Shown here piece by piece: positions 1 to 39,035 of a stretch of DNA of 39,035 nt (its first letter is position 1; every line of letters starts with the position of its first letter). Both the position numbers and the translations under genes were made by a program. The stretch comes from a virus. A model generated the notes under the pieces. That model was given only the letters and a program-made list of their open reading frames with translations, made no database searches and was not told the origin of the DNA. The stretch covers positions 1-39,035 of IMG/VR virus record IMGVR_UViG_3300044620_000249. The stretch is one strand, 5' to 3'.

Positions 1-2
1 GA

Positions 3-62
3 GATGAAATTGCAACTATTACTTGTTCATTGCGTCCAGATAGATGTATCTTAGTGTACTAA
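3..62 (+). CDS. C-terminal end of a probable tail-tube protein (partial)
   Basis: An open frame enters from the left edge and ends at TAA 60-62, giving about 19 residues that finish in SLRPDRCILVY. A T-I-T-C-S-L-R-P-D-R pattern at the extreme C-terminus resembles the last beta strand of T4 gp19-type tail-tube subunits. It is followed by a strong terminator and then tail-assembly genes, which fits a highly expressed tube gene. The fragment is too short for a firm family call, so the tube assignment is inference from position and a few residues. Confidence 0.4.
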   Translation, partial: DEIATITCSLRPDRCILVY

Positions 63-89
63 TATAAAAAAAAATATTATTTTATTAAC

Positions 90-127
90 AAAGGTCTTCT
101 ATCTAATAGAAGACCTTTACTTTTTTA
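90..127 (+). terminator. Rho-independent terminator after the tail-tube-like gene
   Basis: A perfect 13-bp inverted repeat (90-102 with 106-118, stem starting AAAGGTCTTC, 3-nt loop CTA) is followed by AC and a run of six T (121-126). It lies 28 nt after the stop of the upstream gene and before a gene with its own leader. It would separate an abundant structural transcript from the assembly genes. Confidence 0.85.
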
Positions 128-151
128 TAAACTTTTGTAACTTTTAATAGT

Positions 152-159
152 TATATTTA
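152..159 (+). promoter_or_regulatory. TATATTTA, variant of the proposed late-gene start signal
   Basis: TATATTTA lies 11 nt before the ATG at 171, downstream of the terminator. It is a looser form of the TATTTATA element found before the other virion-region genes with intergenic space. AT-rich context makes a chance match easy, so confidence is low. Confidence 0.25.
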
Positions 160-170
160 AAATTAAAACT

Positions 171-560
171 ATGAATGATTTATTAAAATTTGAACCTGTA
201 GAGCCATTAATTGAAAACAGATATCTTATTAACATTATTGGAGCATATATACCCCAATTTCTTTTTAGAAAATATAAAATTTATAATGAAGGTGAAGAAT
301 TAATCTTTTCAACAGAATTTTATGAAACTGTCAATTTTTCATTTAATCCAAAAGATTTTTTTGATATTACCGATGTTAAAATAGATTATCTTTCACCTAT
401 TGGTGATGTTATAAATTCATTAGTATTTAAAATTAAAGGTTCAAATTTTGAAAAAGAACAATCGTACTCTGGTGTCGATTTACAAACAAATAAGTTAAAA
501 TTTATTATAGACAAAGAAACTATGAACTTAGTATTTAAATCAAATGAAGAAAACAAATAA
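171..560 (+). CDS. Unknown tail/baseplate-associated protein, 129 aa
   Basis: I do not recognise this protein with confidence. It begins with an acidic segment followed by PLIENRYLINIIG, then alternating hydrophobic/polar stretches that look like an all-beta fold. The 'P..NRY.I' opening and small beta-rich size are reminiscent of T4 gp19-type tube proteins and their paralogues, so a tube-like or tube-cap protein is possible. It sits between a probable tail-tube gene and the gp26-like gene, 3 nt upstream of the latter, and is expected to be co-translated with it. There is no signal peptide or membrane segment. Role in tail assembly is inferred from position only. Confidence 0.6.
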   Translation: MNDLLKFEPVEPLIENRYLINIIGAYIPQFLFRKYKIYNEGEELIFSTEFYETVNFSFNPKDFFDITDVKIDYLSPIGDVINSLVFKIKGSNFEKEQSYSGVDLQTNKLKFIIDKETMNLVFKSNEENK

Positions 561-563
561 CAT

Positions 564-1313
564 ATGGAAGAATTTAGAATAGACCCAAACATTTCTTATG
601 ATGTTGTTGAATTACCATCAAGAGGTATATTTTACAAAAATAAAAAGAAATCATTAAGAGTAGCATATTTAACCGCATCTGATGAAAATATATTATCTGC
701 ACAAAATTTAATTCAAAATAATACAGTTGTTGATGAATTATTAAAAAGAAAAATTTTAGATAAAGACATAGATTTTGATGAGTTAGTGGATGAAGATAGA
801 ATGTCTATTTTAGTTTTTTTAAGAAACACAGCATTTGGTTCTGATTATGGTTACAAAATAGTTGACCCAAAAACAGGGAAAGAATTTGAAGTTAGTTTTG
901 ATTTAAGTGAATTATCATTTAAAGAATTTAATCTTGAATCAAATGAGAATGGTGAATTTAAATACACAACCACCAATACAAAAATCGATATCACTTTTAC
1001 GTTTTTAACAAAAAAACAAGAAAAAGAAATAGAACAAATTGAAAAAAGTTGGAATGGATTAGGGGTTCCGCCAATTATTACTAAACAATTAGAGTTTATG
1101 ATTAAATCTGTTGCCGGTAATAAAGACCCTATGAATATTAGAAATTTTATTGAAAATTTACCAATCAAAGATTCTCAAGATTTTAGAAAATATGTTAGAG
1201 AAAATAGACCATCTTTAGATTTAAAAAAACAAGTAACGACCCCATCAGGAGAGAATATCCAAGTTACCATTGGATTCGGGGTTGAATTTTTTCGCCCTTT
1301 CTACGGAATATAG
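564..1313 (+). CDS. 26: gp26-like baseplate hub / tail assembly protein, 249 aa
   Basis: Residues 16-24 carry the ELPSRGIFY motif typical of the N-terminus of T4 gp26-type hub proteins in T4-like phages. A charged, helix-rich body follows, including a region rich in K and E (about 150-165) and a DFRKYVRENRP segment near residues 206-216. T4 gp26 is 208 aa, so this version is somewhat longer. In T4, gp26 is needed for baseplate hub assembly. Because the gene sits just before a tape-measure gene and overlaps a second small ORF in the +1 frame, its arrangement mirrors the G/GT tail-assembly chaperone pair of lambda. It ends with TAG at 1311-1313. The start ATG lies 3 nt after the previous stop. 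Confidence 0.7.
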   Translation: MEEFRIDPNISYDVVELPSRGIFYKNKKKSLRVAYLTASDENILSAQNLIQNNTVVDELLKRKILDKDIDFDELVDEDRMSILVFLRNTAFGSDYGYKIVDPKTGKEFEVSFDLSELSFKEFNLESNENGEFKYTTTNTKIDITFTFLTKKQEKEIEQIEKSWNGLGVPPIITKQLEFMIKSVAGNKDPMNIRNFIENLPIKDSQDFRKYVRENRPSLDLKKQVTTPSGENIQVTIGFGVEFFRPFYGI

Positions 1314-1446
1314 AAAAACACAATTAGACGAAATATTATTTTTAATAAAGAGAGGGTTCTCATACGGTGACATCCTTTCAATGCCAATATCTATTAGAAG
1401 ATATTATGTAAATTACATTATGGAATTAGAAAACTCAAAAAATTGA
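1282..1446 (+). CDS. gp51-like small tail-assembly ORF, reached by TTG start or by +1 frameshift from the gp26-like gene
   Basis: In the +1 frame relative to the gp26-like gene an open reading frame runs to TGA 1444-1446. From TTG 1282 it would give about 54 residues: L-N-F-F-A-L-S-T-E-Y-R-K, then DEILFLIKRGFSYGDILSM and a basic IRRYY segment. It looks like a real helical protein rather than a shadow, resembles the small second ORF that follows gp26/chaperone genes in many myophages, and sits 21 nt before the tape-measure gene. No ATG is available upstream in this frame, so translation needs TTG (1270 or 1282) or ribosomal frameshifting at 1287-1295. Product identity (T4 gp51-like hub catalyst) is inference from order. 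Confidence 0.55.
   Translation: MNFFALSTEYRKTQLDEILFLIKRGFSYGDILSMPISIRRYYVNYIMELENSKN
1287..1296 (+). other. Candidate +1 programmed frameshift site (TTT TTT CGC C)
   Basis: The gp26 frame reads TTT TTT CGC CCT. A +1 slip of tRNA-Phe from TTT (1290-1292) to TTC (1291-1293) keeps full pairing, and CGC in the A site should be a slow codon in this AT-rich genome. The product would be gp26 residues 1-243 plus 50 residues of the downstream ORF (293 aa), analogous to lambda GT. This is predicted from sequence alone. Independent initiation at TTG 1282 is the alternative. Confidence 0.4.
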
Positions 1447-1453
1447 TATTTAT
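1447..1453 (+). promoter_or_regulatory. Proposed late-gene start signal TATTTAT before the tape-measure gene
   Basis: TATTTAT begins directly after the stop codon at 1444-1446 and ends 14 nt before the ATG at 1468. It is one of a set of matching elements in front of virion genes throughout this window. Confidence 0.45.
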
Positions 1454-1467
1454 GAGTAAAATCTTTT

Positions 1468-3390
1468 ATGAGAAGTATTAATGATTTTAAAAGACTTGCC
1501 TATCAAAGTGGTGGAAATAAACAAACGTATGATATCTTATGTAATAGTCCGAACGCAGTAACGTCAAGTGAAACCTCGGCGTATTTACAAGGATGGTTAG
1601 ATTATGAGAAAGAACAAAATAAAGTTAATACATCTACTTCATCAAGTGAAGGTATTGATTTAACTAGTGCAAAAAATATACAAAATTTAACAAGTAGTGT
1701 TAAATCATATCGAGCAACTGATAATGATTTAATACAACCTGGTACAATACTTAATACGATTCAAAGTGGTTTACAATCACTTTTAGGTGATGGAGGTAAT
1801 CTTCAAACATTTGGTACAAATATGTTACAAACCGCATTACGGGGAGTAATTGAAGGTGGTGCGGACATATTACAAAAAGAGGTCGAATTACATAATGAAA
1901 TAAATTCGAGAATTGGTATTTCAGGAGAATTATCTAGAGCTTTTAGAACTGAAATTGTTGAAAGTTTACCTGACATTATTTCAATGGGTTACGGTTTTGA
2001 AGACATAAAAAACACACAAATTGCGATGATGGAGGAATCGGGTAAGTTTGTGATGAATAATAAAGAGGTATTTGGAGATATTGCTGAAACATCTAGAGCG
2101 TTTGTCGGCGATATGGACACTCTTGGTAAAATGTTAGGAACATATGAGAAAGCGGGATTTGGTGCTGCAGATGCTTTGGAAAAAATAAATGAAGCTGGCG
2201 TGAGTTCATATTCGTTAGGATTAAACGCTAGAAAAGTCGTTTCTGAAATTGAAACCAATATGAAGAGTCTAAATTCATATGGATTTAAAAATGGATTTGA
2301 AGGGTTGTCCAGAATGGTTCAAAAATCAATTGAATTTAGATTAAGTATGCAAAGTGTTCTTACATTAGCGGAAAAATTATTTGACCCTGAACAAGCGATT
2401 AATTTGTCCGCACAATTACAAGCAATTGGAGGAACAATAGGTGATTTTAATGACCCATTAAAGTTGATGTATTTAGCAACAAATGATGCTGGTGGTTTAC
2501 AAGAGGCAATGATTAATGTCGCGGGTTCTTTGGCGACTTATAATTCAGAATTGGACAAATTTGAAATTACAGGTGTAAATTTAAGAAGAGCAAGAGCGAT
2601 GGCGACCGAATTAGGTATGACCATGGATGAATTATCAACTACTTCAATAAAAGCAGCGGAAAGGGCTTCCGCGTCTGCGGATTTACTTTCTCAAGGATTT
2701 AACCTTGATGAAAAACAAAAAGAATTTATTACAAATTTAGCGAAAATGGAAGATGGTAAAATGGTTATAGACATACCACAAAGTTTATCCGCTCAATTTG
2801 AAGGGGCAACAAGAGTAGCTTTAAGTGATTTAAATGATAATCAAGTAAAGGTATTATTGGATAGTCAAGAAGAACTGGAAAAAATGAACACTAAAGACAT
2901 TGCTTTGTCTCAATATACTGAAACACAAAAAATGGCACTTAATGTTTCAGAAATTACGACAATGTTAAAAGTTCAATTTGCGGGAGGTGTGAGAGCCGGA
3001 CTTACTAAAGTAGATGAATATGTTAAAGGAATAAATGACTTCTTAGTTAATACCAAAGAAGGTAAAGGGGGATTGGGGACTTTATTAATTGGAGAACAGT
3101 TTGTCAAGGCGAAAAAAGAGGGAGAAAAATATACCCTTGATGAACATAAGGTAAATGATGCAATAATAAGACCCAACATGAAACAAATTATTGTACCGAG
3201 TGTAAACGATACAATATATGCTGTGGATGAAACAAAAAATACGGGGTCAAATGTAGTAACACACAGACACGAACATATTATAAAAGAAAGTTCAGTTATG
3301 ATGGACACAACAAGAAGAATGTATGAGGAAGAATTAAGAAAACAAAACACATCAGAATATGATGGTTATCTTTTTAAAAATTATTCTTGA
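1468..3390 (+). CDS. Tape-measure-like tail protein, 640 aa (T4 gp29 position)
   Basis: The protein is long and almost entirely helical. It has a Gly/Leu/Ala-rich hydrophobic segment near residues 90-130 (IQSGLQSLLGDGG then MLQTALRGVIEGG), and repeated amphipathic helices such as ATNDAGGLQEAMINVAGSLA and RARAMATELGMTMDELS. These are hallmarks of tail tape-measure proteins. Length is close to T4 gp29 (590 aa). At about 1.5 angstrom per helical residue it would specify a tail near 95 nm, similar to T4. It directly follows the gp26/gp51-like chaperone ORFs, the expected order for assembly chaperones and their tape measure. ATG 1468 is the first ATG in frame after the TATTTAT element. The C-terminus turns basic and polar (about 560-640). 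Confidence 0.75.
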   Translation: MRSINDFKRLAYQSGGNKQTYDILCNSPNAVTSSETSAYLQGWLDYEKEQNKVNTSTSSSEGIDLTSAKNIQNLTSSVKSYRATDNDLIQPGTILNTIQSGLQSLLGDGGNLQTFGTNMLQTALRGVIEGGADILQKEVELHNEINSRIGISGELSRAFRTEIVESLPDIISMGYGFEDIKNTQIAMMEESGKFVMNNKEVFGDIAETSRAFVGDMDTLGKMLGTYEKAGFGAADALEKINEAGVSSYSLGLNARKVVSEIETNMKSLNSYGFKNGFEGLSRMVQKSIEFRLSMQSVLTLAEKLFDPEQAINLSAQLQAIGGTIGDFNDPLKLMYLATNDAGGLQEAMINVAGSLATYNSELDKFEITGVNLRRARAMATELGMTMDELSTTSIKAAERASASADLLSQGFNLDEKQKEFITNLAKMEDGKMVIDIPQSLSAQFEGATRVALSDLNDNQVKVLLDSQEELEKMNTKDIALSQYTETQKMALNVSEITTMLKVQFAGGVRAGLTKVDEYVKGINDFLVNTKEGKGGLGTLLIGEQFVKAKKEGEKYTLDEHKVNDAIIRPNMKQIIVPSVNDTIYAVDETKNTGSNVVTHRHEHIIKESSVMMDTTRRMYEEELRKQNTSEYDGYLFKNYS

Positions 3391-3410
3391 TATAAAAATC
3401 AAAAAATGTC

Positions 3411-3418
3411 TATTTATA
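3411..3418 (+). promoter_or_regulatory. Proposed late-gene start signal TATTTATA before the 1626-aa gene
   Basis: TATTTATA sits in the 34-nt gap between the tape-measure stop and the ATG at 3425, with a 6-nt spacer (TAATAG). If it is a -10-type element, transcription would begin at or near the ATG, giving an almost leaderless mRNA. No TTTG-type upstream box is evident. Confidence 0.5.
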
Positions 3419-3424
3419 TAATAG

Positions 3425-6400
3425 ATGCCAACATACTTAGATTTTAATAATACCAAAGTTTTTAGAGACTATTTAATCTCAAGAACTCTGAATAGACCGA
3501 ATGGACCACAAACATTTACGGACGCCAATTATATTGTTCAAAATTTAAATAATTTTTCAAATGTCGACCCTGGAGATGTAAAAACCAATTGGTCTTCATT
3601 TTTTGCAAATACTTTTGGTCAAAATTTATACACCGCACCAGATAACACAATTGAAGAATATACTGATACAACACTACCAATGTTAGCTTGGATTAATAAT
3701 GGTGTTATATCCGATGGTTATTTTGATTCATTTACAATGACAGAATCACCAAATTTGGTTGGAATAATGGGAGGACAAAATTTTGATAACGATTCAAGGT
3801 TAATGAAATTCGCTACTCAAAATATTAGAGAAAATAAATTAGGACCTGTTTTTGCTAGAATTCAACAAAATTTAACATCCGCTACAATAGGTAAAGTTAG
3901 ATTAGTTGATGCGTTAGAAGGTAACTTGGCAACCGCAATAAATTTAGTTACAGGTAGAGAACCTTTAATTCAAAAAAATTATAGAATAACTGTTGATAAA
4001 ACTTTGATAGGTAAAGGTGTTGATTTTTTACAAACAGTTGCAGGAATTGAGTTTCCATTTACTGAAATACCGGGTGATTATTTATCAAATCCGAGAAACC
4101 CAATTGAAAATAGGTCAACGTCAAGAACAGAAGCCGGTGCAATTTTACAAGACGTAACGGGGGTTTTAGGTAGTTTAATTGGTATTGAACGAAGACCAAA
4201 ATTAGGAAGAAAACCTTCTGATTTATTTGTTGAATATATGGGTGAAGGACAAAGACAAACACTTTTCAACCAATTGTCTTATTCAAAATATGCCCCAAAT
4301 TATACCACGAGTGCTCGTTCACAACAATCGTCTAAAATATTTAATTTTGCCGATAGATTTGCTGGAGGAGTGAAAAACTTATTAGGATTAGAAGCACCTA
4401 GAGGTATGGCATATATTGGAGATGATAGGGGAGAGGATGTAAGGTACACAATGTCAGACTTCAATGACAGAGCCGTAAAGAGTAGTTATTATTTGAGTTT
4501 GATGTTTGACCCAGTTCAAGCAAATTTATTTGAAAGACAAAAAAACATAACTCAAGGAGGTTCGATTAGTGGTAAATTAACATGGATAAGTAAAAATTCT
4601 CAAAATAAAATTGGTTTACATAATAGTGAGTTCCAATCACAAGAATCTAATAATTATAACGATTCAAAATCAACCAATTATGATTTTAGAGAAGATTCGA
4701 TTCTTGGTTTAACACAAGAGATTTTAGATTCAATGCCAAAAGATGGTATTGCATCAAGAACCCATGTGGGTAATGTTATTGACCAAACGAGTAGAATTTT
4801 CAAAGAAGGTGATTCAATGTTGTCTAGAGGTTCGGCAATAAAATTTGTGGATGAATTTAATCAAGAGACAGGTGCAGAGTATTGTAGAGTGTGGACAAAA
4901 GATAGGTCGTACATGAATTACACCGACACCATGAAAAAAACAGCAAACATTAGAAAATTTGATGATAGTGTTATGGGTGGAGAAAGTAGACCTTGGAATA
5001 TTAATATTGCACCAATGTCTAGTGGTAAATATGATTCAACAGGTAACAATTCATTTGGGGCAAAAAATTCAACCAACATATTTCAAGGACCACCTGGCGA
5101 TGGTTTTTATGCAAAAAAATATATGTTTTCAATTGAGAACTTAGCTTGGAAAACTTCTAATACACCGGGTTTTACGTATAATGATTTACCATATTGTGAA
5201 AGAGGTAATAATGGAGGTAGGGTTATGTGGTTTCCACCATATGATTTAAAAGTAAATGAAACCAATCAAGCAAGATGGACAGATAACACATTTTTAGGTA
5301 GACCTGAACCAATATACACCTATCAAGATACAACAAGAGCGGGAACAATTTCATTTAAAGTTATTGTGGACCATCCAAGTATATTGAATTTATTGGTTAG
5401 AGAGCATTTTAAAAATATGAGTGATGAAGAATCCGAAAATTATATAAACGCCTTTTTTGCTGGCTGTGAAGAATTAGATTTTTATGATTTAGTTACAAGA
5501 TATACTCAATTAGATTCAAATGATGTAAAATTGTTACAAAGTTTTTTAAATAACGGAAATAGTCCTGAATTTATTCAACAATATAAAATCACAACAGATT
5601 TACCGGTTGTTGACACACCAGTACCCCCATCAGTTGAAACATATTCTTATAGTGTAAACACACCAACTTTTAATTTAAAATTTAATAATGATAGACCCGA
5701 CCCAAATAGTAAGGCACTAGAAACTTCACAAAATTATTCCGTACTATATAATTCCTATATTCCAAATAATAAAACAACATATAGTAATAATTTAGATACA
5801 CTTATTAAACAATTAACTGGTTTTTCACAAAATGATGTCCAAGTTAAAAAAGAGAAAAGTTATATTTTTGGTTCAGAAAATGTAACAATCACTCAATCGT
5901 TAATTGATGAACAAAAAACAAAGATAGAAAGTTATTTTGATGAAGCAACGTCTGATTATAATGATTATGTTTCAGAACTTAATTCATTAAAAACTAATTT
6001 ATCGGGAAAAACCGCTCAAGACATTACAATAGAAATACAATCTTCAGCATCATCAATTGCAAGTTCCGATTATAACGAAAGACTCGCAATTAGGAGAAGT
6101 CACAGTGTCATACAAGATGTTTTTGATACTATTTCAAATAATAATAAAAAACCAAATATTATTTGGATATCAGATTTAACCGCAACAAATAAAAATAATG
6201 GAGAAAATGATAAAGTAATAATAGAAAAAAATAAACCAATTACTATTATAAAAGAATATAAAATAAAAGATTTCGGTTATGATTACGATGGAAAAATAAT
6301 AGTAAAATCAACTAACTATGGTGAGAATTTTACAGGTGACCCATTAAAGTCGATGTATTTAGCAAATGGACAACCTGATTCAAATTGTATTGGTAAAGAG

Positions 6401-8305
6401 TTTGTAAAAGTTAAGGACTTATCCATATATTCACCAATATCATTTTACTGTAGACAAGCGACTTTTAAATTATCATATAAAAACGAATCAAGTAGTCAAA
6501 AACCACCAACACAACCAATTAACAATCCAACGAGCCCCGTAACAACAATTGAACCAAACGGAAAAATACCAATTAATCAACCATCTAAAAAACCATTAAT
6601 TGACCCATTAAAAAGGGTTATTGCCAAAACGTTATCAGAGTGTTTTTATTTTAAAAAATTAGAAGAAAGTGACCCTATAGCATTTAAATCACTTAAAGAT
6701 AAGTTAAAATATTTTCATCCTTCTTTTCATTCAATGACACCTGAAGGTTTGAATAGTAGATTAACATTTCTTTTACAATGCGTTAGACCTGGTGACACAA
6801 TACCGATAAAAGGTATTTCTGATGACTCTGATTTAAATGCCCGAAACACTTCTTTTGGACCACCACCTATTTGTGTAATCAGAATAGGTGATTTTTATCA
6901 TTCAAAAGTTGTAATAAGAGACGTTCAGATTAATTACGACGATGGTGGGCAATTTATATGGGATTTAAATCCTGAAGGAATTGGAATACAACCAATGATT
7001 GCCAGTGTCACATTACAGGTTTCATTTATTGGTGGACACGGTTTGTCTAAACCTGTTGAAAGATTACAAAATGCATTATCATCAAATTTCTTTGCAAATA
7101 CTGAAATGTATGATGAAAGGTCAATTGCAACAAATGAAACAATAGGGGGAATGACACCAGAAGAATTTTTTACTAAAGAATTTTTAGATAAATTGAATCA
7201 ATCATTTTATAATACGAAACCAATTAACGATAACATAAAAAACACAAATAATGTCGAAGAAGGTAGTTATATGGGTATTCCTACGGCAGAAACAAGTGAA
7301 GTGGAAAAAATTAGTTACAATGAATTGATTAACTCTATGTTTAATTTAACAAAGAATTATGTAGATACATTCAAATCAACATACAATAAATTGTATCCAA
7401 AATTTGGTAAAGATATTACCACCATGGTATTAAAAAATGATTATAGACCAATAAATCAATATGACGTATACACTTTGACATTACCAACACCCGGTAAAAC
7501 ACTGTCTTTAATTGGTTTACATAAAAAAAGAGAGGAATTATCTGTATACTGTGATGGTTTAAAAACCGGACTTAATAGTTTTATTGACAATTCCAATTCA
7601 ACCTATTTTGTTAACTTATTTACATTTGATAAAGTGATTAGTGATTCATTATTGATTGATACGAATAATAAAATAATAAAACCATTTATTAAAAATGTAA
7701 TTGATAAAAAAATTAATGATTTATTGGATAATAAAATAGAAAAGGGTTTAGAAGACACTAGAAACGATTTAATCAAAACATTAGATAAATTAAATTTTGT
7801 AATTAAAAATGCAAAAGATTCAACAGTTAAGGATGGAAAAGCTAAAAGTCTAACATTTAGTGGATTCACATCAGATTTACTGTATAAAGAATATGAAAGT
7901 TGTATAACATATATTGAAGAAAATCATCCAAAGTTAGTGGAAGATTTATCAACAAACATTACATTTTTAAATCCAACTATATCCTCATCGGATTTTGATT
8001 TTATGATGAGTGAATTACTCTATGATGAGGTTGATTCGTTAATGAAACTATTCGTCGATGCTTCATTATATCCTGAAGCAATAAAAAATAAATTAAAAAC
8101 AAGATTGAATAGTTTTGTTAAAAAACCAAATGAAAAAATATTTAAACTTACAAAGTTTAAAGATAGAAAAAATGATAAAGAAATTAGATTTGATGTAATA
8201 TCAATAACAGATGAAACAAATTCAACAATTATTTCTGAGGTTAAACAAATTTTTTCCGAAACCAATGAGGTGACGAATAAATTAAATTTTTATAGAAAAA
8301 AATAA
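3425..8305 (+). CDS. Giant baseplate/tube-junction protein, 1626 aa (gp48/gp54-like elements)
   Basis: This is a very large structural protein without signal peptide or membrane segment. A central block (about residues 560-690) has WFPPYDLKVNE, then a FLGRPEPIYTYQDTTRAG segment and VIVDHPSIL, a beta-rich tube-like module. A Pro-rich linker follows at about 1023-1060 (KPPTQPINNPTSP). The next domain (about 1110-1220) contains CVRPGDTIPI, GPPPICVIRIGDFY and IGIQPMIASVTLQVSF, resembling the C-terminal tube-like part of T4 gp48/gp54, which start the tail tube on the baseplate. The last 400 residues are charged and helical. T4 gp48 and gp54 are only about 320-365 aa, so most of this protein is lineage-specific. 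It overlaps the next gene by one base (TAATG). Structural role is likely; the exact T4 counterpart is uncertain. Confidence 0.6.
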   Translation: MPTYLDFNNTKVFRDYLISRTLNRPNGPQTFTDANYIVQNLNNFSNVDPGDVKTNWSSFFANTFGQNLYTAPDNTIEEYTDTTLPMLAWINNGVISDGYFDSFTMTESPNLVGIMGGQNFDNDSRLMKFATQNIRENKLGPVFARIQQNLTSATIGKVRLVDALEGNLATAINLVTGREPLIQKNYRITVDKTLIGKGVDFLQTVAGIEFPFTEIPGDYLSNPRNPIENRSTSRTEAGAILQDVTGVLGSLIGIERRPKLGRKPSDLFVEYMGEGQRQTLFNQLSYSKYAPNYTTSARSQQSSKIFNFADRFAGGVKNLLGLEAPRGMAYIGDDRGEDVRYTMSDFNDRAVKSSYYLSLMFDPVQANLFERQKNITQGGSISGKLTWISKNSQNKIGLHNSEFQSQESNNYNDSKSTNYDFREDSILGLTQEILDSMPKDGIASRTHVGNVIDQTSRIFKEGDSMLSRGSAIKFVDEFNQETGAEYCRVWTKDRSYMNYTDTMKKTANIRKFDDSVMGGESRPWNINIAPMSSGKYDSTGNNSFGAKNSTNIFQGPPGDGFYAKKYMFSIENLAWKTSNTPGFTYNDLPYCERGNNGGRVMWFPPYDLKVNETNQARWTDNTFLGRPEPIYTYQDTTRAGTISFKVIVDHPSILNLLVREHFKNMSDEESENYINAFFAGCEELDFYDLVTRYTQLDSNDVKLLQSFLNNGNSPEFIQQYKITTDLPVVDTPVPPSVETYSYSVNTPTFNLKFNNDRPDPNSKALETSQNYSVLYNSYIPNNKTTYSNNLDTLIKQLTGFSQNDVQVKKEKSYIFGSENVTITQSLIDEQKTKIESYFDEATSDYNDYVSELNSLKTNLSGKTAQDITIEIQSSASSIASSDYNERLAIRRSHSVIQDVFDTISNNNKKPNIIWISDLTATNKNNGENDKVIIEKNKPITIIKEYKIKDFGYDYDGKIIVKSTNYGENFTGDPLKSMYLANGQPDSNCIGKEFVKVKDLSIYSPISFYCRQATFKLSYKNESSSQKPPTQPINNPTSPVTTIEPNGKIPINQPSKKPLIDPLKRVIAKTLSECFYFKKLEESDPIAFKSLKDKLKYFHPSFHSMTPEGLNSRLTFLLQCVRPGDTIPIKGISDDSDLNARNTSFGPPPICVIRIGDFYHSKVVIRDVQINYDDGGQFIWDLNPEGIGIQPMIASVTLQVSFIGGHGLSKPVERLQNALSSNFFANTEMYDERSIATNETIGGMTPEEFFTKEFLDKLNQSFYNTKPINDNIKNTNNVEEGSYMGIPTAETSEVEKISYNELINSMFNLTKNYVDTFKSTYNKLYPKFGKDITTMVLKNDYRPINQYDVYTLTLPTPGKTLSLIGLHKKREELSVYCDGLKTGLNSFIDNSNSTYFVNLFTFDKVISDSLLIDTNNKIIKPFIKNVIDKKINDLLDNKIEKGLEDTRNDLIKTLDKLNFVIKNAKDSTVKDGKAKSLTFSGFTSDLLYKEYESCITYIEENHPKLVEDLSTNITFLNPTISSSDFDFMMSELLYDEVDSLMKLFVDASLYPEAIKNKLKTRLNSFVKKPNEKIFKLTKFKDRKNDKEIRFDVISITDETNSTIISEVKQIFSETNEVTNKLNFYRKK

Positions 8306-8631
8306 TGAGTAGACAATATTTTGATAGATATCAATTTTTTATTGAAGACGGTTCTTTTAGGATTGTTCCTGGTATTGAAATACCAATAAAAACAACTGAT
8401 AAGTATCTTTTTTTTAAAAGAGGTAAAGATAGGTTAGACAAGTTGTCTTTGGAGTATTATGGGTCACCTGTTTTTGGATGGTTAATTCTTCAAGCGAACC
8501 CAACCGTTGGTGGATTAGAATTTGAAATTCCTGATAATTTTGTTTTAAGAATACCATTTCCATTAGTCGTTTCTCTACAAGACTACAAAAGAAACATAGA
8601 ATTATATAACTTGTATTATGGCGAACAATAA
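8305..8631 (+). CDS. LysM-like baseplate protein, 108 aa (T4 gp53 / P2 gpX type)
   Basis: Residues about 38-92 form a LysM-like unit: KRGKDRLDKLSLEYYGSP, then a W-L-I-L-Q-A-N-P helix and a final IPDNFVLRIPFP strand. Proteins of this kind sit at the hub or wedge of contractile tails: P2 gpX, and the N-terminal domain of T4 gp53 (196 aa), where 'YYG...WWLI..N' is characteristic. The gene is coupled to both neighbours, starting inside the preceding stop (TAATG) and overlapping the hub gene by 14 nt. This supports production in fixed ratio with the two giant hub proteins. A cell-wall role for the LysM unit is less likely in this setting. Confidence 0.65.
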   Translation: MSRQYFDRYQFFIEDGSFRIVPGIEIPIKTTDKYLFFKRGKDRLDKLSLEYYGSPVFGWLILQANPTVGGLEFEIPDNFVLRIPFPLVVSLQDYKRNIELYNLYYGEQ

Positions 8632-11600
8632 GGACTATTCAGATAGTGAAAATATATTAGTAAAAGTTGACCAAAACAATCTTATTTACGTTGACCCAAA
8701 TAGTGTAATAGATTCCAAAGGAGAAATATATCCAAGGGGATTTAAACAAGAAAATTTGGTTATGTACGTCAATTTGGAGGCGGATTTAATACCTAGAACT
8801 GTATTAATAACAGATAATGACAAAGGAAACACTTTAACACAAATTGCTAGTGGTAATTTAAATTTTTTAAAAAACGCAACAGGAGACGGTAACTTTGATA
8901 CAACATGGACTGAGGCGTTTGTTCCGAAACCAATACAGGGACAAGAATCTAATTATAAAGATGGTGAAAATCAATTCAAAGACACTAGTGGACAAAGTTT
9001 TGGTATTGATTCAATTAGTATATCAATTAAAGGGGCAAATTTTGTTCCGAGTGTTAACATATCTTTTGTCGATGTAAGGGGTAAGACGTTATTTGAGTCA
9101 AGTGAAAATTCACCATACAGAGCGTTTTTTCATCTTCCATGGCCAATATTTTATTTAACCGTAAAAGGATATTATGGTAAAGCCATTAGGTATAGATTAC
9201 ACATGACAAAATTCTCATCGAGATTTAATGAGTCTAATGGTAATTTTGAAATATCAACTATTTTTGTTGGTTCAACCTATGCTTGGATGAATGATATTAC
9301 ATTATCACAAATAATAACAAGTCCTTACATGTTTTTGGTGGAAGAAACCAAAAACACAAGTTTTAATGAAAAAACAGGTTTATACGAAAAAAGAGTATCA
9401 CATTCTTCAAGAGGTTATCAAATACTAAAATCAGTATATAGACAGTATGAACAAAAAGGATTAATACCAAAAGGATTTCCTGTTAGAACATTAACAGAAA
9501 TGGGATACATTGCGGAAAGTTTAGACAAAATTTTGGAACAAAAAATTTTCAGTGGTGTTGATATGGGTGTCTTTCATGGAATTAAAGAATTAGATGAAAC
9601 AATAAATAATTACGAAAATTCTTTTAGGGCCTGGGCTAAAAAAAATTTATCCAATGAATCCAAAGAAATTTCAACAAATGAATTTTGGTATTACCTTTCT
9701 TTGAAAGAAAAGACAAGTTTAGAAAAAATAATTATTGGAGACGAAAATGGGACATTACAAAGATTGGTAAATAAATTTAATGAAGATATTAAAAAATCTA
9801 AATTATTTACTCAAAATTTATTAAAAAACAATACAACAGGTGATTTTAAAAAAATTTCGATAAGAAATTTAAAAAATGTCACATCTTATTATAAAATTTT
9901 AAATGACAAAAAAGTTGTAGTTAATATTGATGGAATTTTCAACGATATTTTTCAAATAAGAAAATCATTTGAAGAACAAAGAAAAAAAGTTGAAGATGAT
10001 GTTGAAACAAGAATGAATGAAATAATAAAAGGTAGTGAGGGATTTGGATTTGAACCAACAGTTAGAAATATGTTTGCCGTTTTATTGGCAAACGCAGAAG
10101 TATACATTAGATTAATGAAAGATGTTCACAATAAAGCATTCAACGCATCTTTTACAAGGAAGAACGCAATTAAAAATCTTTCAAAAGAATCTAAAGGAGA
10201 AGATATCTATCCTTGGCCTGAAATTTCAAAACCACAACAAGGTGGTAAAACAAACGTCATTGCATATCCTGGTGATGAACAACTTATACATAAATTGAAA
10301 TCATATGATAGTACAAAATGGCCCGAAGTTGACTTTGTTGAGCAATATATCACAATTTTAACAAATAGAGTAGAAACAAATGTAAATAAAGAACCTACAA
10401 GAAATGATTTTAATTATGTGTTCGATTCAAATGCTGACATCAATAAGGTTTCACCAATATCAACAACCGATTTTATCATAAACAGGGTACCGTATATTGA
10501 TAAAGAATATTCAAACTTTTTATATGAAATTTATGAAAGAGCAAGGTTTTTAACAATGTTCGATTCTTTCACAAATGAAATGTTAACAGAATTAGCAAAT
10601 GAGGAATTTAATAACATAAAAATTTCAATAAAGGAAGATGGTGATTTAATTGAGTTGGCTAAAAAAATAAAATCAATAGATGATTTTATTAAAATAGAAT
10701 ATGAAAAGATAGATAAAGATAATAACGGAAACATAATTAAAGATGAAAATGGTAAACCCAAAACACATACCGAATACGGTGGTTATTTATATTTATCATC
10801 ACCTTATGATAAGTTTTCTTATTATAAAGATACATTACCAACAACTAATTATCTAATTGAAACATTAAATGAGCCGTTTAAATTTGAAAGTTATAATCTA
10901 AACGTTACATTAAAAGAAGGGGGTTTAGATGAAACTAAATTAAATAATTCATTATTAAATTATCAACCGGAATCATATAGAAAAAATATATATCCATTTA
11001 ATTCTAACACATATTTGAGTTACATCAATAAAACAACATTTAGTGATGATAATTTCAAGTTTAATGGCATTTTAAAATATGAATCATCCAATGGTTTCAT
11101 ATCGTCTCCGATTAATCCTACATCTTGGGTAAAATCCGGCGGAAGTAACCTAACCAATTTTTTTCTTAATAGTGTTAATGTAACTGGAAACACTGTTTCA
11201 ATTTTAAACACACCATATTTTCATAATCAATTATATTATGATTTTAATAAATCTACGATAAATGGAAAATATGTTGGTTCGGCTTATTTGTTACTAAATT
11301 CCTTACCCTTTGTTGATTTGGATGACCAAATTACCTTTGATAATAAAACAATATTAACATCTTCTTTATTTAGAGAAATATCGTCCACACATTTCGTTCC
11401 CTATCATTTGTTATTGAAATGGGGGTCCATTTATCACAGATACAAAACACATTTAATAGATGGTGTTGATATTTTAGGAGGGGCGATAAATTCAAGTTAT
11501 GTTAGTAGACCTTTATCGGGACAAACATTGTTTGACAATAATTCGGGATATACATTTACAATTGTTCCTAAAATATCAACAACAACAGGGTCTACAACAG

Positions 11601-14392
11601 GTGTCACCTATACTGGTTACACAAATGTCGGATTAAGTCCTTTTTATCAGTCAATATATAGTCAAATTGTAAATGGATACACTCATTATGACGTTTCATT
11701 AGGTAATCTTTCTTACTCTGCAAACACTATAAATAATAGTATATTACACAGAGTTAGAACACAAACACAAATGAATTATTGGGATGTGTTAATGGATAAT
11801 ACAAAATATAAAACAGAAGAAAAAACATACACACTTTTGCCATCTATTGGGGGTTATTCTAATACAAAAATTAATCCAAATAATACATTTGATTTTGCCC
11901 AACAAATTGGATTTAGAACATTATGGTTTATAGATGATACAATAAACAATTCATTTAGTGGACAAACTTTTCCAACACCATACGATTATTTTAGAACAAC
12001 GGGAAACACGTATTCTATATCCACAAATTATAAAAAAGCGATAGATTTAATTGGTACATTTAGTCCAACAATTCTTGAGTATTTTGAAAGTTATTTTTTA
12101 GACTTTGCCACACAAAAAATGAACGACGAAATACCATATAAAACATTTGAAAATTTAAATTTCCCAAAATTTCAAGATATATTAACAAGGTTAAGTGTTA
12201 TCGATAAAATTAATTTACCACAAGACCCTATTTCATTATCTGATATTGATTTATTAATCACTAACTTAAAACAAAAACAAAAAGAAGCATCCGAAATTAT
12301 TACTAGTAGTATTTTAGGTAGTAATAATTTAATACAATTTAGTTTAGCCAACCCAAAAGAAATCGACCCATTTATATTATATGGGATGACAAAGTCGAAT
12401 CCTAATACAACTTATGTGACTGAATCGTTTAGTTCATCTGACATTAATACCATAAACCAAAATTTTATTAAACTATACATCGGAGAAGATGTTGATGGGT
12501 ATTATTTAGAATTTTTTAATGTTAATAATATTAAATTAACCGAGAACAATATAAAAACACATAGACCAATTGCACAAATTTACGGTGGATATAGAAAAAA
12601 CGGAGGAACGATAAGTAGGTCTTCGTTTGTAAATTACCTTAAAGATGAAATTATAATTAAAAATTCTGGCAATAATTTAGTTTCTAACGGTTCTGATATT
12701 AGGTTTAGACATTTTTTAACTCAACTTTTGAATAGTTTTTCAACTTTGAATAGTAATGAATCAAAAAATCCCGCATCAAGAATTGACATGTTTAGAGGTT
12801 ACAACAGTGATGCTACAAAATTAGAATTATACAATACATTTAAGTCTTTTAATGACAAATGGACATCAGGTAATTCAATTGGTCAAAGATTACTTTTAGA
12901 AGAATTTTTGTTTTTAGATAAAGCAAACAGAGATATTGGAGACAAATTGTATCTTAATATTGATAGATTTAAAGACCTTTTAAATCCAAAAAATTTAAAA
13001 GTTTCATTATATGGTGCAATTTCTATGTTAATTCAAGGAACGGGTTTAGACATGAGAGCGTTACCCGCTTACATAAATTTTTATGGAAATAATGTTAATA
13101 TAAAAAATAAAATACGACCATCAAAAAAAGTCGCATCTGATTTATTCGGTACGTTTTTAGAAGTTGATTATCAAGATGCCACCCCCAAAATTATAATTCA
13201 ATTAGTTGGGTATAATTCAAAAAGACTAGACATGACAAATAGTAAACCTTATAAATTTGTTGATGATAGTTTCTATATTGGTAGTCAAAATAATAATCCT
13301 TTATTAATTACATCTTTGGAAAGTTTTTCAAGAAACGACTTATCTAAGTCAAATAGGGTGGTGGCATTCGAAGTTAGTTTTGGTGACCAAAATCAAGGCA
13401 TATTCAAAGGATTAACACTTGACCAAAGTAGTTTAAAAAACACATCAGAATCTTTTTATGTTTTAGAAAACTTATCAAGGTCGGCATCAGGTGCTGGTGT
13501 TTATAATGTCGATGTTTCATTATTCGACTATTACAAACAAGCCTCGTATAAATGTGATGTTACCGCCATGGGAAATGTTATGATACAACCAACAATGTTT
13601 TTTTATTTAAAAAATGTACCAATGTTTAAAGGTTCGTATTGGATAACTGAAGTAACACATACCATAAAATCAAACAATATATCTACAACATTTTCAGGTG
13701 CAAGAATACCATATTCATCTTTACCCGACCCGAAAGATTCTTTTATTGCTAGTTATAGAATATTGTTCGATAAAATACAATCAAGAGCCAGTTCTATCAT
13801 AAAACAAAGAGAAAGAAATAACACGGATACCCAAGAAAAAGTAACATATCAAAAAATAGATTATATAACAGATAGGGGTGGTATCATTATTGAGGGAGAA
13901 CAGCCAAAAGATTCGTTAATTGATAGTGGTATAAATAAATTTGGTGTACCTTATAATGGGTTTAATGAACAAAGAACTGTTCAAAAAGTTACAAATAATA
14001 ATCAAACTTGGTTAAGAGCAATTGCTGTTCAAATGGGCGGACCGAATTATCCTATAAATTCATCAACAAGTATGAATATCGCAAATGGAATTGAGTTTTC
14101 GAAAATACAAAATACAAATTATAGATATTTTATGGTTAATTTTCAATTATCAAGACAAATTACATCTGAATTAATTAGAACAGCAAAGACTATATTTAAA
14201 AACCCAAAAAACAACAAAACAGTAACACTTAATCCAAATTATCAATTGGACTCTGATTTAGGTACAATTGTTGCAGAAGGACCGGTCTCAATAGGTCCTT
14301 TAAGTACAAAATATGGAATTGGGTTATCACCAAAATTGATGTCTGAATTAGGATTACACGATGGTCAAGTTGTTTATTTTAATATGGAATAA
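8618..14392 (+). CDS. Giant baseplate hub protein, 1924 aa (gp27 / late-control-D-like C-terminal region)
   Basis: This is the longest gene of the window. Residues about 125-230 contain SISIKGANFVPSVNISFVD, PWPIFYLTVKGYYGKA and a SRFNESNGNFEIST strand, a beta-barrel-like module. Long polar and helical regions follow (about 250-720), then a Ser/Thr/Asn-rich stretch. Near residues 1640-1700 a TMFFYLKNVPMFKG, YWITEVTHTI and TTFSGARIPY series resembles the second tube-like domain of T4 gp27 / P2 gpD, where a strand ending in 'V.H' precedes the last barrel strands. The extreme C-terminus (GLSPKLMSELGLHDGQVVYF) looks like a small double-psi-barrel-type strand-helix-strand unit. T4 gp27 is 391 aa, so this hub is about five times larger. 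Only one Cys was noticed. Hub function is inferred from motif and position; no lysozyme domain was recognised. Confidence 0.55.
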   Translation: MANNKDYSDSENILVKVDQNNLIYVDPNSVIDSKGEIYPRGFKQENLVMYVNLEADLIPRTVLITDNDKGNTLTQIASGNLNFLKNATGDGNFDTTWTEAFVPKPIQGQESNYKDGENQFKDTSGQSFGIDSISISIKGANFVPSVNISFVDVRGKTLFESSENSPYRAFFHLPWPIFYLTVKGYYGKAIRYRLHMTKFSSRFNESNGNFEISTIFVGSTYAWMNDITLSQIITSPYMFLVEETKNTSFNEKTGLYEKRVSHSSRGYQILKSVYRQYEQKGLIPKGFPVRTLTEMGYIAESLDKILEQKIFSGVDMGVFHGIKELDETINNYENSFRAWAKKNLSNESKEISTNEFWYYLSLKEKTSLEKIIIGDENGTLQRLVNKFNEDIKKSKLFTQNLLKNNTTGDFKKISIRNLKNVTSYYKILNDKKVVVNIDGIFNDIFQIRKSFEEQRKKVEDDVETRMNEIIKGSEGFGFEPTVRNMFAVLLANAEVYIRLMKDVHNKAFNASFTRKNAIKNLSKESKGEDIYPWPEISKPQQGGKTNVIAYPGDEQLIHKLKSYDSTKWPEVDFVEQYITILTNRVETNVNKEPTRNDFNYVFDSNADINKVSPISTTDFIINRVPYIDKEYSNFLYEIYERARFLTMFDSFTNEMLTELANEEFNNIKISIKEDGDLIELAKKIKSIDDFIKIEYEKIDKDNNGNIIKDENGKPKTHTEYGGYLYLSSPYDKFSYYKDTLPTTNYLIETLNEPFKFESYNLNVTLKEGGLDETKLNNSLLNYQPESYRKNIYPFNSNTYLSYINKTTFSDDNFKFNGILKYESSNGFISSPINPTSWVKSGGSNLTNFFLNSVNVTGNTVSILNTPYFHNQLYYDFNKSTINGKYVGSAYLLLNSLPFVDLDDQITFDNKTILTSSLFREISSTHFVPYHLLLKWGSIYHRYKTHLIDGVDILGGAINSSYVSRPLSGQTLFDNNSGYTFTIVPKISTTTGSTTGVTYTGYTNVGLSPFYQSIYSQIVNGYTHYDVSLGNLSYSANTINNSILHRVRTQTQMNYWDVLMDNTKYKTEEKTYTLLPSIGGYSNTKINPNNTFDFAQQIGFRTLWFIDDTINNSFSGQTFPTPYDYFRTTGNTYSISTNYKKAIDLIGTFSPTILEYFESYFLDFATQKMNDEIPYKTFENLNFPKFQDILTRLSVIDKINLPQDPISLSDIDLLITNLKQKQKEASEIITSSILGSNNLIQFSLANPKEIDPFILYGMTKSNPNTTYVTESFSSSDINTINQNFIKLYIGEDVDGYYLEFFNVNNIKLTENNIKTHRPIAQIYGGYRKNGGTISRSSFVNYLKDEIIIKNSGNNLVSNGSDIRFRHFLTQLLNSFSTLNSNESKNPASRIDMFRGYNSDATKLELYNTFKSFNDKWTSGNSIGQRLLLEEFLFLDKANRDIGDKLYLNIDRFKDLLNPKNLKVSLYGAISMLIQGTGLDMRALPAYINFYGNNVNIKNKIRPSKKVASDLFGTFLEVDYQDATPKIIIQLVGYNSKRLDMTNSKPYKFVDDSFYIGSQNNNPLLITSLESFSRNDLSKSNRVVAFEVSFGDQNQGIFKGLTLDQSSLKNTSESFYVLENLSRSASGAGVYNVDVSLFDYYKQASYKCDVTAMGNVMIQPTMFFYLKNVPMFKGSYWITEVTHTIKSNNISTTFSGARIPYSSLPDPKDSFIASYRILFDKIQSRASSIIKQRERNNTDTQEKVTYQKIDYITDRGGIIIEGEQPKDSLIDSGINKFGVPYNGFNEQRTVQKVTNNNQTWLRAIAVQMGGPNYPINSSTSMNIANGIEFSKIQNTNYRYFMVNFQLSRQITSELIRTAKTIFKNPKNNKTVTLNPNYQLDSDLGTIVAEGPVSIGPLSTKYGIGLSPKLMSELGLHDGQVVYFNME

Positions 14393-14415
14393 TTGGTCGT
14401 TTTATTTTTCTTGGA

Positions 14416-14423
14416 TATTTATA
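14416..14423 (+). promoter_or_regulatory. Proposed late-gene start signal TATTTATA before the 66-aa gene
   Basis: TATTTATA lies in the 45-nt gap after the hub gene, 14 nt before ATG 14438, and is followed by A/T-rich leader (ATAAAATAATAAAA). A TTGG at 14393-14396 lies 19 nt upstream and could act as a -33-like box, but this is weak. Confidence 0.45.
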
Positions 14424-14437
14424 ATAAAATAATAAAA

Positions 14438-14638
14438 ATGGATAGTAAAAATTTTAATAAATCTTTGGATACTTTTATGAGTAAAACAAAGACCACAAAA
14501 AAAATAAATGACATTGAAAGAGAAGAATGTGATTTACAAACGGGAGAATGTTATATAATAAGGTCTAAAGATGGTATTGTTGAAAGAATAAATAAAAAAT
14601 TCATAACTGAAGACGGTAGACAACTTTTACAAGATTAA
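14438..14638 (+). CDS. Small unknown protein, 66 aa
   Basis: I do not recognise it. ATG 14438 is chosen over the upstream TTG 14393 because it follows the TATTTATA element and an A-rich leader, and the extra TTG-derived residues (VVLFFLDIYNKIIK) look like translated non-coding AT-rich DNA. The protein is basic at the N-terminus, has a CDLQTGEC pair of cysteines in the middle that could form a turn or metal knuckle, and ends in EDGRQLLQD. The next gene starts one base after its stop. Its place directly after the hub gene suggests a late virion or assembly role, without direct evidence. Confidence 0.55.
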   Translation: MDSKNFNKSLDTFMSKTKTTKKINDIEREECDLQTGECYIIRSKDGIVERINKKFITEDGRQLLQD

Positions 14639-14639
14639 T

Positions 14640-15287
14640 ATGAAAAATTTAGAAAAAAAATTAATGGAAGAAATTGCTAGACATAAAGCAATTAATAAGT
14701 ATACTAAAAATTTAATGGAACAAGGAGTTCCACCTGAACCCGCACCATTACCCGATGCGGAAGTACCACTACCAGATGCGGAGGCACCACTACCTGATGC
14801 GGGTGCACCATTACCTGACGCAGGTGCACCGTTACCTGATGCGGAAGTTGCTCCAATGGAGGATACTGAAGAAATAGATATAACTGACTTGGTAAATATG
14901 ACTAAATCAATTAAAAAAGATTTAGACGATAATAAAACCGATAATAGTGAAGTTGTGGGTAAAATGGATACCGTTTTTTCTAAGTTAAATGATTTGGAAC
15001 AAAAATTATCTCAAATGGATTCTGTCATTCAAAAAATAGATGATTTGGGAAATAAGGTTGAAACAATGAAAGAAAAAACCCCACAAGAAAAATTAGAGTT
15101 AAGGTCTTTAGATTCATATCCATTCAATTTAAATCCTCAACAATTTTTCGCACAAAAACAGTCGGAAATGCAACAATCAGGTAAAAATGAATATGTTTTA
15201 ACTAAACAAGATATTGATAATTATTCTTTAGATACCATTAGAAATAGTTTTAACCCAGAAGAAGAAGACGATGAATTTAAGTTCTAA
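14640..15287 (+). CDS. Coiled-coil protein with PLPDA heptad repeats, 215 aa
   Basis: The protein has three parts. Residues 1-30 form a basic amphipathic helix. Residues 36-70 are five perfect-length 7-residue repeats of the form P-L-P-D-A-x-x (PLPDAEV, PLPDAEA, PLPDAGA twice, PLPDAEV). Residues about 75-150 are acidic and then coiled-coil-like (MDTVFSKLNDLEQKLSQMD with hydrophobic heptads). A Q-rich segment (FNLNPQQFFAQKQSEMQQ) and an acidic tail (EEEDDEFKF) close it. I do not recognise a family. A rigid Pro-rich spacer joining a helix to a coiled coil suggests a scaffold, linker or virion-internal protein. It overlaps the next gene by 17 nt and is downstream of the late-type element at 14416. 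Confidence 0.65.
   Translation: MKNLEKKLMEEIARHKAINKYTKNLMEQGVPPEPAPLPDAEVPLPDAEAPLPDAGAPLPDAGAPLPDAEVAPMEDTEEIDITDLVNMTKSIKKDLDDNKTDNSEVVGKMDTVFSKLNDLEQKLSQMDSVIQKIDDLGNKVETMKEKTPQEKLELRSLDSYPFNLNPQQFFAQKQSEMQQSGKNEYVLTKQDIDNYSLDTIRNSFNPEEEDDEFKF
14745..14849 (+). repeat. Five tandem 21-bp repeats encoding PLPDAxx
   Basis: Five in-frame 21-nt units, each starting CCA or CCG and containing a variant of TTACCTGATGCGG, encode Pro-Leu-Pro-Asp-Ala-x-x. Third codon positions differ between copies (CCC/CCA/CCT, GAT/GAC) while the protein is constant, so the amino-acid sequence appears to be under selection. The copy number is likely to vary by slippage or recombination. Confidence 0.85.
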
Positions 15288-15645
15288 AGTAAACCTTTTA
15301 ATTGGACTACAACTTCAATTAAAAATTAACCATTGGCAAACCAAGGGAATTGCTAGACATAACGCGTTTGGTATGTCATACGACGCGTTATCGGTTTTAA
15401 TCGATGATTTTGTCGAAATCGCAATGGGTAAATATGGTAGATTTATTTTAGATGAACAAACAAATACAATTAAATTGATTAATTTATCGGAAATGAACCC
15501 CTCCGATATGATAAAAACGTGTACAGAAGCATTAGTACAGTTTTCTGAAGATTTAGACGGAACCGTAGATACAGATTTATTAAATATAAGAGATGAAATA
15601 CTTGGAAATTTGAATAAATTGTTGTATCTTTTAACCTTAGAATAA
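15271..15645 (+). CDS. Small ferritin/Dps-like phage protein, 124 aa
   Basis: The helical N-terminal half reads LLIGLQLQLKINHWQTKG, then a R-H-N-A-F-G-x-x-Y-D stretch and DDFVEIAMGKYGR. This matches a phage-encoded family related to Dps and ferritin-like four-helix proteins, in which an N-H-W pair begins the metal site of helix A. Candidate ligands are H21, H30, D45/D46 and E49; the D-x-x-x-E spacing resembles the D58/E62 pair of Dps. At 124 aa it is shorter than Dps (about 165 aa). Possible roles are iron sequestration or DNA protection, both inferred. It overlaps the upstream PLPDA-repeat gene and ends 4 nt before tRNA-Asp. Confidence 0.55.
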   Translation: MNLSSKVNLLIGLQLQLKINHWQTKGIARHNAFGMSYDALSVLIDDFVEIAMGKYGRFILDEQTNTIKLINLSEMNPSDMIKTCTEALVQFSEDLDGTVDTDLLNIRDEILGNLNKLLYLLTLE

Positions 15646-15649
15646 GTAA

Positions 15650-15723
15650 GGTTCGTTAGTAGAGTTGGTTACAATATCGCACTGTCACTGCGAAGGTCAT
15701 GGGTTCGATTCCCATACGAACCG
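15650..15723 (+). tRNA. tRNA-Asp (GUC)
   Basis: A 74-nt cloverleaf can be folded by hand. The acceptor stem is GGTTCGT/ACGAACC (15650-15656 with 15716-15722) with discriminator G. The anticodon stem is TCGCA/TGCGA around loop CTGTCAC, giving anticodon GTC. The T arm is ATGGG-TTCGATT-CCCAT. The 3' CCA is not encoded and must be added after transcription. Confidence 0.9.
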
Positions 15724-15728
15724 CTTTT

Positions 15729-15802
15729 AGGGGGATATATCAATTGGTTAGATTACGTGCTTTGGGAGCACGAGGTTGTGGGTTCGAGTCCCGCTTCCCC
15801 TA
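15729..15802 (+). tRNA. tRNA-Pro (UGG)
   Basis: A 74-nt cloverleaf begins 5 nt after the tRNA-Asp. The acceptor stem is AGGGGGA/TTCCCCT (15729-15735 with 15795-15801, one G-U pair) with discriminator A. The anticodon stem is CGTGC/GCACG around TTTGGGA, giving anticodon TGG. The T arm is GTGGG-TTCGAGT-CCCGC. CCA is not encoded (ACA follows). UGG reads CCA, the A-ending proline codon favoured in AT-rich DNA. Confidence 0.9.
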
Positions 15803-15821
15803 CAAAAAAAATTAACAACAT

Positions 15822-15852
15822 TTTGTAATTTGATTTTTTTTACTTATATTTT
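15822..15852 (+). promoter_or_regulatory. Candidate Bacteroidota-type promoter for the gp32-like gene
   Basis: TTTG at 15822-15825 is followed after 19 nt by TATATTTT (15845-15852), which matches 7 of 8 positions of the Bacteroidota -7 consensus TAnnTTTG at the usual spacing from a -33 TTTG box. It lies just after the tRNAs and 23 nt before ATG 15876. This suggests recognition by the host primary sigma factor and early or middle expression of the replication cassette. Confidence 0.45.
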
Positions 15853-15875
15853 AGATACATTAAAAATAAAAAATT

Positions 15876-16733
15876 ATGTCAACATTAGAAGCAGTACTAG
15901 CACAGTACGAAAAAAACAAACAAGCCACAAGTGGCGCCGGAGCGATGTCCCAAGAGGACAGGATGAAAAAATATTTTACTACAGTTTTACCACCTGGTCG
16001 TCGTAGTGAAGAAAAAAGAATTAGAATTCTTCCAGCAAAAGACGGTTCACCTTTCGTGGAAGTATATTTCCATGAAATCCAAGTAAACGGAGATTGGGTA
16101 AAACTTTATGACCCTAAACAAGAAGGTAAGCGTTCTCCATTAGATGAAGTTCGTGAAGGGTTATTAACAACAGGTATTGAATCAGACAAAGTATTGGCTC
16201 GTCAATATCGTTCTCGTAAATTCTTTATTGTAAAATTAATTGATAGGGATAACGAACAAGATGGGGTAAAATTTTGGCGTTTCAAATATAACACAAAAAG
16301 TGAAGGTGTTTATGACAAATTGATTCCTTTGTTTAGGAATAAAGGGGATATTACTGACCCATTGAAAGGTCGTGATTTGATTTTAAATTTGAATTTATCA
16401 AAATCGGGAAATGGTCGAGATTACACTACAATCACTCAAATAATTCCCGAAGACCCAAGTCCATTACATGATGATAAATCAGTTGCAGAATCATGGATTA
16501 ACGACCCACTAGTGTGGTCTGACGTTTATTCCAAAAAACCCGAAGAATACTTGGAAATGGTTGCAACTAATCAAAATCCAAAATGGGATAGCGTTGCGGG
16601 TAAATGGGTATCGACTTCTATGGAAGAAGAAAAAATCGGTGGACTCAATAAAACCGAGCGACCATCTCAACAAGAACCGTTATATGTTGACCCACAAGAT
16701 AGTCAACCTGAAGATGACGATTTACCATTCTAA
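15876..16733 (+). CDS. 32: gp32-like single-stranded DNA-binding protein, 285 aa
   Basis: This coats single-stranded DNA during replication and recombination. The protein has a short basic N-terminal arm, then a core with RIRILPAKDGSPFVEVYFHE, VNGDWVKLYDP, an aromatic FWRFKYN strand and a LNLNLSKSGNGRDYTT segment, the layout of T4 gp32 (301 aa). Two features differ. There is no cysteine in the protein, so the zinc-binding cluster of T4 gp32 is absent. The acidic tail ends in EDDDLPF, nearly identical to the DDDIPF tip of bacterial SSB proteins. The gene has its own candidate promoter and is followed by a strong terminator, fitting the high, separate expression expected of an SSB. UvsX, its partner, follows. 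Confidence 0.85.
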   Translation: MSTLEAVLAQYEKNKQATSGAGAMSQEDRMKKYFTTVLPPGRRSEEKRIRILPAKDGSPFVEVYFHEIQVNGDWVKLYDPKQEGKRSPLDEVREGLLTTGIESDKVLARQYRSRKFFIVKLIDRDNEQDGVKFWRFKYNTKSEGVYDKLIPLFRNKGDITDPLKGRDLILNLNLSKSGNGRDYTTITQIIPEDPSPLHDDKSVAESWINDPLVWSDVYSKKPEEYLEMVATNQNPKWDSVAGKWVSTSMEEEKIGGLNKTERPSQQEPLYVDPQDSQPEDDDLPF

Positions 16734-16748
16734 TTAAAAAACTAACGT

Positions 16749-16787
16749 AACACCCACACGATAATATCGTCGTGTGGGTGTTTTTTT
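16749..16787 (+). terminator. Strong Rho-independent terminator between gp32-like gene and uvsX
   Basis: A perfect 13-bp stem (AACACCCACACGA, 16749-16761, with 16770-16782), an 8-nt loop and seven T (16781-16787) followed by a run of A. It begins 16 nt after the gp32 stop and ends 11 nt before the uvsX ATG. It should make the gp32 message largely monocistronic and lower expression of downstream genes. Confidence 0.9.
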
Positions 16788-16798
16788 AAAAAAAAATT

Positions 16799-17800
16799 AT
16801 GCCAATTAAGAAAAAAGAATTCGATTATATTTCAAAATTTTCTTCTAAAACAAAATATAAAGAAGAAAAATTTTATTATTGTGGTGAAACCTTTAATGAC
16901 GCTTGTGGTCTTCCCGGTCCTGTTATGGGAAACATAAATATGTTTTTAGGTCACACCAATTCATCAAAAACAACTGCAATGATTTTGTCGGCGGTTGACG
17001 CACAAAGAAGAGGAGATTTGGTTGTTTTTATTATTACCGAAAGGAAATGGAAATGGGAACACGCTGTCGAATTAGGTCTTCAAGCGGAAAAAGACAAAAA
17101 TGGAGAATGGTACGGTGATTTTATTTTTAACGACTCTTTTGAATATATTGAGCAAGCAACTGATTTTGTTAATGAAATTATTGATGCGCACGAAAAAGGA
17201 GAAATACCAAGAAGCATTTTATTTTGTTGGGACTCTGTTGGTTCGATACCTTGTAAGATGACCTTTGATGGTAAAGGTGGTAAACAACACAATGCTAGTG
17301 TTTTCTCTGATAAGATTGGTATGGGTATTCATGCGAGGATAACTAAATCAAAGAAAGAGGATTATCCATCAACAGAAAACTCATACTACTTAACAATGGT
17401 AGTTGTTAATCAACCATGGGTAGAACTACCCGATAATCCTTTTGGTCAACCAGAAATTAAAGCAAAAGGTGGAGAAGCACTATGGTTAGCATCCGCATTG
17501 GTTTTCCTATTCGGAAATCAAAAGAAATCGGGAATTAATCACATTGATGCTGTTAAAGATGGTAGAAAAATTACATATGCTATTAGAACAAAAATATCGA
17601 TACTTAAAAACCACGTTAATGGTTTGGGGTATAAAGACGGTAAAGTGATTGTTGTTCACAATGGATATATTCCCGATACAAAAGAAGCTTTGGAATCTTA
17701 TAAAAAAGACAATTCAAATTTTTGGAAAGAAAAAATTGGTGGAGGAGATTTTGAATTAAAAGATTCTGTCACATTTGAAGAGGATTCAGATGAATCTTGA
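16799..17800 (+). CDS. uvsX: UvsX-like RecA-family recombinase, 333 aa
   Basis: This is an ATP-dependent strand-exchange protein for recombination-dependent replication and repair. Walker A is GHTNSSKT (51-58). A catalytic Glu-type segment IITERKWKWEH follows at 79-89, and Walker B is SILFCWDSVGS (139-149). The stretch after residue 160 (GGKQHNASVFSDKIG) matches the DNA-binding-loop region of RecA/UvsX proteins, and VVVNQPWVELPDNPFG is the usual 'NQ' sensor strand. The tail is acidic (FEEDSDES). T4 UvsX is 391 aa, so this one is compact. The gene starts 11 nt downstream of a strong terminator with no evident promoter of its own, so expression may rely on read-through or an unrecognised signal. 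Confidence 0.85.
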   Translation: MPIKKKEFDYISKFSSKTKYKEEKFYYCGETFNDACGLPGPVMGNINMFLGHTNSSKTTAMILSAVDAQRRGDLVVFIITERKWKWEHAVELGLQAEKDKNGEWYGDFIFNDSFEYIEQATDFVNEIIDAHEKGEIPRSILFCWDSVGSIPCKMTFDGKGGKQHNASVFSDKIGMGIHARITKSKKEDYPSTENSYYLTMVVVNQPWVELPDNPFGQPEIKAKGGEALWLASALVFLFGNQKKSGINHIDAVKDGRKITYAIRTKISILKNHVNGLGYKDGKVIVVHNGYIPDTKEALESYKKDNSNFWKEKIGGGDFELKDSVTFEEDSDES

Positions 17801-17826
17801 TTGTTTAACAATTAGAACAATGATAA

Positions 17827-18849
17827 ATGCCTAATGTACTTTTAGTAGATGGTGATAATTTACTAACAATTGGATTTTTTGCATTAAAAAATCATTTTCA
17901 TAAAGGGGAACACATTGGTGGGATTTATCATTTCATCAACACCATTCGTATTTTTATTGAAAATCACAAATTAGATAAGGTAGTTGTGTTTTGGGATGGA
18001 GAAAATGCTTTACAGACTAGAAGAATTTTTTATCATCAATATAAACAGAATAGAAGATTAAGAATTAAAACAGAAGAAGAGATTAATTCTTACAATAGAG
18101 AAAGGAACCGAGTAAAACAGTATTTAGAAGATTTATACGTTAGGCAGGGTGAATATGATTTTTGCGAAAGTGATGATTCAATTGCGTATTATGTTCAAAA
18201 TTCACCGAATGAAAATAAAATAATATATTCATCAGACGGAGATTTAACTCAATTAGTTTCAGAGAACACTAAAATATATAATCCATCATATAGTAAAATG
18301 TATCATAAAAATGATATGTTTATATATGACCATCAAGAAATTCTTATTCAGAACGTCAAATTAGTTAAAATGTTATGTGGAGACCGTTCTGATAATATTG
18401 CAGGAATAAAAAGTTTAGGAATCATAAAATTGTTAAATGCGGTTCCTGAATTGAAAGAAAGGGAATTAACATTAGATTATATAAAAAATAAATTTAATGT
18501 TTTATTTGAAAGTGACAAACACAACAAATCAATAAATAATTTATTAACTGGTGTTACAAAATACGGAGTATTAGGTGATGAGTTTTTTCAAGTTAATGAA
18601 AGAATGGTTAATCTTGATAACCCATTCCTAACTGAAGAGGCTAAAGAATCTATTGTTTTACTTATAGATGATTACATGGACTCTGAAGGTCGTTCGTATA
18701 AAAACACAATGAGAATGATGGTTGAAGATGGTATATTTTTATTATTACCAAAATCAGACGATGCGTGGATAAGATTTTTAAACCCATTTTTAAGATTAAC
18801 AAGAAAAGAAAAAAATAAAAAAACAATTAAAATTAAAAAAAATGAATAA
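17827..18849 (+). CDS. rnh: 5'-3' exonuclease / RNase H of the T4 Rnh (FEN) family, 340 aa
   Basis: This enzyme is predicted to remove RNA primers and 5' flaps from lagging-strand fragments. Acidic metal-binding clusters of the FEN/PIN-like fold are visible: VDGDN at 7-11, FWDGEN at 55-60, ESDDS at 114-118, SSDGDL at 135-140 and CGDRSDN at 184-190. The last is followed by IAGIKSLGI, the helix-3-turn-helix DNA clamp. A basic arch (YKQNRRLRIKTEEE, 72-85) lies between the first clusters. T4 RNase H is 305 aa. The C-terminus is strongly basic (about 320-340). It follows uvsX by 26 nt and overlaps the next ORF by 8 nt. Confidence 0.85.
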   Translation: MPNVLLVDGDNLLTIGFFALKNHFHKGEHIGGIYHFINTIRIFIENHKLDKVVVFWDGENALQTRRIFYHQYKQNRRLRIKTEEEINSYNRERNRVKQYLEDLYVRQGEYDFCESDDSIAYYVQNSPNENKIIYSSDGDLTQLVSENTKIYNPSYSKMYHKNDMFIYDHQEILIQNVKLVKMLCGDRSDNIAGIKSLGIIKLLNAVPELKERELTLDYIKNKFNVLFESDKHNKSINNLLTGVTKYGVLGDEFFQVNERMVNLDNPFLTEEAKESIVLLIDDYMDSEGRSYKNTMRMMVEDGIFLLLPKSDDAWIRFLNPFLRLTRKEKNKKTIKIKKNE

Positions 18850-19285
18850 TCAAGAACTATTAAAATTTGAATTTTTACTTACACTTGAAAACAATATTGT
18901 TTGTCAAAGGTTTTTCAATGTAAGAGATTACAACTCTCAAACTCGCCATTCTTTGGATTTATACTATGTTGTAAAAAATATTTCTGAAGAAATTAGTGAA
19001 GATTTGAAAATAAAAACTATGGATTATCTATACGATAATATGGATTTTTTTTACGATTCAGAGAATTCAGATACCAAATTAGATGGTACAGATGAGTCCT
19101 TTGTTTTAGAGATTAAGTTGGGTGATGATGTATTTATCAGAAGTATGTTTCCAGCAAATTACTATCACCCAAAGGTTAGGTATACAGTTGATATTCGTCC
19201 GTACCTTAAAAGGTATTTATCTGAATTAACAAATGTATTATCATCCAAAGATTTGGAAACAACTTATTTAAATTACGAATTATAA
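18842..19285 (+). CDS. Unknown protein between RNase H and helicase genes, 147 aa
   Basis: No family is recognised. The protein is acidic, with CQRFFNVRDYNSQTRHSLDL near residues 20-38, a helical EEISEDLKIKTMDYLYDNMDF section, then beta-like segments ending VRYTVDIRPYLKRYLSELT. There is no signal peptide or membrane segment. It overlaps the RNase H gene by 8 nt and precedes the helicase gene by 11 nt. It is therefore almost certainly part of the replication operon and could be an accessory or loader protein. That role is only a guess from location. Confidence 0.6.
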   Translation: MNNQELLKFEFLLTLENNIVCQRFFNVRDYNSQTRHSLDLYYVVKNISEEISEDLKIKTMDYLYDNMDFFYDSENSDTKLDGTDESFVLEIKLGDDVFIRSMFPANYYHPKVRYTVDIRPYLKRYLSELTNVLSSKDLETTYLNYEL

Positions 19286-19296
19286 AAAAATAAAAT

Positions 19297-20676
19297 ATGT
19301 CAGAAAAAAACTTTGGATTTTTAGGCTCATCGTTCCAACAAACACTATTAAAAGCAATATTAGAAAATAAAAAATATGGAGAACAAATTATCGATGTAAT
19401 TGAAAGTAAATATTTTGATAATATTTCGTTCAAGTTTATTACGCAACACATTAAGGAATATTATCAAAAATATGGTCAAATTCCTGATTATCAGAGTTTA
19501 TCTCAAATAATTGTAATGGAACTTGGTTCACAAGATTCCGCTAGAATACACTTAGATACAATAAATGATTTAAAGGAAAATACCAAAGAGGACCCAATGG
19601 TTCAAGAAGAGGCTTTGAATTTCTGTAAACAACAAAATCTTAAAAAAGAAATCAAAAATGTTTCAACTATTATTGAAAATGGTAAGTTTCAAGAGTATCA
19701 TAAAATAGAAGGGATAATACAAAGAGCACTTAGAGTTGGATTGCCACCCGATGAAACCATTGACGTATTTCAGAACATTGACCAAGCGTTAGAAAAAGAC
19801 AGTAGATGTCCAATACCAACAGGTATTAGTGGATTAGACCACGCGTTAAAAGGTGGTTTAGGTAGAGGGGAATTGGGCGTTATATTAGCCCCGACAGGTA
19901 CTGGAAAGACAACACTATTGTCGTTATTTGCAAATACCGCATATAATCACGGATATAATGTACTCCAAATCTTTTTTGAAGATAGTACAGATAATATAAA
20001 ACGTAAACACTACACGATATGGTCGGGAGTTGCGCCTGATGACCAACCTGACAATAAAGAAATAGTAAAAGATAGAGTGTTAGAGAAAAGTTCAAGTAGT
20101 AAAGGGTGCTTAGATTTATTAAAATTATCAAGTGACTCAGTAACCATTTCAGAAATAAAAACAAGAATAAGGAAACGTATTTCAGAAGGTAAAAAAATAG
20201 ATTTATTACTTATCGACTATGTTGACTGTATATCACCAGAAAAATCACAATACGGTGAGGAATGGAAGGGGGAAGGTTCTGTAATGAGAAGTTTGGAATC
20301 CATGTCAAATGAGTTTAATGTTGTGATATGGACGGCAACTCAAGGTAATAGAGAATCTATTTCATCGGAAGTAGTTAATAGTGACCAAATGGGTGGTTCA
20401 ATTAAGAAAGCACAAATTGCTCACGTTATTTTATCGATAGGTAAAACTATTGAACAAAAAGAACACAATATGGCAACCATGACTCTTCTTAAATCAAGAA
20501 TTGGTAAAGATGGTATTATATGGCAAAATTGTAAATTTGATAATCAATACTTAGTTATTGATACTGAATCACAAACAACACTTTTGGGACATAAAGAAGA
20601 AAAGCAAAAAGACAATGCAACTAGAGCAAAAGAGGCCTTTATGAGAAGGAATCAAATGTTAAATATCACAGAATAA
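19297..20676 (+). CDS. 41: Replicative DNA helicase, gp41/DnaB type, 459 aa
   Basis: This is a hexameric helicase unwinding the replication fork. The N-terminal helical domain covers about 1-150. The RecA-like core begins near 170 with IPTGISGLDHALKGGLGRG, Walker A is APTGTGKTT (198-206), and Walker B is IDLLLIDYVD (301-310). ATQGNRES further on is the sensor / DnaB motif, and SRIGKDG near 405 is the arginine-finger region. Length matches T4 gp41 (475 aa). No primase (gp61) or loader (gp59) is recognisable in this window; the unknown 147-aa neighbour is the only nearby candidate for an accessory. It is followed 14 nt later by nrdB. Confidence 0.85.
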   Translation: MSEKNFGFLGSSFQQTLLKAILENKKYGEQIIDVIESKYFDNISFKFITQHIKEYYQKYGQIPDYQSLSQIIVMELGSQDSARIHLDTINDLKENTKEDPMVQEEALNFCKQQNLKKEIKNVSTIIENGKFQEYHKIEGIIQRALRVGLPPDETIDVFQNIDQALEKDSRCPIPTGISGLDHALKGGLGRGELGVILAPTGTGKTTLLSLFANTAYNHGYNVLQIFFEDSTDNIKRKHYTIWSGVAPDDQPDNKEIVKDRVLEKSSSSKGCLDLLKLSSDSVTISEIKTRIRKRISEGKKIDLLLIDYVDCISPEKSQYGEEWKGEGSVMRSLESMSNEFNVVIWTATQGNRESISSEVVNSDQMGGSIKKAQIAHVILSIGKTIEQKEHNMATMTLLKSRIGKDGIIWQNCKFDNQYLVIDTESQTTLLGHKEEKQKDNATRAKEAFMRRNQMLNITE

Positions 20677-20690
20677 AAATTTATTAAGTA

Positions 20691-21668
20691 ATGAAAGAAA
20701 AGATTTTACAAGAAAATCCAGGACGCTTTGTCCTTTTTCCAATTGAACATCATGATATATGGAAGTTATACAAACAACAAGAAACTTGTTTTTGGACCGC
20801 AGAAGAAATCGATTTAAAAGACGATATCTATGATTGGGAGAATAAATTAAACGAAGACGAACAACATTTCGTAAAACATGTATTGGCGTTTTTTGCTGCA
20901 TCAGATGGCATTGTTAATGAAAATTTGGCGATGAATTTTGTTAATGAAGTTCAATATACCGAAGCCAAAATGTTTTACGGATTTCAGATTATGATGGAAA
21001 ACATACATAGTGAAACGTATTCATTATTAATTGATACCTACATAAAAGATAAGCAAGAACAAAATAAGTTATTTAATGCAATTGAAACGATTCCCGCAAT
21101 TAAAAAGAAGGCTGAATGGGCTATAAAATGGATTAATTCAGATTCTTTTGTTGAAAGATTAATTGCATTTGCGGCGGTAGAAGGTGTTTTCTTTTCAGGT
21201 TCATTTTGTTCTATTTTTTGGTTAAAAAAACGAGGTCTCATGCCAGGTCTTACATTTTCAAATGAATTAATTTCAAGAGATGAGGGGATGCATTGTGATT
21301 TTGCTTGTCATCTATATAATCAACACATTAATAATAAATTGTCTGAAGAGAAAATAAGAGAAATTATATGTGGTGCTTTGGAAGTAGAAAAAGAATTTAT
21401 TCTTGAAGCGTTACCCGTTAGATTGATTGGTATGAATTCTGACCTAATGTCTCAGTATTTAGAATTTGTTGCGGATAGGTTATTGGTTTCATTGAATTGT
21501 TCTAAAGTGTATAATGTTGAAAATCCTTTTGATTTTATGCAAAATATTGCTCTTCAAGGTAAAACCAATTTCTTTGAAAAAAGAGTTGCGGAATATCAAA
21601 AAGCCGGTGTTAATACCAATAATTCTATTGAAGAAATGAATGGTTCATTTGATGATATTGATTTTTAA
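20691..21668 (+). CDS. nrdB: Class Ia ribonucleotide reductase small subunit NrdB, 325 aa
   Basis: This subunit supplies the tyrosyl radical for dNTP synthesis. Di-iron ligands can be placed at D72 (FFAASDG), E103 and H106 (MENIHSETY), E164 (FAAVEGVFF), E198 and H201 ([10 protein letters not shown]). The radical tyrosine is Y110, in the same E-x-x-H-x-x-x-Y spacing as mouse Y177. [20 protein letters not shown] is essentially the eukaryotic-type sequence, a subtype also found in Bacteroidota. The C-terminal tail ends in an acidic segment plus Phe (DDIDF), as needed to dock on NrdA. It precedes nrdA by 11 nt, an order (B then A) with no nrdI or glutaredoxin gene alongside. Confidence 0.93.
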
Positions 21669-21679
21669 AATTTAAAAAT

Positions 21680-24600
21680 ATGAAAGTTAAAAAAAGAGAC
21701 GGCTCATTAGAGGAAATGAGATATGATAAAATTACAAGAAGAATTCAAAATTTTTGTGATGATTTAAATCTTGAGTATATTGACCCCACATTGATAACAC
21801 TTAAAGTAACACAGGGTATTTACGACGGTATATCGACAACTGAACTAGATGTATTGGCGGCAGAAACCGCCGCTTCCCTTGTTACATCTCATTCGGATTA
21901 TGCAAGATTAGCGGGTAGATTAGCGGTATCTAATTTACACAAAACCACACCAAAAAAATTCTCTCAATCGATAAAAGAGTTACATTCTTTTGTTGAACCA
22001 AAAACAAATAAGGAATCTTCATTGATATCAAATGAAACGTATTCTTTTGTTCAACAACATAAAGATGTTTTAGATGGTGCAATTGTTCAAGAAAGAGATT
22101 TTGATTTTGATTATTTTGGTTTTAAGACATTAGAACGTTCATATCTATTAAAGATTGGTAATCGTATTGTTGAAAGACCACAGTATATGTATATGAGGGT
22201 TGCTGTTGGTATTTGTAATAATGATATTGAAACTGCTCTAAGAATATATGATGATTTATCACAACATTTTTATACACACGCAACTCCAACATTGTTTAAT
22301 GCTGGAACGCATAGACCTCAAATGTCATCTTGTTTTTTAATAGGTAATAAAGGTGATGATATTAACGGATTGTTTGACACAATAAAAGACGTTGCAAATA
22401 TATCTAAATGGGCGGGAGGTATTGGTTTACATGTTCACGATGTGAGGGGTAAAGGTGCGTACATTAAAGGGACAGGAGGAGAGTCTGATGGTTTATTACC
22501 CATGTTGAAAACTTACAATGAGGTTGCTCGTTGGATTAATCAGTGTTTTGCTCCTGACACGTTATTGTACACAGATATGGGTATAAAAAAGATTGACGAA
22601 GTTATTCCTGGTGATTTAGTTTTAAATAAAGATAGAAAATATGTTGAAGTTGGGGAGGTTTTTGTTTATCACCAAAATGGGGGGATGATTGAAATTGAAA
22701 CAAAATCAACAATTAAACCTCTTAAATTAACGGACTCACACCCTTTGTTTGGGTTTAAAAATACATACAATAGAATAGGTAGAGAGAATTTTGAATTTAT
22801 AAATCAATTAGAAAAAGGAATAATTTCACCAGATTGGATTGATAGTGGAGAGTACAAGGTTGGTGATTTTATAGGTAAACCGATACCCAAAGAAATTATA
22901 GACATTGAGGATTTTACAGAAAATGATTCTTTTATCTACGGGTTATTATTGGGTGACGGTCATATATATAAAAATGAGGTGGGCATATCTTTTAATAGAT
23001 TCACAAATGAAAAAGAAATTGATTTTACTATAAATTATTTAACAAATAAAGAAATAAATTTTTGGAAAAATGAAGATGGTGCTTATTTATCTATAAGATT
23101 TTCATTATCAAAATTACCATGGTTAAGATACGAGTTTTTATATAATGAAAAAAAAGAAAAAAGAATACACAAAAACTTTTCCCATTTACCATTATCTAAA
23201 TCGATTCAATTAATTCACGGATTAATAAAATCAGATGGTGGTGTTTACAGAAAAAATGAAATCCATTTTTATAATACAAGTGAAGAATTAATTGAAAATC
23301 TTTCATACCAAATTTTAAGATTTGGTGTGCCAACCTATGGAAGTTGGAGATTAAGAGAAAACAGTAGTGAGTATTTGAAAGAAAATGGTTGTACAAAAGA
23401 ATTCACTTATTCTTGTGATTTAAGAATTCCGTCATTTAATGAATTATCGGAGTTATTAAATATAGACACTGTAACAAAGAAAAATTGGATTATTTGGGAA
23501 GATATTTTATATACTAGAATCACAAAAGTAAAAATGTTAGACGATTATAATGGTAAAGTATATGATTTAAAAATCAAAGAAAACAGTGAGGACCCTTCAT
23601 ATACTTTAACAAGTTGTTTAGTGCATAATGGTGGAAAAAGAAGAGGTTCCTTTGCGATTTATCTTGAACCATGGCATTCAGACGTGTTTGAGTTTATTGA
23701 ACTAAGAAAAAATCATGGAAAAGAAGAACTAAGGGCTAGAGATTTATTTTTAGCCATGTGGGTTCCTGATTTATTTATGAAGAGAGTAGAACAAGATTTA
23801 GATTGGTCTCTTTTTTCACCAGATGAAGCACCTGGATTATCTGACGTATACGATGACCCATATAAATTTACTCAAGATTTTACTGAATTATATGAAAAAT
23901 ATGAAAGTGAAGGTAAAGCAAGAAAAGTCGTAAAGGCCAGAAAATTAATGGACGCCATTTTAACTGCACAAATTGAAACGGGCACCCCATATATGTTATA
24001 TAAAGATGCCGCCAATTATAAATCTAACCAAAAAAACTTAGGCACAATTAAATCTTCAAACTTGTGTTCCGAGATTATTGAATATTCAAGTCCTGAAGAA
24101 CAGGCGGTTTGTAATTTGGCATCTATCGCGTTACCGAAATATATAATTAATAAAGAGTTTAGTCACGAGTTACTTTATGAATACGTGTATCAAGTAGTAA
24201 AGAATTTAAATAATGTTATTGATTTAAATTTTTATCCAACAGAAGAAACAAAACTTTCAAATATGAGACATAGACCCGTTGGTTTAGGTATTCAAGGATT
24301 GGCTGATGTTTTTTGCATATTAAAATTACCATTTGAAAGTGAAGAGGCTGATAAACTACAAGTTGAAATATTTGAGACCATATATTTTGCGGCTTTGTCA
24401 TCATCAAAAGACTTATCAAAAGAAAACGGACCTTATTCATCTTACGAAGGTTCACCAATATCTCAAGGTATATTTCAGTATGAACTTTGGGGTAAAAAAG
24501 ACGAGGACAATAGTGGTAGATGGGATTGGAAATTTTTAAGAAATGAGATTGTTAAATTTGGTGTAAGGAATTCATTACTAGTTGCACCTATGCCAACAGC

Positions 24601-25189
24601 ATCTACCGCTCAAATACTCGGTAACAACGAAGCGTTTGAACCTTTCACATCTAACTTATATTCAAGAAGAACGTTGGGTGGTGAGTTCATTGTAATTAAC
24701 AAACATTTGGTTAATGAATTATTGGAAAGAGGATTATGGTCTGATGACATAAAGAAAAAATTAATAATGGAGAATGGTTCAGTTCAAAATATCCCCGAAA
24801 TCCCTGTTGATGTAAAAGAAGTTTACAAGACTGTTTGGGAGATGTCACAGAAAAGAATTTTAATGATGGCAGCAAATAGGTCGGTTTATATCGACCAATC
24901 TCAATCTTTGAATTTGTTTATTGATAATGCGAGTAAAACAAAAGTCATGGCAGCACATCTATACGGATGGAAACTTGGGCTGAAAACGGGAATGTATTAT
25001 CTTAGAACCAAAGCAGCGGTTGACCCAATTAAAGGGTTAGGTGTTGACACCTCATCATCTAAACCAAATATTGAAAAAAATACAACCATTGTTAAAGAAC
25101 AAAATTTAACAACTAATTATGTTGAAGAAACGGTTTTATCTGTTAAACCAAGTGATTCACCATTTGAATGTGAGGGTTGTGGTTCATAA
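21680..25189 (+). CDS. nrdA: Class Ia ribonucleotide reductase large subunit NrdA with an in-frame intein, 1169 aa
   Basis: This is the catalytic subunit reducing NDPs to dNDPs. An ATP-cone occupies residues 1-90 (KVKKRDGSLEEMRYDKI). C218 (MSSCFL) is the first redox cysteine. N794, C796 and E798 (NLCSE) are the thiyl-radical site, C811 is the second redox Cys, Y1106-Y1107 (GMYYLR) carry the radical relay, and C1164/C1167 form the C-terminal shuttle pair. Residues 289-650 are an intein. Without it the enzyme is 807 aa, normal for the family. The insertion point directly follows Q288, in specificity loop 2 of eukaryotic-type R1. After removal the loop would read Q-GGKRRG, one residue shorter than the eukaryotic GGNKRPG. 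A strong terminator follows the gene. Confidence 0.93.
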   Translation: MKVKKRDGSLEEMRYDKITRRIQNFCDDLNLEYIDPTLITLKVTQGIYDGISTTELDVLAAETAASLVTSHSDYARLAGRLAVSNLHKTTPKKFSQSIKELHSFVEPKTNKESSLISNETYSFVQQHKDVLDGAIVQERDFDFDYFGFKTLERSYLLKIGNRIVERPQYMYMRVAVGICNNDIETALRIYDDLSQHFYTHATPTLFNAGTHRPQMSSCFLIGNKGDDINGLFDTIKDVANISKWAGGIGLHVHDVRGKGAYIKGTGGESDGLLPMLKTYNEVARWINQCFAPDTLLYTDMGIKKIDEVIPGDLVLNKDRKYVEVGEVFVYHQNGGMIEIETKSTIKPLKLTDSHPLFGFKNTYNRIGRENFEFINQLEKGIISPDWIDSGEYKVGDFIGKPIPKEIIDIEDFTENDSFIYGLLLGDGHIYKNEVGISFNRFTNEKEIDFTINYLTNKEINFWKNEDGAYLSIRFSLSKLPWLRYEFLYNEKKEKRIHKNFSHLPLSKSIQLIHGLIKSDGGVYRKNEIHFYNTSEELIENLSYQILRFGVPTYGSWRLRENSSEYLKENGCTKEFTYSCDLRIPSFNELSELLNIDTVTKKNWIIWEDILYTRITKVKMLDDYNGKVYDLKIKENSEDPSYTLTSCLVHNGGKRRGSFAIYLEPWHSDVFEFIELRKNHGKEELRARDLFLAMWVPDLFMKRVEQDLDWSLFSPDEAPGLSDVYDDPYKFTQDFTELYEKYESEGKARKVVKARKLMDAILTAQIETGTPYMLYKDAANYKSNQKNLGTIKSSNLCSEIIEYSSPEEQAVCNLASIALPKYIINKEFSHELLYEYVYQVVKNLNNVIDLNFYPTEETKLSNMRHRPVGLGIQGLADVFCILKLPFESEEADKLQVEIFETIYFAALSSSKDLSKENGPYSSYEGSPISQGIFQYELWGKKDEDNSGRWDWKFLRNEIVKFGVRNSLLVAPMPTASTAQILGNNEAFEPFTSNLYSRRTLGGEFIVINKHLVNELLERGLWSDDIKKKLIMENGSVQNIPEIPVDVKEVYKTVWEMSQKRILMMAANRSVYIDQSQSLNLFIDNASKTKVMAAHLYGWKLGLKTGMYYLRTKAAVDPIKGLGVDTSSSKPNIEKNTTIVKEQNLTTNYVEETVLSVKPSDSPFECEGCGS
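22544..23629 (+). other. Intein with LAGLIDADG homing endonuclease inside nrdA (362 aa)
   Basis: The element starts at C289 with CFAPDTLLYTDMGIKKI, a canonical intein A block. It contains a B-block-like TDSHPLF segment, two LAGLIDADG helices (GLLLGDGHIY near residue 420 and LIHGLIKSDGG near 513), an F block KVYDLKIKE, and the terminal G block ending LVHN at N650. C1, the block-B His, the penultimate His and the terminal Asn are all present. The first C-extein residue is Gly (GGT 23630-23632), not the Cys/Ser/Thr used by standard inteins for transesterification. Reading frame is intact throughout, so the element is not obviously decayed. The endonuclease would be expected to cut intein-free nrdA alleles at this site. 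Confidence 0.93.
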
Positions 25190-25213
25190 TTTAATCATTT
25201 ATCGTTTTACATT

Positions 25214-25244
25214 AAAGTCCCATCTTTTGATGGGATTTTTTTTT
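25214..25244 (+). terminator. Rho-independent terminator closing the replication cassette
   Basis: TCCCATC (25218-25224), loop TTTT and GATGGGA (25229-25235) form a 7-bp core, extendable by AAAG/TTTT to about 11 bp, followed by nine T (25236-25244). It lies 25 nt after the nrdA stop and just before the TATTTATA element of the next gene, marking a transcript boundary between DNA-metabolism and virion genes. Confidence 0.85.
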
Positions 25245-25248
25245 GATG

Positions 25249-25256
25249 TATTTATA
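25249..25256 (+). promoter_or_regulatory. Proposed late-gene start signal TATTTATA after the nrdA terminator
   Basis: TATTTATA is placed directly after the terminator T-run and 4 nt (GAAA) before ATG 25261. A new start signal is needed here because the preceding transcript ends. This makes it the most informative copy of the motif, and at this spacing the mRNA would be leaderless or nearly so. Confidence 0.55.
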
Positions 25257-25260
25257 GAAA

Positions 25261-25620
25261 ATGAATAAGATAAAATTTTCTCACGAACACACAGATTCTT
25301 ATTATGGTCAAAATAATTATACTTTATATGTATACGAAGATGACATTGAGAACCCAAAAGGATTAAATGAAAAAAATGTATTAGGAATGGTTGAATATGT
25401 TATTTATGAAAATGAAATAACTGTTAGTGATATATTAGTAAAAAAAGACAGAAGAAGAGAAGGATTTGGTTCAATGTTGATAAAAAAAATGAAGAGTTTA
25501 CATCCCGATTCAGAATATAAACCGTCATTAAAAACAGATTTAGGTTCAAAATTCATACATAAAGATATTGAGATAGAAGAAGAAACAAACAAAATAAAAA
25601 ATCTAATTAATAGATTATAA
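25261..25620 (+). CDS. Small GNAT-like acyltransferase, 119 aa
   Basis: Residues 54-76 (TVSDILVKKD, then RRREGFGSMLI) match GNAT motif A: a beta strand, then R-R-x-G-x-G binding the pyrophosphate of acetyl-CoA, then a helix. The upstream strand LGMVEYVIYENEITV is the usual preceding beta hairpin. At 119 aa it is shorter than typical GNAT enzymes (140-170 aa), and the C-terminal part is charged and helical (EIEEETNKIKNLINRL) rather than the usual last strands, so it may be minimal or inactive. Substrate is unknown. It opens the second virion gene block, 11 nt before the gp25 gene, so it is probably expressed late. Confidence 0.6.
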   Translation: MNKIKFSHEHTDSYYGQNNYTLYVYEDDIENPKGLNEKNVLGMVEYVIYENEITVSDILVKKDRRREGFGSMLIKKMKSLHPDSEYKPSLKTDLGSKFIHKDIEIEEETNKIKNLINRL

Positions 25621-25628
25621 TATTTATT
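25621..25628 (+). promoter_or_regulatory. Proposed late-gene start signal TATTTATT before the gp25 gene
   Basis: TATTTATT begins right after the GNAT stop codon and ends 3 nt before ATG 25632, filling almost the whole 11-nt gap. It is a one-base variant of TATTTATA. Confidence 0.4.
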
Positions 25629-25631
25629 ACT

Positions 25632-26084
25632 ATGGCGGTAACATATGGTATTGATTTTCCATTCAGAACAAGTTTAAAAGGTGATTTTTTAATTATGACA
25701 GAAACTCCTGAAAGGGAAATTCGTGCTAATTTAATTCATCTTTTATTAACAAGAAAAGGTAGTAGATATTATTTACCTGATTTTGGAACAAGATTATACG
25801 AATTCATTTTCGAACCAAATGATGCGGTAACATGGGGACAAATTGAAGATGAAATAAGAACATCAATTAAATTGTATATCCCTAATTTAGAAATAAAATC
25901 TATAAGAGTAACCGCCGCAGACCAAGATGAAGAAGAACCTACCAGTCCTCAAGAAGACGAAGATTCTAGATTATTTAGGGTTTCGGATTTTTCAACTAAA
26001 CCATATACCGCTAAAGTTAGGGTGGATTATGATATCAATAACGAACCGTTTGTTTCATCTGACTTTATAATTATAAACATTTAA
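25632..26084 (+). CDS. 25: gp25-like baseplate wedge protein, 150 aa
   Basis: This belongs to the GPW/gp25 family, a core wedge component that contacts the first sheath ring in contractile tails. The family core is clear: E27-x-x-I-R-A-N-L-I-H-L-L-L-T-R-K-G-S-R-Y, PDFGTRLYEFIFEP (49-62), and an IEDEIRTSIKLYIPNLEI helix and strand (71-88). Residues 98-112 are a highly acidic insertion (DQDEEEPTSPQEDED). T4 gp25 is 132 aa. It is followed one base later by the gp6-like gene, the conserved gp25-gp6 (P2 W-J) pair. Confidence 0.9.
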   Translation: MAVTYGIDFPFRTSLKGDFLIMTETPEREIRANLIHLLLTRKGSRYYLPDFGTRLYEFIFEPNDAVTWGQIEDEIRTSIKLYIPNLEIKSIRVTAADQDEEEPTSPQEDEDSRLFRVSDFSTKPYTAKVRVDYDINNEPFVSSDFIIINI

Positions 26085-26085
26085 T

Positions 26086-27918
26086 ATGAGTAAAAAAATA
26101 TCATACGCTGTCAGAGATTTTTCAGGTTTAAGACAAGAATTGGTTAATTTAACCAGAGAATACTATCCTGATTTAATAAAAAACACAAACGACGCATCTA
26201 TCTTTTCGGTGCTATTGGATTTAAATGCCGCGGTTGCGGATAATTTACATTTTCACATTGATAGGGTTTGGCAGGAAACAATTTTAGATTTTGCACAACA
26301 AAGAACTTCATTATACCATATTGCTAAAACCTATGGGTTAAAAATACCCGGAAATAGACCTTCCGTTGCGTTATGTGATTTTACAATACAAGTACCTGTT
26401 AGGGGTGATAAAGAAGACACTAGATATTTAGGTACAATTAAAACGGGAGCACAAGTATCTGGTGGAGGGCAAGTATTTGAAACAATTGAAGATATTGATT
26501 TTTCCAACCCATTTAATAATAGAGGGGAACCTAATAGATTAAAAATACCAAATTTTGATGGTAATAACAGATTAATATCATATTCAATTGTCAAAAGAGA
26601 AGCGGTTATTAATGGTGTAACAAGAATATATAGAAGAGTAATAACAGAATTAGACCAAAAACCTTTTTTAAAATTATATTTACCCGAACAAAATGTTTTA
26701 GGTGTGTCTTCAGTAATTCATAAAGAAGGTGTAAGTTTCACAAACAACCCAACTGATTCTGAATTTTTGGTTTCAACAAATAAATGGTACGAGGTAAAAA
26801 CTTTAATGCAAGATAAGGTTTTTATTCCTGACCCAACAAGAGCATCAGATTCAGATAATTTTATTTCAGGAACATATCTTTCGGTATCAAATAAATTTAT
26901 AACAGAATATACACCTGAAAATTATTTTTCAATAACATTTGGTTCGGGGAATGTAAATCCAATGGATAATTTGGATGATTATAATACTGGTAATTTAAAA
27001 GTAAATTTAGGTGTTTATCTTAACAACACCTCTTTAGGTGCATTACCTAAACCAAATACAACATTGTTTGTAAAATATAGAATCGGTGGGGGTAGAGACA
27101 GTAATTTAGGTATCAATATTATAACTAGTGTTGATGATGTCGATTTTGTTTTAAATGGGCCAAATGCGACCACAAACACCCAAGTTCAAAATTCATTAAC
27201 GGTGACAAATATAACACCCGCAGTTGGTGGTGCGGACCAACCAACAATTGAAGAAATTAGAAATTTAATATCTTACAATTTTGCAGCACAAAATAGGGCA
27301 GTCACATTAAACGATTATAAATCAATGATTGAGACAATGCCAGCAACATATGGTGCACCGGCAAAGGTAAATGTAATGGAAGAAGATAATAAAATAAAAG
27401 TTAAATTATTGTCATATGACGAAAATGGTAATTTAATTGATACTGTATCATCAACCTTAAAAAACAATATCATAACTTATTTATCCGAATATAGGATGAT
27501 AAATGATTTTTTAGAAATTGAAAGTGGTGAAGTTGTTGATTTTTCTTTAGAATTGGATATTGTGGTAGACAAAAATGGAAACCAAACAGAAATAGTTAGA
27601 ACGGTTATTGAAGATGTTGTTAATTATTTTTCAATTGATAAAAGAAAAATGGGTGACCCCCTTTTTGTTGGTGATTTGTATAGAATAATCGGAGAAGTTG
27701 CGGGTGTTGTAAATGCTGTCGATGTAAGAGTATTCAATAATATTGGTGGAGAATATTCATCATCAGAAGTTGCCCAAAGTTATGTTAATGATTCAACAAA
27801 AGAAATTTTACAATCAGACATGACAATTTATATGAAATCCAATCAAATATATCAAATTAGGTTTCCTGAAAAAGATATTAAAGTTAGAGTTAAATCTTTA
27901 GGAACAACCACATTTTAA
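26086..27918 (+). CDS. 6: gp6-like baseplate wedge protein (J family), 610 aa
   Basis: This is the main wedge protein, forming the inner baseplate ring whose dimers change shape at contraction. The N-terminus has DFSGLRQELVNLTREYYPD and DASIFSVLLDLNAAVADN with a W-Q-E-T-I-L-D-F-A-Q-Q-R segment, the typical opening of gp6/J proteins. A central beta region and a C-terminal alpha/beta repeat (VNYFSIDKRKMGDPLFVGDLY) complete the family pattern. T4 gp6 is 660 aa. The gene is directly downstream of gp25. A hairpin and a late-type motif lie in the 49-nt gap that follows. Confidence 0.88.
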   Translation: MSKKISYAVRDFSGLRQELVNLTREYYPDLIKNTNDASIFSVLLDLNAAVADNLHFHIDRVWQETILDFAQQRTSLYHIAKTYGLKIPGNRPSVALCDFTIQVPVRGDKEDTRYLGTIKTGAQVSGGGQVFETIEDIDFSNPFNNRGEPNRLKIPNFDGNNRLISYSIVKREAVINGVTRIYRRVITELDQKPFLKLYLPEQNVLGVSSVIHKEGVSFTNNPTDSEFLVSTNKWYEVKTLMQDKVFIPDPTRASDSDNFISGTYLSVSNKFITEYTPENYFSITFGSGNVNPMDNLDDYNTGNLKVNLGVYLNNTSLGALPKPNTTLFVKYRIGGGRDSNLGINIITSVDDVDFVLNGPNATTNTQVQNSLTVTNITPAVGGADQPTIEEIRNLISYNFAAQNRAVTLNDYKSMIETMPATYGAPAKVNVMEEDNKIKVKLLSYDENGNLIDTVSSTLKNNIITYLSEYRMINDFLEIESGEVVDFSLELDIVVDKNGNQTEIVRTVIEDVVNYFSIDKRKMGDPLFVGDLYRIIGEVAGVVNAVDVRVFNNIGGEYSSSEVAQSYVNDSTKEILQSDMTIYMKSNQIYQIRFPEKDIKVRVKSLGTTTF

Positions 27919-27931
27919 ATTGGATTTATTT

Positions 27932-27960
27932 TAAATAGAAAATTGTTTATTTTCTATTTA
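27932..27960 (+). repeat. Perfect 12-bp inverted repeat between gp6 and the 1536-aa gene
   Basis: TAAATAGAAAAT (27932-27943) pairs with ATTTTCTATTTA (27949-27960) around a 5-nt loop. All pairs are A-T or T-A except one G-C, so it is weak as an intrinsic terminator and has no following T-run. Its 3' arm contains most of the TATTTATA motif at 27955, so it may be an mRNA processing or translation-control hairpin. Confidence 0.6.
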
Positions 27961-27962
27961 TA
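27955..27962 (+). promoter_or_regulatory. Proposed late-gene start signal TATTTATA before the 1536-aa gene
   Basis: TATTTATA ends 5 nt (TAGAA) before ATG 27968 and overlaps the right arm of a 12-bp inverted repeat. Spacing matches the copies at 3411 and 25249. Confidence 0.5.
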
Positions 27963-27967
27963 TAGAA

Positions 27968-30900
27968 ATGCAAAAACATAGAATTTCAACAAATGTAGGA
28001 AGAGACCAAAAGGTTGTCGTTGAATTAAAAAACGATTTCGACCTTTTAGAGATATTATCTCTTAAATTTACCCAAACAGAAGCGTATACGTCTATGTGCT
28101 CTGATTATGGGGTTGTGTGTGGTAGAATATTTGTAAACAATGGATTTGGTGTCCCAAATGCAAGAGTTTCTATTTTTATTCCTGTTTCTGATGAAGATAG
28201 TAATGACCCAGTAATATCTGCTTTGTATCCATATACAACCGTAAACGATAGTGATGAAAATGGTTATAGATATAATTTATTACCAAAAAGAAAACAACAC
28301 GGTGGTCATGAACCAACAGGTACATTTCCTGACCAATTGGACATATTAACAAGAGAAGAAGTTTTAGAAGTGTATGAAAAATACTATAAGTACACCGTAA
28401 AAACAAACAATGCTGGTGATTTTATGATATGGGGAGTACCTGTTGGTACCCAAACAATACATGTTGATGTTGATTTGTCCGACATTGGTTGTTTTTCATT
28501 AAGACCGGATGATTTTATAAGACAAGGTAAAGGGGTTGATAATTTTAAAAATACATATTCATTTAAATCTTCTGAAGATTTAAATTCATTACCTCAAATA
28601 ATATCGTTCAATCAAACCATCGAAGTATATCCTTTTTGGGGTAATGAAGACCTATGTGAGATTGGAATAACTAGAACCGACTTTGATTTATCGAGTCAAG
28701 GAGTTAAAGTTGAACCAAAAGCATATTTAATTGGGTCAATATATTCAGACCAAGGAAAAAATACTTTAAACAAAAATTGTAGACCAAGGAGTGCGATGGG
28801 TAGAAAGTGTGATTTAACAACTTTTGCCGCGGAAATTGAAATGATAAGATTTACATCATCAAAGGATTCATTAGGTCGACCAATTTTAGAAACTTATCAA
28901 ATTGAAGAGGATGTAGATGATGATGGTTCATTTGTAGTGCCACTACCAATGAATATGGAATATCAATATACAAATGAATTTGGTGAAACAGAAATTACAA
29001 ATGACCCAAATAAAGGTATACCAACATCTGCATGTTATAGATTTAGAATTTCGGGAAAAAACAATGAATTAGGTAGAGTTAGATTTGTTGGTAGTTATTT
29101 GTTACCAAACATACGAGAATATAATTCCGATATTGACGGTTCTTATGCTTTTTCTTTGGATTGGAATGATTACCCTTCGCCGGCCGTTAGTTCTACGGTA
29201 ATATTTAATCAAGTTTACGGTAGTTATTTTCCTGAAGATTATTTTTTTAGATTTACATATAATAAGGTATATACTGTTAGTTCATACATTGGAAGTCATT
29301 TTAAAGGAGGAAAGGACAATTACATCGGGATAAAAGACATATCCCCTAAAGAAGAAGATGATTGTGAATCAAGTACAGTAACTCCTCCAATTAATTACGG
29401 ATGGAGACGATTTAGTTTTTCTATACTATTAGCGGTAGTAATTAGTGTATTTGAAAGAATAATATATACCGCCTTTATTGGGGCCCTACAAATATTGATA
29501 ATACCATTTCAATTTCTTTTAACTATACGAATTTATATTAGAGCACTTGGTGCTACTTTAATAGATGTGAGACCTTTTAGGTTTTTTGATTCATTAGTTA
29601 TTGAACCGTTACAAAGATTCGGTACTGTAAATTTACCAATTGTTGTGTATCCTGAATGTGAATCTTGTGAAGATTTTTCTAGTGAACAAATTATAATCCC
29701 ATCAAATAGACCTGATGAATTATATTGTAAAGTTGGAGAAGGTACCGCTATTAGAGATACAGTAGATATTAATGGTACACCATATACACCAATATGTGAC
29801 CCCGATAACACAATTGATGAATTTATACTTTCCGCTAGTGGTTCTGGTTTACCTTCATATAGTTTTACGGGATTGACACCAACTTGTAATGGAACTCCTA
29901 CTGGAAAAACATTAGATGAGATTTATACTTTTTCAAATTTACCTATTAATAATACCACATATTTTATTGTTTTAAAAAGTTATTTACCACATGGAAGCGC
30001 AAATTCTTTTGAGTTAGATAGAATTTCGTCATTAGAAGTTGATACATATGCCGAATTAACGATTGATAATCTCACAAATTGCGGAGGAAATATAGGGTAT
30101 ATAGGTACAATTAACAATAATTACGGATGGTTAGTTTATAGGTTGGGTATTAATGGTATTGACCCAAAATTAGATTTTCCATGTCCTTGTCCAACCGATG
30201 ATTGTTTTGAAGGACGTTGGTGTATTAGTGATAATTATGTACTACCATTTTCCCAACCAACATGTTCACCAACACAAATACCAAATGGTACTTGCGATTG
30301 TACAGACCCAACATCTTCTCAAAATACGTCAATAAATATTGATTTTCAAGATGCAATTTGTAATGATGTTTATGATTATGTTTTATACTTTCATTCAAGT
30401 ATAAAAACGTGCGCAGGAAACATTGAAACAATATTAGATGACCCATCCACAATGACTCCTTCAACTGATTGGACAAATACTGTTACAAAAAGTTCGGGAA
30501 CAATAACAAGAGGTTTATCATATATGGTTGCTTTTTATTATTCTGAACCAACAGGTTACCCATCATTATCAAATATAAGAATATCAATTGGAGGTGGTAG
30601 TACACAACCCGGTCCATGTACATATGGTGTTTATGATATACCAACACCTGTAAATAACAAATGGTATGTTCTTCGTGTTGACATATCTGATATCGAGCCT
30701 GATGGTGGTTTAACTTCTTATATTTCAAAATCAGGTTGTACGAATTATTTTGTGGGTTGTGCGGGCCCAATATCTGTAACTGATTCTTGTTGTTATAGTT
30801 CTATAAGTGGTGATAGCGTCGGCAATTCTTCTTTAACAGATTTTCAATGGACAGGATTCACATATGAAATATACGACTCATCACTCAAATTAACCCAACA

Positions 30901-32578
30901 ATCTCTTACCGGTTCAACTGGTGACTTATCTTTAGGGTGTAACACACAAAATACAATATACGATGAAACTTTAGTTAAAAAAACATATTGTGCATCAAAT
31001 ATTGATGATGATTATAACAACACAAGTCTTGTTACTGTTCAAAATGGAACATCATGTACAAGTTTACTACCCGTTGGTCAAATTGTATATAATGTAGACA
31101 ATAATCCATGTGCAACATGTAGTACTAGAAGTGGATATTCAGAATTCAGAAAGGGAACATATACTATAATTCCCGCAGCATCATCAAATAATTGGTTATA
31201 TAATTTTAAATTAATTAGAGAATACACAAGAAGAAAATTAATTAATAAAGTTTTTTGTGAAGGTGTTGTGAATTATTCTTTTATTGAAAATTGGTTGGCA
31301 GGTTCTCTTTATTTGTTTGCTTTTAAAGCGAGAGTTAGATGGGATGATGAAGAAAATTTAGATTTAAATGTAAGAGGAACAAACTACTGTGAAAACTTAT
31401 TGTATTATAAAGTAAGTGAAAAATCTTCTGGTAGTGCTGTTAAAAGATTTTATTACAAATCTACCAAATGGAATGGAACTTCATTTGAAACAACGGTAAA
31501 CAATGGAACAACATTTAATACATTAAGACACCCAACAACAATTATGGATTTGGGACCAAGAGATGAATTTATAAAAGAAATTTGTGTTGACCCATCTTTA
31601 GACCCTAATTGTTCAGTTGTTAGGAGTATTGGTCCTACATCATTTCAAAATTTTAAAGAGATTTTTGGCCTGTACATTAATTATAGATTAGATACCAATC
31701 TTGAATTTGAATATAAAGATTTTTTTCAAAATAATGGATTTAGTTCGTATTTTCCTTTTAATACAACAAAAGAAATATTAAATGGTGATGTTTTACAATT
31801 AATATCTATGAATAGTGAAGTTGGGGTAGACGAATTTGATTTACAAAATAGATATTATGGACAATATAGTCCATTAATATTAGACCCTGACACATATTCA
31901 CAATTATTTACATCGCAAAATGGAAATTCAAACGGTCCTTTACCGATAAACTTTGTTTTAGATGATGATGGTTATAGAGTAAGAGTATGTTTAAATGAAC
32001 CGGGTAGATTAACCGAATCTTCACAAATTGTACCATTTTTTTATTGGGACAAACAAGGACCTGGTTTTGGTGAGGGGTATAATCAATCATGGGATTATGA
32101 TACAATAAGAACACATAGATTACAGGGAATGACATATAATTACGCATTCACTGGTGATACAACATATAATTATGTTTTATTCCCTATGACTAAAGATTAT
32201 TCAGGTAATACTTTTACAATAACAGGAGCTGATGTAAATGACGACTCTTTTAATGTCGAAGACACAACTGATGTTCATTTAAATTACGATAATCAAGAGG
32301 AAGGATTTACTGTGTTACATATAACTTCAGGAACAACATCCAATCCTTTAGGTGGAACACTATGGATTAGAGTTGGTAGTAATGGAGGTTGGTCAGGTAC
32401 AACATGGAATTCAGATATTGATTACATATTAAAACCAACAAAATTAAATTATAATGGTAATTTACAAATACTATCAACACCATTTTTATTTTATTTTGGA
32501 ATTAGACCAGGTAAAACCGCAGTAGATAAATTCGTCCAATTGTTTGGACCTAAAGGTGCGTTTCCAACATCTGAATAA
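27968..32578 (+). CDS. Giant Cys-rich baseplate/tail structural protein, 1536 aa
   Basis: No firm family match is possible by eye. Residues about 45-180 look like a transthyretin/carboxypeptidase-regulatory-like beta domain (CGRIFVNNGFGVPNARVSIF, then NNAGDFMIWGVPVGTQTI). Residues about 478-532 are strongly hydrophobic (FSILLAVVISVFERIIY, then FIGALQILIIPFQFLLTI), like one or two membrane-spanning or membrane-inserting helices. From about 560 to 1095 the protein is unusually rich in cysteine (CPCPTDDCFEGRWC and others); I count about 38 Cys in all, while the neighbouring hub protein has almost none. The rest is Ser/Thr/Asn/Gly-rich beta-type sequence. It lies after gp6 and overlaps the next gene by one base, so a virion role is likely: wedge periphery, fibre network, or membrane-contact protein. 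Confidence 0.6.
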   Translation: MQKHRISTNVGRDQKVVVELKNDFDLLEILSLKFTQTEAYTSMCSDYGVVCGRIFVNNGFGVPNARVSIFIPVSDEDSNDPVISALYPYTTVNDSDENGYRYNLLPKRKQHGGHEPTGTFPDQLDILTREEVLEVYEKYYKYTVKTNNAGDFMIWGVPVGTQTIHVDVDLSDIGCFSLRPDDFIRQGKGVDNFKNTYSFKSSEDLNSLPQIISFNQTIEVYPFWGNEDLCEIGITRTDFDLSSQGVKVEPKAYLIGSIYSDQGKNTLNKNCRPRSAMGRKCDLTTFAAEIEMIRFTSSKDSLGRPILETYQIEEDVDDDGSFVVPLPMNMEYQYTNEFGETEITNDPNKGIPTSACYRFRISGKNNELGRVRFVGSYLLPNIREYNSDIDGSYAFSLDWNDYPSPAVSSTVIFNQVYGSYFPEDYFFRFTYNKVYTVSSYIGSHFKGGKDNYIGIKDISPKEEDDCESSTVTPPINYGWRRFSFSILLAVVISVFERIIYTAFIGALQILIIPFQFLLTIRIYIRALGATLIDVRPFRFFDSLVIEPLQRFGTVNLPIVVYPECESCEDFSSEQIIIPSNRPDELYCKVGEGTAIRDTVDINGTPYTPICDPDNTIDEFILSASGSGLPSYSFTGLTPTCNGTPTGKTLDEIYTFSNLPINNTTYFIVLKSYLPHGSANSFELDRISSLEVDTYAELTIDNLTNCGGNIGYIGTINNNYGWLVYRLGINGIDPKLDFPCPCPTDDCFEGRWCISDNYVLPFSQPTCSPTQIPNGTCDCTDPTSSQNTSINIDFQDAICNDVYDYVLYFHSSIKTCAGNIETILDDPSTMTPSTDWTNTVTKSSGTITRGLSYMVAFYYSEPTGYPSLSNIRISIGGGSTQPGPCTYGVYDIPTPVNNKWYVLRVDISDIEPDGGLTSYISKSGCTNYFVGCAGPISVTDSCCYSSISGDSVGNSSLTDFQWTGFTYEIYDSSLKLTQQSLTGSTGDLSLGCNTQNTIYDETLVKKTYCASNIDDDYNNTSLVTVQNGTSCTSLLPVGQIVYNVDNNPCATCSTRSGYSEFRKGTYTIIPAASSNNWLYNFKLIREYTRRKLINKVFCEGVVNYSFIENWLAGSLYLFAFKARVRWDDEENLDLNVRGTNYCENLLYYKVSEKSSGSAVKRFYYKSTKWNGTSFETTVNNGTTFNTLRHPTTIMDLGPRDEFIKEICVDPSLDPNCSVVRSIGPTSFQNFKEIFGLYINYRLDTNLEFEYKDFFQNNGFSSYFPFNTTKEILNGDVLQLISMNSEVGVDEFDLQNRYYGQYSPLILDPDTYSQLFTSQNGNSNGPLPINFVLDDDGYRVRVCLNEPGRLTESSQIVPFFYWDKQGPGFGEGYNQSWDYDTIRTHRLQGMTYNYAFTGDTTYNYVLFPMTKDYSGNTFTITGADVNDDSFNVEDTTDVHLNYDNQEEGFTVLHITSGTTSNPLGGTLWIRVGSNGGWSGTTWNSDIDYILKPTKLNYNGNLQILSTPFLFYFGIRPGKTAVDKFVQLFGPKGAFPTSE

Positions 32579-34344
32579 TGGAAAAGAAAACAATTATATT
32601 ACCATCTAAAAAATTTTTTGGTTCAGTAAATACGGACCAAAATATTAAAATTGGATTAGACGAAACTCAAAATATTTTAAGAGAGGGTGATAGAAATGTT
32701 ATTTTAAATAACATTGAATTATTCAATAAAGAAAGAAACGAAAGCAACGCATATAAAATCCACGGAAAAATAAAAATGGTTTTTAGAAATTTATATAGTG
32801 GAAATACTGATTATGAACCACTATTAGAAAATCTTTATTTGGTGGGTGATGGTGCGGATAATAATTTTAATGGGTTTATTCCTTATGATGAATTTGCTTT
32901 CCTCAGAAGAGACGTTATTAGGCAATCCAATACAATACAAACAGTTTCTTCGATAACAACATACACCCCATCTGTTTCGTATAGTGGTGAAACAAATCAT
33001 ATTCCAATATCAAGTATAATGGCACCATATCACAATTGGAATATTCATTTATCATATGTTTATGACCACGATACGACTTATCCCATGAAATATACTTTAA
33101 GTGGGAATACTGTCTATAGTTTTGTTTCAGGAGATGGAATCCCATTTAGAATTGAAGACAATGGTAGAACATATAAATTAACAAGTCCCGTTGAACATGG
33201 AATATCTTCTGGTGAATATATTACACTATTAGATAGTGGAGGGACCTTTAATAATACAGTCAGTGCAAGTGGAAGAACTTTTTCTGTTGTATCTGTTGGA
33301 GATTCTATTTATAGGTCTGAAAAATTTGTTTTAGATATTTCAAAGTCAGAATTACCATCTGGTGTTACTTTATCGACTGTTGTTTTTGGTAAAAGATGTA
33401 TTGATAAAAATAATTTAACAGGAACCACTTCCAATTATTATGTTCATAAACATAAAACATTAACAGAAAAAAGTGATTACATTTTGGACAAAATAGGATT
33501 TGAATCGTCCATTTGGGAAAACGAAAGAAAACTTTTATTAGAAAATAGTGCAGGTGTTAGTGATTATTTAGTAGAAAGAAATATGATGGAATCTTTAATA
33601 TATGACTTTAAAGAACCATTTATTTTAACGGGATTGACAAATAATTTAAAATATTTACCCACTGAAATTTACGTAACAACTTTATTATCAAATAGAAATG
33701 GATATTTTGATTATCCACCAAAAGTTGGTTGGAAATTTAATTTTCATGATACATGGGTTGACCAACATTTTGATGGTTCAAATAGTATTGAGACTTCGAT
33801 TCCGACCACCGCATTTACAAAAACAATAGATGCAGTAACATACAATTTTACTGGTGGTACAGATGTGCCAGTTGGCACAATATTACACGGAGCATTTGTT
33901 GAATATAATTTTTCAGAATTAAAAGAAAGGATAATTAGTGAAGCTTACCATAGATTCTCAAATCCATTATTTGTTTTTGATTATGGGCAAACAGGTTCAA
34001 CAGTAACTTTTTCAGGTGCGTCGGCAACAAATAAATTTGGTCTATTTTATCAACCTCATCATAGAGTTAAATTAAGACAATTATCACCTTATATTGAAAC
34101 ATCGTCGACTGACCAAATATATGGTTTACCACAAAATGCAAAATATTTTGAAAACCAAAGATTATGGAAGTGGAGAGATTTATATGACCACGGATTTATA
34201 GATTCAGATGGTTTTGGTACAAATTTTTCATTTATTAATGGTATTCACTATGTAAAAAATGATATTGATTTCTATTTAAGAAATGAGAACATATATAAAA
34301 ATAAAAAAGATTTGGTTAAAAATATAGAAAGTTTTAAGTGTTAA
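32578..34344 (+). CDS. Probable baseplate/tail-fibre-associated protein, 588 aa
   Basis: No family is recognised. The N-terminus is charged (EKKTIILPSKKFFGSVNTDQ) with a helix-like region around 25-75. The middle (about 115-290) is Ser/Thr/Gly-rich with beta-like repeats such as TLSGNTVYSFVSGDG and VSASGRTFSVVSVGD. The C-terminal third has aromatic-rich segments (KVGWKFNFHDTWVDQHFDG) and ends in a lysine-rich helix. It starts inside the stop of the 1536-aa gene (TAATG) and ends overlapping the next start, so it is translationally coupled within the wedge/fibre block. A structural role is inferred from position and composition. Confidence 0.6.
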   Translation: MEKKTIILPSKKFFGSVNTDQNIKIGLDETQNILREGDRNVILNNIELFNKERNESNAYKIHGKIKMVFRNLYSGNTDYEPLLENLYLVGDGADNNFNGFIPYDEFAFLRRDVIRQSNTIQTVSSITTYTPSVSYSGETNHIPISSIMAPYHNWNIHLSYVYDHDTTYPMKYTLSGNTVYSFVSGDGIPFRIEDNGRTYKLTSPVEHGISSGEYITLLDSGGTFNNTVSASGRTFSVVSVGDSIYRSEKFVLDISKSELPSGVTLSTVVFGKRCIDKNNLTGTTSNYYVHKHKTLTEKSDYILDKIGFESSIWENERKLLLENSAGVSDYLVERNMMESLIYDFKEPFILTGLTNNLKYLPTEIYVTTLLSNRNGYFDYPPKVGWKFNFHDTWVDQHFDGSNSIETSIPTTAFTKTIDAVTYNFTGGTDVPVGTILHGAFVEYNFSELKERIISEAYHRFSNPLFVFDYGQTGSTVTFSGASATNKFGLFYQPHHRVKLRQLSPYIETSSTDQIYGLPQNAKYFENQRLWKWRDLYDHGFIDSDGFGTNFSFINGIHYVKNDIDFYLRNENIYKNKKDLVKNIESFKC

Positions 34345-35168
34345 TGAAAATTTTAGTAAAAGATACCGACCAAAAAATATTATTATCATCGAATCAAACA
34401 TTTAAAACGGATTTGGGGTGGACTGATAGTGCTCAACAAATGGAACAAGAAATTCTATATGATATAATAAATCTAACTGAGAATTATGAAACAACAAGAT
34501 ATATTCATTCACCATATTCAGTAACATCAATAAGTGGTACGACTTTTACTCAAACGGACATTTGGTATAATTTTTATTTTTTAAACAGTTCATCGGTATA
34601 TAATCAAAACTATGAATCGATTGGAATAACATTAAGTGAAAACGCTAAAATGTTAAAACAATCAACGGAAAGTTTTTTTCGTTTAGAATTTTATAAAACA
34701 TCAAATGATGATTCACCGAATCAAACAAACAGAAAATTAGTTTTTTCAAAAAATTTAACATTACCGTTAGGTGAAAAAGTTTATTTTACCGGAACACCAT
34801 CAGGTTCAACATTACCATTAAATGATTTTGTCTTTTTGCCCGTCTTCACAGGTTCAAATTATAAAAATACTGAAAATATGTATTTTTTTTGGTTTTTAGA
34901 TGATTCACCATTTAGTGAAACAAACATTACAGGAAATACTTTTTACATGACCGCAAAGTTTTATAATGCGAAAGATGGTTCGGTAATTGATTTTGTAAAT
35001 AAATCAAAATCTATTGGTCAAGAAATAATTGAGGAAGAAGATGTGTATTATAAAGTAATTATTAATAGAACCGATTATTCATATATTGTATACCAATATA
35101 ACGGGTCATTAGGTTCAAGAAAAGGTCAACTTAGTGCACCGATAAATTTTTATGAAAGAAGACAATAA
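34344..35168 (+). CDS. Probable baseplate/tail structural protein, about 274 aa
   Basis: I choose ATG 34344, which overlaps the preceding TAA as TAATG like the neighbouring junctions at 8305, 32578, 35168 and 37286, over the GTG two codons upstream at 34338. The protein is beta-rich, with SPYSVTSISGTTFTQTD, YNFYFLNSSS and a late FFWFLDDSPFSETNITGN stretch, and ends in a basic NFYERRQ. No family is recognised. Position inside the tightly coupled 32.6-37.3 kb block suggests a small baseplate or fibre-attachment component. Confidence 0.55.
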   Translation: MKILVKDTDQKILLSSNQTFKTDLGWTDSAQQMEQEILYDIINLTENYETTRYIHSPYSVTSISGTTFTQTDIWYNFYFLNSSSVYNQNYESIGITLSENAKMLKQSTESFFRLEFYKTSNDDSPNQTNRKLVFSKNLTLPLGEKVYFTGTPSGSTLPLNDFVFLPVFTGSNYKNTENMYFFWFLDDSPFSETNITGNTFYMTAKFYNAKDGSVIDFVNKSKSIGQEIIEEEDVYYKVIINRTDYSYIVYQYNGSLGSRKGQLSAPINFYERRQ

Positions 35169-36340
35169 TGGATATTAAACCGCCTTTAAAATACGAAATA
35201 CGTAGGAAATCGATTCCTAATTTAAAATTGTATGCGGTTGATAAACCATATTGGTACAATAGTTTAGGTGGATTGCTTGAACTAACCAGTACAAGTATTA
35301 TCGATTCTCTAGATGGTTATATCATTTATAATGTCACAGGTGGTACAGTTTCTTCAGGTTATTATATTTGGTCAGGAACAACCATAGATGCAAATTCATA
35401 CGGTGATAGTGGTTGCGATTTAAGTTTAAAATTGTACGAATGGGAAAACATATCAAAATCAGAAGCATATGACGACCACGATATTCCTCTCTTTTTGGAA
35501 AGTTCTGTAGATGAGATGGGGGTTATGGTTGGATTTGATGGTCAGATTGAACAAGTTGAACAGATTTGTAATTTTTCATATACCCAAACAGGTAACACCG
35601 TATATGTCTATAACACAATAGATACTTCAAAAGTTTCTGAAATTTACGATATAAATTTTACTGTTGATTGGGGTGATGGAACATCATCTATTTTAACTGC
35701 AACAGGGTTAACAGCAAATAAAACATATTCTTCAACGGGTTCAACGGTAATTTCAATTTCCGTCAACACTCCATGGACACAATTTGAAACAAAAAAAGTA
35801 ATTCAAATACCATCAAATACAACTGTTCCAAATCCATTGGGTACTTTTTCAGGATTTACTATTCCATATACCAATATTACTGGTCAAAGTCAAAGTTATA
35901 TTAACGATTACGACAATGACTGTGATGGGACATATACAGGTAACACCGTATTTTATTATGCGTCGATAGGTAAAAGTAGAATTAACGAAAAGAAACTTTA
36001 TGGTGGTAACACATATACTGGTGTAACAACAGGAATCACAAATAATTTGATTTATAGTGCATACACAATTGATGATTTATCCTACAGAGATTTCGAAGAT
36101 GGAACAACAACAATTACGGGTGCAACATCAGGGTTCACAAAGGAAGAAGTGATTAATTGTGTAATAACTAGAAACGAACATTTCTTAGGATTTATCGATG
36201 AGCCTGTAATATATTCAGATATTTTTGTTGAAAGAGGAAAACAAGGTGTTCTTGAAAAAACATTTAGATTATCTGAAATTGACAATACGGGAGAACTATC
36301 GTATTATGGTAATGGATATTTTAATATCAGAAAACAATAA
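35168..36340 (+). CDS. Probable tail structural/adhesion protein with a PKD-like domain, 390 aa
   Basis: Residues about 160-205 contain INFTVDWGDGTSSIL followed by a T-Y-S-S-T-G turn and VISISVNTPW strands. This is the W-G-D-G-T signature and strand pattern of a PKD-type immunoglobulin-like fold, common in extracellular adhesion proteins and phage fibres. An Asp-rich NDYDNDCDGT stretch near 260 could bind a cation. The C-terminal part (about 320-390) has KEEVINCVITRNEHFLGFI and an IFVERGKQGVLEKTFRL segment. It is coupled to the preceding gene by TAATG. Whether it sits on the wedge or in a fibre cannot be told from sequence alone. Confidence 0.55.
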   Translation: MDIKPPLKYEIRRKSIPNLKLYAVDKPYWYNSLGGLLELTSTSIIDSLDGYIIYNVTGGTVSSGYYIWSGTTIDANSYGDSGCDLSLKLYEWENISKSEAYDDHDIPLFLESSVDEMGVMVGFDGQIEQVEQICNFSYTQTGNTVYVYNTIDTSKVSEIYDINFTVDWGDGTSSILTATGLTANKTYSSTGSTVISISVNTPWTQFETKKVIQIPSNTTVPNPLGTFSGFTIPYTNITGQSQSYINDYDNDCDGTYTGNTVFYYASIGKSRINEKKLYGGNTYTGVTTGITNNLIYSAYTIDDLSYRDFEDGTTTITGATSGFTKEEVINCVITRNEHFLGFIDEPVIYSDIFVERGKQGVLEKTFRLSEIDNTGELSYYGNGYFNIRKQ

Positions 36341-36346
36341 TTTTTA

Positions 36347-36358
36347 TATTTATAAATA
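36347..36358 (+). promoter_or_regulatory. 12-bp palindrome holding the late-type motif in both orientations
   Basis: TATTTATAAATA is a perfect palindrome. It includes TATTTATA (36347-36354) and, on the same strand, TATAAATA (36351-36358), which is the T4 late-promoter -10 sequence. It lies 7 nt before ATG 36366, in the only intergenic gap of the 32.6-39 kb block. Confidence 0.5.
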
Positions 36359-36365
36359 AAAAAAA

Positions 36366-37286
36366 ATGGCAACGGGTTCTTACGGTATAATACGACCATC
36401 AGACATTTCACCAGAAGATGTTGAAATATATTTTCATTATGTTTCTGACAGGAATGCAACTTCTGATGTAACATTTAAAAGACTAAATTCTGTTGATGTC
36501 TTAACACCTGTTTATCATAATTCAGATACAACAGATGACACTTCTGCACCAAATGTTGAAATATTAGGTGGATTATATAATTTAAAGTTAACATCCGATG
36601 ATTTTTCTGATTTGGGTGTTTATACACTTCATATAAGACCAAAACAAATTAGAACAACAATTACTGATTGTGGAATTTTAGCGTCTTTACCATCAGTAAG
36701 GGGTTTAATCATTGATTTATCAAATGTACCATCGGATGATAGAAATAAATTTACACCTCAAGGATTGGTTGGATATAGAATTGAATATATAAATTCATCT
36801 GATAATAAAAAAATACCTAATTTTTATAGAATTGTTACCTCGTCTTTTTATTGTACACCAATTGTTTCTAATTTAACAAGTACATCTCAAAAAGCCATAA
36901 GATACCAATATAGTGAACAAGTAACGAATTTGATGTTTTTAACAGTAACACCATCTTCCGCACCAACAAATAAACCAAATACGGTTCCATTTATTGGTGT
37001 ACCATCTCAAAAAATAATTTTAACAAACACATATTTAAATCCCACAACGATAGAGATTGAAATGGTTGAACATGACGCTTCAACACTTGCATATGCATTG
37101 TATGGTAATCAAAGTAAGGCGGTTTCACAAGGTATTTATACCATTTACGACAACAATAACAACATATATAAACAGTATAATCTTTACGAAGTTAAAGATG
37201 AATTCAATGAAACATTATATGAAGTTCGTGAAGAGAGAACTGACATTGACGAAACACTAAACTTTGATACTATCACTGAAACATAA
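36366..37286 (+). CDS. Probable baseplate protein, 306 aa
   Basis: No family is recognised with confidence. It opens GSYGIIRPSDISPEDVEIYF, followed by beta-rich segments (LGGLYNLKLTSDDFSDLG, YTLHIRPKQIRTTITDCG), a Thr/Ser/Pro region, and a C-terminal charged helix (YEVKDEFNETLYEVREE). It is preceded by its own late-type element and ends overlapping the next gene by one base, so it is co-translated with the gpI/gp7-like protein. A wedge component is the likeliest role, by location. Confidence 0.6.
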   Translation: MATGSYGIIRPSDISPEDVEIYFHYVSDRNATSDVTFKRLNSVDVLTPVYHNSDTTDDTSAPNVEILGGLYNLKLTSDDFSDLGVYTLHIRPKQIRTTITDCGILASLPSVRGLIIDLSNVPSDDRNKFTPQGLVGYRIEYINSSDNKKIPNFYRIVTSSFYCTPIVSNLTSTSQKAIRYQYSEQVTNLMFLTVTPSSAPTNKPNTVPFIGVPSQKIILTNTYLNPTTIEIEMVEHDASTLAYALYGNQSKAVSQGIYTIYDNNNNIYKQYNLYEVKDEFNETLYEVREERTDIDETLNFDTITET

Positions 37287-39035
37287 TGGCAAAAAGAAAA
37301 GTACCAAGTCAAGCTGCAAATGGTGCGGAAACATTTAATGATTTCTTAGTTGGTAGACAAATAACAGATGGTTCGTCCGCTTTAACAAATACCGTATTTG
37401 CTTTAGATAATATAATTCCACAGAGAGACTCGAAAAGTTTCTCAACTACTCCTTTTTCTGAATTTTTAACTTTAGATTCAATAAAAAAAGTAGAAGGAAT
37501 TCAAACAACAACTAAAACAAATTCGAAAAAAACAAATGAGGTAACATTTAAACCAAATAAAAAATATGCGGATAAGTCTTTATTTGGTTCATTATCAAGT
37601 AGGATATTAGTTTCATTAACGAGAATCATTAATAAATTTCCGGGTGGTATTTCTGTTGATGCGAATAGTCCAATAGGTAGTTCACCATATAGTGTTTCTG
37701 GTTCAACATATGACGATAGTTCACATACTACAATTTTTTATGTTGAAAGAAGTAAGTTTTTTAACCCATTTGAATTGGTTCTCATTACACCAAATTCATA
37801 TATAAAACCAGAAACGGAAAATGAATTAAGAAATTTTTATTCATCATACACAAAATATGTTTTAGTTGTTAACAATACACCTTACAATATTCTTGAATAT
37901 ACAGAACCGAATACCGATAATGTTATTCAATTTAAAGTATATGGTAACCCTTTTACTGGTTCAACATATTCAGATGATATTTTAATTAGACCAAATGATG
38001 GTTTAGTTGAAGAGTTTTTTTTAGGTCTTGACGATTTAGAACAGTCTTTATTAAACAGAGAAACAAACCCAATATACACTTCTACATTTAAAGTACCGAG
38101 AGACAGTCAAGACAATTCAAAAATATCATTAACTGATGTAACAACAAATTGGCCGGTTTCTAGTGATGGACATAACATTCAAATTACTGGTATTGATTAT
38201 GAATTGTTTGTAACAAGATTAAGAGACATTGCGGATGAAATTGATGATTTTAAATCTAATTTAATGATTAGATTTTTATCTTCCCCTCAATTATTTGAAT
38301 TTGATACCGAAGATAAAAGAATAGAAAGTGTTTTTCAATTATACGGACAAAGTTTTGATAGTGTAAAAAAATACATAGACAATATTGCTTACATGAGAAA
38401 TGTAAGTTATGACTCTATTAATAATTTACCTGATGTTTTATTAAAAAATTTATCTGAAAATCTTGGTTTAACAACTACAAAATTATTTGATGAGAAAAAT
38501 TTAGAGGAAATTTTATATACAAGAATAAACACAACATACAATGGTGTATCAACGGGAACAAATTTAGTTGAGGCCGAATATGAATTTTATAGAAGACTTT
38601 TAGTAAATCTTATTGAGATATACAAATCAAAAGGAACACGAAAAGCGTTAGAATTTTTTTTAAAATTTCTTGGTGCACCTGAACCTTTGATAAAGATAAA
38701 TGAATACATTTATCAAGTAACATCAATACCATCAAGTTTCGATTTAGAAGATGACATATATCATGCAATTCAAGGTGATAAAGTTTATACTTATGCGGTT
38801 TTAAATATTACGGGATACACTTATGATAAAATTTCATATACCGGTTCAACTTCTTTTGATAGAGATGGTTATCCTGTTAATGAAATTAGTGGTTTACCAA
38901 GAAGAGCGTATAATGATACTGAAGATATTTTCTTTGAAAAAGGTGCGGGATGGTATGACGCAACATTATCACATCGTTCACCCCTAATAATTGACACAAG
39001 CAATTCCATTCTAACAGGTAGAACAAAAACAATTA
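37286..39035 (+). CDS. Tail protein I (P2 gpI) / T4 gp7-like baseplate protein, partial at right edge
   Basis: ATG 37286-37288 overlaps the preceding TAA. The frame is open for 583 codons to the window end without a stop, so the C-terminus is missing. The N-terminal region is Ser/Thr-rich (MAKRKVPSQAANGAETFNDF). About residues 305-400 are helical. Near residues 433-470 there is FYRRLLVNLIEIYKSKGTRK followed by a L-E-F-F-L-K-F-L-G-A-P-E-P run, the hallmark of phage tail protein I family members, where 'YK.KGT..al...l..lG' is conserved. In T4 the matching wedge protein is gp7 (1032 aa). With gp25 (W) and gp6 (J) upstream, the W-J-I wedge set is complete in this block, with five genes inserted between J and I. 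Confidence 0.7.
   Translation, partial: MAKRKVPSQAANGAETFNDFLVGRQITDGSSALTNTVFALDNIIPQRDSKSFSTTPFSEFLTLDSIKKVEGIQTTTKTNSKKTNEVTFKPNKKYADKSLFGSLSSRILVSLTRIINKFPGGISVDANSPIGSSPYSVSGSTYDDSSHTTIFYVERSKFFNPFELVLITPNSYIKPETENELRNFYSSYTKYVLVVNNTPYNILEYTEPNTDNVIQFKVYGNPFTGSTYSDDILIRPNDGLVEEFFLGLDDLEQSLLNRETNPIYTSTFKVPRDSQDNSKISLTDVTTNWPVSSDGHNIQITGIDYELFVTRLRDIADEIDDFKSNLMIRFLSSPQLFEFDTEDKRIESVFQLYGQSFDSVKKYIDNIAYMRNVSYDSINNLPDVLLKNLSENLGLTTTKLFDEKNLEEILYTRINTTYNGVSTGTNLVEAEYEFYRRLLVNLIEIYKSKGTRKALEFFLKFLGAPEPLIKINEYIYQVTSIPSSFDLEDDIYHAIQGDKVYTYAVLNITGYTYDKISYTGSTSFDRDGYPVNEISGLPRRAYNDTEDIFFEKGAGWYDATLSHRSPLIIDTSNSILTGRTKTI

Follow-up and report, generated by a model that had tools for sequence, protein, structure and literature searches.

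Results

The 39,035-nucleotide stretch analyzed here (hereafter the window; one strand of virus record IMGVR_UViG_3300044620_000249) comes from a phage distantly related to T4 and very probably encodes a tail assembly chaperone made in two forms, the longer one by a +1 slip of the ribosome that a stem-loop on the 5′ side of the slip site likely promotes. We infer the frameshifting from conservation, with high confidence; our confidence that the hairpin drives it is moderate. Our preferred reading of the fusion is that it represents the long tail assembly chaperone, for which T4 has a second gene, gp51.

Organization of the locus

The window, in which all features described are on the + strand, opens with the C-terminal end of a gp19-like tail tube gene (positions 3–62), which reads DEIATITCSLRPDRCILVY* and matches the end of the tube protein in the syntenic 171-kb contig L031. 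The gene order in L031 is sheath, tube, gp26, extension, and tape-measure-like gene, the sheath and tube being named by sequence and position. A gp26-like short tail assembly chaperone (TAC-N) of 249 aa follows in the window at 564–1313. Overlapping it, the +1 frame is open from 1237 to 1446 and holds at 1291–1446 a three-helix module without a start of its own that resembles the gp51 C terminus (TAC-C). Directly 3′ of the extension lies a 640-aa gene (1468–3390). A profile search with its product returned nothing informative; position and synteny suggest that it is tape-measure-like, and phage immuto carries a TMP annotation. As in G/GT-type systems, the chaperone locus lies between the tail tube and the putative tape-measure gene, and its second ORF overlaps the first out of frame. 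The original prediction of a programmed +1 frameshift, in a chaperone of G/GT type just ahead of the tape-measure gene, remains the best reading.

Three other features of the window were recorded. A 129-aa ORF of unassigned function at 171–560, between the tail tube and gp26-like genes, is not there in L031. Two tRNA genes, Asp (GTC) and Pro (TGG), lie at 15650–15803 between structural and replication genes. The large subunit of ribonucleotide reductase (21680–25189, 1169 aa) gives split profile matches, 1–288 and 649–1118, which suggests a mid-protein insert, such as an intein.

The two chaperone frames join at GAA TTT TTT CGC C. The TTTTTT run occupies 1287–1292, and the slip site TTT TTT CGC, identified by its conserved core and codon statistics, occupies 1287–1295. 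When CGCC is read as a single step, we reproduce the predicted fusion of 293 aa (243 + 50) with the junction peptide FFALSTEYR. Most ribosomes would read gp26 through to its own stop and yield the 249-aa short form. In a fraction of ribosomes the P-site tRNA-Phe would move +1, from TTT at 1290–1292 to TTC at 1291–1293, favored by slow decoding of the A-site CGN codon (the rare CGC in the window; TGG in other clades). The slip would add the 50-residue three-helix extension. Judging from lambda gpGT, the role of the resulting 293-aa long form would be to bring tail tube subunits to the chaperone-coated tape measure.

Conservation of phase and putative slip site

Four scans of IMG/VR, together with annotated phages, yielded 322 loci in which the gp26 stop is complete, and an extension profile (HMM) places the extension in the +1 frame in 320 of them. 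The two exceptions are L078, whose contig ends and in which the extension was not found, and L298, the only complete locus with the extension in another phase, possibly through an assembly indel or a real phase change. Among representatives sharing <90% nucleotide identity (n = 234), 233 are +1. Of these 233, the first codon of the site is TTT in 229, the second is either TTT or CTT in 231, and C or T follows without exception; the A-site codon is TGG in 123, CGN in 89, TAC in 15, and one of a few others in the rest. The original prediction had proposed conservation of the slip-site core in relatives as a check, and the core is indeed kept, with the pattern TTT YTT Y. Since 320 of 322 loci keep the +1 phase and 231 of 233 representatives have as the shift codon YTT with C or T after it, the overlap is confirmed as real and far from chance. 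The same +1 layout is found in isolated phages of Flavobacterium, Microcystis, Rhodothermus, Bacillus, Listeria, and Streptomyces, and the junction has a conserved slippery sequence, as in G/GT-type chaperones.

Dual coding starts exactly at the slip site TTTTTT. Across the 90 representatives of the window's clade, synonymous entropy relative to background (H/H0) reaches 1.14 and 1.55 at the last two codons ahead of the site and falls to 0.22 and 0 at TTT TTT. Beyond the site the next Arg is encoded by CGN in 89 out of 89 cases, although CGN accounts for ∼8% of the Arg codons of these genes, and all 90 representatives use TTC for the next conserved Phe. The immuto clade likewise keeps both TTT codons invariant wherever Phe is kept. 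Stops in the +1 frame often occur one to three codons 5′ of the slip site.

These data bear on whether the extension might instead be a separate small protein, started at TTG 1270 or 1282, at a rarer codon, or by termination-reinitiation, a reading that we consider highly unlikely. The TTG codons are present in the window, and some relatives have an ATG near extension codon 6 (TCTATGG). However, in 77 of the 233 representatives the stretch from the upstream +1 stop to the extension contains neither ATG nor GTG nor TTG, a +1 TAG often stands one codon 5′ of the site, and synonymous variation is lost from exactly TTTTTT onward; the competing TTG starts of the original prediction are thereby refuted by the relatives. 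No Shine-Dalgarno-like sequence precedes any of the 23 ATG-started window genes tested, so nothing flags either TTG as a start; this lack, together with the Flavobacterium relatives, suggests a host among the Bacteroidota. The earlier statement that the +1 ORF lacks an ATG is correct for its N-terminal part (none before 1381); the ORF does have internal ATGs, at 1381 and 1420, but these lie too far downstream to start the conserved part. Relatives with an ATG-started gp51 and no conserved slip site were looked for and not found: Each of 10 contigs of 121–288 kb has one gp26 homolog and no separate gp51-like gene, and the window itself has one gp26 homolog and no separate full-length gp51 gene.

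Direction of the proposed slip

A single +1 step re-pairs the P-site YTT to TTY in 231 of the 233 representatives, and on this sequence evidence the +1 direction is favored, not proven. A −2 slip, with the P-site tRNA-Phe backing up by two bases along the T run as in phage Mu and one extra Phe incorporated, would give the same frame; TTT TTT permits the re-pairing, and −2 shifts are known in tail chaperones (PMC5009743). We judge it improbable, however, given that −2 re-pairing is lost at loci with TTC or CTG as codon 1 (L102, L158, L248, L313, GXN1, BRock, and LuckySocke) or CTA as codon 2 (L084 and L172), while one +1 step fits all of these loci. Slippage of RNA polymerase on the homopolymer of six to seven T is hardly credible: Such a run is short for polymerase slippage, and the phase is kept in the 19 of 233 representatives that carry TTTCTTT and in several with TTCTTT, where long runs are lacking.

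A stem-loop 5′ of the putative +1 site

The original prediction was right about the frameshift and its place but missed a conserved stem-loop immediately upstream (1237–1284), which we delineated by MFE, covariation, and synonymous-recoding tests. It comprises an outer stem of 7 bp (1237–1243/1278–1284) and an inner stem of 6 bp (1257–1262/1270–1275), and its 3′ end lies 2 nt before TTTTTT. Across four sequence-divergent +1 clades the 3′ end of the stem is mostly 2–4 nt 5′ of the site, a proximity shared with stem-loop-assisted recoding sites. In the window's clade both arms show synonymous bias: The 5′ arm has NCC-CCN in 84 of 90 loci (background share of NCC among Thr, Ala, and Ser codons, 7%–15%) and the 3′ arm has GGG in 86 of 90 (background, 10%). 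The arms pair as RCCCCR/YGGGGY. Pair 12–51 is C-G in 81 of 87 loci, with three A-U compensations and one G-U. Pair 15–48 varies (A-U 31, G-U 26, G-C 23), and within CCCC/GGGG loci its two sides covary (P = 6 × 10^−4, Fisher's test). CCCC and GGGG are lost together in five loci, which form one divergent group and count as few events. In the loop, TCAGGAGA at 1245–1252 shows almost no synonymous variation within the window's clade.

The 57 nt upstream of the site have a mean MFE of −15.2 kcal/mol, versus −9.6 (SD 0.25) when synonymously recoded, a set-level SD that overstates the significance of the folding because the sequences are related; folding in windows from the body of gp26 exceeds that of recoded sequences slightly or not at all. 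The upstream excess is found in all four +1 clades, in 91%–100% of loci per clade and with different sequences. Covariation and the independent clades are a stronger argument for the stem than the set-level SDs. Single annotated phages are mixed, immuto and LIS04 being without a 5′ excess. No Rfam family matched the stem-loop above the gathering cut-off. No stem directly follows the site in the window and immuto clades; the +1 loci have a weaker excess of downstream structure at +40 to +130 after the site, in 62%–81% of loci.

An internal Shine-Dalgarno stimulator (GGGG, AGGAGA) was considered and rejected, its spacing being unlike that of prfB and the host seemingly Shine-Dalgarno independent; the 3′ arm of the stem is a better explanation for the GGGG. 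The stem-loop could be real and have a different role, in mRNA stability, as a binding site, or in insulating the slip site. This is a reasonable if less probable possibility, to which the nearly invariant loop sequence lends some weight; the ending of the stem mostly 2–4 nt before the site in four divergent clades, and its absence from the cyanophage homologs that shift by −1, speak against it. Most likely, by analogy with known 5′ hairpins, the stem-loop promotes the forward slip. Its lower pairs would re-form at the mRNA exit and pull the mRNA outward, a mechanism already put forward for T4 gene 60, whose 5′ hairpin is described as a motor that pulls mRNA (PMC5009743). At the SARS coronavirus site, a stem-loop located 4 nt to the 5′ side attenuates −1 shifting and, in synthetic constructs, can stimulate +1 shifting (PMC5009743). 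These two elements resemble that of the window in lying a few nucleotides 5′ of a recoding site and differ from it in that the stem-loop of the window is conserved at a putative natural +1 site.

Homologs with the extension in the −1 frame

The window's extension is in the +1 frame and not in the −1 frame at T TTT TTC, the arrangement of a group of homologs. In P-SSM7-like cyanophage loci (57 representatives, AGT TTT TTC and similar) the extension is in the −1 frame. These loci have no upstream folding excess (47% of loci) and a strong downstream excess at +14 to +71, in 96%; in a sliding-window profile the structure peaks of the +1 and −1 groups fall on opposite sides of the site. KVP40-like, Rhizobium, Agrobacterium Atu_ph07, PA5oct, and RAS14 phages are also −1. 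The correspondence between hairpin side and direction holds for the four +1 clades and the cyanophage clade rather than universally, single annotated phages following it only in part. The cyanophage and KVP40-like genes share with the window a homologous chaperone family and the heptamer TTTTTTC, which the cyanophages use as T TTT TTC with a 3′ structure, whereas in the window it is TTT TTT C, read +1, with a 5′ structure. In L337 (4274–4369) and similar cyanophage loci, the deposited gp51 is a 31-aa stub; what is really encoded there seems to be an extension of gp26 reached by a −1 frameshift.

Relationship to T4 gp26 and gp51

The gp26-like ORF matches Pfam T4_baseplate (PF12322; E = 1 × 10^−7, 32.3 bits, gathering cut-off 24.5) and PHROG 150, baseplate hub. 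The PHROG match covers profile positions 13–265 with the fusion (44.8 bits), versus 13–233 without the extension (40.8 bits). Short form and extension were modeled separately with AlphaFold. The short-form model (pLDDT 89) matches T4-like baseplate hub assembly proteins in BFVD, and its best PDB chain is the HK97 TAC 2ob9 (Z 5.1, rmsd 4.1 over 83 residues; next match, 2.1). The extension is modeled as three helices (pLDDT 92); alone it matches nothing in the PDB above Z 2.7, and a PDB sequence search with the fusion profile gave just a chance-like match to Rab8.

T4 gp26 ends EFFELL at the equivalent place, like the EFF.. of the window protein. T4 gp51 consists of the same domain as gp26 plus a C-terminal extension, both proteins matching PF12322, and this extension has a pattern similar to that of the window (SYGDILSMPISIRR against SLNSISKMIPAER). 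The extension profile aligns with the gp51 C terminus weakly and collinearly (P = 5.8 × 10^−4, pairwise hhalign). The extension corresponds to the gp51 C terminus in place and probably in descent. The difference is that T4 has two genes and the window phage one gene and a frameshift; the latter probably does by frameshifting what T4 does with two genes.

Discussion

G-T frameshifting was described in a 2016 review as widely conserved in long-tailed phages, T4 excepted, with tail-chaperone shifts of −1, −2, and +1 all occurring (PMC5009743). The original prediction knew of no frameshift described for the gp26/gp51 pair. This needs correcting for −1 shifts, since −1 poly-T signals in TAC-N genes of T4-like phages are attributed to Vladimirov 2022 in PMC12846349; in the literature that we searched, no paper describing a +1 shift in the gp26/gp51-type chaperone family was found. 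The record of the 2022 study itself describes the identification of T4-like chaperone genes and the proposal of a non-frameshift mechanism (Vladimirov, Gautam, and Davidson 2022; PMID 34826709), and PRFect's summary of it mentions short and long gene copies in some T4-like phages.

Lambda G/GT and P2 E/E′ differ from the window in shifting −1 and in having a 3′ rather than a 5′ stem-loop, and no sequence homology with the window chaperone is established. The +1 site of RF2 (prfB) is alike in that a P-site YTT re-pairs to TTY, some relatives of the window using CTT T exactly as prfB does. It differs in having a stop in the A site, where the window family has a sense codon (CGN/TGG; CGC in the window), and a Shine-Dalgarno sequence 3 nt upstream, a spacing absent from the window site. 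Relative to the −1 poly-T chaperones, what is new here is the +1 direction and, probably, stimulation by a 5′ hairpin. The chances are about even that this is a natural +1 shift stimulated by a 5′ stem-loop zipping at the mRNA exit, with the direction flipping on TTTTTTC within one chaperone family and the stimulatory hairpin switching sides, 3′ for −1 and 5′ for +1.

In many deposited genomes the extension is annotated as a hypothetical protein of its own or as a stub named gp51. The review had T4 as the exception to tail-chaperone frameshifting; the gp26/gp51-type chaperones of many T4-related phages very probably frameshift, here by +1. Together the two groups offer a natural comparison in which hairpin side and frameshift direction go together, and with it the question of how 5′ structures push ribosomes forward becomes directly testable.
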